A program made the position numbers and the translations under genes. The notes under the pieces are model-generated. The model ran no database searches. It was not told where the DNA came from and saw nothing but the letters and a program-made list of their open reading frames with translations. Below are positions 1 to 64,000 of a stretch of DNA of 64,000 bases, piece after piece; the stretch's first letter is position 1; every line of letters starts with the position of its first letter. The DNA comes from an uncultured Colwellia sp. (GTDB taxonomy: Bacteria; Pseudomonadota; Gammaproteobacteria; Enterobacterales; Alteromonadaceae): contig CAJXQI010000008.1 in assembly GCA_913058395.1 (NCBI GenBank), positions 124,001-188,000 of the forward strand, written 5' to 3'.

Positions 1-207
1 CATACTGCTAAGCAGGTGCTTGCAATAATTTTTGTTTTTGAGCTCATGTTTTCCCTTAAGATTATTGTTTAACTGTTTACATTCTAATTACGCCTAAGTA
101 TCTATAAAAGCGTAATAACTTGCAATCAGTTCCCGTAATTGTGAAAAGACTATTTGGACAATACATTCAGTAATCGTAAAGAAAGAATGCCTTAATCAAG
201 TAGATAC

Positions 208-242
208 AAAAAAGCCCGGTGCGTTTCAGCTACGGGCTTTTT
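208..242 (-). terminator. Intrinsic terminator of the RND efflux operon
   Basis: A GC-rich inverted repeat (AAGCCCG paired with CGGGCTT) is flanked by A and T runs. It lies about 45 bp beyond the RND permease stop codon. Read on the minus strand, the stem is followed by a run of T, as expected of a Rho-independent terminator. Confidence 0.8.
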
Positions 243-286
243 GATATAACAATAGTTGATTCTTTTAACTGTAATTCATTAAACTA

Positions 287-3200
287 TTACGCAGCAGAAT
301 CAACAGCTTTTAAATCAATAGAATCAGCTTGCTTCATGGTTTGCTTTTTAGCTTTGCGCAAATCACGTAAAGCTAATAACGATGGCGTTAAAATCAATGT
401 TAGTACGGTCGCAAACGCTAAACCTCCGGCAATAGCAGTTGCTAGTTGATTCCACCATTGTGTCGATGGCGCATCAAAAACAGCCGTACGATTAAAGAAA
501 TCTAAATTAACCTGCAACACCATAGGTAACAGGCCTAAAATTGTAGTCACTGTCGTTAACATCACTGGTCTTAAACGTTGCGCACCAGTTCTTAAAATGG
601 CATCAACCACAGCATAACCTTCTCGGCGTAAAACATTATAGGTATCAATCAGCACAATATTGTTATTTACCACAATACCTGCGAGAGAAATAACACCTAT
701 TCCCCCCATAACAATACCAAATGGTTTTTGTACTAAAAACAAGGCTAAGAATACGCCGACCGTTGAAAAGATAACGGCACTAAGGATTAAAAATGCTTGA
801 TAAAAGCTATTAAATTGGGTGACAAGAATAATCGCCATAACAAACAGCGCAATACCAAAAGCCTTCACTAAAAAGTCTTCTGATTCTTGCTGGTCTTCAT
901 TTTGACCTTTAATAGCGATTTCAACTGATGGATCAATTCCTAGCTCAGGAAACTGGGCTTGTAACAAAGGTAACTCTTTAACTAACTGTGCGCCAGGTAC
1001 TAAGTTTGCCTTGATACTAACAACACGCTTACCATCCATGCGACGAATACTATCGATTTTCGGTGCAGCACTACGCTCAACAAAACTGCTGACTGGCACT
1101 AAGCCTGCTGAGGTTTTTAAGCGCAAAGTATCCAAACGCGAAATATTACGTTTATCCTCAGGAAAGCGCACACGAATATCTAGCTCGTCATCAACATCAT
1201 CTGGACGATATTCACCAAGCTTTAAGCCGTTAGTGACCATTTGCACCGTTGAGCCGACAAGTGCAGCATCAGCGCCGTAGGTAGCCGCCAAACTGCGATC
1301 TATTTTCAACTGCCATTCAATACCTGGTTTAGCACCCGAGTCTTCAATATCAGTAAACTGGCTATGATTATGCAGTGCATTACTAATGATACGTGCAGAT
1401 TCATTAAGCTTTTCTGGGAAGCGAGAGCTCAACTCAATAACTAAATCTTTACCGTTTTGCGGTCCATCTTCATTTTTTCTCACTTCAATTTCAACGCCAG
1501 CTAAGTCATCGGTGCGCTTTCTTATTTCAGCAACAACTTCATCAGCAGAGCGTCTAAATTGCCAGTTAGTAAAGTTAACTTGGAAAGTACCAATTTGGTC
1601 ATTACCACCGGTTCGAGTGTAAAGTGTTTTGATTTCAGGTAAGTCTAAAATACGTTCTTCAATAGCGACCATGATTTCATCTTTTTCTTTAATAGATAAA
1701 TCACCATGTGAACGCACCACCATTGTTGCGCTTGAAGGTTCGATCTCTGGAAAGAATATTGCGCCTAACCCTGAAGAGCCATACAAAAATATAACAAATA
1801 TTGACATTGCTAAAGTGCCGCCAAGTATTTTCCAAGGGTGGTTAATTGCGCTTTTCAATACTCTGACATATTTGCCAGTAAAACCCGTCAACTGGGTTAA
1901 ATCACCTTTTTCAGCCTGCTCAATTTGCGCTTGTTCTTTAATGCTTATTTTTCGCGACTTACCAATAACGCTACCAATAGTAGGTACAAATACCAACGCC
2001 ATTGCTAATGATGCAGTTAATACCGCAATTAAGGTAATTGGCAAATACTTCATAAATTCGCCCATAATGCCCGGCCAAAACATCAGTGGCGCAAATGCAG
2101 CCAATGTTGTTGCGGTTGAGGCAATAATAGGCCAAGCCATGCGTCTTGCAGCTAAACCATAAGCTTGACGCTTAGATTTACCTTCATTAAGTTCTCGGTC
2201 TGCAAATTCAGTAACAACAATTGCACCATCAACCAGCATCCCAACAGCCATGATCAAACCAAATAGCACAACGATATTGACCGTTAAACCAGCAATTGCC
2301 AGTACCAAAATACCGGTTAAAAATGCGCCTGGAATAGCTAAACCAACTAACAATGCAGTGCGTGAACCTAAGGTGGCAATGATAACAATAACAACCAATA
2401 ATACCGCTGAAAGCACATTGTTTTGCAGGTCATTTAGAGTGTCTTGAACATCAACTGATTGATCACCAACATAGTCAACAAACACTTGGTTAGGCCAGCG
2501 TTGACGTTCAACTTCAATTAAGGCTTTTACTTTTGCTACCGTGTTAATAATATTTTCACCAGAACGCTTTTTAACTTCAATGGCAACTGAGCGTTCGCCA
2601 TTTAAGCGTGCAAATGAACTTGGATCTTTATAAGCTCGTCGCACTGTTGAAACGTCTTGGAAGGTAATAACTTTATCGCCATCAACTTTAATCGGTAATT
2701 CTAATAAATCTTGTATGGTTTCAAATACTGATGGTACTTTGATCGCAAAGCGACCTTTACCGGTATCCATAGTTCCTGCAGGCACTAAACGGTTATTACG
2801 CTCAACTAAGTTGTAAATATCATTTTGATCTAAGCCGTAACTCTCCATCAATAATGGGTCAACAATGATTTCCACCATGTCTTCACGATTACCACCGATA
2901 TCAACCTCTAAAACTTCTTGTAAAGCTTCAATTTTATCTTTGACATCACGAGCAATAGTAATCAAACCACGCTCGGTTACCGCACCCGATAAAATAACCG
3001 TAATAGCAGGGTTTTGATTCGCCATGGTAACTTCATGTACTTCAGGCTCTTCTGATTCAGACGGTAATTTTGCTTTCGCTAATGTGACTTTATCGCGCAC
3101 ATCCGCTAAAGCTTCTTTCGGGTCTAAACCAGCAATAAACTCAAGGTTAATAGAGGCATGGCCTTCACTTGCAGTTGCTGACATTTCTTTAATACCAGCA

Positions 3201-3424
3201 ATAGATTTTAACTCTTTCTCCATCGGACGAATCAGCATACGTTCAGCATCTTCTGGCGAAATACCGTCATGAACGATAGATACGTAGATATTAGGAATGG
3301 TTATATCTGGGTTAGACTCTTTAGCGATATTGGCATAGGTAATTGCACCAGAAATCAGTAAAAGTATAAATACCATTAACACCGAACGCGTTCGAGTTAA
3401 TGCTGCATCAATTAATGTAAGCAT
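287..3424 (-). CDS. RND-family efflux transporter permease (AcrB-like)
   Basis: The 1045-residue protein has the usual length of an inner-membrane RND drug/proton antiporter, which works with a membrane fusion protein and an outer-membrane channel. One transmembrane helix lies at about residues 13-31, followed by a large periplasmic porter domain, a block of helices at about 335-480, and the same plan repeated in the C-terminal half. In TM4 the motif reads LVDGAIVV: only one of the two aspartates of E. coli AcrB is present, and the TM10 lysine region reads GIVVNNNIVLID. Such variants are common outside the AcrB subgroup. The gene follows its fusion protein 11 bp downstream, so they form one operon. 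The substrate cannot be told from sequence, and no outer-membrane channel gene is adjacent. Confidence 0.93.
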   Translation of the reverse strand: MLTLIDAALTRTRSVLMVFILLLISGAITYANIAKESNPDITIPNIYVSIVHDGISPEDAERMLIRPMEKELKSIAGIKEMSATASEGHASINLEFIAGLDPKEALADVRDKVTLAKAKLPSESEEPEVHEVTMANQNPAITVILSGAVTERGLITIARDVKDKIEALQEVLEVDIGGNREDMVEIIVDPLLMESYGLDQNDIYNLVERNNRLVPAGTMDTGKGRFAIKVPSVFETIQDLLELPIKVDGDKVITFQDVSTVRRAYKDPSSFARLNGERSVAIEVKKRSGENIINTVAKVKALIEVERQRWPNQVFVDYVGDQSVDVQDTLNDLQNNVLSAVLLVVIVIIATLGSRTALLVGLAIPGAFLTGILVLAIAGLTVNIVVLFGLIMAVGMLVDGAIVVTEFADRELNEGKSKRQAYGLAARRMAWPIIASTATTLAAFAPLMFWPGIMGEFMKYLPITLIAVLTASLAMALVFVPTIGSVIGKSRKISIKEQAQIEQAEKGDLTQLTGFTGKYVRVLKSAINHPWKILGGTLAMSIFVIFLYGSSGLGAIFFPEIEPSSATMVVRSHGDLSIKEKDEIMVAIEERILDLPEIKTLYTRTGGNDQIGTFQVNFTNWQFRRSADEVVAEIRKRTDDLAGVEIEVRKNEDGPQNGKDLVIELSSRFPEKLNESARIISNALHNHSQFTDIEDSGAKPGIEWQLKIDRSLAATYGADAALVGSTVQMVTNGLKLGEYRPDDVDDELDIRVRFPEDKRNISRLDTLRLKTSAGLVPVSSFVERSAAPKIDSIRRMDGKRVVSIKANLVPGAQLVKELPLLQAQFPELGIDPSVEIAIKGQNEDQQESEDFLVKAFGIALFVMAIILVTQFNSFYQAFLILSAVIFSTVGVFLALFLVQKPFGIVMGGIGVISLAGIVVNNNIVLIDTYNVLRREGYAVVDAILRTGAQRLRPVMLTTVTTILGLLPMVLQVNLDFFNRTAVFDAPSTQWWNQLATAIAGGLAFATVLTLILTPSLLALRDLRKAKKQTMKQADSIDLKAVDSAA

Positions 3425-3435
3425 AATTCCCCGCC

Positions 3436-4557
3436 TTATTCGCTTTTGCTAGCAAGTGCTGCATTAACATTCGATGCTTTAGAGAAAATAGCTTCTACTT
3501 TATCGCCCGCTCTAACAAAGCCTTGGCCGAGGGTAATAATATCGGTTTGCTGACCTAAGCCCGATAACCAAATACCATCTTTTTCACTTTTGATAATATT
3601 AATAGCAGTAAATTTCACGTGGCTACCTTCAACCGTTTTAACGCCAATATTACCTTGTTCATCTAATGCTAATAATGCCGGAGAAACTTTAATAGCGGGC
3701 ATTTCATCCAAGTTAATATTAACTTCACTGCTTAAACCGGCCAGTAAGTCACTGTCGTTATTAGCAATAGCAATCTCAATTTTAAAAGTATTGGTGGCAT
3801 CATCAGCAACACTGGCAATGTAACGCACTTGTCCAGCCAAGTTTTCATGATTGAGTAATCGAATTTTTGCCTTTTGGCCAACAATAAGCTGACCAATGTT
3901 GTTTTCACTAACATGTGCTCGCACGATAAGTGGGTCTAAATCTGCAATCATGGCAATGTCGTCACCACTTTGTACGTAGTCACCTTGCTCAACATAACGC
4001 GTGTTTAATACACCATCAAAAGGCGCTCGAATTACTGTGTTAGCAATATCAATATTAAGTCGTTTAATTTGCGCTTTAACGGCTGCTAGATTTGCAGCAG
4101 CGCTGCTTACTTGTACTTTTCCTTGGTAGCCATCAGCACTTAACTTTAAGACACCTTGGTGTTCTATTTCGCGTTGAGTTAATAATGCTTTTGCTTGAGA
4201 TAATTGAGACTCTAAGTCATTAATTTCAAGCTTTACAATAATTTGACCTTTTTCAACTTTAGCACCACGTTTAGCCAGTACTTGTTCAATTTTCCCGGAG
4301 ATTTCTGCTTTAAGCGTAGTTACGCGATCAGGCTCTGTTCGACCATATAATGCCACCGTATCACTTATAATTTTGGCATACATAGTTTCTACTTTAACTT
4401 TAGGCACAATAACGCTATGTTCACTTTTTTCGTTTGGAATTTCTTGTGCTTGCATTAAGCCCGAGGCCATCCAAACCACTAAGACTACTGTAATAATTAT
4501 TGCAATAATGTATGGGCGTTCGGCGAACCATTGTCGACGTTGACTTGCGGTACTCAT
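3436..4557 (-). CDS. RND efflux periplasmic adaptor (HlyD/AcrA-type membrane fusion protein)
   Basis: The 373-residue protein has one N-terminal membrane helix (about residues 17-33) and no clear lipobox, so it is probably membrane-anchored rather than a lipoprotein. A lipoyl-like beta domain around residues 75-110 (TLKAEISGKIEQVLAKRGAKVEKGQ) is interrupted by an alpha hairpin (about 110-165). The second lipoyl half follows (APFDGVLNTRYVEQGDYV), then a beta-barrel. This order is diagnostic of RND adaptors. The adaptor joins the permease encoded just downstream to an outer-membrane channel. It is the first gene of the operon. Confidence 0.92.
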   Translation of the reverse strand: MSTASQRRQWFAERPYIIAIIITVVLVVWMASGLMQAQEIPNEKSEHSVIVPKVKVETMYAKIISDTVALYGRTEPDRVTTLKAEISGKIEQVLAKRGAKVEKGQIIVKLEINDLESQLSQAKALLTQREIEHQGVLKLSADGYQGKVQVSSAAANLAAVKAQIKRLNIDIANTVIRAPFDGVLNTRYVEQGDYVQSGDDIAMIADLDPLIVRAHVSENNIGQLIVGQKAKIRLLNHENLAGQVRYIASVADDATNTFKIEIAIANNDSDLLAGLSSEVNINLDEMPAIKVSPALLALDEQGNIGVKTVEGSHVKFTAINIIKSEKDGIWLSGLGQQTDIITLGQGFVRAGDKVEAIFSKASNVNAALASKSE

Positions 4558-4716
4558 AATTCTTCCTAAATATTTTTAAAAAACTGGCACTTGGCTGGCC
4601 ATATTACTAATAATGATACAGGGCAAAAGCTTAAGCGTCTTGTTTAGCTTTGCAACAAAACGTAAACGTCACGAAGCATTGCTATACCCAAGCCACTTGA
4701 AGATGCAATTCATTTA

Positions 4717-5847
4717 TTATTGCACTTTGGTAACTAAATTAGACAACTCTTCAGTTTCCGTCGACATTACTTCTCGCCACCAGAGTTTTGTTGTTATTGG
4801 CTGAGCAAGATTAACCGCCTCACCAAAAGTAGGTGTTAGTAGTGAAACCCCTTGTTGCTTTGCTAAAGTAACGATACGCTCAAACGGTTCAAACCAATCA
4901 TGCAATGCTAGATCAAAGGTGCCGTTGTGGACGGGGATCATAAATTCGCCCTTAACATCCAGATGTGCTTGCAAACTTTCTTCTGGTGTCATGTGTATTT
5001 CACGCCACAATGCGTTATATGCACCGGTTTCTATCATGGTAAAATTAAATGGTCCATAGCGTTTGCCTATTTCTTTAAAACCAGAAAAATAGCCACCATC
5101 GCCACTATAAAAAAGTTTAGTTCCTTTATGTTCAATAACCCAACTAGCCCATAACGTTTCGTCTTTATCAAACAGTCCTCGACCGGAAAAATGCTGCGCC
5201 GGCGTTGCGGTGATAGTTAGCTCTGAGAGTTGTTTGCTTTGCCACCAATCTAGTTCAGTAATTTTTTCATCTGCGATACCCCAATCTCGCAAGTAGTTGC
5301 CTACTTTCAATGGTGTAACAAACTGCTCTACTTTATCAGCAAGTGCTAAAATAGAGGCTTTGTCTAAATGATCATAATGATCATGACTAATAATAACTGC
5401 TTTTACATTGGGTAGTTCTGCAATACTAATTGGTGGCTGGTGAAAACGCTTTGGTCCCGCCCATTGTACTGGCGACGCTCGCTCACTAAATACCGGATCA
5501 ATTAATATAAAATCACTGGCTAACTTTAGCAGCAATGTTGAATGACCTAGACGATAAAGTGCATCATGCTTCTCACTGAGCAGGTTTTCTTTAGTTAATT
5601 GTTTAAGTGGTATAGTTTTTGTTGGCGTAGGAGCGGCTCTATCAGTTTGCCAATAAGCTTTTGCTATTTTCCAAACACTGCTTAGCGAACTTTGATAGTT
5701 AATTTCACTATTTTGAAATTTCCCTTCTTGCTCGTTACTCACATTACTTTCACTACTATTCGCTAATGTTGTACTTGCCATCACAACGCCTCCAAAAATT
5801 ATTACTAAAACCCATTTATTGAAAATCAGTTTATTAAATCTATTCAT
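4717..5847 (-). CDS. Exported metallo-beta-lactamase-fold hydrolase (UlaG/NAPE-PLD-like)
   Basis: The 376-residue protein has a Sec-type signal sequence (about residues 1-29, ending near STTLANS). The zinc-binding motif SHDHYDHLD lies near residue 153, with later metal ligands in FSGDGGYF and PVHNGTFD. The start of the catalytic domain (YRLGHSTLLLKL, then DPVFSERASP) resembles the UlaG/NAPE-hydrolysing phospholipase D branch of the superfamily. The substrate is unknown; a phospholipid or phosphodiester is a guess from the family. The gene is divergent from a TetR regulator across 133 bp containing two operator-like palindromes, so it is probably that regulator's target. Confidence 0.85.
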   Translation of the reverse strand: MNRFNKLIFNKWVLVIIFGGVVMASTTLANSSESNVSNEQEGKFQNSEINYQSSLSSVWKIAKAYWQTDRAAPTPTKTIPLKQLTKENLLSEKHDALYRLGHSTLLLKLASDFILIDPVFSERASPVQWAGPKRFHQPPISIAELPNVKAVIISHDHYDHLDKASILALADKVEQFVTPLKVGNYLRDWGIADEKITELDWWQSKQLSELTITATPAQHFSGRGLFDKDETLWASWVIEHKGTKLFYSGDGGYFSGFKEIGKRYGPFNFTMIETGAYNALWREIHMTPEESLQAHLDVKGEFMIPVHNGTFDLALHDWFEPFERIVTLAKQQGVSLLTPTFGEAVNLAQPITTKLWWREVMSTETEELSNLVTKVQ

Positions 5848-5891
5848 CTAAATTTTCACCACATCACATACGCTTTAAATAACGCAAAAAG

Positions 5892-5912
5892 TAAACTACA
5901 CGGTGCAGTTTA
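5892..5912. promoter_or_regulatory. Candidate TetR operator 1
   Basis: This 21-bp near-perfect palindrome has arms TAAACT and AGTTTA around an inner CAC/GTG pair. It lies in the divergent region between the hydrolase and the TetR gene. A palindrome of this size in this position is typical of a TetR-family autoregulatory site. Binding is inferred. Confidence 0.6.
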
Positions 5913-5931
5913 AAATATAGCAATTGAAAAG

Positions 5932-5952
5932 TAAACTACTCAGTGTAAAATA
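5932..5952. promoter_or_regulatory. Candidate TetR operator 2 (degenerate right arm)
   Basis: The left half (GTAAACTAC) repeats that of the palindrome starting 40 bp upstream. The right half (GTGTAAAATA) is only partly symmetrical. It lies 29 bp before the TetR ATG, where binding would block transcription of the regulator. The 40-bp spacing is close to four helical turns. Confidence 0.5.
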
Positions 5953-5980
5953 GAGTTATTCCCACTTGATTTTGAGTTCT

Positions 5981-6604
5981 ATGAAAACAGTTAGCAAAAC
6001 GCGCAGCCAATTAAAACGTGAGGCTATTATTGCTGCTGCAAAAGCAGCTTTTAAAGAATACGGTGTTCAGGGAACTAGCATGGACAAGCTAGCTGAGCTC
6101 GCTCAAGTGTCAAAGCGCACGGTTTACAATCACTTCGAAACCAAAGAAGCGTTATTGATGTACTTAGTTGCAGAGCTTTGGCAAAAAGCTGAAGCGCAAG
6201 TAGATGTTAATTATCAAAAAGATATAGCACTAAAACCTCAACTTATTGCTTTACTTAATGCTGAAATTAGTTTTATTTCTAGTGAAGATCATATGGATGT
6301 GACTAAAGTCGCTATAGGACACTTTTTTTATAATTCAGCAGCGCTACAGAAAGAGTTCGAGAAAATATCTTGCCAAGAAAATGCGATTACTCGTTGGCTT
6401 AACAGCGCTATTGAAGATAACAAGCTAGCAATTAATGATGTCGACTTTGCTAGCGACCAATTGCACGGCTTGATTAAAGCAAGTTGTTTTTGGCCACAAC
6501 TATTTCAGATGGAAGATGGCTTCAGCAAAGAAAAGCGCGAATTTTTGGCAAAAGAAACTGCCGAAATGTTTTTGGCTCGATATCAACTGACAACTAAAAA
6601 CTAA
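5981..6604 (+). CDS. TetR/AcrR-family transcriptional regulator
   Basis: The 207-residue protein has an N-terminal TetR helix-turn-helix: the recognition region reads MDKLAELAQVSKRTVYNHF at about residues 28-46. The divergent C-terminal ligand-binding domain resembles the AefR-like type. The frame is open upstream to a TTG at 5966, but the ATG at 5981 gives the usual N-terminal length. It is divergent from the hydrolase gene and flanked by two operator-like palindromes, so it probably represses itself and that gene. I found no copy of the operator before the RND pump. Confidence 0.85.
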   Translation: MKTVSKTRSQLKREAIIAAAKAAFKEYGVQGTSMDKLAELAQVSKRTVYNHFETKEALLMYLVAELWQKAEAQVDVNYQKDIALKPQLIALLNAEISFISSEDHMDVTKVAIGHFFYNSAALQKEFEKISCQENAITRWLNSAIEDNKLAINDVDFASDQLHGLIKASCFWPQLFQMEDGFSKEKREFLAKETAEMFLARYQLTTKN

Positions 6605-6625
6605 AACCCAAAAACCAAAATCAAA

Positions 6626-6649
6626 AAAGCCGACTCTTATGTCGGCTTT
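6626..6649. terminator. Terminator between tetR and erpA
   Basis: A nine-bp stem (AAAGCCGAC / GTCGGCTTT) lies between the two converging genes. The T run is longer on the minus strand, so it mainly serves erpA, but it could stop both transcripts. Confidence 0.75.
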
Positions 6650-6682
6650 CAATGTGATGGAACGCTACAATTTAGCTAAATA

Positions 6683-7024
6683 CTAAATCGAAAATGAAGA
6701 GCCACAACCACAAGTCGTACTTGCATTTGGGTTATTAACTAAGAAGCGACTACCTTCTAGTCCTTCAATATAGTCAACTTCACCGTCAACTAAATACTGC
6801 AAACTCATTGGGTCAATCACCATAGTGACGCCTTTTTTTACGATGGTCATATCGCCGTCATTGACTTTTTCATCAAAGGTAAAACCATACTGAAAGCCTG
6901 AGCAACCGCCACCTGTAACGTATACACGTAGTTTTAAGTCTGGGTTTTCTTCTTCCGTGATCAACGACAATACTTTAGTCGCCGCAGCGTCTGAAAATTT
7001 AATTGGTAATTCAAGATCTGACAT
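6683..7024 (-). CDS. erpA: Iron-sulfur cluster insertion protein ErpA
   Basis: The 113-residue A-type carrier passes Fe-S clusters to apo-proteins, including enzymes of isoprenoid synthesis and respiration. The three cysteine ligands of the family are visible: one in [11 protein letters not shown] and two in the C-terminal CGCGSSFSI. The N-terminus ([17 protein letters not shown]) and the [19 protein letters not shown] stretch match ErpA better than IscA or SufA. It is downstream of, and on the same strand as, a membrane coiled-coil gene, with a 65-bp gap. Confidence 0.95.
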
Positions 7025-7089
7025 AAAACTCTACTTAATACGAAGGGAACAAATACAATTATCTTAAACTTGACTGTTTTAATCAAGTA

Positions 7090-7833
7090 TTATGGCGAAC
7101 TCTGATCAATATTTTCTATTGTTTTTTTCCAAAAGTAACTTTCATCTATTCGATTATAAGCTTGCCATTTACTTTTCGGCAAAATCGCTGATACGTTAAT
7201 TTTCTCAGCAATAAAATTTTCCGGTAAGGTCAACTCACCGCTAATATTTTGAAAGTACTGAAAACTAAACGATAAGTCTTTTTTAGTTAGCGTGGAAAGC
7301 TTAGCTAGTGGAATGTTGGTTGGTTTATCATTCAAACTTCCGGTTATCGACAATTCTACAAAACCTTTGGCGTAGCGTTTACGTAGCAACTGTTGCACTA
7401 GCACGACTTCAAAACGATAGTGGTTAGGACTTTCTGTCTTGGTTAAATTGATACCGTCAATCACTAAACCGTTAGCTTGCTTTTCAGGTGCCATCACTTT
7501 TTCATAAAATGCTAAATCTTTCTTTACTTGAGCATGCTCTTGCTCAATCGACTTCAACATTTTCTGGCTACGCTGGTTAGCCATTCGCTCAACTTCAAGT
7601 TCAACTTCTAGGGTGTTTATACGTTGTGTTTTTTCGACTAACTTTTGATAAAGCACATCTAAACGAGACTTTTGTTGCTCTAAAGTCTGTATTTGATAGC
7701 CATGATAGTAGTTACCGATACGGTAACCCGAAAAAAACGAAATAATGATAATCGCGAATAAAAGTGCAGCAGAACGGAATGCTCCGAAGCGCGTCACAAC
7801 AGTATTGAGATTTATTTTTGCTAACCAATTCAT
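7090..7833 (-). CDS. Membrane-anchored coiled-coil protein (DUF6776-like)
   Basis: The 247-residue protein has one membrane helix at about residues 21-42 and a long coiled coil at about 50-120 rich in Glu, Gln and Lys heptads. A C-terminal beta-rich domain of about 110 residues contains GLVIDGINLTK and FSFQYFQNISGELTLPENF. The pattern matches proteins I recall being grouped as DUF6776, found near erpA in related genera. The function is not known. It is divergent from the ClC gene with only 50 bp between their likely start codons. Confidence 0.65.
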   Translation of the reverse strand: MNWLAKINLNTVVTRFGAFRSAALLFAIIIISFFSGYRIGNYYHGYQIQTLEQQKSRLDVLYQKLVEKTQRINTLEVELEVERMANQRSQKMLKSIEQEHAQVKKDLAFYEKVMAPEKQANGLVIDGINLTKTESPNHYRFEVVLVQQLLRKRYAKGFVELSITGSLNDKPTNIPLAKLSTLTKKDLSFSFQYFQNISGELTLPENFIAEKINVSAILPKSKWQAYNRIDESYFWKKTIENIDQSSP

Positions 7834-7883
7834 TTAAAAAGTATTATGATATCCAAAAGCCTGTTTATTCGCTTAATATAAAT

Positions 7884-9572
7884 ATGAAAATAATAACTCA
7901 CTTTAAAAAGTGTCTTGCCTTACCACAAACATCTTGGCAACTGTGCTTACTCGCCGCAATAGGTGGCTTTGCGTCAGCAATGTTGGTGGTTATATTTATT
8001 TTTGCCATTGAAGGCATTCAATCATTTTATTTAAGCGAAAAAGACGACTATAGCAGCTTAACGGCGCTAAGTCGTTTCCAATTGCCAATTATCGGTGCTG
8101 TTGTCATCCTCTTTTTTTCATGGTTGACCGGTTATAAATATATTCGCACCGGTATTCCATTTGTTTTACATCGCTTAAAAACCGCTAATGGTGTTATGCC
8201 GTTGCGTAATACCATTAATCAGTTTATTGGCAGTGCGGTCGCGCTTGCTGCGGGTTTTTCTGTTGGTAAAGAAGGTCCTGCAGTACATCTAGGTGCCGCT
8301 TGTAGTAGCTACATTGGTAGCAAACTCAATTTACCTTACAACGCCATTCGCAGCTTAAGTGCTTGCGGTATCGCTGCAGGTATTGCCGCTTGTTTCAATA
8401 CACCCGTTGCTGCAGTTATCTTCGTGATGGAAGTTATCTTACGTGAGTACAAAGTACATATTTTCATACCGGTAATGATTGCTGCCATTGTTGGCTCAAT
8501 GACCACCAGTGCAATATTTGGTACCGCTCATGAGTTTGAATATTTTACGACCATTACCTTAGACAGTCAGCACTACTTGGCACTTGTAATATTAGGAGTG
8601 GTTTTGGGCGTTATTGCCTTTGCCTTTAACCGCTATTTGATCGTGATAATTAAGTTCAGTGCGCGCTTTCACATTGTGCAACGCATTTTAGTAGCATCTG
8701 TTATCACTGGCACTATTAGCTATTTTATGCCTTACGCCATGGGGGCAGATTTAAGTGCTATCGATTTTTCACTGCAAAACAGCCCTGAATTACAACTATT
8801 ACTTGGCTTGCTGGTTGCAAAAATACTAATGACCATTACCACTTTAGGTTTAGGTATTCCCGGTGGAATAATAGGGCCAATATTAGGAATTGGCGCTATT
8901 ATTGGCACTTGTATTTCCGTACTTGCGATGTATTTTATGCCAGGTAATTTACAAGCGAGTGACTTTGCCTTAATGGGGATGGCAGGATTTATGGCTGCAA
9001 CATTAAATGCCCCACTTGCGGCTTTGCTCTGTGTTGTAGAAATGTCTAATCAAATTGAAATTATAGTGCCTGCCATGATTGTTATTGCTAGTTCTTGTAT
9101 TTCATCAGGACAATTCTTCCGCAACCGTTCAATATTTATTATGCAGTTAGAAGTTCAAGGTTTAGCTTATCGCAGACCACCTATTGAGAAGTCTTTGCAA
9201 CGAGTTGGTGTTATAGGGGTGATGCAAGAGCAATTAATACAAATTGCCGATAACGACAATAAAACCATTGCAGCTACCATTTCAGAACATACCTCGCACC
9301 AACATGTAATTATAAAGAAAGAAAATTTACAAAATGAGAGTGAATACATTTGGTGTCAACCCGAGCAAAAAAATAGCGATAATAGCCAGAGCATCGTTCG
9401 GCACAAATTGATACCGCTTTCCAACCAATCCACCCTAGCTGAAGCTTATTTATTATTAGTGAGAAAAAGAGAGGGAGGAGTGTATATATATCAAGATAAT
9501 CCAAATGATATTATGGGTATAATAACTTTTGACGCTATTCGCTCTTATTTATTGAAAGGAAAAACTCACTAA
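7884..9572 (+). CDS. ClC-family chloride transporter with C-terminal CBS region
   Basis: The 562-residue protein has the ClC core in its first ~430 residues and a regulatory tail with a CBS-like end (LSNQSTLAEAYLLLV...GIITFDAIRSYL). Selectivity motifs visible are RTGIP (usually GSGIP), GKEGPAVHLG with the gating glutamate E130, and GIPGGIIGP. In the segment FNTPVAAVIFVMEVI, the residue aligned with the internal proton glutamate of E. coli ClcA (E203) appears to be V184. The frame opens at a TTG at 7818 inside the divergent gene; the ATG at 7884 avoids that overlap. The stop overlaps the hemJ start by one base (TAATG). Confidence 0.9.
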   Translation: MKIITHFKKCLALPQTSWQLCLLAAIGGFASAMLVVIFIFAIEGIQSFYLSEKDDYSSLTALSRFQLPIIGAVVILFFSWLTGYKYIRTGIPFVLHRLKTANGVMPLRNTINQFIGSAVALAAGFSVGKEGPAVHLGAACSSYIGSKLNLPYNAIRSLSACGIAAGIAACFNTPVAAVIFVMEVILREYKVHIFIPVMIAAIVGSMTTSAIFGTAHEFEYFTTITLDSQHYLALVILGVVLGVIAFAFNRYLIVIIKFSARFHIVQRILVASVITGTISYFMPYAMGADLSAIDFSLQNSPELQLLLGLLVAKILMTITTLGLGIPGGIIGPILGIGAIIGTCISVLAMYFMPGNLQASDFALMGMAGFMAATLNAPLAALLCVVEMSNQIEIIVPAMIVIASSCISSGQFFRNRSIFIMQLEVQGLAYRRPPIEKSLQRVGVIGVMQEQLIQIADNDNKTIAATISEHTSHQHVIIKKENLQNESEYIWCQPEQKNSDNSQSIVRHKLIPLSNQSTLAEAYLLLVRKREGGVYIYQDNPNDIMGIITFDAIRSYLLKGKTH

Positions 9573-10003
9573 TGAATACCATTCTTTGGCTCAAAGCATT
9601 TCATGTCATTTTTATGGTGGCATGGTTTGCTGGAATTTTTTATCTACCACGCATATTTGTTAATCATGCCGAGTCGGATGAACCATTAGTACATCAGCAC
9701 CTTAAAGGTATGGAGCGACGCTTACTCTTTTTCGTGACACCATTTGCAATTTTTACCCTAGCTTTGGGTATCGCCATTATTTACAACTATGGCTACGCTT
9801 GGTTTGTCGCGGCAAAGTGGTTACATGTAAAAATAACCTTGGTGATTTTATTACTGATTTACCATGGCTACTGTTTTAAATTAGTAAAAACCTTTGCCGC
9901 AGATAAAAACACTCGCTCAGGAAAATTTTATAGAATTTTCAATGAAGTGCCTGTAATTATCTTATTTATCGTGGTGATATTAGCTTACGTTAAACCGTTT
10001 TAG
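9572..10003 (+). CDS. hemJ: Protoporphyrinogen IX oxidase HemJ
   Basis: The 143-residue protein has four predicted membrane helices and converts protoporphyrinogen IX to protoporphyrin IX, the penultimate step of haem synthesis. The family's conserved histidine and lysine are present in KAFHVIFMVAWFAGIFYLPR and KWLHVKITLV. The length is typical of HemJ (UPF0093). The start codon overlaps the ClC stop, suggesting translational coupling. hemL, another haem-pathway gene, lies 2 kb downstream. Confidence 0.92.
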   Translation: MNTILWLKAFHVIFMVAWFAGIFYLPRIFVNHAESDEPLVHQHLKGMERRLLFFVTPFAIFTLALGIAIIYNYGYAWFVAAKWLHVKITLVILLLIYHGYCFKLVKTFAADKNTRSGKFYRIFNEVPVIILFIVVILAYVKPF

Positions 10004-10005
10004 GC

Positions 10006-10881
10006 TCAGTGAAAGTAATCTAACCAAAGGGATTTATTACTAAGAATTTTTCGGCTTTTCTCTGACAGTAATGGATTTTCTAAATTGAAAATTTTTCGCT
10101 GAGGTAAGTTTGCTTTCACTAAAATATTTTGTGTCACTGGGTGATTATAAAAAAACTCATCAAAAGCACCTGATTCAATCAGGTTATGAAAGCCATACTC
10201 TAGACGTTGCACCAAACGATTATTTTTTTTGTTTACGAAAAAATACATTGGTGCGGGGTATTTTAATAAAAAATGTTCTTCAACAATAAACTGGTTTTTA
10301 TTCGCTATTTCTAACCAAGGTTCGTGCAACGCACGGGGAAAATAATCAAAACGATTTTTCTCCAACATCGTCAGTAAAGAAAATGCACTACCTTCAATAA
10401 CATCAAAACCATTGTGCCGTAAAATATCACTATCAGGCCAATCATAGCCTTGCCCTGCCGATAATAACTTTAATTGTGCTAATGATAAATTAGGCGAAAA
10501 AGTCGCGGTGTCATTATGACGAATTATTGCAATACGTACTCCCATTAAGCCTTTTAGCATTGGGATATAAATTGCTTGTAGCTCGGCCTCTAATGCTTCC
10601 GACGTCATGCGCCAAGTCACATCAATAGCTTGACCTTGCTGCACCATAATCGACGTTCGACCTTGCGACATCTCTAAAGGAACAGGGATCAATTGATAAG
10701 CGCCATACTTTTCTCGTGACGTCTCTAAAATCAGTGAAAGCAAATCAATATAGTAACTTTGCTTGGCATCAGGATGAGTTTGGGAAATATTATAGCGAAC
10801 CACATCACTTGCTTGTGAAATTAAGCTACTCAGCAGTAACATTAGTGCGGAAAAAAACAATAAAAAACTTCGCATATCCAT
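10006..10881 (-). CDS. Periplasmic solute-binding-like protein (SBP family 3 fold)
   Basis: The 291-residue protein has a signal peptide (about residues 1-24, ending near ISQAS). The rest has the layout of a family 3 extracellular binding protein: YNISQTHPDAKQSYYIDLLSLIL at the N-terminal lobe, then ATFSPNLSLAQLK and LLTMLEKNRFDYFPRALHE. No ABC permease or ATPase is nearby, and no signalling domain is attached, so a transport role is uncertain. It converges on hemJ with 2 bp between the genes. An alternative ATG at 10875 is equally possible. Confidence 0.7.
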   Translation of the reverse strand: MDMRSFLLFFSALMLLLSSLISQASDVVRYNISQTHPDAKQSYYIDLLSLILETSREKYGAYQLIPVPLEMSQGRTSIMVQQGQAIDVTWRMTSEALEAELQAIYIPMLKGLMGVRIAIIRHNDTATFSPNLSLAQLKLLSAGQGYDWPDSDILRHNGFDVIEGSAFSLLTMLEKNRFDYFPRALHEPWLEIANKNQFIVEEHFLLKYPAPMYFFVNKKNNRLVQRLEYGFHNLIESGAFDEFFYNHPVTQNILVKANLPQRKIFNLENPLLSEKSRKILSNKSLWLDYFH

Positions 10882-11128
10882 GGCTATTTAGTCTCCATTC
10901 TATAAACAACTATAACCTAGATTTAAAAACTTTGTATAGCGCTCAATTACCAAGCAATTATCTTAATTCAAATCAAGATTTCGCATTCTAAACATTCAAG
11001 TTTTGTGCTATATTTCGCTGCAAATTTTCGTTGTCTTTTAACAAAAACAGCGGCCCATTAAATTCAGGAACCAGCTAGGTTTGTAATTATAATCCTCAGC
11101 TTTATATTCCACTTATTAGGTACAAGCT

Positions 11129-12139
11129 ATGATGAAATTTGAAGGGAGTCATATCCTATCTGTCTCACAATTTGATAGAGAGAGTATTTCTCGTATCTTG
11201 GAAATTTCGACATTGATGGCACCTTACGCTATGCGTAAAAAGCGTTGTCATGTACTCGAAGGAGCAATACTCAGTAACTTATTTTTTGAACCCAGCACCC
11301 GTACACGCGTTAGTTTTGGTACTGCGTTTAATTTATTAGGTGGCTTTGTTCGTGAAACTGTTGGTCAAGAGAACTCTTCACTTTCAAAGGGTGAGTCTTT
11401 ATTTGATACCGCTCGCGTGATCAGCGGTTATTCAGATGTTATTGCTATGCGTCACCCAACAATGCACTCAGTAGAAGAGTTTTCTAAGGGTAGCAGTGTT
11501 CCCGTTATTAATGGTGGCGATGGCGCTAACGAACACCCAACACAAGCGTTATTAGACCTATTTACTATTCAGTCTGAGATGGCTCGCTATGACATGGGTT
11601 TGGATGGTTTAAATATTGTTCTTATGGGCGATCTTAAACATGGTCGCACTGTGCATTCATTGTCTAAGTTATTAAGTTTATATAACAACATCACCATTAC
11701 TATGATTGCGCCTAAAGCGTTACAAATGCCTGATAGTATTATTTCAACGCTGACAAATGCCGGCCATAAAGTGATATTGACCGACAAAATCGAAGGCAAC
11801 CTAGCTTGTGATGTAATTTATCAAACTCGCATTCAGCAAGAGCGCTTTGCTAGTAAAGACGAAGCAGATTTATACCGCGGTCACTTCAGTTTAAATCGCG
11901 AAATTTATCAAAAATATTGTCAAGAAAATACGGTAATAATGCATCCGTTACCACGAGATTCTCGTGCTGAAGCTAACGAATTAGATACAGATTTAAATGA
12001 TTTAGATAACTTAGCCATATTTCGTCAAGCACAAAATGGCGTCTTAGTCCGTATGGCGTTATTTGCCTTAAGTTTAGGGGTTGAAAACAGGCTCAGCCGA
12101 TATGAAAAACCTGTTACTTGGCATACCAACAAATATTGA
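11129..12139 (+). CDS. pyrB: Aspartate carbamoyltransferase catalytic subunit
   Basis: This 336-residue enzyme joins carbamoyl phosphate and aspartate in the first committed step of pyrimidine synthesis. The carbamoyl phosphate site FFEPSTRTR, the MRHP motif, GDGANEHPTQALLDLFTI, MGDLKHGRTVHSL and HPLPR are all in family order. It is somewhat longer than E. coli PyrB (311 residues). No pyrI regulatory gene follows; hemL comes next after 46 bp, an arrangement I recall from Shewanella. The 247-bp upstream leader shows no clear attenuator. Confidence 0.95.
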   Translation: MMKFEGSHILSVSQFDRESISRILEISTLMAPYAMRKKRCHVLEGAILSNLFFEPSTRTRVSFGTAFNLLGGFVRETVGQENSSLSKGESLFDTARVISGYSDVIAMRHPTMHSVEEFSKGSSVPVINGGDGANEHPTQALLDLFTIQSEMARYDMGLDGLNIVLMGDLKHGRTVHSLSKLLSLYNNITITMIAPKALQMPDSIISTLTNAGHKVILTDKIEGNLACDVIYQTRIQQERFASKDEADLYRGHFSLNREIYQKYCQENTVIMHPLPRDSRAEANELDTDLNDLDNLAIFRQAQNGVLVRMALFALSLGVENRLSRYEKPVTWHTNKY

Positions 12140-12185
12140 TAGTAACCGCAAATTAGCGTGGCTACACTAACAACGAGTAGATATT

Positions 12186-13469
12186 ATGATGAAAAATTCA
12201 CAGCAATTATTTGATGCTGCGCAGGATATTATTCCTGGCGGCGTAAATTCACCAGTACGTGCTTTTAACGGCGTAGGCGGCACACCGCTGTTTATCAAAA
12301 AAGCACAAGGTGCTTATGTTTTTGATGCTGAAGATAATAAGTATGTCGATTATGTTGGCTCATGGGGCCCAATGATTTTGGGTCACAATCACCCGGTAAT
12401 TCTTGAGGCCGTGATTGAAACAGCACAAAATGGTTTAAGTTTCGGTGCGCCAACAGAATTAGAAATTACCATGGCAGAGAAGGTGCGCGAAATTGTACCT
12501 TCTATGGAAAAATTACGCATGGTTAGCTCAGGTACTGAAGCAACCATGAGCGCAATTCGTTTAGCTCGTGGCTTTACTGGCCGTGATAAAATATTGAAGT
12601 TTGAAGGCTGTTACCATGGCCATGCTGATTCATTGTTAGTAAAAGCAGGCTCTGGCATGTTAACCATGGGCGTGCCAAGTTCTCCAGGTATTCCTGACGA
12701 TTTTGCTAAGCACACGCTAACGGTTAGCTATAACAATCTACAAGAAGTTGAACAAATATTTGCTGAACTTGGTGATGAAATTGCTTGTATTATTGTTGAG
12801 CCAGTGGCTGGTAATATGAACTGTATTCCACCTGTTGAGGGCTTCCTTGAAGGTTTAAGAGCTGTTTGTGATCAATACAAAAGTGTCTTAATTTTTGATG
12901 AAGTAATGACGGGCTTTCGTGTGGCATTAGGTGGCGCTCAAGCACATTACAACATAGTGCCAGATATCACGACTTTAGGTAAAGTGATTGGCGGTGGTAT
13001 GCCAGTAGGCGCTTTCGGTGGTAAGAAAGAAATCATGGACTTCATTGCCCCAGTTGGCCCTGTTTATCAAGCAGGTACATTATCAGGAAACCCTATTGCC
13101 ATGGCCGCAGGTTTAGCGTCGCTAAACGAGCTTTGCAAAGGTGATAAGCATCAACAACTAAGTGCTGCGACAGAAAAGCTAGCAATGGGCCTTAAAGCGG
13201 CTGCAGAGCGTAATGGCGTATCATTATCAATTAATTATGTTGGCGCAATGTTTGGCTTCTTCTTTACTGAAGAAGAGAAAATCACTAGTTTCGCTCAAGC
13301 CACTGCATGTGACAGCGATAAATTTAAAAAATTCTTTCATTTAATGCTAGAAGAAGGCGTTTACCTTGCACCTTCTTCGTTTGAAGCTGGCTTTTTGTCT
13401 ACTGCTCACGGCGAAGAAGAATTAGAGTTCACACTAGCAGCAGCTGACCGCTGTTTTGCACAGCTTTAA
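12186..13469 (+). CDS. hemL: Glutamate-1-semialdehyde 2,1-aminomutase
   Basis: This 427-residue PLP enzyme makes 5-aminolevulinate from glutamate-1-semialdehyde, opening the C5 haem pathway. It starts with the typical [23 protein letters not shown]. The PLP lysine lies in [18 protein letters not shown] at about residue 265. [18 protein letters not shown] and the aspartate in [10 protein letters not shown] complete the site. The size is that of the E. coli enzyme. It lies 46 bp after pyrB and is probably cotranscribed. Confidence 0.97.
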
Positions 13470-13566
13470 CGAGTTCATAGTAACTTAAGCCACGCAAGTA
13501 AACTTAACGCGTAGCACGCCATTCTAATAAATATTTAGCTTTAATTGGCAATAGAATTTAGGCAAT

Positions 13567-13595
13567 AAAAAAGGTAAGCGTGACGCTTACCTTTT
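13567..13595. terminator. Bidirectional terminator between hemL and sspB
   Basis: A strong 13-bp stem (GGTAAGCG / CGCTTACC plus an A/T extension) with a TGA loop is flanked by A and T runs on both sides. It lies between two converging genes and can end both transcripts. Confidence 0.88.
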
Positions 13596-13627
13596 TAATA
13601 ACAATGAACTATTTCTAACCCTTCAAA

Positions 13628-14137
13628 CTACTTCACCACAGTTAAACTTGGCTTTTTAGCTTTATGCTTTTCATGCTTTTCATGCTTTTCATGCTTTTCA
13701 TGCTTTTTCGCAGCAGACTCACCTTTAACTGAATTAGCATCACTTTTTACCGCTGATATGCTTGGCGTATCAACTTTACTTAACGCTAAGTCTTGCTCAC
13801 GCGTTTCAGGATCTGGGTGTTCAATTTCTAGCGAAGTACCTGCGCCATTTTCTTTTGCATAAATAGCAGCAATAGCACCATAAGGCACGCTAATATGCTC
13901 AAGTTTACCGCCAAAGCGGGCACTAAGTTCAATACTATTATCACTTAATGCAATGCTACCAACAGCAGAGCCAGATACATTCAAAACAATTTGGCCATCG
14001 TTAACATAAGCCATAGGCACCATAACGCCATACACATTAACGTCAACAACAATGTAAGGTGTTAGGTCGTTATCAGAAATCCACTCATAAAAAGCCTTAA
14101 CAATATAAGGCTTATTTGATGTCATTTCGATGGTCAT
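13628..14137 (-). CDS. sspB: ClpXP protease specificity-enhancing factor SspB
   Basis: The 169-residue adaptor delivers ssrA-tagged and other substrates to ClpXP. The folded N-terminal domain (about residues 1-110) holds the signature KPYIVKAFYEWISDNDLTPYI... and the IALSDNSIELSARFGG core. A charged flexible linker follows. The last residues, SLTVVK, resemble the ClpX-binding tail of E. coli SspB (LRVVK). The linker contains a five-copy 9-bp tandem repeat encoding an EKH tract, which is unusual. sspB follows sspA after 11 bp. Confidence 0.95.
   Translation of the reverse strand: MTIEMTSNKPYIVKAFYEWISDNDLTPYIVVDVNVYGVMVPMAYVNDGQIVLNVSGSAVGSIALSDNSIELSARFGGKLEHISVPYGAIAAIYAKENGAGTSLEIEHPDPETREQDLALSKVDTPSISAVKSDANSVKGESAAKKHEKHEKHEKHEKHKAKKPSLTVVK
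13664..13708. repeat. Five-copy 9-bp tandem repeat in the sspB linker
   Basis: The unit ATGCTTTTC is repeated head to tail with only the last copy altered. On the coding strand each unit adds one Glu-Lys-His triplet. Because the unit is three codons long, gain or loss of copies would change linker length without shifting frame. Confidence 0.9.
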
Positions 14138-14148
14138 AACTTACGTCT

Positions 14149-14790
14149 TTAAACCGGAGCGCCAAAGCGTAATTCACGCTCTGATTCAGTTAATGATGCT
14201 TGGAACGACTCACGTTCAAATACTTTTAACATGTATGATTTAAGCTCTTTAGAACCTTGTCCATCAAGCTCAATGCCCATTACAGGTAAACGCCATAAAA
14301 GCGGAGCCAAATAACAATCAACTAAACTAAACTCTTCGCTCATAAAGTAAGGTGCTTCATTTAAAATTGGTGCAACACTTAACAAGCTTTCTTTTAATTC
14401 TTGGCGTGCTTTAGCGGCAGCGTCAGCTGGACCATTATAAATAGTCTTCGCTAAGCTATACCAGTCTTGCTCTACACGATGCATCATTAAACGACTGCGA
14501 CCACGAGATACAGGGTAAACTGGCATCAATGGTGGATGAGGAAAACGCTCATCTAAGTATTCAATAATGATAGACGCTTCATAAAGCGCTAGTTCACGAT
14601 CGATTAACGTTGGAACGGTTCCGTAAGGATTTAGGTCAAGTAAATCCTCTGGCAAATTGGCTAAGTCAACCAAATGGATGTCAACACCAACACCCTTCTC
14701 TGCCAACACAATGCGGGTTTGATGACTATACATATCATCAGCATGCGAATATAAAGTCATAACAGAGCGTTTGTTTGCGGCTATGGCCAT
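14149..14790 (-). CDS. sspA: Stringent starvation protein A
   Basis: The 213-residue protein has a glutathione S-transferase fold and, in E. coli, binds RNA polymerase during stationary phase and acid stress. The thioredoxin-like N-terminal half (MTLYSHADDMYSHQTRIVLAEKG) leads to LNPYGTVPTLIDRELALYEA, and the helical C-terminal half follows. The LMPVYPVSRGRSRLMMHRVE stretch is typical of SspA rather than catalytic GSTs. A well-placed GGAGG lies before the ATG. sspB follows 11 bp downstream; petABC lies upstream on the same strand. Confidence 0.95.
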   Translation of the reverse strand: MAIAANKRSVMTLYSHADDMYSHQTRIVLAEKGVGVDIHLVDLANLPEDLLDLNPYGTVPTLIDRELALYEASIIIEYLDERFPHPPLMPVYPVSRGRSRLMMHRVEQDWYSLAKTIYNGPADAAAKARQELKESLLSVAPILNEAPYFMSEEFSLVDCYLAPLLWRLPVMGIELDGQGSKELKSYMLKVFERESFQASLTESERELRFGAPV

Positions 14791-14826
14791 AATGCCTCCA
14801 AAAAATTCTTATTAAAAAAACTAACA

Positions 14827-14845
14827 AAGGGGGCCAAAGCCCCCA
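14827..14845 (-). terminator. Hairpin between petC and sspA, probable petABC terminator
   Basis: A GGGGGC/GCCCCC stem with a four-base loop is followed on the minus strand by TTTGTTAG and then seven T. It stands 42 bp after petC and 37 bp before sspA, so it may be a partial terminator that lets some readthrough supply sspAB. Confidence 0.7.
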
Positions 14846-14886
14846 GTAATATCTAAAGTTTACACTGTTTTACACGACATATGTAA

Positions 14887-15585
14887 TTAGTGTACATCTC
14901 TCCAGTATTCTTTCTTCAGTAAGTAAGAGAAGAATAATAGGATAAATAGGAAACCAATAACCCAATAACCCATGTTTTCACGTTCAAGTTTATTTGGTTC
15001 ACCAGTATATTCCAAGAAGTTGGTTAAATCACGAGCAAAAGCATCATACTCTTCTGCGGTCATTGAACCACCTGTTGCTTCACTTAAGTTGCCGTGCTCA
15101 TCCATAGTGCGAACACCTTGAAGATTTTGCAATACATGCGGCATACCAACATCTTTAAAAACTTTATTGTTAACACCAAATGGACGTTTTTCATCAACAT
15201 AGAAAGAACGCAAATAAGTGTAAATCCAATCAGGGCTTCTAAAGCGAGCTTCAAGTGTTAAATCTGGTGGTGTGCTACCAAACCACTTAGCGGCTTCTTT
15301 TCCTGGCATTGTGTTTGTAATATGATCGCCGACTTTTTCACCGGTGTACATATAGTTAGCCATGCCGTCTTCATCAGAAATACCCAAGTCAGCAAAAGTA
15401 CGGTTGTAACGCTGATATTTCAACTCATGACAAGCTAAGCAATTATTAATATAAGCTTCGAAACCACGTTTTAGTGACGCTTTATCGCTTAAGTCGTTAT
15501 TAGCCTCATCTAATTGCAGACTAGGCCCAGCTGCTACAGCTAACATAGGAAGTACAGCTAAAACTGCTAAAATAAGTTTTTTCAT
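14887..15585 (-). CDS. petC: Ubiquinol-cytochrome c reductase, cytochrome c1
   Basis: The 232-residue subunit carries the c-type haem of the bc1 complex and passes electrons to soluble cytochrome c. A signal peptide covers residues 1-19. The CxxCH haem site is at C49, C52 and H53. A C-terminal membrane anchor (VIGFLFILLFFSYLL) ends with KKEYWRDVH. It is the last gene of petABC and overlaps petB by four bases (ATGA). It is the short single c1 form, not the cytochrome b/c1 fusion. Confidence 0.95.
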   Translation of the reverse strand: MKKLILAVLAVLPMLAVAAGPSLQLDEANNDLSDKASLKRGFEAYINNCLACHELKYQRYNRTFADLGISDEDGMANYMYTGEKVGDHITNTMPGKEAAKWFGSTPPDLTLEARFRSPDWIYTYLRSFYVDEKRPFGVNNKVFKDVGMPHVLQNLQGVRTMDEHGNLSEATGGSMTAEEYDAFARDLTNFLEYTGEPNKLERENMGYWVIGFLFILLFFSYLLKKEYWRDVH

Positions 15586-16850
15586 TTTCCTGTAACCCTC
15601 TCTGGAACTGGCTTCGTTTTCTCGTTTTTACTGTAAATCCACAGCGCAACAAAGAAACCAAAATAACCGAAACTCGCAACGATACCAATCATGTTATTTA
15701 ACGGTGTTGCAGGTAATGTACCTAGCGCACCAAGCACGATGAAACAAATTGCAAATTGCACAAGGTTTACCGTATGAGCAGTACAACGGAAACGTAAAGA
15801 CTTAACCGTGCCTCGGTCGAACCAAGGTAATAAGAATAATGCGACAATTGCACCAAACATACCTACAGCGCCTAGAAGCTTGTCAGGAATAATACGTAAA
15901 ATTGTATAGAACGGGCCAAAATACCATACAGGAGCAATGTGCTCTGGTGTTTTCAAACCATTAGCAGGTTCGAAGTTTGGCGCTTCCATAAAGTAGCCAC
16001 CACCTTCTGGTGCGAAGAACATAACCCAACAGAAGCCAATTAAGAAGATAACAACAGCAACTAAATCTTTCACCGTGTAGTAAGGGTGGAAAGGTATCGC
16101 ATCAACAATATCGTATTTCTTAGTGTATTGTTCGTGGAAAGTAAATTTGCTTTGCTCTTCTGGAGGAACACTGCCTTTAGGTTTTTTAATGCTAGTACCG
16201 TCAGGGTTGTTCGAGCCAACTTCATGTAGTGCTAAAATGTGTAAGAAAACTAACACAACCAACACTAATGGTAAGGCAATAACATGCAATGCAAAGAAGC
16301 GGTTTAACGTAGCACCAGAGATAACATAGTCACCACGGATCCAAAGCGTTAAGTCATCACCAATAACCGGAATCGCACCAAAGATAGAGATAATTACTTG
16401 TGCACCCCAGTACGACATATTACCCCAAGGTAATAAGTAGCCCATAAATGCTTCAGCCATTAACACTAAGAAAATTAACATACCAAATAACCACAATAGC
16501 TCACGAGGTTTCTGGTAAGAACCGTACATCATGCCACGGAACATATGCATATAAACAACAATAAAGAATGCTGAGGCACCCGTTGAATGCATATAACGTA
16601 ATAACCAACCGTAATCGACATCACGCATGATGTATTCTACAGAAGCGAATGCACCTTCGCCTGATGGTTCGTAGTTCATTGTTAGCCATACACCAGTTAA
16701 TAACTGGTTAACTAAAACAACACTCGCCAAAATACCGAATACATACCAAAAGTTAAAGTTCTTTGGTGCAGGGTATTGTGCCGCATGTTTGTTCATTGCA
16801 TCCATCAAAGGTAGACGCTGTTCGATCCAAGCCATTAAGTTATTCAGCAT
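15582..16850 (-). CDS. petB: Ubiquinol-cytochrome c reductase, cytochrome b
   Basis: The 422-residue integral membrane subunit carries two b haems and the Qo and Qi quinone sites. Histidine ligands lie in helices containing YMHSTGASAFFIVVYMHMFRG and FFALHVIALPLVLVVLVFLHILALH. The Qo motif PEWY of mitochondria appears as PVWY in EHIAPVWYFGPFY. Eight membrane helices can be drawn, as expected for full-length cytochrome b. It overlaps petA by one base and petC by four, indicating a tightly coupled operon. Confidence 0.96.
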   Translation of the reverse strand: MLNNLMAWIEQRLPLMDAMNKHAAQYPAPKNFNFWYVFGILASVVLVNQLLTGVWLTMNYEPSGEGAFASVEYIMRDVDYGWLLRYMHSTGASAFFIVVYMHMFRGMMYGSYQKPRELLWLFGMLIFLVLMAEAFMGYLLPWGNMSYWGAQVIISIFGAIPVIGDDLTLWIRGDYVISGATLNRFFALHVIALPLVLVVLVFLHILALHEVGSNNPDGTSIKKPKGSVPPEEQSKFTFHEQYTKKYDIVDAIPFHPYYTVKDLVAVVIFLIGFCWVMFFAPEGGGYFMEAPNFEPANGLKTPEHIAPVWYFGPFYTILRIIPDKLLGAVGMFGAIVALFLLPWFDRGTVKSLRFRCTAHTVNLVQFAICFIVLGALGTLPATPLNNMIGIVASFGYFGFFVALWIYSKNEKTKPVPERVTGK

Positions 16851-17440
16851 TATGCTTCTCCTCCAGACACACCAATCAATAAGGTATCTTCAGTAGGGAA
16901 TGAATGCTCAGGAACCATCAAGTTAGTTGGTGCTGGTACACTTTGAAATACACGACCAGCCATATCAAACTTAGAACCATGACATGGGCAGAAGAAGCCA
17001 TTTTTAACACCGGCAACGTGCTGTTCGAAATCACCTTTATGGTGAGTAGGAGCACAACCTAAATGAGTACACACACCTAATGCCACCAAAAATTCTGGCT
17101 TAATCGAGCGAAACTCGTTAGTTGCATAAACAGGTTGTTGTGGAACTTCAGAATTTGGATCTTTTAATTGGCCATCATGCGCACTTAAACTAGAAAGAGT
17201 TTCATCTGTTCTACGTACCACATACACCGGCTTACCGCGCCATTCAGCACGAATTAATTGACCAGGTTCTATCTTACTTACATTGACTTCAACCGGCGCA
17301 CCTGCAGCTTTCGCTCGAGCGCTAGGGTTCCAAGATCCAATGAAAGGCACAGCCACACCGACAACACCAACACCACCAACTACCGAAGTAGCTGCAGTTA
17401 GAAAGCGTCGACGGCCGTTATTAACGGGCGCATTGCTCAT
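16850..17440 (-). CDS. petA: Ubiquinol-cytochrome c reductase, Rieske iron-sulfur subunit
   Basis: The 196-residue protein begins with a twin-arginine signal/anchor (NNGRRRFLTAATSVVGG), expected because Rieske proteins are exported folded by Tat. The 2Fe-2S ligands are in CTHLGC and CPCHGS. It is the first gene of petABC. A good sigma-70-like promoter lies about 110 bp upstream. Confidence 0.96.
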   Translation of the reverse strand: MSNAPVNNGRRRFLTAATSVVGGVGVVGVAVPFIGSWNPSARAKAAGAPVEVNVSKIEPGQLIRAEWRGKPVYVVRRTDETLSSLSAHDGQLKDPNSEVPQQPVYATNEFRSIKPEFLVALGVCTHLGCAPTHHKGDFEQHVAGVKNGFFCPCHGSKFDMAGRVFQSVPAPTNLMVPEHSFPTEDTLLIGVSGGEA

Positions 17441-17551
17441 TCAAACTCTCCAATTATTATCTAGCTAAAACAACAACACATGACTAAGAATTTCACCTAG
17501 CAATTGTGCTGATTGCTGATTGACTAAATCAACGACAAAAAAATTGCTCTG

Positions 17552-17580
17552 ATCATAAAGAAAACCCTTGTTTTTTACAA
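17552..17580 (-). promoter_or_regulatory. Probable sigma-70 promoter of petABC
   Basis: On the minus strand, TTGTAA (17575-17580) and TATGAT (17552-17557) are separated by 17 bp, each one or two bases from consensus. They lie about 110 bp before petA. The spacer contains a short CCTTGT/ACAAGG inverted repeat overlapping the -35 element. Confidence 0.55.
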
Positions 17581-17840
17581 GGCAATTCCCCTTTTCAGCA
17601 GAGGTTTATGCAAATAAAAGTCAATTGCTAATCATCACACACAGTAAATAAAAACCATTCGCATTAACTGGTTTGTTGTCATGTCTATTGCAAATATATT
17701 TTGGCAAAATCTTTAAAGCTAATGACTACTTAGGAAATATGAGATGAAATTATTATCGAGTAGTAAGTTGATATTTGCCAATATGAATTTTACGGAAAAA
17801 AATGTAAATGATTTATGATGCCAATCAAATTTTTGACATA

Positions 17841-17866
17841 AAAAAACCGGCATAAGCCGGTTTTTG
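17841..17866 (-). terminator. Terminator of rplM-rpsI
   Basis: The stem AAAAACCGGC/GCCGGTTTTT with a four-base loop lies 19 bp past the rpsI stop. On the minus strand it ends in a run of T. Confidence 0.88.
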
Positions 17867-17884
17867 AAATCGTAAACGTAAAAA

Positions 17885-18277
17885 TTAACGTTTTGAGAAT
17901 TGTGGTTTCTTACGTGCTTTATGTAAGCCCACTTTCTTACGCTCAACTTTACGAGCATCACGAGTAACGAAGCCAGCTTGACGTAGAGGACTACGTAAAG
18001 TTTCATCGAACTCCATTAATGCACGAGTAATACCGTGACGAATTGCGCCAGCTTGACCAGAAATACCACCACCAGAAACAGTGATGTTAAAGTCAAACTT
18101 TTCTAACATTTCAACTAGCTCTAATGGTTGACGAACAACCATACGAGCAGTTTCGCGACCGAAGTACACAGAAATGTCACGTTTGTTAATTGTGATTGCA
18201 CCGTTACCAGCTTTCATGAACACACGAGCAGTTGAGCTCTTGCGACGACCAGTACCGTAATATTGATTATCAGCCAT
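17885..18277 (-). CDS. rpsI: 30S ribosomal protein S9
   Basis: The 130-residue small-subunit protein starts [18 protein letters not shown] and ends in the basic tail RKKPQFSKR that reaches the P-site tRNA in ribosome structures. The length equals the E. coli protein. It follows rplM by 3 bp, the usual gene pair. Confidence 0.98.
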
Positions 18278-18280
18278 TGC

Positions 18281-18709
18281 TTAAAGCTCCAAAAGTTGTG
18301 GTTGTTGTGCAGTATGTTTATGTTCAGTACCCGCGTAAACTTTAAGTTTACGGAACATTTCACGACCTAAAGGACCTTTAGGTAACATACCTTTAACAGC
18401 AAGCTCGATAACGCGCTCTGGTGCTTTTTCAATAAGCTTTTCAAAGCTTATTTGCTTAAGGCCACCAACATATTCAGTATGCGAATAGTAAATTTTACCT
18501 TTCGCTTTGTTACCAGTTACACGTACTTTCTCAGCATTGATAACAACGATGTAATCGCCAGTATCTACGTGAGGAGTGTATTCTGCTTTATGCTTACCAC
18601 GTAAACGGCTTGCAATTTCAGTAGCGATACGACCTAAAGTTTTATCTTCGGCGTCCACTAAGAACCATTCGCGTTGTACGCTTTCTGGTTTAGCTACAAA
18701 AGTTTTCAT
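18281..18709 (-). CDS. rplM: 50S ribosomal protein L13
   Basis: The 142-residue large-subunit protein starts [20 protein letters not shown] and has the same length as E. coli L13. The frame is open 14 codons further upstream, but those residues match no L13 and the ATG at 18709 gives the family N-terminus. In E. coli, L13 is reported to repress its own operon. The leader here is about 145 nt long from the likely promoter. Confidence 0.98.
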
Positions 18710-18866
18710 TAAAAACCCAATTATATAAATGTTACTTAAATAATAACCCAAGAAAATCTTAAGTTATCCGTTATAAGACTACGCTGTTGCCCCTTCGAGC
18801 ATCGAGTCCGTTGCAGATTCTCTGGAAAAAGAATAAGCTCTTGTAACGTAGGGATGGCGGATTATA
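18710..18866 (-). promoter_or_regulatory. rplM promoter and leader
   Basis: A perfect TATAAT (18861-18866, minus strand) stands about 150 bp before rplM. The -35 region is weak. The transcribed leader contains inverted segments around ACGTTACAAGAGC and GCAACAGCGT. A ribosomal-protein autoregulatory structure is plausible by comparison with the E. coli operon but is not shown. Confidence 0.5.
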
Positions 18867-18942
18867 CAGAAGAATTCTTTAAAGATCACGCCTAATTTTT
18901 AATCTTTTTCACTCAATATACTTTATTAAAAATTAAGCTCGA

Positions 18943-19941
18943 CTAATTTGTGGCAGTGCGCTGCTTTAGCCGCTCTTTTTCGGCTTCTAGTTCATTGAGT
19001 TGTAATTCAATATAACTATCCATGTGCTGCTTAATATCCTGATATATATTGGGATATTTTTCTTCCGCACGTTTAAGAGCAGAAATAGTACTTTGCATAT
19101 AAGCTTGAGACGCCCAAACTGCGGCTTTTTTTGTATAAATTGCTAGCCAAGGAGAATTTGGCAGTTTCTTATTTCTCGCTAATTTATACGCTTTTGCAAT
19201 TTCATCTGTCAATAAATCTTGAAAAGCATAACTTCCAGTAACTTCTGCAAATAACTCATATGTTTTAATGTCATTTTTTATCATGGTATAAATTTGCGCA
19301 TCAACAAGGTGTCCAAATTGCCGTTGACGAGCTAAATATGCTGGAAAAAAACGCTTATTCATTATGCGCATCGCAAGTATATTGGCGCCCCATGATTCAT
19401 TTTTAATGCTACCAGTGTGTTGCCACGGTAACATGGGTGCATTGTCTGCTAAATATTGCTCTGACATGTTTTTCGCGTCATCACATAAAATAGGGGTTAT
19501 TTCTGGGTGATATTTTTGTAAGACCTTAATTCGGTAGGTATACCCGTAGCGATATGCTGAACTATAAATTTTATAGTGTAACTTAGCCGCATCTTGCAGT
19601 GCTAACTTAACGCTGCCTTCACTTAACTCACCATTTAAAATAGCTTGGTCAAGAATATAGTCATGTACGAGTGAAAAACTAGCATTTATTTCTTGGTTAA
19701 TGCCATAAAAGTCTTTAGTACAAGCTGCATGAAGCAGTTGTGCTCGCCAGGTTAGATGCTCTGTATCCCACATTTTTACCATGGCAGCAGGCATGTATTT
19801 TGTGGTAAGTGCCATCGCCTGATTAAATGGATTTTCTTTAGCAACAACCTGTCCAGAGACAAAAAGCATACTAATTGCGATAAGTACTAAGCTGACTTTT
19901 ATTTTATTCACCTTTAAAATCTGTTTTAATTTTTTCGACAA
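18943..19941 (-). CDS. Exported or membrane-anchored protein of unknown function
   Basis: I do not recognise this 332-residue protein. It has a basic start and one hydrophobic segment at about residues 15-34 (VSLVLIAISMLFVSGQVVAKE), consistent with a signal peptide or anchor. The remainder looks all-helical, with two cysteines (in HAACTKDF and PILCDDA) and aromatic, charged segments such as WRAQLLHAAC and YRYGYTYRIKVLQKYHP. A basic coiled-coil tail (ELQLNELEAEKERLKQR) closes it. It starts 18 bp after the zapE stop and may be in its operon. No paralogue occurs in the window. Confidence 0.7.
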   Translation of the reverse strand: MSKKLKQILKVNKIKVSLVLIAISMLFVSGQVVAKENPFNQAMALTTKYMPAAMVKMWDTEHLTWRAQLLHAACTKDFYGINQEINASFSLVHDYILDQAILNGELSEGSVKLALQDAAKLHYKIYSSAYRYGYTYRIKVLQKYHPEITPILCDDAKNMSEQYLADNAPMLPWQHTGSIKNESWGANILAMRIMNKRFFPAYLARQRQFGHLVDAQIYTMIKNDIKTYELFAEVTGSYAFQDLLTDEIAKAYKLARNKKLPNSPWLAIYTKKAAVWASQAYMQSTISALKRAEEKYPNIYQDIKQHMDSYIELQLNELEAEKERLKQRTATN

Positions 19942-19959
19942 CGATTAACTAGGTTAAGG

Positions 19960-21075
19960 TTAAGGCAAATGCTCACTGGCTAAGTAGTCATGTGACTGCA
20001 TTTCTTGTAGGCGGCTTAAACAGCGTTTAAATTCAAAGCTTAATCGCCCATCTGTATATAGCTGCTCAAGCGCGACTTCTGCCGACATTATTAACTTAAC
20101 ATTTCGCTCATAAAACTCATCAACCAAGGCAATAAATCGACGTGTACTATCATCCTTATCTGCGCCCATTTGCGTAACATTTGCTAATAGCACTGTATGA
20201 TAAACTTTGCTTAGCTCCATATAATCACCTTGACTACGTGCAGATTCACACAATGTCGAAAACTCGAAATGCACTACGCCATCAGACTCTTGCACTGTTG
20301 GTAACGGTCGGTTATTAATTTCAATGACCTTCCCAAGATTACGTACATCTGTAGATAATTGTTTAAAGTAGTGATTTAAATTGTCGTCGGCTTGTTGGTC
20401 AAGTGGAAAATGGAAAATTTCTGCCTGCTCAAGGGTGCGTAAACGATAATCAACACCGCTATCAACATTAACAATACTACAATGCTGGTTAATTAATTTA
20501 ATTGCAGGTAAGAAACGCTCACGTTGCAAACCATTACGATATAAATCGTTTGGTACTATGTTTGATGTGGCAACTAACGTGACATTATGAGCAAATAACT
20601 CTTCAAACAACGTACCTAAAATCATCGCATCGGTAATGTCGGAAACAAAAAATTCATCAAAACAAATAATGCAACTTTCATCAGCAAAACGCTTAGCAAT
20701 AATTTTCAATGGATCTGCCTGGCCATGCAACGTTTTTAATTCTTCATGTACTCGATGCATGAAACGGTGGAAGTGGACCCGTGTTTTATTTTCAAACGGT
20801 AGACAATCATAGAAGGTATCAACAAGATACGTTTTACCTCTGCCAACCCCGCCCCAAAAATATATGCCGGTAATGGTTTTTTGTTCTGATTTCGCAACAA
20901 CACGTTTCCAACGATTTAGTACTTTTTTAAACCCCTTTACAGGTAAAGGCTTATTCACTAAATCTTCATACAATCGCTGTAGATTCTTCACCGCATTTTC
21001 TTGTGCTGCGTCAAAGAGAAAATCATCTCGCGTTAAATCTTGGGTATACTTATCAATAGGGGATAATTTAATCAT
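19960..21075 (-). CDS. zapE: Cell division protein ZapE (AFG1-like ATPase)
   Basis: The 371-residue protein is a P-loop ATPase that in E. coli acts on FtsZ assembly late in division, especially under low oxygen. The Walker A motif is in YFWGGVGRGKTYLVD and the Walker B in SCIICFDEFFVSD. Sensor-like ATSNIVPNDLYRNGLQR and the C-terminal FIALVDEFYERNVKLI block are family hallmarks. It is divergent from zapG, another division-linked gene, across 176 bp. Confidence 0.94.
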   Translation of the reverse strand: MIKLSPIDKYTQDLTRDDFLFDAAQENAVKNLQRLYEDLVNKPLPVKGFKKVLNRWKRVVAKSEQKTITGIYFWGGVGRGKTYLVDTFYDCLPFENKTRVHFHRFMHRVHEELKTLHGQADPLKIIAKRFADESCIICFDEFFVSDITDAMILGTLFEELFAHNVTLVATSNIVPNDLYRNGLQRERFLPAIKLINQHCSIVNVDSGVDYRLRTLEQAEIFHFPLDQQADDNLNHYFKQLSTDVRNLGKVIEINNRPLPTVQESDGVVHFEFSTLCESARSQGDYMELSKVYHTVLLANVTQMGADKDDSTRRFIALVDEFYERNVKLIMSAEVALEQLYTDGRLSFEFKRCLSRLQEMQSHDYLASEHLP

Positions 21076-21251
21076 TTAACAACCGTTTAGTTAGCAACTT
21101 ATTTTGTTTTTCAATAACGTTTGCGCAAACTACACTTGAAAATTAGTTTTTTGCAAATATATTCACTAGTTAAGTGGCGTGAAGCACGTTATATTGAATT
21201 GAAGGTTATTTTCTCTAATTTTTTCCATGAATACAATGAAGGTACAATAAT

Positions 21252-21704
21252 ATGAATGTTGTTTTAGGACTAGGTCTATTTATCGTTGGCGCAATCGTCG
21301 GTTTTTTTGCTAACAAAGCACTTTTTTCATCATCTCAAGAAACTCAAAAGTTGGCAGAAAAAGCCAGCCAAACTGAATCAGAATTAGCACAATATAAACT
21401 TGATGTTGCAGAACATCTTGAAAACTCAGCAAAACTGCTTGATCAAATGAATCATACTTGTCAAATCGCTATGACACAAATGGCGCAAAGCACACAATTG
21501 TTGCAACAAGCAACGCCTGAAAATATTGAAAACATGCCATTTTTCTCAAAAGAAACACAAGAGCAGCTGGCACAAACTGTCAGTTTACGTCACAACAAAG
21601 ACGCTCGTAAAAATGATGAAGTTATTTCAGAGCCACCACTTGATTATTCTGGCGCACCAAGCGGTTTGTTTGATGATAAGAAACAAAGTGTTACAAATAG
21701 CTAA
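21252..21704 (+). CDS. zapG: Z-ring-associated protein ZapG (YhcB/DUF1043)
   Basis: The 150-residue inner-membrane protein has one N-terminal helix (VVLGLGLFIVGAIVGFFANKALF) and a cytoplasmic coiled coil at about residues 30-90. YhcB in E. coli interacts with cell division and envelope-synthesis proteins. As in many gammaproteobacteria it lies between zapE and degQ. The C-terminal ~50 residues look disordered. Confidence 0.88.
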   Translation: MNVVLGLGLFIVGAIVGFFANKALFSSSQETQKLAEKASQTESELAQYKLDVAEHLENSAKLLDQMNHTCQIAMTQMAQSTQLLQQATPENIENMPFFSKETQEQLAQTVSLRHNKDARKNDEVISEPPLDYSGAPSGLFDDKKQSVTNS

Positions 21705-21782
21705 GCAAATAGTTAGGAACTAATTTTTTTATTCCATGTCTTTAAATGGGTATAAATTATTTAATTAGGAGTTTTCTGTTGT

Positions 21783-23138
21783 ATGAAAAATTTATCAGTT
21801 TTAGTTAATACCGTGTTACTTTCCAGCACAATTGCGATGGCAAGCCTCCCAGTGCAAGCTGCATTACCTCATGTTGTAAATGGACAAAGCATGCCGAGCC
21901 TAGCTCCTATGCTTGAAAGCGTAACACCGGGAGTTGTGTTAATTTCAGTTCGCGGCACCCATGATGTAAAACAACAAGTGCCTGACGCCTTTAAATTTTT
22001 CTTTGGTAAACCACGCCAAGGCCAACAACAAGAGCGTCAATTTCGAGGTTTAGGATCCGGTGTTATTATTAATGCTGACAAGGGTTATATTGTTACCAAC
22101 AGTCACGTAGTTAACGATGCTGATGAAATTCAAATTACCTTAAAAGATGGTCGCCAAATTGAAGCGAAAAAAATTGGTGGTGACGAGGCAAGTGATATTG
22201 CGCTACTACAAATTGAAGCCGATGATTTAGTCGAAGTTAATATCGCTGATTCTGATGAAATACGCGTCGGTGATTTCGCAGTTGCTATTGGTAGCCCATT
22301 CGGCCTAGGACAAACTGTTACTTCAGGTATTGTCAGTGCTTTAGGTCGTAGTGGTTTAAACATCGAAAACTATGAAGACTTCATTCAAACAGATGCCGCC
22401 ATTAACAGTGGTAATTCAGGTGGCGCACTTATCAACCTTCGCGGCGAGCTTATCGGCATAAATACCGCAATACTTGGGCCTAATGGTGGCAATGTCGGTA
22501 TTGGTTTTGCTATTCCAAGTAATATGGTTGAGAACTTAGTCAATCAAATTATTGAATTTGGTGAAGTTAGACGTGGTGTTTTAGGTGTTGCAGGTCGAAG
22601 CGTTAATAGTGAAATAGCTAAAGCGATGGAGCTTGATATAAACCAAGGTGGTTTTGTTGAACAAGTAACACCAGATTCAGCAGCTGACGAAGCTGGTATT
22701 CGCGCCGGTGATGTCATTACTAAAGTAAATGGTAAGATGATCAAAACCTTTAATGAGCTTAGAGGAAAAATTGGTTCAATCGGAGCAGGAAAAACCATAC
22801 AAATTACTGTTATCAGAAAAGATGGCGAAGAAAAAGAATATGATGTAACACTGAAGAAATCTGAAGCAGCAAATATTGAAGCAGCAAGCCTACATCGTAT
22901 GTTAGATGGCGCTGAGTTTGAAAATAACAATAACGGCAATGGTATTTCGGTAGTCGACATTGCAGAGAATAGTCCTGCAGCTGCAACGGGCTTACGTAAA
23001 GGTGATGTTATCAACGGAATTAACCGCCAACGTATTAAGAATATTGGTGAATTACGTAGTTACCTAAGTGACCATAAAGGCGTATTTGCGCTTAACGTGG
23101 TTCGTGATAACTCTTCTTTATTCTTAATGATTCGTTAA
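21783..23138 (+). CDS. degQ: Periplasmic serine endoprotease DegQ/DegP type
   Basis: The 451-residue protein has a signal peptide (residues 1-26), a trypsin-like protease domain with triad H108, D138 and S212 (the last in NSGNSGGAL), and two PDZ domains at about residues 265-350 and 370-445. It degrades and refolds damaged envelope proteins. Length and position before degS match DegQ; calling it DegP would also be defensible, as the long DegP Q-linker is only partly present (KPRQGQQQERQFRG). Confidence 0.93.
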   Translation: MKNLSVLVNTVLLSSTIAMASLPVQAALPHVVNGQSMPSLAPMLESVTPGVVLISVRGTHDVKQQVPDAFKFFFGKPRQGQQQERQFRGLGSGVIINADKGYIVTNSHVVNDADEIQITLKDGRQIEAKKIGGDEASDIALLQIEADDLVEVNIADSDEIRVGDFAVAIGSPFGLGQTVTSGIVSALGRSGLNIENYEDFIQTDAAINSGNSGGALINLRGELIGINTAILGPNGGNVGIGFAIPSNMVENLVNQIIEFGEVRRGVLGVAGRSVNSEIAKAMELDINQGGFVEQVTPDSAADEAGIRAGDVITKVNGKMIKTFNELRGKIGSIGAGKTIQITVIRKDGEEKEYDVTLKKSEAANIEAASLHRMLDGAEFENNNNGNGISVVDIAENSPAAATGLRKGDVINGINRQRIKNIGELRSYLSDHKGVFALNVVRDNSSLFLMIR

Positions 23139-23187
23139 AGCATATTATTGAACAGTTTAGCCTGTAGCTAACTGGCTAATAAACACC

Positions 23188-23217
23188 AAAAAGCCTGTCA
23201 AATTGACAGGCTTTTTT
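23188..23217 (+). terminator. degQ terminator
   Basis: A perfect inverted repeat (AAAAAGCCTGTCAA / TTGACAGGCTTTTT) with a minimal loop is followed by T residues, 50 bp after degQ. It separates degQ from degS, so the two are probably transcribed independently. Confidence 0.88.
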
Positions 23218-23343
23218 AATGGACATTCATTGGTAACAAGGAACAAAATTGACATCAATAATCGGTTAACTCTCGACAAAACTTTATCAGAACCAAAAGA
23301 TTATGTTAGTCTACAAAAAATCAATTTAATAAAAATAATTCAG

Positions 23344-24405
23344 TTGAAAATTCTCAGTGTCTTAAAAACTATTTTTCGTTCTGCTAGTTACGGTGTTATG
23401 TTTGCCGTTGTTTTGCTACTGCTAGTGCCAGAACTGCGCGAGAAGAACTTGTCTCCTTGGCAAATATTTAATAAATCAGAACAACAAACTCAGCCACTGT
23501 CTTATGCCAAAGCAGTACGCTTAGCTGGTCCTGCGGTAGTAAACATCTATTCTGAAGATATTCAAACCGATGGTAATTATGGCCAGCAGCCAAGAACAAC
23601 AACACGCTTAGGTAGTGGCGTTATCATGCATGAACGTGGTTATATATTGACTAATTATCATGTAGTTCAAAGTGCTGATTTAATTGTCGTTGTATTACAA
23701 CGCGGACAAAAGCTACACGCTGAGCTCATTGGTTATGATGAAATAACCGATCTTGCCGTACTGCAAGTTCAAGCAAACAATTTACCAGTTATTCCACAAA
23801 ATTCGACCTTAAAATCACAGGTTGGTGATGTAGTATTAGCGATTGGTAACCCATTAAACCTAGGGCAAACCGTTACCCAAGGTATTGTTAGTGCTACTGG
23901 ACAAGTTGGCTTAAGCACGAGTTACTTACAGTTTTTACAAATGGACGCAGCAATAAATAATGGTAATTCAGGCGGTGCGTTGATTAACTCTAATGGCCAA
24001 TTAGTTGGCATCAATTCAGCCAAATTTGCCCAAGCTAATCGAAATGTAAATATACAAGGTATATCCTTTGCGGTGCCTTTCGAACTTGCTCATAAAATTA
24101 TGCTAAAAATCATTGAAAATGGTCGTGTTGTTCGTGGTTGGTTAGGGGTCGATGCACAAGATAATGTATCTAATTTTAAAGGTTTTATTATTAATGGCGT
24201 ATCAGCCAAAAGCCCGGCAATGCAAGCAGGATTAAAAGCTGGTGATGTTGTATATCAAATTAATAACATTCAATTGGGTAGCGCTAAGCATGGTTTAGAT
24301 ATTATTGCTGAAACTGCGCCAGGAACCACCTTAAACTTCAATATCTCTCGAGCAAATCAACAACTAACCCTACCGGTAACCATAGTTGAAATCCCCAAAA
24401 TATAA
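23344..24405 (+). CDS. degS: Outer-membrane-stress protease DegS
   Basis: The membrane-anchored protease cleaves RseA to free sigma-E when misfolded porins bind its PDZ domain. One membrane helix lies at about residues 14-29 (ASYGVMFAVVLLLLVP), the triad is H106, D136 and S209 (NNGNSGGAL), and there is a single PDZ domain at about 255-345. The frame is open back to a TTG at 23203, but that codon lies inside the degQ terminator. The TTG at 23344 gives 353 residues and aligns with the E. coli N-terminus (355 residues). The Shine-Dalgarno sequence is weak, so the start is tentative. Confidence 0.88.
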   Translation: MKILSVLKTIFRSASYGVMFAVVLLLLVPELREKNLSPWQIFNKSEQQTQPLSYAKAVRLAGPAVVNIYSEDIQTDGNYGQQPRTTTRLGSGVIMHERGYILTNYHVVQSADLIVVVLQRGQKLHAELIGYDEITDLAVLQVQANNLPVIPQNSTLKSQVGDVVLAIGNPLNLGQTVTQGIVSATGQVGLSTSYLQFLQMDAAINNGNSGGALINSNGQLVGINSAKFAQANRNVNIQGISFAVPFELAHKIMLKIIENGRVVRGWLGVDAQDNVSNFKGFIINGVSAKSPAMQAGLKAGDVVYQINNIQLGSAKHGLDIIAETAPGTTLNFNISRANQQLTLPVTIVEIPKI

Positions 24406-24439
24406 TGAACTCCGAATAAGACTAAAAGCATATAGAAAC

Positions 24440-24468
24440 AAAAATCCCAGCCTTAGCTGGGATTTTTG
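24440..24468. terminator. Bidirectional terminator between degS and murA
   Basis: The stem AAAATCCCAG/CTGGGATTTT with a six-base loop has T runs on both strands, between converging genes. Confidence 0.88.
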
Positions 24469-24500
24469 ATATTAGCGTAAATTATAGCAACCTAAGTATA

Positions 24501-25790
<1,290 letters not shown>

Positions 25791-26048
25791 TTAAAGTGGT
25801 AAGTTAAACATTTTTTCACGTTGCCAGTCGGTCGTGGTAAACGTTTTAATTGAAACAGCATGAATGGTACCTGCGTTAATCACTTCTGCTAAAGGGGCGT
25901 AAATAGTCTGTTGTTTCTTAACACGACTTAACTCACCTAAAAAATCTGCTACTGCAATGACTTTACATTGTGAACCATCAAAGGCTACATGAATTTCATC
26001 TAACTCAACTGCATCAGTAATAAGTTTTTCTATATCTTTTATATCCAC
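25791..26048 (-). CDS. ibaG: BolA-family protein IbaG
   Basis: The 85-residue BolA-like protein binds monothiol glutaredoxins and Fe-S clusters and is linked to acid resistance and envelope health. The core IHVAFDGSQCKVIAVADFLG, then SRVKKQQTIYAPL and IHAVSIKTFT, matches IbaG (YrbA). The frame also allows a TTG at 26060, but only the GTG at 26048 has a good Shine-Dalgarno sequence (GGAG six bases upstream). It lies between mlaB and murA, as in E. coli. Confidence 0.92.
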   Translation of the reverse strand: MDIKDIEKLITDAVELDEIHVAFDGSQCKVIAVADFLGELSRVKKQQTIYAPLAEVINAGTIHAVSIKTFTTTDWQREKMFNLPL

Positions 26049-26072
26049 TTCTTGCTCCAAATAGCGTTTTGG

Positions 26073-26381
26073 TTAGGTATTTTCAATTGGCATCTGTATT
26101 GGCAGTAATGTATCAACTGCACTTAGCTTTGCCAATTTCAATAAATCTTCAGGTAAGTTAATCAACACCATTTTACAAGCATTGTGGGCAGCTAATTCAA
26201 CTAACATTAATATCCAAGCTAAGCCTGCAGTATCAATTTTACTGACTTTAGCCAAATCGATGATGACTTTTTTATCATCAACCAATTTTCGATATTTTTT
26301 ATCAAATGCTCGCGTTATTGTAGCACGTGTTAGCACACCACTAATAACTGCTTTATGCTCTGATTGTTGCACTTCTATCAT
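26073..26381 (-). CDS. mlaB: Phospholipid transport STAS-domain protein MlaB
   Basis: The 102-residue STAS-fold protein binds MlaF on the cytoplasmic side and is needed for MlaFEDB activity. The fold signature VIIDLAKVSKIDTAGLAWILMLVELA, with the conserved aspartate-threonine pair, is present. It lies 69 bp after mlaC. Confidence 0.9.
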   Translation of the reverse strand: MIEVQQSEHKAVISGVLTRATITRAFDKKYRKLVDDKKVIIDLAKVSKIDTAGLAWILMLVELAAHNACKMVLINLPEDLLKLAKLSAVDTLLPIQMPIENT

Positions 26382-26449
26382 ATCAACCTACCAATAACGC
26401 CATAGTACGCTATTTTTTCGTTATTCTAATAATAAAATTTTAAGCAATA

Positions 26450-27085
26450 TTACTTAAATACGATATTCTTTGTGCTTTTCTCTTTTAACATCGCTGTTAC
26501 ATGAGGTAAGCCCTTTTGACGAATCAAACTACTTAATTCAGCTTGTTTACTATCAAGTAAACTAATGCCTTCAGCCACCATGTCGTAAGCTTTCCATTCA
26601 CCCGTTTTCTTATGCTTACGAACACGAAAAGAAATATTGATTGGATCACGTCCTGGTTCCATAACACTGGTATTGACTGAGACAACGCGTTCTTTTGAAA
26701 AATCTTTTGCCGGCGCAAACTCTACTTTTTGATTATTATATAAAGTAAATACTTGAGCATACGAAGTAATTAAATATTCACGAAATGCTGGGACAAATTT
26801 AGCTCTATCAGCTTTATTGGTTTTCTTAAAATTACTGCCAATAACCTTATATGCAGCATATTGATAATTTACATAAGGCATAAGTTCTTCACGAACAATA
26901 GTCTTTAGTAAGTTAGGCTCTTTACGTATTGCACTTTGTTCATTAGCAAAGCGCTTAAAGGTAATGTCTGCAACCGTCTCAATCATTTGATACGGGTCTT
27001 TTTTATCAACATCTGCACTGGCAGCTGTTGATAAACCCAACAATGCGATAGTAAAGATAATATTTTTCATTACACTAGAAATCAT
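26450..27085 (-). CDS. mlaC: Periplasmic phospholipid shuttle MlaC
   Basis: The 211-residue protein carries phospholipid between the outer-membrane MlaA complex and MlaFEDB. It has a signal peptide (about residues 1-24, ending STAASA) followed by the Tol-Tol-Ttg2 domain (DPYQMIETVADITFKRF..., then MVAEGISLLDSKQAELSSLI). The ATG at 27085 has a GGTGA ribosome site; the ATG at 27070 would give a shorter signal. It starts 2 bp after mlaD. Confidence 0.95.
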   Translation of the reverse strand: MISSVMKNIIFTIALLGLSTAASADVDKKDPYQMIETVADITFKRFANEQSAIRKEPNLLKTIVREELMPYVNYQYAAYKVIGSNFKKTNKADRAKFVPAFREYLITSYAQVFTLYNNQKVEFAPAKDFSKERVVSVNTSVMEPGRDPINISFRVRKHKKTGEWKAYDMVAEGISLLDSKQAELSSLIRQKGLPHVTAMLKEKSTKNIVFK

Positions 27086-27087
27086 AA

Positions 27088-27558
27088 TTAATCACCACTT
27101 CCTTGGCTAAACAAAAATTGACCGATAAGTTCTTCTAATACTAAAGCCGGTTTTGTATCTTCAATAAAGTCACCTGGCTGCAAGGTTTCAACTGATTCAT
27201 CAATGAAACCAGGTAGTAAGCCAACGTATTGTTCACCTAACAAACCTGCTGTTAAAATAGATACTGATGTAGCCTCTGAAAAATCATCGTATTCAGCATA
27301 AATATCTAAGGTCACCACTGGCGTATAGTCTTCGGCGTCTAGCGAAATATCACTAACGCGGCCAACCACTACACCACCAACTTTAATTGGCGAACGTACT
27401 TTAAGCCCACCAATATTATCGAACTTGGCATATAACTGGTAAGTTGTACCATTGCCAGAAATACCACTGTCTGCCACTTTAAGTGCCAACATTAATAATG
27501 CCGCAATACCTATTGCTGCAAACAAACCTACCAATAACTCTATTTTTTTCGACACCAT
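27088..27558 (-). CDS. mlaD: Phospholipid transport MCE protein MlaD
   Basis: The 156-residue protein has one N-terminal helix and a single MCE domain that forms a hexameric ring on MlaE. The core (YAKFDNIGGLKVRSPIKVGG, then LLGEQYVGLLPG) is typical. The frame allows a TTG at 27576, but the ATG at 27558 aligns with E. coli MlaD and is preceded by GGTGGA. The C-terminus is shorter than in E. coli, lacking the disordered tail. Confidence 0.95.
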   Translation of the reverse strand: MVSKKIELLVGLFAAIGIAALLMLALKVADSGISGNGTTYQLYAKFDNIGGLKVRSPIKVGGVVVGRVSDISLDAEDYTPVVTLDIYAEYDDFSEATSVSILTAGLLGEQYVGLLPGFIDESVETLQPGDFIEDTKPALVLEELIGQFLFSQGSGD

Positions 27559-27604
27559 GTCTTCCACCAAATTCAAAAAATATTTAATTAAATAACAGCA
27601 TTCA

Positions 27605-28381
27605 CTAATTCGCGAACATTAACGCTGTTAAAACAAAATCTAATCCCAACACTAATAATGACGACTGCACTACGGTTGATGTTGTAGCTCTACTTATGCC
27701 TTCAGAAGTCGGTTCACAGGCATAACCTTTATAAACTGCGATCCAAGTAACCACAAAAGCAAATACTAAACTTTTAATAATGCCGTTAAGAATGTCTTTC
27801 TCAAATGACACTTGCGCCTGCATAACTGACCAGAATGTACCACTATCGACACCTAGCCAATCAACACCCACTAGGTGAGCACCCAATATGCCAACAGCCG
27901 AAAATATTGCCGCTAGCAATGGCAAACTAATAAACCCAGCCCAAAAGCGTGGTGCAACAACACGTCGCAATGGATCAACAGCCATCATCTCAAGACTTGA
28001 TAATTGCTCTGTTGCTTTCATTAAGCCTATTTCTGCCGTTAGTGCTGAGCCAGCACGCCCGGCAAAAAGTAAAGCAGCAACTACCGGCCCAAGTTCACGC
28101 AATAAAGATAAGGCAACCATTGGCCCCAAACTCGCTTCAGCGCCATAACCAACAAGAATAGTATAGCCTTGCAACGCCAATACCATGCCGATGAACAGTC
28201 CAGAAACTAAAATAATAATTAACGATAAAACACCAACCGAATAAAGCTGGTTCATTAATAAAGGAAAGCCTTTACGCGGGTTAGGTACGTGGCATAATGA
28301 CGACGCTAACATCATCAATGCTCGGCCTAAGCCAGAAACTTGATTGATAATGACCCGACCTAAAGTTTGTAATTGATTCAT
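27605..28381 (-). CDS. mlaE: Phospholipid transport permease MlaE
   Basis: The 258-residue inner-membrane permease has about five membrane helices. The cytoplasmic coupling segment contains [26 protein letters not shown] and [16 protein letters not shown], the MlaE family signatures. Its start overlaps the mlaF stop by one base (TAATG), so the two are translationally coupled. Confidence 0.96.
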
Positions 28382-29187
28382 TACTTATCACCTCGGCCAA
28401 TAAGTTCATCTCGATACGATGCCGCTGGGAAGTGAAATGGCACCGGACCATCAGAATCCCCTTTAACAAATTGCTGAACTAGTGGTGAAGTTTGGCCGTA
28501 AATTTCTTCTGGCGTCCCCTGACCAATAATTTTTTGTTCCGCAATAATATAAATATAATCCGCAATACTCATCACTTCTGGCACATCATGTGAAACCACA
28601 ACTGAAGTTAAGCCTAAGGCTTGCCCTAAATCTTTAATCAAACGCACAATAACTCCCATTGAAATAGGATCTTGTCCGGCAAAAGGCTCATCATAAAGAA
28701 TGAGTTCAGGATCTAAAGCAATTGCCCGAGCCAGTGCAGCACGACGAGCCATGCCACCAGAAAGCTCACTAGGGCGAAGATTTCTAGCACCGCGTAAGCC
28801 AACAGCTTCTAACTTCATTAAGACCATTTTTTCAATCAAGTCTTCAGACAGTTCAGTGTGTTCTCGCATGGGAAAAGCAATGTTGTCATACACACTCATA
28901 TCAGTGAATAGTGCGCCACTTTGAAAAAGCATACTCATGCGTTTACGTACATCGTATAGTGCGCCGCGGGACAATTGGGGAATATCATGACCATCAAATA
29001 GTATTTGGCCTGACTCAGGCTTTATTTGACCACCAATCAAACGCAACAATGTTGTTTTACCAATACCACTAGGGCCCATGATTGCAGTAATTTTACCTTT
29101 AGGGATCGATAAACTGATGCCATCATAAATGACACGTTCATCACGCTTAAAGGTCATATCTTTAATATCAACTAAAATTTCAGACAT
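28381..29187 (-). CDS. mlaF: Phospholipid transport ATPase MlaF
   Basis: The 268-residue ABC ATPase drives MlaFEDB. Walker A is GPSGIGKTT, the signature [15 protein letters not shown], and Walker [13 protein letters not shown]. The frame is open 25 codons upstream to 29262, but the ATG at 29187 gives the E. coli length (269) and N-terminus ([13 protein letters not shown]). It is first in the mla operon and divergent from yrbG. Confidence 0.96.
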
Positions 29188-29559
29188 ATGTAGGGGGCTA
29201 ACATCGTTGTTTATTATTGTCTTATGTAGAAGAATTCTACCCCAGCGCAACATATCAGTCATTACAAATTAGCAACTAATTGGTACTAAAAGAGTATGTA
29301 AATGTAATAAAGTGTAAGATCGACTTTGCTTGATGTAATTTTCATGGTTTAGTACTTTTATTGATTTAGTGTTGAATGCATCTGCCAAAAAACTTAGAAA
29401 AAGTTTATAATAGTCTTTGCCTGACAAACTTGTTGGCAAAAGCAGCATTTATGAGTAGTAATTGGGTGTCATCAAATTCCAAGATTGGTATATAATTCCT
29501 CTTTTATTTCATTATTAGCGCAAAATTAATATATTTACCTTAACCAACAGGAGCTTTGA
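29188..29559. promoter_or_regulatory. Divergent promoter region between mlaF and yrbG
   Basis: This 372-bp AT-rich region separates the two large envelope operons. Two perfect TATAAT hexamers face yrbG, at 29406-29411 and 29491-29496, each with a poor -35. They may give two transcription starts for the yrbG-kds-lpt operon. No gene was seen. Confidence 0.45.
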
Positions 29560-30552
29560 ATGTTCGACCATTTGTTCATGCAAACTTTGATCTTATTGCT
29601 TTCACTAGTCACCTTAGTGTGGAGTGCAGACAAATTTGTATTTGGTGCGTCATCGTTAGCGCGTAACTTTGGCATATCCCCTATGATCATCGGTTTAACT
29701 ATCGTTGCTATGGGTTCATCGGCTCCAGAAATGATGATAGCAGCAACAGCGTCTTTAGACGGAAACCCCGATATCGCCGTCGGTAATGCCATTGGGTCAA
29801 ATATAACCAATATTGCCTTAGTACTAGGTTTAACCGCTTTATTTCACCCGTTATCCGTTTCTTCATCAACCATCAAACGTGAAATTCCTTTAATACTATT
29901 AATTACCGCAATTGCCACTTATATGTTGGCTAACAACAACTTTAGTTTCAATGAAGGACTAATTTTAATCATAGGTTTTGTTTCTTATCTTGCTATTTTG
30001 CTATTCGTGACATTAAGACGCGCTAAACAAAACCCAATTGACGATAAAATGGTACTAGAAGCCGAAAAAGAAGTACCTGACGCTGTCAGTAAGCCACGCT
30101 CGTTCTTTTGGTTAATTTTCGGAATGATTTTATTGCCATTAAGTGCGAGTTTTTTAGTTAGCTCTTCAGTGTTTATTGCTAAAGATTTTGGCATTAGTGA
30201 CTTGGTTATCAGCTTGACCGTAATTGCTGTCGGCACCAGTCTTCCTGAACTTGCAGCAAGTATTATGAGCATTATAAAAAAAGAAGATGACTTAGCGTTA
30301 GGTAATATTATCGGTTCAAATATTTTTAATATTCTGGCAGTGTTATCACTAGCAGGTTTAATTTCTCCGGGTGATATTGACCAAGATGCCGCCGCTCGTG
30401 ATGCTCCCTATATGTTAGCAACCACCTTTTTATTATTCATTTTATGCTTTAGTCGCAGTGGAAAGTTTCGTATCACGCGAGCAAAAGGGCTACTATTATT
30501 AGCGGTATTTATTGGTTACCAAATATTACTTTTTAGCCAACTTAAAGCCTAA
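29560..30552 (+). CDS. yrbG: Calcium/sodium antiporter family protein YrbG
   Basis: The 330-residue protein has about ten membrane helices in two inverted halves, each with the exchanger alpha repeat (MGSSAPEMMIAATASLDGNPDIAVGNAIGSN and VGTSLPELAASIMSIIKKEDDLALGNIIGSN). It exchanges calcium for sodium or potassium in relatives; the role in E. coli is unclear. A strong AGGAG lies six bases upstream. It is the first gene of the kds-lpt-rpoN series, as in E. coli. Confidence 0.93.
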   Translation: MFDHLFMQTLILLLSLVTLVWSADKFVFGASSLARNFGISPMIIGLTIVAMGSSAPEMMIAATASLDGNPDIAVGNAIGSNITNIALVLGLTALFHPLSVSSSTIKREIPLILLITAIATYMLANNNFSFNEGLILIIGFVSYLAILLFVTLRRAKQNPIDDKMVLEAEKEVPDAVSKPRSFFWLIFGMILLPLSASFLVSSSVFIAKDFGISDLVISLTVIAVGTSLPELAASIMSIIKKEDDLALGNIIGSNIFNILAVLSLAGLISPGDIDQDAAARDAPYMLATTFLLFILCFSRSGKFRITRAKGLLLLAVFIGYQILLFSQLKA

Positions 30553-30565
30553 CTAGCGGTATATT

Positions 30566-31534
30566 ATGATGAAAAACTTTAAGCAATTAGCACAAAATGT
30601 TATTGAAATAGAGCAACAAGCCATCGCTGAGTTGTCAGCATTTATCGATGACGACTTTGCCAAAGCCTGTGAACTAATGTTTAACTGTTCTGGCAGAGTG
30701 ATTGTTATTGGCATGGGTAAGTCAGGCCACATTGGCGGAAAAATTGCGGCGACATTGGCTAGCACAGGTACGCCATCATTTTTTGTCCATCCCGGAGAAG
30801 CCAGTCATGGCGACTTGGGTATGATCACCTTAGATGACGTAGTACTCACCATCTCTAATTCTGGTGAAACCGGTGAAGTATTAGCAATTATTCCTGTTAT
30901 TAAGCGTATTGGCGCAAAGCTTATTGCCATGACAGGTAAGCCTGACTCTACCTTAGCAAAGTTGGCTGACAAACATATATGCGTACAAGTTTCACAAGAA
31001 GCTTGTCCGCTAGGTTTAGCACCAACGTCAAGTACCACTGCTACCTTAGTGATGGGCGATGCCGTTGCCGTTGCACTATTAAATGCTCGCGGTTTTACTG
31101 CTGATGACTTTGCTTTATCACATCCTGGCGGTAGTTTAGGTAAAAGACTATTACTACGTTTAGCCGATATCATGCATAAAAGCGACCGTATCCCAATGGT
31201 TAAAGCTGATGCTAAGATAAAAGACGCGTTAGTTGAAATGTCACTGAAAGGTTTAGGCATGACCGCGATTGTTGATAGCAACAATATTCTTATCGGATTA
31301 TTTACCGATGGTGATTTACGCCGAATTCTAGATGCAAAAATAGATATCCACCAAGATATGATTACCAGTGTCATGACCGAACAACCTTATGTTGCTGAGC
31401 AAGATATGTTGGCGGCAGAAGCATTGAAGATTATGGAAGACAAAAAAATTAACGGTTTAATTATTGTCGATAAAGACAATCACCCTATTGGGGCAATGAA
31501 TATGCACGATTTATTAAAATCAGGAGTGCTATAA
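30566..31534 (+). CDS. kdsD: D-arabinose 5-phosphate isomerase KdsD
   Basis: The 322-residue enzyme makes arabinose 5-phosphate from ribulose 5-phosphate, the first step to Kdo for LPS. A SIS sugar isomerase domain (about residues 35-185, with VIGMGKSGHIGGKIAATLASTG and HPGEASHGDLGM) precedes two CBS domains (about 205-320). It starts 13 bp after yrbG. Confidence 0.96.
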   Translation: MMKNFKQLAQNVIEIEQQAIAELSAFIDDDFAKACELMFNCSGRVIVIGMGKSGHIGGKIAATLASTGTPSFFVHPGEASHGDLGMITLDDVVLTISNSGETGEVLAIIPVIKRIGAKLIAMTGKPDSTLAKLADKHICVQVSQEACPLGLAPTSSTTATLVMGDAVAVALLNARGFTADDFALSHPGGSLGKRLLLRLADIMHKSDRIPMVKADAKIKDALVEMSLKGLGMTAIVDSNNILIGLFTDGDLRRILDAKIDIHQDMITSVMTEQPYVAEQDMLAAEALKIMEDKKINGLIIVDKDNHPIGAMNMHDLLKSGVL

Positions 31535-31535
31535 A

Positions 31536-32081
31536 TTGGACAGTTTATACGGCAAAGTTGACGCCAGTATTTGGCAAAAAGCGAAAAATATTAAATTATT
31601 TATTTGTGATATTGATGGCGTTTTTTCTGACGGGCGCATTTACTTGGGCAATGACGGAGAAGAGCTAAAAGCCTTTCATACTAAAGACGGCTATGGCATA
31701 AAAGCCTTAGGTGCTAGTGGTGTTGATGTTGCAGTTATTACAGGCCGACAATCCAACATTGTTCAAACTCGTATGACAGCATTAAATGTTAAGCACATAG
31801 TGCAAGGACAAGAAGATAAGCTTCCGGCATTAAAAGCTATGGCGAAGTCACTTAACCTACTGCCAGAGCAAATTGCCTATATAGGTGATGACATGCCTGA
31901 TTTTGAATGCCTTAATTATGTCGGCTTAAGTATTGCGGTAAACGACGCTCACCCTGCTATTTTAAAAATATGTGACTATATTACGTATACACGTGGCGGT
32001 TTTGGTGCAGTGCGCGAGGTTTGCGATTTAATGATGCAAAGCCAAAACACCTTAGCTGATGCGACAGGCGCAAGCGTATGA
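31536..32081 (+). CDS. kdsC: 3-deoxy-D-manno-octulosonate 8-phosphate phosphatase KdsC
   Basis: The 181-residue HAD-family phosphatase releases Kdo from Kdo 8-phosphate. The catalytic motif is FICDIDGVFSDGRIY, with ITGRQSNIV and YIGDDMPDFECL. The start is a TTG one base after the kdsD stop, supported by AGGAG nine bases upstream. Its stop overlaps the lptC start (ATGA). Confidence 0.96.
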   Translation: MDSLYGKVDASIWQKAKNIKLFICDIDGVFSDGRIYLGNDGEELKAFHTKDGYGIKALGASGVDVAVITGRQSNIVQTRMTALNVKHIVQGQEDKLPALKAMAKSLNLLPEQIAYIGDDMPDFECLNYVGLSIAVNDAHPAILKICDYITYTRGGFGAVREVCDLMMQSQNTLADATGASV

Positions 32082-32644
32082 ATCGAATATACAGTGCGAC
32101 AATCGCGTTTTTCCTATTCGCCGTAGCCACTTATGGTTTAATCGAATGGTATAGTGCGAAGGAGGTCGACACCAGTGTACTCGGTAACAGCAACGAACCA
32201 GAATTCATCGCAGAAAATCTTAATAGTGATGTTTATCAAGATGCTGGTAATTTATCATATGTAGTAGAAGCACAACGTATGGAACATTACGAGCAATTAG
32301 AGGTCACACACTTTGAATACCCGCGTTATACCTTGTATCCAAAAAATAACAAACCGACTTGGCAAGTAACCGCCAACGAAGGCACTTTGTATAATAACAA
32401 CCGTGTAAGATTAGAAAATCGTGTCAGGCTAATCGCCACTGACAAAGAGAGTTTAATACAGGAAGTTCACGGGAAGAACTTAGAAATGGACTTGAAAAGC
32501 AATATAATTAGCTCAGAGCAAACTATTCTAATATTAGGTAAAGGATTTACTATGTATGGCTCAGGATTAATTGTAGACTTAAACACAACACAGATGACAT
32601 TGACTGAACATGTACAAACCATTTATAAAAAAACTAAAAACTAA
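32078..32644 (+). CDS. lptC: LPS export protein LptC
   Basis: The 188-residue bitopic protein links the inner-membrane LptBFG transporter to the periplasmic LptA bridge. It has an N-terminal helix (residues 5-24) and a beta-jellyroll domain. Sequence conservation in this family is low; the assignment rests on length, topology and place between kdsC and lptA. It overlaps kdsC by four bases and lptA by 35. Confidence 0.92.
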   Translation: MNRIYSATIAFFLFAVATYGLIEWYSAKEVDTSVLGNSNEPEFIAENLNSDVYQDAGNLSYVVEAQRMEHYEQLEVTHFEYPRYTLYPKNNKPTWQVTANEGTLYNNNRVRLENRVRLIATDKESLIQEVHGKNLEMDLKSNIISSEQTILILGKGFTMYGSGLIVDLNTTQMTLTEHVQTIYKKTKN

Positions 32645-33155
32645 AGCAGCTTACTTAGCGGCATTAATATTATTAGCTCCTTTAGCAAGTGCTGAAAAAT
32701 TTGATGTTGAGCAAGAAATTAAAATTTCTTCTTCACGACAAGCTGCCGATCTGAAAAACAAAATATTCAGCTACATTGATAATGTCATTATTTCTCAAGG
32801 TACACTGACCATTAATGCTGACTTGGTACAAGTTATCACGCAGGACAAAAGCGAAAATAAAACTTATATTGCGAAAGGTTCACCCGCTACATTCGAGCAA
32901 ACACTAGAAGACGGTAGTCCAATTAATTTGCAAGCCAATGAAATTAGATACGAACCAGCAAAGAATATTGTCGTTATCTCTGGAAACGCTTTACTGACAC
33001 AAGAAGGTAGTGAAGTAAGTGGTAGTAAAATCACTTATAACTTTGAAACTGAATACGTTAATGCTGAAAGTTTAGAAAACGCAAAAGTTGAAACAGTACT
33101 ACAACCTAAAGCAAAAACAGAATTACCGAAAGACCTTAAGGAAAAGCTAAAGTAA
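32610..33155 (+). CDS. lptA: LPS transport periplasmic protein LptA
   Basis: The 181-residue periplasmic protein has a signal peptide (residues 1-28, ending PLASA) and an OstA-type jellyroll domain (IFSYIDNVIISQGTLTINADLVQV, then INLQANEIRYEPAKNIVVISGNA). It polymerises into the bridge that carries LPS to the outer membrane. The start lies inside lptC, a 35-base overlap. Confidence 0.95.
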   Translation: MYKPFIKKLKTKAAYLAALILLAPLASAEKFDVEQEIKISSSRQAADLKNKIFSYIDNVIISQGTLTINADLVQVITQDKSENKTYIAKGSPATFEQTLEDGSPINLQANEIRYEPAKNIVVISGNALLTQEGSEVSGSKITYNFETEYVNAESLENAKVETVLQPKAKTELPKDLKEKLK

Positions 33156-33887
33156 ATGTCGAATTCAACATTGTCTGCAACAGGCTTAGCAAAATCTTAT
33201 AAAGGCAGAAAAGTCGTTAAAAATGTCAGTTTGGAAGTGTCTGCTGGTCAAATCGTTGGCTTATTAGGGCCTAATGGCGCGGGTAAAACCACCTCGTTTT
33301 ATATGATAGTTGGCTTAGTCAATAATGATAGCGGTGCTATTGTTTTAAATAATGAAGACCTTACTCTGCTGCCTATGCATGAGCGCGCTCGTAAAGGTAT
33401 TGGCTACTTACCACAGGAAGCATCAATATTTCGGAAATTGTCAGTTTATGACAATATCATGGCAATTTTACAAACCAGAAAATCATTGTCGGATGTTGAA
33501 AAAGAAGAAAAGCTTGAGCACTTGCTTGAGGAATTCAATATTGGTCATATTAAAGATAATTTAGGCATGAGCTTATCAGGCGGTGAACGCCGCCGCGTTG
33601 AAATTGCGCGTGCATTAGCCGCTGATCCAAAATTTATTCTACTTGATGAGCCTTTTGCTGGTGTTGATCCAATTTCAGTAGGTGATATAAAAAAAATTAT
33701 CCTACACTTAAAGGAACGTGGTATTGGCATCTTAATTACCGACCATAATGTTCGTGAAACTCTCGATGTTTGTGAACACGCTTATATTGTTAGCCATGGC
33801 GAACTTATTGCAGAAGGTGATGCGGATCAAATTCTTGCAAACCAACACGTAAGAGATGTATACCTAGGCGAACAATTCACGCTATAG
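33156..33887 (+). CDS. lptB: LPS export ATPase LptB
   Basis: The 243-residue ABC ATPase powers LPS extraction by LptFG. Walker A is GPNGAGKTT, the signature [15 protein letters not shown], and Walker [14 protein letters not shown]. It begins directly after the lptA stop. The lptF and lptG permease genes are not in the window, as is usual. Confidence 0.97.
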
Positions 33888-33951
33888 TTAATGGCAGGCT
33901 TTAGCAATAAAATAACAATGTTCTAAAAGTAACAGGGAAACGAAAACCTAA

Positions 33952-35460
33952 ATGCGTCCTACTCTGCAGCTCCGTATCGGACAACAGCTAACAATGACTC
34001 CACAATTGCAGCAAGCAATTAAGCTGTTGCAATTGTCGACCTTGGATCTACAGCAAGAGATTCAAGAAGCGCTTGAAAGTAATCCACTACTTGAAATGGA
34101 TGAAAATCAAACGAGCACCTCAGAAAGTACTCCAGACAATTTAGAAGAAGCATTTTCAGCTAGTACAAGTGCAAGTACCGAAGTGACTCCTTCAGATGGT
34201 AGCGAAGATTCAACGCCTACCATCGATGAAATTAGCTCTGCCGAAGGCCTCGCAAAAACTGATATTCCTGAAGAACTTAATACTGACACCACATGGGATG
34301 ATAATTTCAGCGCAGGTGCTAGTAGTGGCGGTGTTGGTGTCGCTTCTGAAGATTATACTTATCAAGGTGAAACTAAAGACTCCATTCAAGACCATCTTAT
34401 TTGGCAAATGGAATTAACGCCTTTTACCGAAACCGATCAAACCATTGCAATCGCTATAATTGAAGCTATAGACGAAGCGGGTTATTTAACCGTATCTGCA
34501 GAAGAAATTTTGGAAAGTGTTGGTATTGAAGACCTAGAACTTGATGAAGTTGAAGTCGTTTTAAAACGAATCAATGTTTTTGATCCTATTGGTGTCGCAG
34601 CACGCTCAATTCCTGAATGTTTGCTTATTCAATTGAACCAATTCTCCGAAGACACACCATGGTTAGCTGAAAGTAAACTAGCCGTTGGCGAATACATCGA
34701 TTTATTAGGTAATCGCGACTACCGTCAATTGATGCGTAAATTGCGTTTGAAAGAAGACCAGTTACGTGAAGTCATCCGCCTTATTCAAACTCTCGACCCT
34801 CGTCCTGGCGACAGCGTTATTAAAAGTGAAGAACAGTATGTTATTCCTGATGTTTCAGTCGAGAAGAAAAATGGCCGCTGGACTGTTGAATTAAACCCAG
34901 ACACCGCTCCTAAATTATCGGTAAATCAGCAATATGCTGCAATGTCGAGATCAATGAAGTCGACTAATGACACGCAGTTTATTCGCTCTAATTTGCAAGA
35001 AGCAAAATGGTTTATTAAAAGCTTAGAAAGCCGTAACGATACCTTATTAAAAGTATCTAACTGTATAGTACAACGCCAACAAGGTTTCTTCGAACATGGT
35101 CCTGAAGCTATGCGACCAATGGTGTTAAACGATATTGCTGAAGCGGTAGATATGCATGAATCAACAATTTCTCGCGTTACCACGCAGAAATATATGCACA
35201 CACCACGAGGCATATTTGAACTTAAATACTTCTTTTCAAGCCATGTTAGTACCGAAAATGGCGGCGAATGCTCATCAACCGCTATTCGTGAATTAATTAA
35301 AAAACTAGTTGCTGCAGAAATTCCAGCTAAACCATTAAGCGATAGCAAAATGGCAGAAATTTTAGCTGAACAAGGCATTAAAGTGGCTAGGCGTACCATT
35401 GCAAAGTATCGAGAATCACTCTCTATACCACCATCGAATCAACGTAAAAGCCTATTATAG
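33952..35460 (+). CDS. rpoN: RNA polymerase sigma-54 factor
   Basis: The 502-residue sigma factor recognises -24/-12 promoters and needs AAA+ activators. Region I ([19 protein letters not shown]) binds polymerase and activator. A long acidic Ser/Thr-rich region II covers about residues 45-140. The RpoN box reads [12 protein letters not shown] near the C-terminus. It lies 64 bp after lptB and upstream of the nitrogen PTS genes, the conserved order. Confidence 0.97.
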
Positions 35461-35496
35461 GCTTGGTTTATTAACCCGCAAAAGAGGATGACGCAT

Positions 35497-35784
35497 ATGC
35501 AAATTAATCTTACCGGACACCATGTCGCTGTTACCGATTCATTACGTGATTATGTCAATGGAAAATTTGAAAAATTAGAACGACATTTTGATCATATCAA
35601 TAATGTTCATGTTGTTTTAACTGTTGAAAAACTCAATCAAATAGCTGAATCCACTGTACATTTAAGTGGCAGTGAAGTTCATGCTAAAGCAGAAAATAAC
35701 GATATGTACGCTTCTATTGATTCTTTGATTGATAAGTTGGATCGCCAAATATTGAAATACAAAGGCAAAATAAACAAACATTAA
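35497..35784 (+). CDS. hpf: Ribosome hibernation-promoting factor HPF (short form)
   Basis: The 95-residue protein stabilises inactive ribosomes in stationary phase. MQINLTGHHVAVTDSLRDYV and the C-terminal DKLDRQILKYKGKINKH match the short gammaproteobacterial form. An ATG at 35488 is in frame, but the ATG at 35497 sits nine bases after AGAGG and gives exactly the E. coli length. Confidence 0.95.
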   Translation: MQINLTGHHVAVTDSLRDYVNGKFEKLERHFDHINNVHVVLTVEKLNQIAESTVHLSGSEVHAKAENNDMYASIDSLIDKLDRQILKYKGKINKH

Positions 35785-35815
35785 CGTCCCTTCGCATTAG
35801 GTTTTTGAAGTAATT

Positions 35816-36268
35816 ATGAAGTTGCAAGATATCTTAACTCCGGACTGCACAATATGCGCAGCTCCGGGCTCTAGCAAAAAGCGCGTCTTAGAATATTTAA
35901 GCAGCTTAGCGGCAGAAAAGCTGGAAAGCCACGACACATTTCAATTATTGGAAAGTTTGGTTAAGCGAGAAAAAATGGGGTCAACCGGCATCGGTAATGG
36001 CATTGCCATTCCTCATGGACGTTTAGAAAATGCCAGCAAACCAATCGCCGTTGTAATCACTACAGAGCAAGCAATAAATTTTGATGCCATTGATCATCGC
36101 CCTGTCGATATCTTTATCGCATTGTTTGCGCCGGAAGAGGAGTGCCAAAATCACCTATGTACCCTACAAAGCATCGCGCAAATATTTCGCGATAAACAAT
36201 TTTGTAAACAAGTCCGTAAATGTGAGAATAACCAAGCACTTTTCGAATTAATCCAACAAGCGAGTTAA
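35816..36268 (+). CDS. ptsN: Nitrogen PTS enzyme IIA
   Basis: The 150-residue EIIA-Ntr protein is the last phosphoacceptor of the regulatory nitrogen PTS and controls potassium transport and other targets in E. coli. The phosphorylated histidine is H67 in GIAIPHGR. Its partner NPr (ptsO) is 0.9 kb downstream; the first component, PtsP, is not in the window. Confidence 0.95.
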   Translation: MKLQDILTPDCTICAAPGSSKKRVLEYLSSLAAEKLESHDTFQLLESLVKREKMGSTGIGNGIAIPHGRLENASKPIAVVITTEQAINFDAIDHRPVDIFIALFAPEEECQNHLCTLQSIAQIFRDKQFCKQVRKCENNQALFELIQQAS

Positions 36269-36274
36269 ATACCA

Positions 36275-37129
36275 GTGAAATTAATCATTGTCAGTGGCCG
36301 TTCCGGCTCAGGTAAAAGTGTTGCACTGCGTGTATTAGAAGATTTAGGCTACTACTGTGTCGATAATATTCCAGTAAATTTACTACCTGCCTTAACGCAT
36401 ACCGTTATTAATGATTACGAAAATGTTGCCGTTAGCCTTGATGTCCGTAACTTACCTGCAGACCCAAATGACGTGCCGGAAATTATTGATTATCTCCCTA
36501 GCGCAGTTGAGTTAAATTTACTTTATTTAGACGCTGATGATAGCGATCTTATTCGTCGTTTTAGCGAAACACGACGCCTACACCCTTTGATTAAGCAGAA
36601 CATAGCTCTTGATCAAGCTATCGCGTTAGAAAAGCAACTGTTAGAGCCAATTGCCACACGCGCACATTTATATATTAATACTAGCCAGCTCTCACCGCAT
36701 CAGTTGGCCGATTTAGTCAGAGAAAGAATTCTGGGTAAAAAGTCTGGCACTATGGTGGTGGTATTTGAATCGTTTGGCTTTAAGCATGGCGTACCGCAAG
36801 ATGCAGACTACGTATTTGATGCTCGATTTTTGCCTAACCCCTATTGGGATAAAGAATTAAAAGCTCACACAGGCTTAGATAAACCGGTACAAGACTTTCT
36901 TGCGACTCAACCTATAGTTACTAAGTTTATCTGGCAAATTAATAGTTTTATGATGACCTGGTTGCCACACCTTGAACGTAACAATCGTAGCTATGTCACT
37001 ATCGCGATCGGCTGTACAGGTGGTAAACATAGATCAGTTTATATTGCCGAGTTACTCGCTAATAATATGCGTAAAGAGCGGGTTGACGTGCAATCGCGTC
37101 ACCGTGATTTAACGCTTGCTAGCACTTAA
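36275..37129 (+). CDS. rapZ: RNase adaptor protein RapZ
   Basis: The 284-residue protein has an N-terminal P-loop (GRSGSGKSVALRVLEDLG) and the C-terminal RNA-binding domain with GCTGGKHRSVYIAE. In E. coli it delivers the small RNA GlmZ to RNase E, tuning amino-sugar synthesis. The start is a GTG six bases after ptsN. Confidence 0.95.
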   Translation: MKLIIVSGRSGSGKSVALRVLEDLGYYCVDNIPVNLLPALTHTVINDYENVAVSLDVRNLPADPNDVPEIIDYLPSAVELNLLYLDADDSDLIRRFSETRRLHPLIKQNIALDQAIALEKQLLEPIATRAHLYINTSQLSPHQLADLVRERILGKKSGTMVVVFESFGFKHGVPQDADYVFDARFLPNPYWDKELKAHTGLDKPVQDFLATQPIVTKFIWQINSFMMTWLPHLERNNRSYVTIAIGCTGGKHRSVYIAELLANNMRKERVDVQSRHRDLTLAST

Positions 37130-37152
37130 CTAACGGATTAACGACATTCACT

Positions 37153-37425
37153 ATGCCGATTAACCGCAAAGTAAAAATCATCAATAAGCTTGGGCTTCAC
37201 GCCCGAGCAGCGTCTAAGTTGGCCCAGCTAAGCCAAAAATTCAGCGCCACGATTACCTTAGATTTAGACGGCAACAGTGCCGATGCCAATAGTATAATGG
37301 GCCTAATGCTACTAGCTGGTGCACAGGGAAAAATCGTCAGCGTAACGGCCACTGGTGAAGATGCAGAACAAGCCTTGAATGAGATTTGCCAATTATTTAG
37401 TGATAAATTCGACGAAGCCGAATAA
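37153..37425 (+). CDS. ptsO: Phosphocarrier protein NPr
   Basis: This 90-residue HPr-like protein carries phosphate from PtsP to PtsN. The phosphorylated histidine is H16 in KLGLHARAASKLAQL, and the ANSIMGLMLLAGAQG segment is typical. It ends the rpoN-hpf-ptsN-rapZ-ptsO series. No clear terminator follows. Confidence 0.95.
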   Translation: MPINRKVKIINKLGLHARAASKLAQLSQKFSATITLDLDGNSADANSIMGLMLLAGAQGKIVSVTATGEDAEQALNEICQLFSDKFDEAE

Positions 37426-37603
37426 GTAGCACTCGCTTATCTGTTCAACCAGTTATTAAGTCAATAAAAAAGCTGCGAAAAGTGGCAAATTACGATAAAC
37501 TCATTGTCGATGTTTATTAAAAGTTCACTGCAACATTACCTTAATAAACATCCTTCATAATAAAAAATATCAATTTCGTTTTGCAACGGCACAGGACAAC
37601 AAT

Positions 37604-38965
37604 ATGCCGGAAGTTTCTGAACAAGAGTACAGCCACCAACGTCTACAGCAGGTTAATGATGCCCTCGGTAGTGGTATGTATGTCTATGTCCGAAAACTAC
37701 TGCAGGACATGCCTGCGTTTGATCTCGCCTTATTATTAGAATCATCGCCAACGAAAAGCCGTACCGTACTTTGGCAATTAATCGATGCTGATCATCACGG
37801 TGAAGTACTTGAAGAGCTTAATGAAGAAGTTCGAAAAGGTATTCTTAAAAATATCCGTCCAGAAAAGCTTGCTGAAGTCGCAGAAGGCATGGACGTTGAT
37901 GATTTAGCAGAAGTTTTCCGTACTCTACCTGACAGTGTATATCGTGAAGTGCTGAGTTCAATGGACTCACAAGATCGCAGTCGTGTAGAAGCCGCACTGT
38001 CATACGAAGAAGACACTGCCGGCGGTATCATGAACACTGATACCATTTCCATTCGCCCTGACGTTACCGTCGACGTAGTATTAAGATACTTGCGTTTACG
38101 TGGTGAATTACCGGAAGCAACTGACTCCTTTTACGTTGTAGACAGGGAAGATCATTTCATTGGTGCCGTATCATTATCAGCCATTGTTACTGCAAAACCA
38201 GAAACGATTGTTTCAACGCTGATTGACGATGAAATTGAAGCTATTACCGCTGATATGAACGAAAAAGACGTTGCGCAACTATTCGAACGGCATGATTGGT
38301 TTTCCGCACCTGTTGTTGATGAAGAAGATCGCTTACTCGGCCGTATTACCGTTGATGACGTGGTTGACATTATTCGTGAAGAAGCTGAACACTCGATGAT
38401 GAGTATGGCGGGTTTAGACGATGAAGCTGATACCTTCGCGCCCGTTTTAAAAAGTACCCAACAACGCTCTGTTTGGTTGGGGGTTAACTTAATAACCGCA
38501 TTATTAGCCGTTGCCGTATCAAGTATGTTTGAAGGCATTTTAAGCCAATTAGCCATACTCGCAGTGTTAAACTCTTTAGTTCCTAGCATGGGCGGCGTCG
38601 CTGGTAATCAAACCTTAACCTTAGTTATTCGTGGTATTGCTTTGGGGCATGTTGGCGAAAGTAACTCACGAATTTTACTTTATAAAGAATTAGCTGTTGG
38701 CTTCTTTAACGGTATGATTTGGGCCATATTAATCGCAACCGTAGTGGCTATTTGGCAGCAAAACATCATGTTAGGGGCAATAATCGCTTTTGCCATGTTG
38801 ATGAATATGACTGCAGCTGGTATTGCAGGCGTTACCATCCCATTGATGTTAAAAAAGATGAATATTGACCCTGCACTGGCTGGCAGTGTTATTCTAACGA
38901 CCATCACAGATGTAGTTGGTATTTTTGCCTTTTTAGGTACCGCGACATTGTTTTTAGGCACTTAA
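37604..38965 (+). CDS. mgtE: Magnesium transporter MgtE
   Basis: The 453-residue channel has an N-terminal helical superdomain rich in acidic residues (about 20-135), two CBS domains (about 140-265) and five membrane helices (about 290-450). PSMGGVAGNQTLTLVIRG and the pore-forming AGIAGVTIPLMLKK match the family. Magnesium binding to the cytoplasmic domain closes the channel in the Thermus homologue. The 178-bp upstream region shows no recognised riboswitch. Confidence 0.95.
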   Translation: MPEVSEQEYSHQRLQQVNDALGSGMYVYVRKLLQDMPAFDLALLLESSPTKSRTVLWQLIDADHHGEVLEELNEEVRKGILKNIRPEKLAEVAEGMDVDDLAEVFRTLPDSVYREVLSSMDSQDRSRVEAALSYEEDTAGGIMNTDTISIRPDVTVDVVLRYLRLRGELPEATDSFYVVDREDHFIGAVSLSAIVTAKPETIVSTLIDDEIEAITADMNEKDVAQLFERHDWFSAPVVDEEDRLLGRITVDDVVDIIREEAEHSMMSMAGLDDEADTFAPVLKSTQQRSVWLGVNLITALLAVAVSSMFEGILSQLAILAVLNSLVPSMGGVAGNQTLTLVIRGIALGHVGESNSRILLYKELAVGFFNGMIWAILIATVVAIWQQNIMLGAIIAFAMLMNMTAAGIAGVTIPLMLKKMNIDPALAGSVILTTITDVVGIFAFLGTATLFLGT

Positions 38966-39097
38966 ACCTTAATCTTTCTGTTAAGTAGCTTGGTGTTGCC
39001 CGCATTCTTTCACAGCTATGTGACCGCACCCCCGAATATATACATTCTTAGTATCCATGCATCCGTGCATCCGTGTTTTACAGTACGTCCTAAACAT

Positions 39098-39124
39098 AAA
39101 AAGCGAGCTCTTGGCTCGCTTTTT
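39098..39124. terminator. Bidirectional terminator between mgtE and pmbA
   Basis: The stem AAAAAGCGAGC/GCTCGCTTTTT with a five-base loop has T runs on both strands, between converging genes. Confidence 0.88.
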
Positions 39125-39167
39125 AATTAACTAAAAAAATTTCCAACTTAAACGTTAGGCAACTCGA

Positions 39168-40523
39168 TTAATTACCTGCTACTTGCATTTCGTTAATAAT
39201 AATTGAGCCTGTTCGAATGCTACCACGCATATCAATATCATTGCCGATAGCAACAATGCCCGCGAACATATCTTGCAGCTTGCCCGCGATAGTAATTTCA
39301 TCAACTGGGTAAGCGATTTCACCATTTTCAACCCAAAATCCAGCTGCGCCGCGTGAGTAATCACCGGTTACAACATTAACGCCTTGGCCCATTAATTCGG
39401 TTACCAATAGTCCTGTGCCAAGAGTTTTCAACATCGCATCAAAATCACCACCTTGACCTGATTCTTTTATGCCTAACTGCCAATTGTGAATACCACCGGC
39501 ATGACCCGTTGATTGCATACCAAGCTTACGGCCTGAATAACTTGTTAATAGATAAGTTGCTAAGCGACCATCGGTGATAATTTCACGATCTATCGTTGCA
39601 ATTCCTTCACTATCAAAGGCACTACTTGCTAAGGCTTTTTTCAGATGTGGACGCTCACTGACCGATAAAAACTCAGGGAACACTTGCTTATCCATTGAAT
39701 CCATCAAAAATGATGATTTTCGATATAAGTTACCACCACTTATGGCTGCAATGTAGTGACCAAAGATACTATTAGCAATGTCGGCACGAAACATCACGGG
39801 TACTTTAGTGGTGGCCAGTTTATGCGCACCTAAACGCGACAGCGCTTCAATTGAAGATTGCTTGCCAATACTAACGGCACTTTCCATGGCATCAAATTCA
39901 CGACTAACGGTATAAGCATAATCGCGCTGCATATCTTCGCCTTCATTAGCGATCATCACACAGCTTAAATTATGACGTGTACTCGGGTAACCGACTAATT
40001 GACCATGACTATTACCATAAACTTTAAAGCCTTCAAAACTTGCTAGAGTTGCGCCGTCAGAATTAGTAATACGTTCATCATAGGCAAGAGCAGTGTCTTC
40101 ACATTCTTTAGCTAGACTAATCGCCTCTTCTGTAGACAGTACTTTTGGGTGATATAAATCTAAGTCTTCAGGGTTCATCGCCAATAATTCTTTATCAGCT
40201 AAGCCAGAACAATCATCAACAGAGGTATATTTAGCTATATTTACTGCCGCTTCAATCGCTTGCTTCAAGGCTTTTTCAGATAAATCAGCCGTAGAAGCAC
40301 TACCTTTACGACCTTCTTTATATACGGTAATACCCAGCGCACCATCGCTAGTAAACTCAACATTTTCAACTTCCCCTAAACGCGTACTCACACTTAAGCC
40401 TTGCTGACGGCTCATGGCAACTTCAGCACCATCAGCGCCTAATGATTTGGCCATTGCCATTGCGTCGTTAACGCGCTGCTTAACATGTTCTATTTGCGTT
40501 TGGATACTATCAGAATCGCTCAT
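39168..40523 (-). CDS. pmbA: Metalloprotease subunit PmbA/TldE
   Basis: The 451-residue TldE subunit partners TldD in a heterodimeric zinc protease that matures microcins and removes the CcdA antitoxin in E. coli. VSTRLGEVENVEFTSDGALGITVY and the C-terminal GDYSRGAAGFWVENGEIAYPV match closely; TldE itself lacks the catalytic HExxxH of TldD. A GTG at 40541 is in frame, but the ATG at 40523 fits the family better. It is divergent from yjgA. Confidence 0.95.
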   Translation of the reverse strand: MSDSDSIQTQIEHVKQRVNDAMAMAKSLGADGAEVAMSRQQGLSVSTRLGEVENVEFTSDGALGITVYKEGRKGSASTADLSEKALKQAIEAAVNIAKYTSVDDCSGLADKELLAMNPEDLDLYHPKVLSTEEAISLAKECEDTALAYDERITNSDGATLASFEGFKVYGNSHGQLVGYPSTRHNLSCVMIANEGEDMQRDYAYTVSREFDAMESAVSIGKQSSIEALSRLGAHKLATTKVPVMFRADIANSIFGHYIAAISGGNLYRKSSFLMDSMDKQVFPEFLSVSERPHLKKALASSAFDSEGIATIDREIITDGRLATYLLTSYSGRKLGMQSTGHAGGIHNWQLGIKESGQGGDFDAMLKTLGTGLLVTELMGQGVNVVTGDYSRGAAGFWVENGEIAYPVDEITIAGKLQDMFAGIVAIGNDIDMRGSIRTGSIIINEMQVAGN

Positions 40524-40640
40524 GGGTAAATTATTTCTCACATTTGTTCGCTATTTTTTTCGATACCAGCAACAGGAATGTTTTTGCTGTAACGGCTTTG
40601 TTGTATACTATAGGGAATTATCAATTTATTACCTAACATT

Positions 40641-41159
40641 ATGACAAAGTCTGCCAATCAGATCGACGAATTAGAAGAAGAATTACTGAGTAAATCGGAA
40701 ATAAAGCGTGAAATGCATCGACTGCAAGATTTTGGTCTTGTCATCGTAAAAATGTCTAAACACCAACGCAGCCGATTACCACTTACTGAAGAGCTAAAGC
40801 AAGCCATGGTAGTTGCTGATAAAATCACTAACAAACATGAAGCTTTACGTCGACATATTCGCCATATCGCAAAAATTCTGGCAGAAACCGATCTTGAGCC
40901 CATCAAACACGCAATGGAAGTGATGGCGAACAAACATCAACAAGAGTCAGTGAAGTTTGAAAAGCTTGAGCAAATGCGTGACGACTTAATTGCCCAAGGC
41001 AACGATGTAATTGAAGCTTTGTTGGCACAATTTAACACCATGGAAAGACAAAAGCTTAGACAACTTGTACGAAATGCTAAAAAAGAGCACAGTACTGAAA
41101 AAGTAGGTAAACATTACCGAGACTTATTTACTTACTTAAAAGAACATGTGGTTTTTTAA
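40641..41159 (+). CDS. darP: Ribosome biogenesis factor YjgA/DarP (DUF615)
   Basis: The 172-residue helical, charged protein associates with 50S precursors in E. coli. KSEIKREMHRLQDFGLVIVKM and the C-terminal QKLRQLVRNAKKE...KHYRDLFTYLKE are the family landmarks. It is divergent from pmbA, the common arrangement. Confidence 0.93.
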   Translation: MTKSANQIDELEEELLSKSEIKREMHRLQDFGLVIVKMSKHQRSRLPLTEELKQAMVVADKITNKHEALRRHIRHIAKILAETDLEPIKHAMEVMANKHQQESVKFEKLEQMRDDLIAQGNDVIEALLAQFNTMERQKLRQLVRNAKKEHSTEKVGKHYRDLFTYLKEHVVF

Positions 41160-41188
41160 GCACTTTCTTATCTAAAGTAAGTAAAAAT

Positions 41189-41222
41189 AACGCCCTGTGT
41201 TTAGATTAAATCAGGGCGTTTT
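41189..41222. terminator. Terminator between yjgA and the desuccinylase gene
   Basis: The stem AACGCCCTG/CAGGGCGTT with a 14-base loop and short T run lies between two converging genes and may act in both directions. Confidence 0.75.
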
Positions 41223-41265
41223 CAATGCCAATTTCTGTTTGCATAAATAACTGACTGCGTATTAA

Positions 41266-42423
41266 TTACAAAATACTATACCTACTAAATACTTTATACA
41301 ATTCAGTACCTTGATTCACACTTGCTGAGGCAAAGTGTAAAATAGGGATCACGGGATGATCCAAATTAATATAGTGTAATGGATCGCCATCACCATAATT
41401 ATCCATTCGCAATATCCGTGCTAAAGGCTCTCCTGCAGGTAAAGGCTCGCCAAAACTAGCTAAGTAATCGACCATGCCGCCCATTGGCGAATATAACGCT
41501 TTATAATCTTCTAACATGCAACTATAACGAATCATTGCTTTCGGGTGATAGTCATTAGAGTTAATCACATTCTGGTACTGTAAATAACTTAAAATACCAA
41601 GCGCATCTTGATGAGCTACGTCTAAATCAATTTGCTCTTGCGACCCCAGTTCAACGGTAAAGCTTTCTTTAACGATACCACCTTCGCCTTCAACGTTATT
41701 TTTTCGAATAGAAAAGTCTCGTCCAAGCGCTTTAAGTGCTAACTGTAATTGCCACCAAGGACAAAAAGTAGCTTCATCTAACGCACCATCAAAACTATTA
41801 GGGATCAATAAGGTATGCGGAATATCAAAATATTTGGCACTTTCCTTAGCGTATTCAGGGCAATACAAATGTTTACTTGAGATAGGACCGGTGTGCAAAT
41901 CTAGCACAATATCTGCTTGGTGAGCTAAGCGTTGCAATTGATAAGCAATTCTTTGCCCTGTCGTTAAACCATAAATATTATGATTAAGTTTTTGTTCAAT
42001 TTGCTCAAGCATTAACGCTTTAAACGCAGCCTCAATTTTTTCACTACTACTATTTACATATTCTTGTGCAAACGGTTCAATAATACTGGCGTCAAAATGG
42101 AACATACGATTCCAATTAACCCCAGTTATAGGGTCAAATCTACCTAAGGTATACTCGCCATTTTTATGATTACAGCCAACAGGATTCGCATATGGCACTA
42201 AGGTAATATCACCCTTTAGTTCAATGTACTTTAATTGCTCTAATAGCTGAAAAATAACCGCATTGCCCTGTACTTCTGCGCCATGCATATTCGCTTGAAT
42301 ATAAACACTAGGGCCTTGCTGTGAGCCATGTTGAGAGCCTTTAATACGATATACTGGTACCGTCAGTGCTGCACCACTGGCCATTTCACCAACGTGCATC
42401 ACTTCTTTACTAATTACATTCAT
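41266..42423 (-). CDS. Zinc-dependent succinylglutamate desuccinylase/aspartoacylase-family protein
   Basis: The 385-residue hydrolase of the M14-like AspA/AstE family removes acyl groups from amino acids in characterised members. Zinc ligands are H47 and E50 in NMHGAEVQG and H177 in DLHTGP; the likely base is E258 in TVELGSQEQ. The ATG at 42423 has AAAAGG seven bases upstream, and its context is copied in both upstream repeats, so I prefer it to the ATG at 42438. It lies downstream of dapA-dapD-lysA on the same strand, so removal of succinate from succinyl-diaminopimelate is an attractive inference, but not shown. Confidence 0.82.
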   Translation of the reverse strand: MNVISKEVMHVGEMASGAALTVPVYRIKGSQHGSQQGPSVYIQANMHGAEVQGNAVIFQLLEQLKYIELKGDITLVPYANPVGCNHKNGEYTLGRFDPITGVNWNRMFHFDASIIEPFAQEYVNSSSEKIEAAFKALMLEQIEQKLNHNIYGLTTGQRIAYQLQRLAHQADIVLDLHTGPISSKHLYCPEYAKESAKYFDIPHTLLIPNSFDGALDEATFCPWWQLQLALKALGRDFSIRKNNVEGEGGIVKESFTVELGSQEQIDLDVAHQDALGILSYLQYQNVINSNDYHPKAMIRYSCMLEDYKALYSPMGGMVDYLASFGEPLPAGEPLARILRMDNYGDGDPLHYINLDHPVIPILHFASASVNQGTELYKVFSRYSIL

Positions 42424-42441
42424 ACATAACCTTTTCATCGA

Positions 42442-42540
42442 CTACCGCTGCCAATAGCGTAAACACCAAGAGGCGGACTCTGCTGCACGTATCAGCTCCA
42501 TCTCGCCAACGTGCATCACTTCTTTACTGATTGAATTCAT
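42442..42540 (-). pseudogene. Chimeric mini-frame 2: desuccinylase start joined to lysA end (32 codons)
   Basis: It begins MNSISKEVMHVGEM like the desuccinylase, then reads ELIRAAESASWCLR like the lysA C-terminus, and continues four residues to a TAG because the native stop has mutated (TAA to TAT). It keeps the same ribosome-binding sequence as the intact gene. It is most likely a recombination remnant, but could be translated. Confidence 0.75.
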
Positions 42541-42570
42541 ACATAACCTTTTCATCGACTACCGCTGCCA

Positions 42571-42657
42571 TTAGCGTAAATACCAAGAGGCGGACTCTGC
42601 TGCACGTATCAGCTCCATCTCGCCAACATGCATCACTTTTTTACTAATTACATTCAT
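42571..42657 (-). pseudogene. Chimeric mini-frame 1: desuccinylase start joined to lysA end (28 codons)
   Basis: The 28-residue frame reads MNVISKKVMHVGEM followed by ELIRAAESASWYLR and a TAA at the same point as the real lysA stop. The lysA-like part differs from the intact gene (ELVRAAEPATWYLR) only by conservative changes, and AAAGG precedes the ATG. It is probably a remnant of tandem duplication and internal deletion. Confidence 0.75.
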
Positions 42658-42687
42658 AAATAACCTTTCTATTGACTAGCACAGCCA

Positions 42688-43959
42688 TTAACGCAAATAC
42701 CAAGTAGCAGGCTCTGCAGCACGTACTAACTCAATCTCTCCATTTTGCAGCACATATTCCGCCGCTATTTGATGACAGAGAAAAAATGGCATACTTTCAG
42801 TAAAGCCATAAGCACCTGATAAACCAAAAACTAGCTGGTCATCGACAGCAATATCTTGTGGAAAAGCTAATCGACCAAGCTTATCCAAGCTAGTACATAA
42901 CGGGCCGTGAACATCGAAGTTGGCTAATGACTCAGTAGACTCTCGCAACATTACCGCAGGAAATGCTTGCTCAGTAATTGCCGGTCGTAATAAATGATTG
43001 ATACCACCAGCTAACACGAGTTGTTGCTGTTGAAAGTTTTGCTTTTTATCAACAACTGACGTGACGTAATAGCCTGATTCAGCCACAGCATAACGGCCGA
43101 GTTCAAGCCATAGTTCCTTAACGCCAGCTCGTGCTTTTATTTTCGCTAAGTCATCAACAATTCGTTGCCAACTTAACGTCTGACCTTTTTGTAAATAATC
43201 AACACCTAAGCCGCCACCTAAATCGAGTACTTCGAGCGTCATGCCAACTTGTTCAGCTAGCTGAGTTAGTGGCTCAACCATTTGCGACCATAAATGGTAC
43301 ATTTTTTCATTGCTGAGCATATTGCCCCATTGAAATATATGTAGACCATTAATATTTAATGCTGGGAAGTCACAGACGTTAATTGTTTGCCACTCATCAC
43401 ACGATAAACCAAAAGGCGTCACTTCATTGCCACCAAGCGGATTTTTTTCACCGTCGGGCCACTGTAGTTGCACTCGAAGTAGTACCTGAGGTTTGCAATC
43501 CAGCTCTATCGCCGATTCATTAAGCCACTGCAGCTGCAACAAACTTTCAACAACAAAGGTGTTAACACCTTGCTGTAAAAAGGCTTTCATTTGGCGCTTT
43601 GACTTAGCAGGCCCAGTATTAAGAATACGCTTAGCAGCAACATTTTGCGCTAACACTTGGCTTAGCTCACCTTGACTGGCAACGTCAAAATTAAAACCTT
43701 GTTCAGCTAAGGTAGTAATAACGCGTGACAAAGGGTTAGCCTTAACAGCAAACCAAAGTTTAATCACATCTTGCTGCATTAACTCTGACAAGTGTTGCGC
43801 AAGCGCATCTAAATCATAAAGAAAAAAGCCAACTTCATCTTCATCAATTTCGTCGGTATTTACCTGCAACTGATGGCGATTTTTCAATACGTTAAGCACT
43901 GTAGGATTAAGCCAATTTGGTCTAAATCTAGCACTTAACTTTTCTTGTGTTGCTTTCAT
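42688..43959 (-). CDS. lysA: PLP-dependent diaminopimelate decarboxylase-like protein (LysA family)
   Basis: The 423-residue fold-type III PLP decarboxylase is expected to turn meso-diaminopimelate into lysine. The PLP lysine is K73 in FAVKANPLSRV. The phosphate-binding region is LDLGGGLGVDY, and HGPLCTSLDKLGR carries the conserved cysteine. The sequence is quite divergent from E. coli LysA and brings to mind TabA of tabtoxin synthesis, so the substrate could differ. It follows dapD by 8 bp inside a riboswitch-controlled operon, which favours lysine synthesis. Confidence 0.83.
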   Translation of the reverse strand: MKATQEKLSARFRPNWLNPTVLNVLKNRHQLQVNTDEIDEDEVGFFLYDLDALAQHLSELMQQDVIKLWFAVKANPLSRVITTLAEQGFNFDVASQGELSQVLAQNVAAKRILNTGPAKSKRQMKAFLQQGVNTFVVESLLQLQWLNESAIELDCKPQVLLRVQLQWPDGEKNPLGGNEVTPFGLSCDEWQTINVCDFPALNINGLHIFQWGNMLSNEKMYHLWSQMVEPLTQLAEQVGMTLEVLDLGGGLGVDYLQKGQTLSWQRIVDDLAKIKARAGVKELWLELGRYAVAESGYYVTSVVDKKQNFQQQQLVLAGGINHLLRPAITEQAFPAVMLRESTESLANFDVHGPLCTSLDKLGRLAFPQDIAVDDQLVFGLSGAYGFTESMPFFLCHQIAAEYVLQNGEIELVRAAEPATWYLR

Positions 43960-43967
43960 TTTTTGCC

Positions 43968-44717
43968 CTAACGTAAAACAGCTTCAAGTTCTAAGGCCGC
44001 ATTACTTTTTTCATCACGGTATTTAACAATCAATGCACACGCCATATTCAAGCCTTGTTTTTCCGCCCAACCGCCAGAAATAGGACGAGTTCCAGGTACA
44101 ACCACGGCATTCTCGGGAATATCGGCGCCTTTCTCTAACATAATATTATTAACACAGTCGTAAACAGGCACTGAAGCTGAAAGCGAAACTCCTGGTGCTA
44201 ACACCGCACCTTTTTTCACTACAATACCTTCAACAATGATCACACCAGCACTAAGAAAAGCATTATCTTCAATAATCACCGGACTTGCTCCAATAGGCTC
44301 AAGTACGCCACCAATTTGTACCGCCGCAGATACATGAACATTTTTACCTACCTGTGCACATGAGCCAATTAAGGCATGGCTATCAATCATAGTACCGCTA
44401 TCAACAAATGCTCCAACATTGATATAAGCAGGCGGCATAATAATCACACCAGGAGCAACATAAGCACCGCGACGAACTGATGAACCACCCGGTACCATAC
44501 GGACATTATCACTGACCGAAAATTCACGCGCTGGTAAATTATGCTTATCAACAAACCCCTGATATATACCACCAAACTCAGTATTATCACCGGCTTTAAA
44601 TGCCGATAATATTGCTTGTTTTACGTCGATATTAGCACTCCAATTCCCACAACTACTTTGCTCTGCTGCACGTACACTTCCTGATTCTAACGCTGTTAAA
44701 GTTTCTTGCCAGTTCAT
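43968..44717 (-). CDS. dapD: Tetrahydrodipicolinate N-succinyltransferase (DapD)
   Basis: The 249-residue left-handed beta-helix acyltransferase has hexapeptide repeats at about residues 75-200, including INVGAFVDSGTMIDSHALIG, SCAQVGKNVHVSAAVQIGGV and LEPIGASPVIIEDNAF. It transfers succinate from succinyl-CoA to tetrahydrodipicolinate in the DAP pathway. It is about 25 residues shorter than E. coli DapD and looks closer to the Bacteroidetes/TabB-type branch, so lateral transfer is possible. It overlaps dapA by four bases (ATGA). Confidence 0.88.
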   Translation of the reverse strand: MNWQETLTALESGSVRAAEQSSCGNWSANIDVKQAILSAFKAGDNTEFGGIYQGFVDKHNLPAREFSVSDNVRMVPGGSSVRRGAYVAPGVIIMPPAYINVGAFVDSGTMIDSHALIGSCAQVGKNVHVSAAVQIGGVLEPIGASPVIIEDNAFLSAGVIIVEGIVVKKGAVLAPGVSLSASVPVYDCVNNIMLEKGADIPENAVVVPGTRPISGGWAEKQGLNMACALIVKYRDEKSNAALELEAVLR

Positions 44718-45727
44718 TGATTTACTTCTCTTAAATTACTTGTTGATAAAGGGGCTGATTGGGTATTATTGAGCGCAGGTTCAAAAGCAAATGATGCTTT
44801 GTCATTGCTTTTAAGTGCTTGCTCTACAAACCATTGCTGAATTTCCTGATGAATAGTGTGCAAATTGTGATCGCTAGCTAACTCTTCTTGGCATAATGGC
44901 AAACGCAATGTCGCTGTACTAATAACGGCTAATTCGGTCATTAATACTTTTACCGGAATAGGACTCGTGACTTGAAATAGCGCGGCAATGGCATTGTGCC
45001 AAAGTGGAAATAGGCCATCACATTGCTGAGATAATGCTAACGCCACATAACGCTGGGTTTCCTGCGGCCAAACATTGGCACAAACCGACACTAAGCCCCG
45101 CACACCGGCATTACCTAAATAGGGCATCATGGCATCTTCACCGCTGAACAATTCGATATCGGGGCAATGCTGACGATAGGCTAATAGCTTGTTAAGATCA
45201 CCACTCGCTTCTTTAAGCGCCCAGCAATTTTCATGATGTTGCAGTGCTTGTAATGCCGAAATGGCAATTTCGACACCACTTCGTGATGGCACGTTGTATA
45301 GCATACAAGGGAAGTCTGCTGCGTCGAGCAAGGCTTGGTACCAAGCAGTTTGCCCAATCGGCCCTGGTTTGGCATAAATTGGGCTACCCAGTAGATATGC
45401 GCTAACAGGAAGTTGATTACATTGCCCTATCCAAGCTAATTGCGCAGCAAGGTTATGGCCTCCAACAGCAACCATCAAAGGCACATCAAGCGACAATGCC
45501 ACAACGAATTCCACAATAGCGAGTTGCTCTTCACTAGTTAATGCCAGACCTTCACCTGTGCTGCCTAGCAATAAAATACCATTGGCTGCAGCATTTTGTT
45601 GCTCTGCAATGGCTTGTAAGCTGACATAATCAATCGCGCCATCACTAAGTAATGGCGTGATCAAAGCCGTCCATACAATGGAAGATTCCGATTTGGGGGG
45701 TGTTTTACAATAAGTTATTTGATTCAT
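44714..45727 (-). CDS. dapA: 4-hydroxy-tetrahydrodipicolinate synthase (DapA)
   Basis: The 337-residue aldolase-type enzyme condenses pyruvate with aspartate semialdehyde, opening the lysine branch. GSTGE lies at residues 55-59, Tyr144 in MLYNVPSRSGVEI, and the Schiff-base lysine is K172 in CWALKEASGD. The C-terminus runs ~35 residues beyond typical DapA (292 in E. coli). A TTG at 45772 is in frame, but it lies within the riboswitch terminator, so the ATG at 45727 is correct. It is the first gene of dapA-dapD-lysA. Confidence 0.9.
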   Translation of the reverse strand: MNQITYCKTPPKSESSIVWTALITPLLSDGAIDYVSLQAIAEQQNAAANGILLLGSTGEGLALTSEEQLAIVEFVVALSLDVPLMVAVGGHNLAAQLAWIGQCNQLPVSAYLLGSPIYAKPGPIGQTAWYQALLDAADFPCMLYNVPSRSGVEIAISALQALQHHENCWALKEASGDLNKLLAYRQHCPDIELFSGEDAMMPYLGNAGVRGLVSVCANVWPQETQRYVALALSQQCDGLFPLWHNAIAALFQVTSPIPVKVLMTELAVISTATLRLPLCQEELASDHNLHTIHQEIQQWFVEQALKSNDKASFAFEPALNNTQSAPLSTSNLREVNQ

Positions 45728-45733
45728 TTCTCT

Positions 45734-45756
45734 CGAACTCGTTTCGTTCGGAGAAC
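45734..45756 (-). promoter_or_regulatory. Hairpin in the dapA 5' leader next to the start codon
   Basis: CGAAC and GTTCG, extended by TCTC/GAGA, can pair just upstream of the dapA start. The structure overlaps the only purine-rich candidate ribosome site (GAGAG), so it may affect translation. Confidence 0.35.
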
Positions 45757-45770
45757 TTATAGGCGCTTGC

Positions 45771-45800
45771 AAAAGCCAAATTCAAGAAATGAATTTTGGC
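45771..45800 (-). terminator. Riboswitch-controlled terminator before dapA
   Basis: On the minus strand GCCAAAATTCA pairs with TGAATTTGGC and is followed by TTTT. It begins 9 bases after the aptamer ends. Its 5' arm starts with the GGCC needed by the alternative hairpin at 45797-45814, so the two exclude each other. Confidence 0.75.
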
Positions 45801-45814
45801 CTTAACAAAGGCCA
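45797..45814 (-). promoter_or_regulatory. Antiterminator hairpin of the lysine riboswitch
   Basis: TGGCCTT and AAGGCCA form a seven-bp stem with a TGTT loop. It uses the 3' strand of aptamer helix P1 and the first bases of the terminator stem, so it can form only when P1 is open, that is when lysine is low. Confidence 0.65.
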
Positions 45815-46006
45815 GAAGCTCTCCACCTAAAAGGTGACAGTTGCAAGGATTCAACCTAGCACTCAGCATAAAATATGACTTAGCGACAACAACCGATATT
45901 TGTATCAACAAAAATACAATTACCTCGGCGTTTTCCCCCCTCACTATTGCTCACTAGAGTTTGAACTCTTCACAATAGCTACCTGGTAAACGCTCCTCTT
46001 CTGGCC
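45810..46006 (-). ncRNA. Lysine riboswitch (L-box) aptamer upstream of dapA
   Basis: Read on the minus strand, GGCCAGAAG and CTTCTGGCC form P1 across 197 nt. Between them, in order, are the class-defining conserved blocks: AGAAGAGGAGCG, GTGAGGGGGGAAAACGCCGAGG, CGGTTG, CTGTCACC, and GGTGGAGAGCTTCTGG. The order and spacing match the E. coli lysC L-box. A sigma-70 promoter lies ~60 bp upstream. Lysine binding should close P1 and favour the terminator that follows, shutting off dapA-dapD-lysA. Confidence 0.93.
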
Positions 46007-46064
46007 CTTCATCATTAGGCTAGTTACAAAATGAACTAACCCAACTGGAATAAGGGACTAAATT

Positions 46065-46094
46065 ATTAAAACATTTAAATCTAAGTCTCGTCAA
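46065..46094 (-). promoter_or_regulatory. Probable sigma-70 promoter of the lysine riboswitch-dapA operon
   Basis: TTGACG (46089-46094) and TTTAAT (46065-46070) are separated by 18 bp on the minus strand, each one base from consensus, 59 bp before the aptamer. Confidence 0.6.
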
Positions 46095-46126
46095 TAGACG
46101 TCTAAACGTATATTAACAATAAAAAT

Positions 46127-47413
46127 CTAATTTATTGATAAACTTGATCTTATTTCTTTTTCTAAAATAGAAATTCGATCTTGCCCCCAATAGCTAAAAT
46201 TTTTCATTTTAAAACACGGCACGCCCCAAAACGCTAAACTTGTCAGTTCTGCTTGGTTATTATCAGCCCACTGCTGCCAATTGTTTTCAGCTTTATAGGC
46301 ATGCGCAGCTTGTTTATCTAATGCTAACTCACCAATAATATTATCGATATTCTCGGTATCAGATAAATCAATATTCTCTACATAGACCGCGCGAAAACAC
46401 GCCAACATGTACTCTTTACCCTTACCTTGTTGCTGTGCCCAAGCAAACATACTATATGCGTTGATGACACCATCACCTAAGGGATCTACAAAACCATTAA
46501 ATTCAATATTAAGCTTTTTCGCTTCCCTTAAAGCATCCAAATAGATGTATTTTTGCTTAGCGATGGGAATTGAAGCACCGCGCATCAATAAAGGTAAAAC
46601 AGGTTTAATCACTAGTTCAAGTTGATAGCGCTCGGCCAATGCAATAGCTTGCACAAAACCCAAATATGAATAAGGACTACGTAAAGACAAGAATATTTCT
46701 AGTTGCTGTAATTTTACGTTAATTGTTGGCTGTTTTTTAAAATCAGTAAACTTTGTGCTAACAAGTTCCTTACTGACATTTACATCGGCCAATAATTCAT
46801 TACTAACCGATGTTATCAAGCTGTGTTGCTCTAAAGCCTTTTCAAAATGAAAAAGTCTATCTACGCCAACAAACCAATCTCCAGCAAAACAAATAGCAGC
46901 AGCACAATAATGCCCCTTATTTTCAAGTCGAGCTTGGTTTTTCACTTGATGGGTAATAGTCGGTGTCGACGCGACATAGTGTTCACTATAAGTACCGCCC
47001 CAAGTTTGTAAAAAAATTTGCTCGGCATTATTGATATTATTAGGCAGCAATTGCCAAGCTTGCTGACCTGTAGAAAATAACCTTGACGAAGGAACTTTAT
47101 CTATTTTCACTAATTGATATTGCTCAGCAATTAAATTAGCATCCTGAATTGCCCATTGTCGATGCAGCTTTGGAGCTATTGTCACTCCAGGTAAAGCGCC
47201 CCAAATAAAGAATATTTTTAACTCTACTTCATATTTATCCTGTAAACGAGCTAGCATTTGTACCAACATAAAACTGTGAGGATCGTTTAACGCTAAATAT
47301 ACTTCTGCCTGCGCACTTTTCCCAAAAAAACGCCCTAATAGAAAATAACGGAAGGTCAAAAGCTTTTGCCTATTTTGGCTATGTAGCCATTTTATTTTCA
47401 GGCGAAAAATCAT
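46127..47413 (-). CDS. Double DsbA-fold protein (HCCA isomerase-like)
   Basis: The 428-residue protein carries two thioredoxin/DsbA-like domains of the 2-hydroxychromene-2-carboxylate isomerase (kappa-GST) type. The second opens with IFLSLRSPYSYLGFVQAI and ends with LTSLAFWGVPCFKM. The first opens with VYLALNDPHSFMLVQMLA and is more degenerate. No CxxC motif is present, so it is not a classical disulfide oxidase. The frame opens at a TTG (47431). An AAAGGAG lies 18 bases before the ATG at 47413 but only six before an in-frame ATT at 47425, so the true start is uncertain. Function unknown. Confidence 0.72.
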   Translation of the reverse strand: MIFRLKIKWLHSQNRQKLLTFRYFLLGRFFGKSAQAEVYLALNDPHSFMLVQMLARLQDKYEVELKIFFIWGALPGVTIAPKLHRQWAIQDANLIAEQYQLVKIDKVPSSRLFSTGQQAWQLLPNNINNAEQIFLQTWGGTYSEHYVASTPTITHQVKNQARLENKGHYCAAAICFAGDWFVGVDRLFHFEKALEQHSLITSVSNELLADVNVSKELVSTKFTDFKKQPTINVKLQQLEIFLSLRSPYSYLGFVQAIALAERYQLELVIKPVLPLLMRGASIPIAKQKYIYLDALREAKKLNIEFNGFVDPLGDGVINAYSMFAWAQQQGKGKEYMLACFRAVYVENIDLSDTENIDNIIGELALDKQAAHAYKAENNWQQWADNNQAELTSLAFWGVPCFKMKNFSYWGQDRISILEKEIRSSLSIN

Positions 47414-47585
47414 TTTATTAAAAATAGCCAACTCCTTTAGGACTATTGATGGCGAGATGTTTAAAATCGCGTAGAATAGCTTGCATTATTACATACTAAA
47501 AATAATCTCTGCGCATATTTGTAGCAAAATACGTACAAAAAATCGCAAGTATTATAATGAATTAAGCGCAAACACAGGTAATTCC

Positions 47586-48635
47586 ATGGCAATCAGCAAT
47601 ATTAATCAACTGTTAATACGAAATATCGATGGTATTTCAGCAACTACTCCTCTTTTCGTTAATATTGCTAATGATGGCATTATTGCCGAATATCTGACTC
47701 ATCACACCACGGCAAAAATAACTTGTTACCACACTAATTTTGCTGATTACAAACTCAGCAAAATAGCAAAAAACAACCAAGTTACCAGCCATTTCTGTGT
47801 TGAATATAAAGCTCAAGCAAAACATGACTTAGTGATCATTAACTTTCCTAAAAGTAAGGCGGAATTTGGCTTTACACTGGCGATGCTTGCTGAATCAATG
47901 ACAGAAGACGCTACGGTTATTATTGTTGGTGAAAACAAAGGCGGTATTAAATCGGCAGATAAGTTAAGTAAAAACTATTTAAACTTTTGCAATAAGGTTG
48001 ATGCCGCTCGTCATTGTTTGTTGTATGTTGGACAATTTCAGTCAGATTTACCAAAATTTGAACTTGATAAATTCTATAAATATTACTCAGTAACCGTTGC
48101 TGATAAACAGCTAAAAATAGCGGCATTACCTGGCGTTTTTAGCCAGAATGGCTTAGATGTTGGCACCGATGTCTTGTTAGAAAACTTACCACTATCGATA
48201 AAAGGTAAAGTGCTCGACTTCGGTTGTGGTGCTGGCGTTATTGCTGCCTGTATTGGTAAACTTTTTCCCGACACTGAACTCACTTTAGTCGATGTTAGTG
48301 CCTTAGCATTACAGTCAGCGAAAACGACTTTAGCACTCAATGAACTAAGCGGAGAATGTCTTGCATCAGACAGTCTTTCAGATGTGAAAGAGCGCTATGA
48401 TTTTGTTATTTCTAATCCGCCATTTCATCAAGGTGTTAAAACCCACTATGCAGCAACCGAGCAATTTTTAACGAAAATTAAGCAACATTTATCTACTCAC
48501 GGTTGTATTACCATAGTCGCGAATAGCTTTTTAAAGTATCCGCCAATTATGGAGAAGGCCATCGGTGAAACCAAAACACTAGCGATAAAGAAAGGTTTTG
48601 CCATTTATCAATGCTTTACCAAAGCAAAAAATTAA
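47586..48635 (+). CDS. rsmC: 16S rRNA (guanine-1207-N2)-methyltransferase RsmC
   Basis: The 349-residue protein has two Rossmann-like domains: a degenerate N-terminal one and a catalytic C-terminal one with the SAM motif VLDFGCGAGVIAA, the acidic ELTLVDVSALAL, and the catalytic ISNPPFHQGV. It methylates G1207 of 16S rRNA. The frame is open to a TTG at 47481, but the ATG at 47586 gives the family length (343 in E. coli). Confidence 0.93.
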   Translation: MAISNINQLLIRNIDGISATTPLFVNIANDGIIAEYLTHHTTAKITCYHTNFADYKLSKIAKNNQVTSHFCVEYKAQAKHDLVIINFPKSKAEFGFTLAMLAESMTEDATVIIVGENKGGIKSADKLSKNYLNFCNKVDAARHCLLYVGQFQSDLPKFELDKFYKYYSVTVADKQLKIAALPGVFSQNGLDVGTDVLLENLPLSIKGKVLDFGCGAGVIAACIGKLFPDTELTLVDVSALALQSAKTTLALNELSGECLASDSLSDVKERYDFVISNPPFHQGVKTHYAATEQFLTKIKQHLSTHGCITIVANSFLKYPPIMEKAIGETKTLAIKKGFAIYQCFTKAKN

Positions 48636-48716
48636 AATAACTAGAAAAAGCCATTGTTGAACACTCTAAGGTTTTCTACAATCATATTACACGTCATTAA
48701 TTAAGCTTAATATTTT

Positions 48717-50330
48717 ATGCCAACAACACGACGCATTTGGTCAATTCGACGATTATTACTACTCTCGATTATTGGCTTTGTTATTGTATTTAGCATTATT
48801 AATCTCGTCATTATTTCACAGCAATACAGTAATAGTTATAATAACTTAGCCGCAAATCACATTAAATATTGGGCGAATGAATTGGCGGACGACAGTAAAG
48901 ATTATCTTGTTAATTCCGATCGACAGAGCTTAAAAGATAGTCTCACTATTTCTCATCAAATTCCCAACTTAAATTATTTGCATATTTATCAACTCAATAG
49001 TCAAAATAATAAGCTTGAGCTATTTTATAGTTACAAACGCAGCGAACGACGTTCTGCTATTTCTGAAAAGTCTGCTGAAATTAATAATTTACTTGAGCCA
49101 AGATTTAAAGAAAATTATCTTGAGTATATGCGTCCAATTAAAGTGGATAATAAAGTCATTGGCTATGTTTATCTACAAAATAGCAAAGAACACATAACAT
49201 TAATCACAGATAAGTTGTTCAGCACTAGTGTGCTGATTATTTTTATCTTCTTGCTTTTAGCTATATTTATTGTTCTGCAGTTGGAACGCTATATCGGCGC
49301 GCCATATGTTTCCTTAGTAAATACTGTACAAGTGGCCGCCAGACAAAAAGATTTTCTGCAAAAGTGCCAAGCCCAACCTTATCGTGAGGCAGATATACTC
49401 GCACGTAATATCAATATATTATTTGCTCGAATGGAAAAGCACATTGCGCAATTAAATGCCGCAGAACAGCAAACACTTGAGCACTCACATGAACTAGAAG
49501 ATAAAATTAATAAACGTACCGCAGCATTGAAAGAGTCGAACCAAGAATTACTTTCGACTTTAGAGAAACTGCACCAATTCCAAGGCCAACTGGTTGAAAG
49601 TGAAAAAATGGCTTCATTAGGAGACATGGTCGCAGGTGTTGCCCATGAAGTGAATACACCAATAGGCTTAGGTGTGACAGCATCAACATTGCTCGCCGAT
49701 CGCATTGAAGAAATCACCGCGGCCTTTGAAGACAAAACATTAAAATCTAGTCAGTTAAAAAAGTTTCTGCACGAAGGCGGTGAAAATATTGCCATTATTT
49801 ATCGTAATTTGAATCGTGCAGCAAACTTAATCTCTAGCTTTAAAAAGGTTGCGGTAGACCAATCAAGCGAAGAAATTCGCAGCTTCAATGTTAAAGAATT
49901 ATTAACTGAAGTATTACTAACTTTAAGACCACAATTACACAGTTTACCTTACACCATTGATATTGACTGTCCGCAGGATCTAAACATTTCCAGTAAACCT
50001 GGGCCTATCAATCAAATATTAATTAATTTGATTATGAATTCAATTATTCATGGTTTTGAAGGCAGAGAAAACGGAAAAATAACCATTAGCGTGATGCCAT
50101 TGAGCAACCAACTTAATCTACTTTTTCAAGATGATGGTATCGGTGTCGACAAAACTATTGAAAACAAGGTCTTTGAACCTTTTACCACAACAAAGCGTGG
50201 CGAAGGCGGCAGCGGATTAGGTTTACACTTGGTCTACAACTTAGTCACACAAGCACTTGGCGGTACAATAGTACTCAATAGTGAGCTTGGCAAAGGTGTC
50301 ACAGTTGAGATTAATTTTCCTATTAACTAA
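48717..50330 (+). CDS. Membrane sensor histidine kinase
   Basis: The 537-residue protein has helices at about residues 12-32 and 170-188 around a ~135-residue periplasmic sensor, then a HAMP-like segment and coiled coil (about 240-295). The HisKA motif has H310 in MVAGVAHEVNTPIG, and the ATPase has N-box NLIMNSIIHGF, DDGIGV and GGSGLGLHLVYNLV. There is no receiver or HPt domain, so it is neither ArcB nor the Shewanella ArcS type. It lies 202 bp upstream of arcA on the same strand; a partnership with ArcA is possible but unproved. Confidence 0.88.
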   Translation: MPTTRRIWSIRRLLLLSIIGFVIVFSIINLVIISQQYSNSYNNLAANHIKYWANELADDSKDYLVNSDRQSLKDSLTISHQIPNLNYLHIYQLNSQNNKLELFYSYKRSERRSAISEKSAEINNLLEPRFKENYLEYMRPIKVDNKVIGYVYLQNSKEHITLITDKLFSTSVLIIFIFLLLAIFIVLQLERYIGAPYVSLVNTVQVAARQKDFLQKCQAQPYREADILARNINILFARMEKHIAQLNAAEQQTLEHSHELEDKINKRTAALKESNQELLSTLEKLHQFQGQLVESEKMASLGDMVAGVAHEVNTPIGLGVTASTLLADRIEEITAAFEDKTLKSSQLKKFLHEGGENIAIIYRNLNRAANLISSFKKVAVDQSSEEIRSFNVKELLTEVLLTLRPQLHSLPYTIDIDCPQDLNISSKPGPINQILINLIMNSIIHGFEGRENGKITISVMPLSNQLNLLFQDDGIGVDKTIENKVFEPFTTTKRGEGGSGLGLHLVYNLVTQALGGTIVLNSELGKGVTVEINFPIN

Positions 50331-50532
50331 TTGTTTGATCTAAACGGAACAATTATTAAGCGGATTGCTTTACAATTGCGTTATTAAAGGTGCCGATGAT
50401 TGTTTTTTAGTACAAGCTTCTATACCATTAGCCAATATTTATAAGTCTTGTAATCGTCTATAATTACAAGAGCCTAATCAATACCTGTTAACTATTGATT
50501 TACAATAAACTAGATAAAACTGGACATTTAAC

Positions 50533-51234
50533 ATGCAAAAACCACACATACTCATCGTAGAAGACGAAGACGTAACACGCTTTAATCTACGAAATCTATT
50601 TGAAGCTGAAGGCTACCGTGTATCCGAAGCAATAGATGGTGATAGCATGGATAGCGAATTAAAAAACAATACCATTAACTTGGTTATTATGGATATCAAC
50701 CTACCCGGTAAAAACGGCTTACTATTAGCGCGTGAATTAACCAGCAATGATGACCTAGCGTTAATTTTCCTAACGGGTCGAGATAGCGATATAGATAAAA
50801 TTTTAGGATTAGAAATTGGCGCAGATGACTATCTAACCAAACCATTTAATCCACGTGAACTCACTATTCGCGCTCGCAACATTCTAAATAGAATGTCGAG
50901 TAGTAAAACTGAATCAAGCGATTCAATTATCAGTTTTAATCAATGGTCACTTAACGGCAACTCAAGAAAAATGACCTCGCCTGACAATAAAGAAATTTCT
51001 ATCCCACGTGGAGAATACCGCGCATTACGTTTATTAATTGCTAATGCAGGGCAAATTGTTACACGTCAGCAATTGATCAAAGAAATGACTGGCAGAGATT
51101 TACGTACTAATGACAGAACCGTCGATGTTACCATCCGTCGTTTACGTAAACATTTTGAATCCGTTGAAGATGCACCAGAATTAATTAATACTATTCATGG
51201 TGAAGGTTATCGCTTTATTGGTAGTGTCGATTAA
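50533..51234 (+). CDS. arcA: Aerobic respiration control response regulator ArcA
   Basis: The 233-residue OmpR-family regulator has a receiver domain with phosphoacceptor D54 ([19 protein letters not shown]) and a winged-helix domain ([18 protein letters not shown], then IHGEGYRF). The match to E. coli ArcA runs the full length. It represses respiratory and TCA genes at low oxygen. The convergent gene next to it encodes a free HPt protein, suggesting a split phosphorelay. Confidence 0.97.
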
Positions 51235-51274
51235 GCAGTATTCACTGCTTTCATCTGAATATATCTAGACCGAT

Positions 51275-51297
51275 GCAGGTTAAATATTTTAACCTGC
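51275..51297. repeat. Inverted repeat between arcA and the HPt gene
   Basis: A perfect ten-bp stem (GCAGGTTAAA/TTTAACCTGC) with a three-base loop lies between the convergent genes. It lacks a T run on either strand, so it is not a classical intrinsic terminator, though it may still end both transcripts. Confidence 0.6.
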
Positions 51298-51337
51298 TAG
51301 CGCTTTAATTTCTTAATAAAGTCATACTTAATAAAAT

Positions 51338-51685
51338 CTACTGACTAGACAGCCATTGCTTAAAAGCATCGATTGCCTGTTGATTCGTTAGCTTTAAAAC
51401 ATTCAAATGCTCTACTTTCATTGACCATGCTTCGGTTGATTTTTCGATTGCGATAAGCTTTTCATGAACTTGAGATAAACCTGCGCTGGCAGCTGAGCCT
51501 TTCATTTTATGACAATGTTCTTGCCACTGCTTTTGATCTTCCCGAGCGATAGTTTCATCAATGTCTGAAAGATAAACCTGAGACTGTTGCACATATAAAT
51601 CTAGCATTTGCTGCAATACATCTACGTCTAAAGCTTCTAAATAACCATTAATCAAGGTTAGGTCTAAATGTTGAATCGTCGCCAT
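51338..51685 (-). CDS. Free-standing histidine phosphotransfer (HPt) protein, HptA-like
   Basis: The 115-residue protein is a single HPt domain with phosphorylatable H59 in EHCHKMKGSAASAGL. The segment resembles the C-terminal HPt domain of E. coli ArcB (GHKIKGAAGSVGL). In Shewanella a separate HptA passes phosphate from the kinase ArcS to ArcA. Here the gene sits tail to tail with arcA, 103 bp apart, supporting the same job. It could instead serve another hybrid kinase elsewhere. Confidence 0.85.
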   Translation of the reverse strand: MATIQHLDLTLINGYLEALDVDVLQQMLDLYVQQSQVYLSDIDETIAREDQKQWQEHCHKMKGSAASAGLSQVHEKLIAIEKSTEAWSMKVEHLNVLKLTNQQAIDAFKQWLSSQ

Positions 51686-52036
51686 GAAGTTTCCTCAGGG
51701 AAATAGTTTTGTGTCATTTTATATTTACCATTTTCACCGTATTAACCGAAGAATACAATGCAATGGAACTTAATATTCATACTGTTTACCTCTGGTATTA
51801 AAAGTAAATATCATATATTTGATCAATATCATTATCGCTATGACAAGCATTGCTTTTAGCGGGTGGATCGTTCAAAATGGCGCCCTTTTTAAGGTCACTG
51901 CATTATATGCCACTTTATAATTACAAAAGTGGGATCTATCAACTTTTCAGATAGCAATGCTAATTATAATTTTTACTATGTACTGCAGTTACACGATAGC
52001 CCTTTACATAGTGCACAAGCGAATAGCGGAGTCAAA
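51686..52036. other. Divergent promoter region between the HPt gene and folE2
   Basis: This 351-bp AT-rich stretch includes a TATAAT at 51916-51921 with a weak -35 facing folE2. An in-frame extension of folE2 to a GTG at 51929 lies here but has no family match. No gene, and no Zur-like palindrome that I would trust, was seen. Confidence 0.45.
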
Positions 52037-52963
52037 ATGCCAACAATAATGCCTGATATAGCAAATCATACCACAGCACAAACTGAGGGAACTTTGGATT
52101 GGGTCGGCATGAGTAATATAGAAATGCCAATCATGGTTGCCTCAAAGGGTCAATCAGAGCGTATGGTTTCAGCTTATGTTGATGCGTTTGTAAACCTTAA
52201 AGAGCCAAAAGCAAAAGGCATTCATATGTCGCGTTTGTATTTACTCCTTGACGAGTTATCTAATTCAAACGTACTTAACCATCAAAGCTTAGTGACTTTG
52301 TTAGATGGTTTTATTAGCAGTCACCAAGAGCTAAGCGACAACGCAAAAGTACAATTCAACTTTGACTACCACTTACGCCGTAAGTCACTTATTAGTGGCA
52401 AGCAAGGTTGGAAAGCTTATCCAGTTACTATTACTGGCCGTTTAAATAAAGGTCAACTAGATATTGAACTTTCTGTTGATGTACGTTATTCGTCAACTTG
52501 CCCATGTTCAGCGGCATTAGCTCGTCAGCTGATCCAGAAAGCATTCAAAGATAAGTTCACAGCAGGTGCAAACGTTGACCTAGAAACAGTACATGAGTGG
52601 CTTGGCACAACAGAAGGTGTTGTTGCAACGCCTCATAGCCAACGTTCAGTTGCTGAAATTAAAGTGAAATTAAATAGCACGACAACAGAGTTCCCTATCA
52701 CTGATTTAGTCGACTTAATTGAGAATTCACTTAAAACACCAGTACAAGCGGCAGTTAAACGTGAAGACGAACAAGAATTTGCATTGCTAAATGGCCAAAA
52801 CTTGATGTTCTGTGAAGACGCTGCCCGTCGTTTACAGCACACAATGAACACCACAGAACAGTTTGATGACTTCTGGTTGCGTATTAACCATTTAGAATCG
52901 TTACACGCTCATGACGCCGTTAGTGTTACTACTAAAGGTGTTGCCGGCGGTTACCAGCCGTAA
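52037..52963 (+). CDS. folE2: GTP cyclohydrolase I FolE2 (type IB)
   Basis: The 308-residue T-fold enzyme makes dihydroneopterin triphosphate from GTP, feeding folate and queuosine synthesis. It is the metal-flexible alternative to zinc FolE. Hallmarks are [26 protein letters not shown], and the active-site cysteine in [12 protein letters not shown]. The frame is open to a GTG at 51929, but the ATG at 52037 starts the conserved protein. Whether a FolE paralogue exists is not visible here. Confidence 0.94.
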
Positions 52964-53654
52964 TTAACGCTTGCCAACACACCTTAATAAACCAAATATA
53001 GTGAAACGTTATTAAGGTAATACAACTTAGCTTGCAAAGACTCAACTAATGCGTAAATAATACTTAAATTGATAAGCCCTAACAGTTTCGAACTGTTAGG
53101 GCTTTTTTAATTTTATTGAAATGTTTTATCATTTTAAGCACTTTTATCACTAACTCCCCTGCCCAATCCATATTTTTCATTAAGCTGTTTACAGAATAAC
53201 TTCACCTCATTCATAACGCTAATTAGCAATCAAAGTAAAAATAGTACATTACAGACTCTGCTAACCTTTAAAAACAACACTATAACTTTGAATAAATATT
53301 GAATATAAATTTAATGAATACATTTTATTCCAGTAAAATCACCCAGCAACAAAATGTAATTAAATTACAAAAATAAACTTAACCATTGCTTTTTATTGAC
53401 ATAAAACGGCTATATGCCTAATAAAAATAGAGTAAACAGCGCTTAAATAAGCAATTCACGCTATAAAGCGGTTAATGACCTGTAAAAAAACTACGAGCAA
53501 ATACTCTATTTACATTGACGTTTCAATTGTAAATGTTTAATGTAAGAAATAATCCAGCAGCAAAATTTAGACTATTTATGCAAAATAAGCATAATTATAT
53601 CCATTCAAGCTAAATTTAAAATCAATAGTTGGAGTGTTCATTTAGGAGAAGAGA
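52964..53654. other. Long intergenic region between folE2 and gltB
   Basis: This 691-bp AT-rich region contains the folE2 terminator and the gltB control region. TTGACA (near 53397) and TTGACG (53515) are candidate -35 elements with poor -10 partners 17 bp later. An imperfect palindrome (TTACATTGA ... TTCAATTGTAA, 53510-53533) overlaps the second. No coding frame is convincing. The length suggests complex regulation of glutamate synthase. Confidence 0.45.
53073..53108 (+). terminator. folE2 terminator
   Basis: A perfect 14-bp stem (AAGCCCTAACAGTT/AACTGTTAGGGCTT) with a TCG loop is followed by six T. Confidence 0.9.
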
Positions 53655-59593
<5,939 letters not shown>

Positions 59594-59610
59594 TAATTGT
59601 TGCCAATTTA

Positions 59611-59643
59611 ACTAAAAAAACGGCATTAGCCGTTTTTTAGTTA
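59611..59643. terminator. Bidirectional terminator between gltD and the GGDEF gene
   Basis: A perfect 14-bp stem (AACTAAAAAACGGC / GCCGTTTTTTAGTT) with an ATTA-type loop has T runs on both strands, between convergent genes. Confidence 0.88.
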
Positions 59644-59702
59644 TTAGATAATTAAAGCGCTACGCTGATCTGCTCAGCAATATGGCCTTACAAGCATTAG
59701 CA

Positions 59703-61895
59703 TCACTCTAAATGTTTTACAGACATTTTATTACGGCCATTATCTTTTACCCAATACAGTTGCTCATCCGCAATACTTATCCATTGCTCGATTCTCTCCG
59801 CATAGCTAGCTTCTGCCGTCACTACACCGATAGAAATCGTAACACCTAGGTAGTGCTCTCCATCATAAGGAAAACAATGGCAGGCGATTTCTTCTCGTAA
59901 CTCTTCAAGCTTTTGCACTACACCATGCTTTTCATCGTGTTGAGCAACAATAATAAATTCTTCTCCACCAAAACGAGCAACGATATCACTACGGCGGTCA
60001 AATTTACTTTTCATTAATTGACCAACATACTCAAGACAGTTATCACCAATAAGATGACCATACTCATCATTTAAACTTTTAAAGTTGTCTAAATCTAACA
60101 TCGCCACCACCATTGTCGCTTTGTTACGCGATAGAATAGCTTGTAACTCGCTAAACTTTCTTTCTAAATAACGACGATTGTAAAGCCCTGTTAAGCTGTC
60201 TTTATTGGCTAACTCTTTTAACGCCTTATTCGCTTTATTAAGTTCGCGAGTTCTTTTTTCTACTTTTTCTTCCAAAATAAACTGGTGCTTTAATAACAGC
60301 TCTTGTCCTTCTTGTAACTCGCGATACATGGCTAAAAATTCAGTAGGCGCTTCAAACGGAATCGTTTTATAACCCTGTTTACCATCACCATGTGCTAGTT
60401 CTTTCAATGCAAAATCTAAAGGTTGATTCAAGGTATGGGCAAACTGACTTGCTAATAACACTACAAAAATAAAAATTACAAAAAGTGACATAAAAATAGT
60501 TAAGTATTGCTGTTCAATTAAGTGCAATAACTCAGCATGCTCAACAATAACAAATATTTTCCAATCATTTTTTAAATTCACTTGGCGATATAGATATTTC
60601 TTAGCATTGACTCCTTTTTCGCCAATAGTCATCAATTCATGCTTCAATTTTTCCTGTTCAAGTGAGAAGCTAAATGTCGATAAAGTCGTTAGAGCTAAGT
60701 CTTTATCAGCATATATCACATTATCATTTTCATCCGTCAGTATAATCGCTATTTTGCTACCGCTTTCTTCAATTTGTTTGGCTTCTTGCTCAAACATATT
60801 CAAGTTCAATGAGCCCTCAACTATACCAACAGGTTTGTCACCGTTTTGATAATAAATAGGTGCACTAACCGCCACAATAGGGTCAACACCGAATCCTCGT
60901 CCTAAAAAAACAGGTGAAACATATTGAGCTTCATTATAAAAGGCCTGAGAAAAATATGTTCTATCAGCAATACTATAGCTTTCACCACTGATTTTTTTCA
61001 TCCTATCACTAGGAGACGTTGCTATTAAATGTGCATTATGGTCCGCGATAAGCATGGTTAAATAGCCGGGATATAACTGATGAACGTTACTTAAGGCATC
61101 AGAATAACCACTTGGTTCAATTACCGACAATTTACTTGCTGTTTGTGCAATAGCTTTTACGTGCTCATCGACATAATTGTCAACAATTCTACTTAAGTAT
61201 TGACTACTTATATCTAATCTTTCTTCGAATTGCTGATGTTGAATCTCATTTAAACTTCGGCTTAGAAACAAGCAAATACCGACAACAAAAAAGGCCGACA
61301 TTACCCATAATATGTAATGTAGGTATTGCTTTAAGCTCTTTACTAGTGGTGGCTGTTGAGATTTTATCCATTCATTAATTTTTTCGCCAAAGATAAAAAT
61401 AGCGATCACGGCTAAGGCGGTATAAAAAACAGCATTAATACTTTGCTTAAATGAAGAAAATAATACGTATGCGTCCACATCTGTATTTGTAAACCAAATT
61501 ATTGCTGCTGTAAGCGGCATACCAATAATAAGCCAATACAGGAAATCAGCGGTCGGTAAATACCAACCTCGTCCTCGCATAAATGAAACAAATAACGCTT
61601 CTAAACCAAAAGTAATGAAGCCAAAAGGGTGTCCCCAAACAACTAACAAAGGCGTAACACAAATCAAAGCACATACTAGCGTTAATACAGGTCGCAGATA
61701 AGCTGCGGCCATAATAAAAGCTAAATTACCTATGACTAATGAAATATTGTAGGCAAGTTCTACGGGGATACTATTGAGAAGTGCTCCCAACATACCTAAT
61801 ACGATGGCAAAAATTAATGGGCGACCTTGCTTAGCTTTCACTTCAACAGGCTGCTCTTCGAGCTCTAATGATATTTTTATCGGGGAAATGCTCAT
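59703..61895 (-). CDS. Membrane diguanylate cyclase with Cache-like sensor
   Basis: The 730-residue protein makes cyclic di-GMP. The N-terminal ~180 residues hold several membrane helices (MASE-like). Another helix at about 195-215 leads to a periplasmic dCache-like domain (about 220-460, with YSIADRTYFSQAF and SPVFLGRGFGVDPIVAVSAPI). A last helix follows, then a coiled coil and the GGDEF domain. The active site FGGEEF is intact, and an RxxD inhibitory site (RRSD) stands five residues before it, so product inhibition is expected. The signal sensed is unknown. Confidence 0.92.
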   Translation of the reverse strand: MSISPIKISLELEEQPVEVKAKQGRPLIFAIVLGMLGALLNSIPVELAYNISLVIGNLAFIMAAAYLRPVLTLVCALICVTPLLVVWGHPFGFITFGLEALFVSFMRGRGWYLPTADFLYWLIIGMPLTAAIIWFTNTDVDAYVLFSSFKQSINAVFYTALAVIAIFIFGEKINEWIKSQQPPLVKSLKQYLHYILWVMSAFFVVGICLFLSRSLNEIQHQQFEERLDISSQYLSRIVDNYVDEHVKAIAQTASKLSVIEPSGYSDALSNVHQLYPGYLTMLIADHNAHLIATSPSDRMKKISGESYSIADRTYFSQAFYNEAQYVSPVFLGRGFGVDPIVAVSAPIYYQNGDKPVGIVEGSLNLNMFEQEAKQIEESGSKIAIILTDENDNVIYADKDLALTTLSTFSFSLEQEKLKHELMTIGEKGVNAKKYLYRQVNLKNDWKIFVIVEHAELLHLIEQQYLTIFMSLFVIFIFVVLLASQFAHTLNQPLDFALKELAHGDGKQGYKTIPFEAPTEFLAMYRELQEGQELLLKHQFILEEKVEKRTRELNKANKALKELANKDSLTGLYNRRYLERKFSELQAILSRNKATMVVAMLDLDNFKSLNDEYGHLIGDNCLEYVGQLMKSKFDRRSDIVARFGGEEFIIVAQHDEKHGVVQKLEELREEIACHCFPYDGEHYLGVTISIGVVTAEASYAERIEQWISIADEQLYWVKDNGRNKMSVKHLE

Positions 61896-62198
61896 TATTG
61901 AGGTACCACTTTAATCAATAGAAAAACACTAAAATTAAAATCACATTGTGTATAGCAACTTCTCATTCCCACAGCAAAAAATCCTTTTATCAACCACTTC
62001 TCGTCTGTTGTTCTAAGCACTTAATTAAACGTGTAGCTTACAACTTTCAAATAACCACTTAAAAACATCTTAACATTAATCAGTATTTGCTATGACTTAT
62101 CTTTAAACTAAAGTTATTTTTGTATAACTATAGTGCAATAAACACAAAAGCCCTGTCAATGTAATTGCAGGGCTTTGTATTTATTCAATTAAAATAAT
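61896..62198. other. Intergenic region between fabY and the GGDEF gene
   Basis: This 303-bp AT-rich region lies upstream of the diguanylate cyclase and contains the fabY terminator at its right end. No gene or repeat was seen. Confidence 0.45.
62145..62176 (-). terminator. fabY terminator
   Basis: The stem AAAGCCCTG/CAGGGCTTT with a 12-base loop lies 22 bp after the fabY stop. On the minus strand it continues into TTGTGTTT, a weak T tract. Confidence 0.7.
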
Positions 62199-64000
62199 TT
62201 AAGTCATGTCATTAAACGGGTTGTTTTTTGGTAGTTGAATTTTATTAGCAAATCCCGTAACACCGATATCTTCTGTCGACAAGGTAATATCATCATCCAT
62301 TAATGTACCATCACCAAAACGGTAAATAAGCTGAAATTCACCATTATTAGCTTGCTCTTGATATGTCGCTCTGGCTTGTTCAACCGCTACCGTTTTTTCT
62401 TGATAGCTTGCCATCTTATCTTTACCATGACGCTTTTCCATCATCGACAAAGTAACATCAGGAGAAAGCAACGTTGCCGTGGCATTATTACCGCCAAAAC
62501 CTTTTGAGTTAATAAAAGCGACATCCATGTTATGACAATCCCAATGCTCGGTAGCAATGTTCAAACGTTCATTATGCACATCATCAGCAACTTTTTTAAT
62601 GGTAGTGATACCTGGCATAATATTATGAGCAAAAATGCCTAAAGCCATGGCTACCTGATCACCACTAGCTGGACCAATCGTATGACCAACATAAGCTTTA
62701 GGCGCAGCTACTGGCCAATTGTTAATATCAAAACTTTCAGCGATGCGATGATAAATTAATGATTCTGTCACGCGATTTTGCGGTGTACTTGAACCATGCG
62801 CTAAAATAAAGCTGCGTTGTTGTATTGATTCTTCACCAACAATAGCTGCTGCTAATGCAACAGACTTCGCCATAGTAATATAGTTACCTGGGCCCGGTGC
62901 GGTAATAGACTTTTTAATGCCATCGGCATTGGTATACACATCAGCAACTGAACCTAAAACATTTACACCTAATTCAAGTGCTAAAGCATCGTCCATCAAA
63001 ATAATAAATTGCGCAGCTTCGCCAATAGTGAAACCACAGTTATCACCAAAAGGACGACTGGTATTACGATGGTCAGCAATACCGTTGCCATCTAACTTTT
63101 TCAAGCCTTCTTCATTGGCTAGCGCGCTCATATTACCAAAGCCTTCAACCACTTCAGGTGTAATCGCACAATCATTACTACCAACAATCGCTAAACGAAT
63201 TCGACCGGCTTGAATATCTTGCACAGCAGCTTTTAAGTTATATAAAAAAGTTGCACAGGCACCTGTTGAAGTAAATGTTGTACCCACATTACCCGTTACA
63301 TAAGCATTAACAAAATCTGTTGGCATGGTGTTTAAGCCAAGTGCTAAATTTTTCGTCGATACACGTTCGCCTTTAAGGCGGTTTTGCATCATACCACCTA
63401 CGCCTTCAGCTTGGGTTTGGCCAAAAACTGAAGCGGAATAAGTACCAATTTCATCAGGGCTTACTTTATCAGCAATCTCATTCCAGCTATAACCAGTTGA
63501 ATGAATGGCATCTGCAGCACCAAATATAGTTGCTTGTAAACCGCGTGGTTGGTAACGGCTGTTATACATACTAGCCGGTTTAAAGCCGGTCGGTAGTTGT
63601 CCTGCGGCTTTAATCGGGTTATCACGCGTGGAGTCATGCTTAACTTCAATTTCGCCCGCAATTTCAACACGTACACGTTTTTCTTCTAACTCAGTCACTT
63701 TCCATGTACGAGGTAAAGGCTTAGGCAAGTCACGTGCACGGGTTTCAAAAGTAATGCCTTGGTCGCCAACATCCATAGTCAATTTTTGCTGCCATGGCGT
63801 TGCATCAGGATCAAAATGTTCATTTTCAATTTTACGGATTAAGGTACCCGCTAAAATTTCTTCACCAAATTGCTGTTCAACATCGGCTTTATCAACAACA
63901 TTACCATCTTGATCAACAAGCTTGCCGTCTTGGCTAGTTAATAAGTTCATCAAAGTGGCTAAGCCAACGAAAGTTTCCTGACGCGCTTCAGCATTTAGTT
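62199..64000 (-). CDS. fabY: Beta-ketoacyl-ACP synthase FabY, N-terminus beyond the window
   Basis: The ketosynthase starts fatty acid synthesis by condensing acetyl-CoA with malonyl-ACP in Pseudomonas, replacing FabH. Visible are the catalytic cysteine in TSTGACATFLYNLKAAV and the histidines in ILAHGSSTPQNRVTES and AYVGHTIGPASGDQ. About 600 residues lie in the window. The frame stays open to the right edge and reads AEARQETFVGLATLMNLL, which matches FabY upstream of the internal TTG/ATG at 63953/63950, so the true start is outside (the family is ~634 residues). Confidence 0.9.
   Translation of the reverse strand, partial: LNAEARQETFVGLATLMNLLTSQDGKLVDQDGNVVDKADVEQQFGEEILAGTLIRKIENEHFDPDATPWQQKLTMDVGDQGITFETRARDLPKPLPRTWKVTELEEKRVRVEIAGEIEVKHDSTRDNPIKAAGQLPTGFKPASMYNSRYQPRGLQATIFGAADAIHSTGYSWNEIADKVSPDEIGTYSASVFGQTQAEGVGGMMQNRLKGERVSTKNLALGLNTMPTDFVNAYVTGNVGTTFTSTGACATFLYNLKAAVQDIQAGRIRLAIVGSNDCAITPEVVEGFGNMSALANEEGLKKLDGNGIADHRNTSRPFGDNCGFTIGEAAQFIILMDDALALELGVNVLGSVADVYTNADGIKKSITAPGPGNYITMAKSVALAAAIVGEESIQQRSFILAHGSSTPQNRVTESLIYHRIAESFDINNWPVAAPKAYVGHTIGPASGDQVAMALGIFAHNIMPGITTIKKVADDVHNERLNIATEHWDCHNMDVAFINSKGFGGNNATATLLSPDVTLSMMEKRHGKDKMASYQEKTVAVEQARATYQEQANNGEFQLIYRFGDGTLMDDDITLSTEDIGVTGFANKIQLPKNNPFNDMT

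Follow-up and report, generated by a model that had tools for sequence, protein, structure and literature searches.

The window that we analysed, 64,000 nucleotides from an uncultured Colwellia sp., carries on its minus strand a lysine riboswitch followed by dapA-like, dapD-like, lysA-like and AstE/AspA-type genes, in that order (Table 1). In canonical form, lysA and dapE are also present in the same genome, on contigs C27 (540 bits) and C15 (557 bits), and therefore the riboswitch operon at 41266-46008, with its AstE-like gene, resembles a second lysine set that runs in parallel and may serve as an alternative. A lysine-riboswitch operon with the order dapA-dapD-lysA-hypothetical1-hypothetical2 has been described in Pseudoalteromonas haloplanktis (PMC5584792); riboswitch and dapA-dapD-lysA order are alike in both, whereas a junction repeat goes unmentioned in the passages of that paper that bear on the operon. 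As a guess, hypothetical1 might be the AstE-like gene.

Between the intact lysA-like gene and the intact AstE/M14-like gene (hereafter lysA and astE) we found three units of 117 bp, lying head-to-tail at a constant period. Tandem Repeats Finder (TRF) reported an array at 42381-42725 with period 117, 2.9 copies, 88% matches and a score of 529, and a separate repeat search gave three copies at spacings of 117 and 117. The tripled junction noted in the first-pass annotation is thus borne out by two methods, and its span can be refined to 42382-42732. Each unit consists of a lysA tail, a spacer and an astE head; we call the parts that belong to the intact genes live and the others spare. Within the window's own genome (G000) the units differ from each other at 7-23 of 117 bases, and the distance from the lysA stop to the astE ATG, built on the 117-bp period, is 264 nt. 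When this genome was searched at the DNA level for a second copy of the array, one full site only was found; the nine other rows covered 16-22 bases with E values of at least 0.77.

Table 1. Features of the lysine operon and of the repeated lysA/astE junction (positions in the window)
Feature	Position	Strand	Basis
astE-like gene	41266..42423	-	AstE_AspA_cat PF24827, 104.3 bits
Unit 3: lysA tail (spare, stop lost) + spacer + astE head (live, ribosome-binding site included)	42382..42498	-	
Chimeric mini-frame 2, 32 codons + stop, original stop lost	42442..42540	-	ORF read from sequence
Unit 2 (mosaic, in the middle): lysA tail (spare) + spacer + astE head (spare)	42499..42615	-	
Chimeric mini-frame 1, 28 codons + stop	42571..42657	-	ORF read from sequence
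Unit 1: lysA tail (live) + spacer + astE head (spare)	42616..42732	-	
lysA-like gene	42688..43959	-	Orn_Arg_deC_N PF02784; TIGR01048 194.5 bits, below cut-off 297.9
dapD-like gene	43968..44717	-	NF008808 291.7 bits, above cut-off 204
dapA-like gene	44714..45772	-	TIGR00674 241.7 bits, above cut-off 206.15
Lysine riboswitch, upstream of dapA	45808..46008	-	RF00168, 92.5 bits

The fused mini-frames described in the first-pass annotation do exist, but their composition has to be corrected from about 13 and 16 codons: in each, 14 codons of astE head are joined to 14 codons of lysA tail. Mini-frame 1 (42657-42571) reads MNVISKKVMHVGEM+ELIRAAESASWYLR* and mini-frame 2 (ATG at 42540) reads MNSISKEVMHVGEM+ELIRAAESASWCLR, the latter being four codons longer in this genome because its TAA became TAT. 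As had been claimed, the ribosome-binding site is retained in the copies: in both species that carry the array, each mini-frame has an AAAGG motif ahead of its ATG. The two mini-frame stops of the own genome lie 30 and 18 nt ahead of the next ATG, with the AAAGG motif present, and the stop of the second mini-frame in the other species lies 30 nt ahead of astE. The lysA tails fall into two classes. Spare tails of both species form one class, with 1-5 of 45 differences among them; live tails form the second, with 1/45 between species and 7-12 of 45 to the spares. The earlier observation that the spare tails of the window resemble each other (2/45 differ) more than the intact lysA tail (10/45 and 12/45) therefore holds.

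We compared the copy number of the junction in close relatives, as the first-pass annotation had proposed. An AstE-like gene is present in 17/17 genomes of the genus, and inspection of the junction in all 17 revealed the array in two, the own genome and its sister species (G004, which corresponds to Cognaticolwellia mytili KCTC 52417, with the same 97% match). The other 15 have a single junction, with 8-39 nt between lysA and astE in 13 of them. In G010 this gap is 390 nt, and its junction insert (L017:2695-3008) is MITE-like, flanked by 29-nt inverted repeats that are 86% complementary. In G007 (L018) the junction is single by sequence; the lysA match ends at residue 320, and the computed gap of 320 is void because this lysA is frameshifted. 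The apparent frameshift lies in a G run of a one-contig genome and reflects either a pseudogene or a sequencing error. Among 51 named loci, several of which come from the same genomes as the genus set, the array occurs in one (L039), which is the sister species again. A 234-base query from the array found matches in 14 of 196 genomes of the family, more than one only in the own genome (two matches) and the sister species (three); at most four candidates were scored per genome, so that weak or differently built repeats could escape. In the LysA and AstE trees (support 100/100 and 100/98) the two array carriers are adjoined by G016, which has a single junction; the LysA tree holds 16 of the 17 rows, G007 being left out. 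The stem leading to the two carriers measures 0.082 in the AstE tree, with tips of 0.025 and 0.0055, and 0.16 in the LysA tree, with tips of 0 and 0.043. We also considered that AstE might be of foreign origin, with the spare tail carried along, and rejected this, since both trees agree on the closest kin.

The spare parts of the array have drifted. Between the two species 28/234 spare sites differ (12.0%) versus 3/117 live sites (2.6%; Fisher P 0.0025), and the spare-part divergence is near the synonymous rate of lysA (dS 0.10) and astE (dS 0.19). The small frames have decayed too, mini-frame 1 of the sister species by a premature stop and mini-frame 2 of the own genome by loss of its stop. 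Counts of nonsynonymous to synonymous changes (N:S) gave 12.4:10.7 on spare branches versus 25:67 in the whole genes (Fisher P 0.027), counts that are small, come from mosaic units and rest on a tree imposed by hand, in which four of the 15 genomes with a single junction served as outgroups. This argument for neutrality is weak, because the same codons on live branches gave 12.5:26.5, and compared with these the spare ratio is not significantly higher (P 0.18). The nonsynonymous fraction on spare branches is also below the neutral 0.79 (P 0.004) and below 0.72 (P 0.034). Moreover, no indels were found in the array between species among 31 substitutions, where 3.6 would be expected at the rate of the region's intergenic sequence (68 indels per 579 substitutions; P of finding none 0.026). 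Exchange in register with the live ends could account both for the lack of indels and for the low proportion of nonsynonymous changes. Since such exchange can import synonymous changes and erase indels, we keep the reading of the array as nearly neutral.

Signs of exchange are seen in the units themselves. Unit 2 of the sister species has a tail of the spare class (7/45 from its unit 1), with spacer and head as in its unit 1 (1/30 and 2/42 differences). In the own genome the spacer of unit 2 is identical to that of unit 3 (0/30), and its head ends in GGCGAG as in unit 1. By distances and by inspection, these mosaic units are partly closer within species than between, the pattern of concerted evolution. 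Such mosaics would be the expected product of unequal exchange between two-unit arrays. The third unit could have been made separately in each species, or a shared three-unit array could have been overwritten later. Along the best alignment of the window with the sister species (19.9-53.0 kb) we scored difference in 1-kb bins. Outside 38-47 kb, 18 of 24 bins show 11.4-21.4% difference and the remaining six (19-22, 25 and 26 kb) 0.9-7.7%; the operon lies in the 10 bins of 38-47 kb, and these show 1.1-6.5%. Positions 38000-47999 are thus a likely exchange tract that includes the lysine operon, and on this pattern of divergence the operon may have passed between the two lineages after their split. 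If so, the two arrays need not be independent survivals, and the array may postdate the common ancestor of the two species.

We consider it probable that the array arose when the lysA/astE junction was duplicated in tandem, and that it is nearly neutral, without selected function. The first event, in the lineage of the two carriers, would have joined GGnGAGAT-like motifs of the astE head and the lysA tail, leaving one extra 117-bp unit between two intact genes. An imperfect candidate for such a breakpoint motif can be read in the sequence: TGGAGAGAT in the lysA tail and TGGCGAGAT in the astE head of unit 1 agree at 8/9 bases (raw count), the live lysA tail of the own genome reading TGGAGAGATTGAG and the unit-1 head TGGCGAGATG. 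Its live astE head (GGTGAAAT) matches the motif of the lysA tail at fewer bases, and the match is likewise poorer for the live astE head as GGTGAAATG and for lysA of the sister species (TGGAGAGGT). Head joined to tail at this motif would produce the observed junction, and the fusion is in frame because lysA and astE read the motif in one and the same codon phase. Subsequently the spare would have drifted while the live ends remained under selection, and a third unit would have arisen by unequal exchange, with a mosaic middle unit that differs in each species. Since each unit has the ribosome-binding site of astE and keeps the frame, a spare would yield a peptide of at most 12-32 residues and leaves both enzymes whole, and therefore the array is tolerated. 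An old duplication, on the stem of the two carriers, would be consistent with the distance between live and spare tails. A Leu is common to the spare tails and to lysA of both species, at a position that is Gln in the remaining 15 genus members; this Leu, being in both tail classes, places the source of the spare tail within this lineage. The live lysA also has TTG where 14/15 relatives have TTA (G010 has TTG) and GCT where none of the 15 has a third-base T (GCA in 6/15), and at both sites it seems from this comparison to be the live lysA that changed. As donor of the spare tail we considered and rejected the canonical copy on contig C27, whose tail is unrelated.

The first-pass annotation had proposed a longer history, in which the gene pair was duplicated and its interior then lost, and a second, now deleted, lysA-like gene supplied the spare tail. 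In such a history the whole lysA-astE pair, or a second lysA-like gene, would have diverged while working before deletion of the interior left its tail behind. The synonymous divergence of the tails speaks for this: spare and intact tails of the own genome are separated by 7 synonymous and 3 nonsynonymous changes, with a dS of 1.65 over 10.5 sites, far above the lysA dS of 0.10 between species, and the live-versus-spare S:N counts (7:3 and 7:4 in the own genome, 4:3 and 7:4 in the sister species) fit a diverged working copy. However, it is the live lysA in which part of these differences seem to have arisen, and on the branches of the spare tails 4.0 synonymous stand against 5.4 nonsynonymous changes. 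A lysA with a spare-type tail was found neither in the 17 genus genomes nor in the 45 of 51 named loci in which lysA was located (L063, L065, L073, L074, L076 and L078 gave no lysA match), and the tail of the canonical lysA gives this history no source. Two steps and a second lysA are also unneeded, because a single 117-bp duplication between similar motifs gives the same anatomy. We therefore regard the longer history as unlikely, and duplication of the junction without selected function as the best reading.

Still less likely is that the mini-frames form a selected translational relay, in which ribosomes ending lysA would be passed to astE across the 264-nt gap. It is just as doubtful that such a relay would set the level of AstE in the lysine-riboswitch operon or avert an early stop of transcription. 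The AAAGG motif and ATG ahead of each mini-frame in both species would suit a relay, and so would the way in which disrupted frames are continued: in the sister species a premature TAA in mini-frame 1 is directly followed by an ATG, and in the own genome the lost stop of mini-frame 2 is followed by a TAG 21 nt ahead of the astE ATG. A relay, if true, would also explain the missing indels and the lowered nonsynonymous share, and it would be a regulatory small-ORF array born of a single accident. However, the array is absent from 15/17 genus genomes, the residues of the mini-peptides are variable, and the 390-nt gap with its inverted-repeat insert in G010 shows that a long lysA-astE distance is tolerated. 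The frame conservation expected of a leader peptide or regulatory small ORF is absent, given an array in 2/17 genomes with a premature stop in one and a lost stop in the other. In an Rfam scan of the window the lysine riboswitch alone reached threshold, with no match within the array; the folding energy of the array RNA is ordinary (z 0.25), and neither promoter nor terminator is predicted within 42382-42732 (the region has 7 promoter-like sites versus 13.2 expected). An artefact of assembly, an objection raised in the first-pass annotation, is scarcely credible even though both assemblies are multi-contig, because the units are not identical to each other and the array recurs in the assembly of a second species.

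A nearly neutral junction duplication has known parallels. In Salmonella, spontaneous rearrangement junctions with short homology, duplications included, have been reported (PMC3411829). Those cases are alike in that copies are joined at a short shared motif; they differ in that our motif is imperfect (8/9 bases), the unit is 117 bp and two diverged species carry it. The head-to-tail units, fixed period and mosaic middle unit also recall minisatellites, which differ from our array of just three units spanning the ends of two genes. Minisatellite-like tandem repeats in general consist of head-to-tail units of fixed period that undergo unequal exchange. The own genome has long tandem repeats in other places as well: across 400 kb, sampled as 20 stretches of contigs C1, C3 and C4, TRF listed 19 arrays, three with a period of at least 30 and one with a period of at least 100, the single long array giving a rough rate only. 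Two tandem repeats of the own genome deserve mention. A 244-bp repeat (L132:13210-13752; 2.2 copies, 96%) overlaps one end of a 6S RNA gene (13704-13885, minus strand), and the window contains a perfect 9-bp repeat, ATGCTTTTC, in 4.9 copies at 13664-13707.

Among the titles listed in our literature searches none concerns this junction, and we claim nothing wider. The repeated junction looks like a fresh instance of a known process, an ordinary stutter of the DNA, and not like a new functional element. It provides a small, clean case in which a gene junction has been duplicated without harm to either gene, and in which units that bring a start site of their own and end in frame are tolerated while they drift and recombine. 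It is also a warning that short chimeric frames in gene lists may be debris of duplication.
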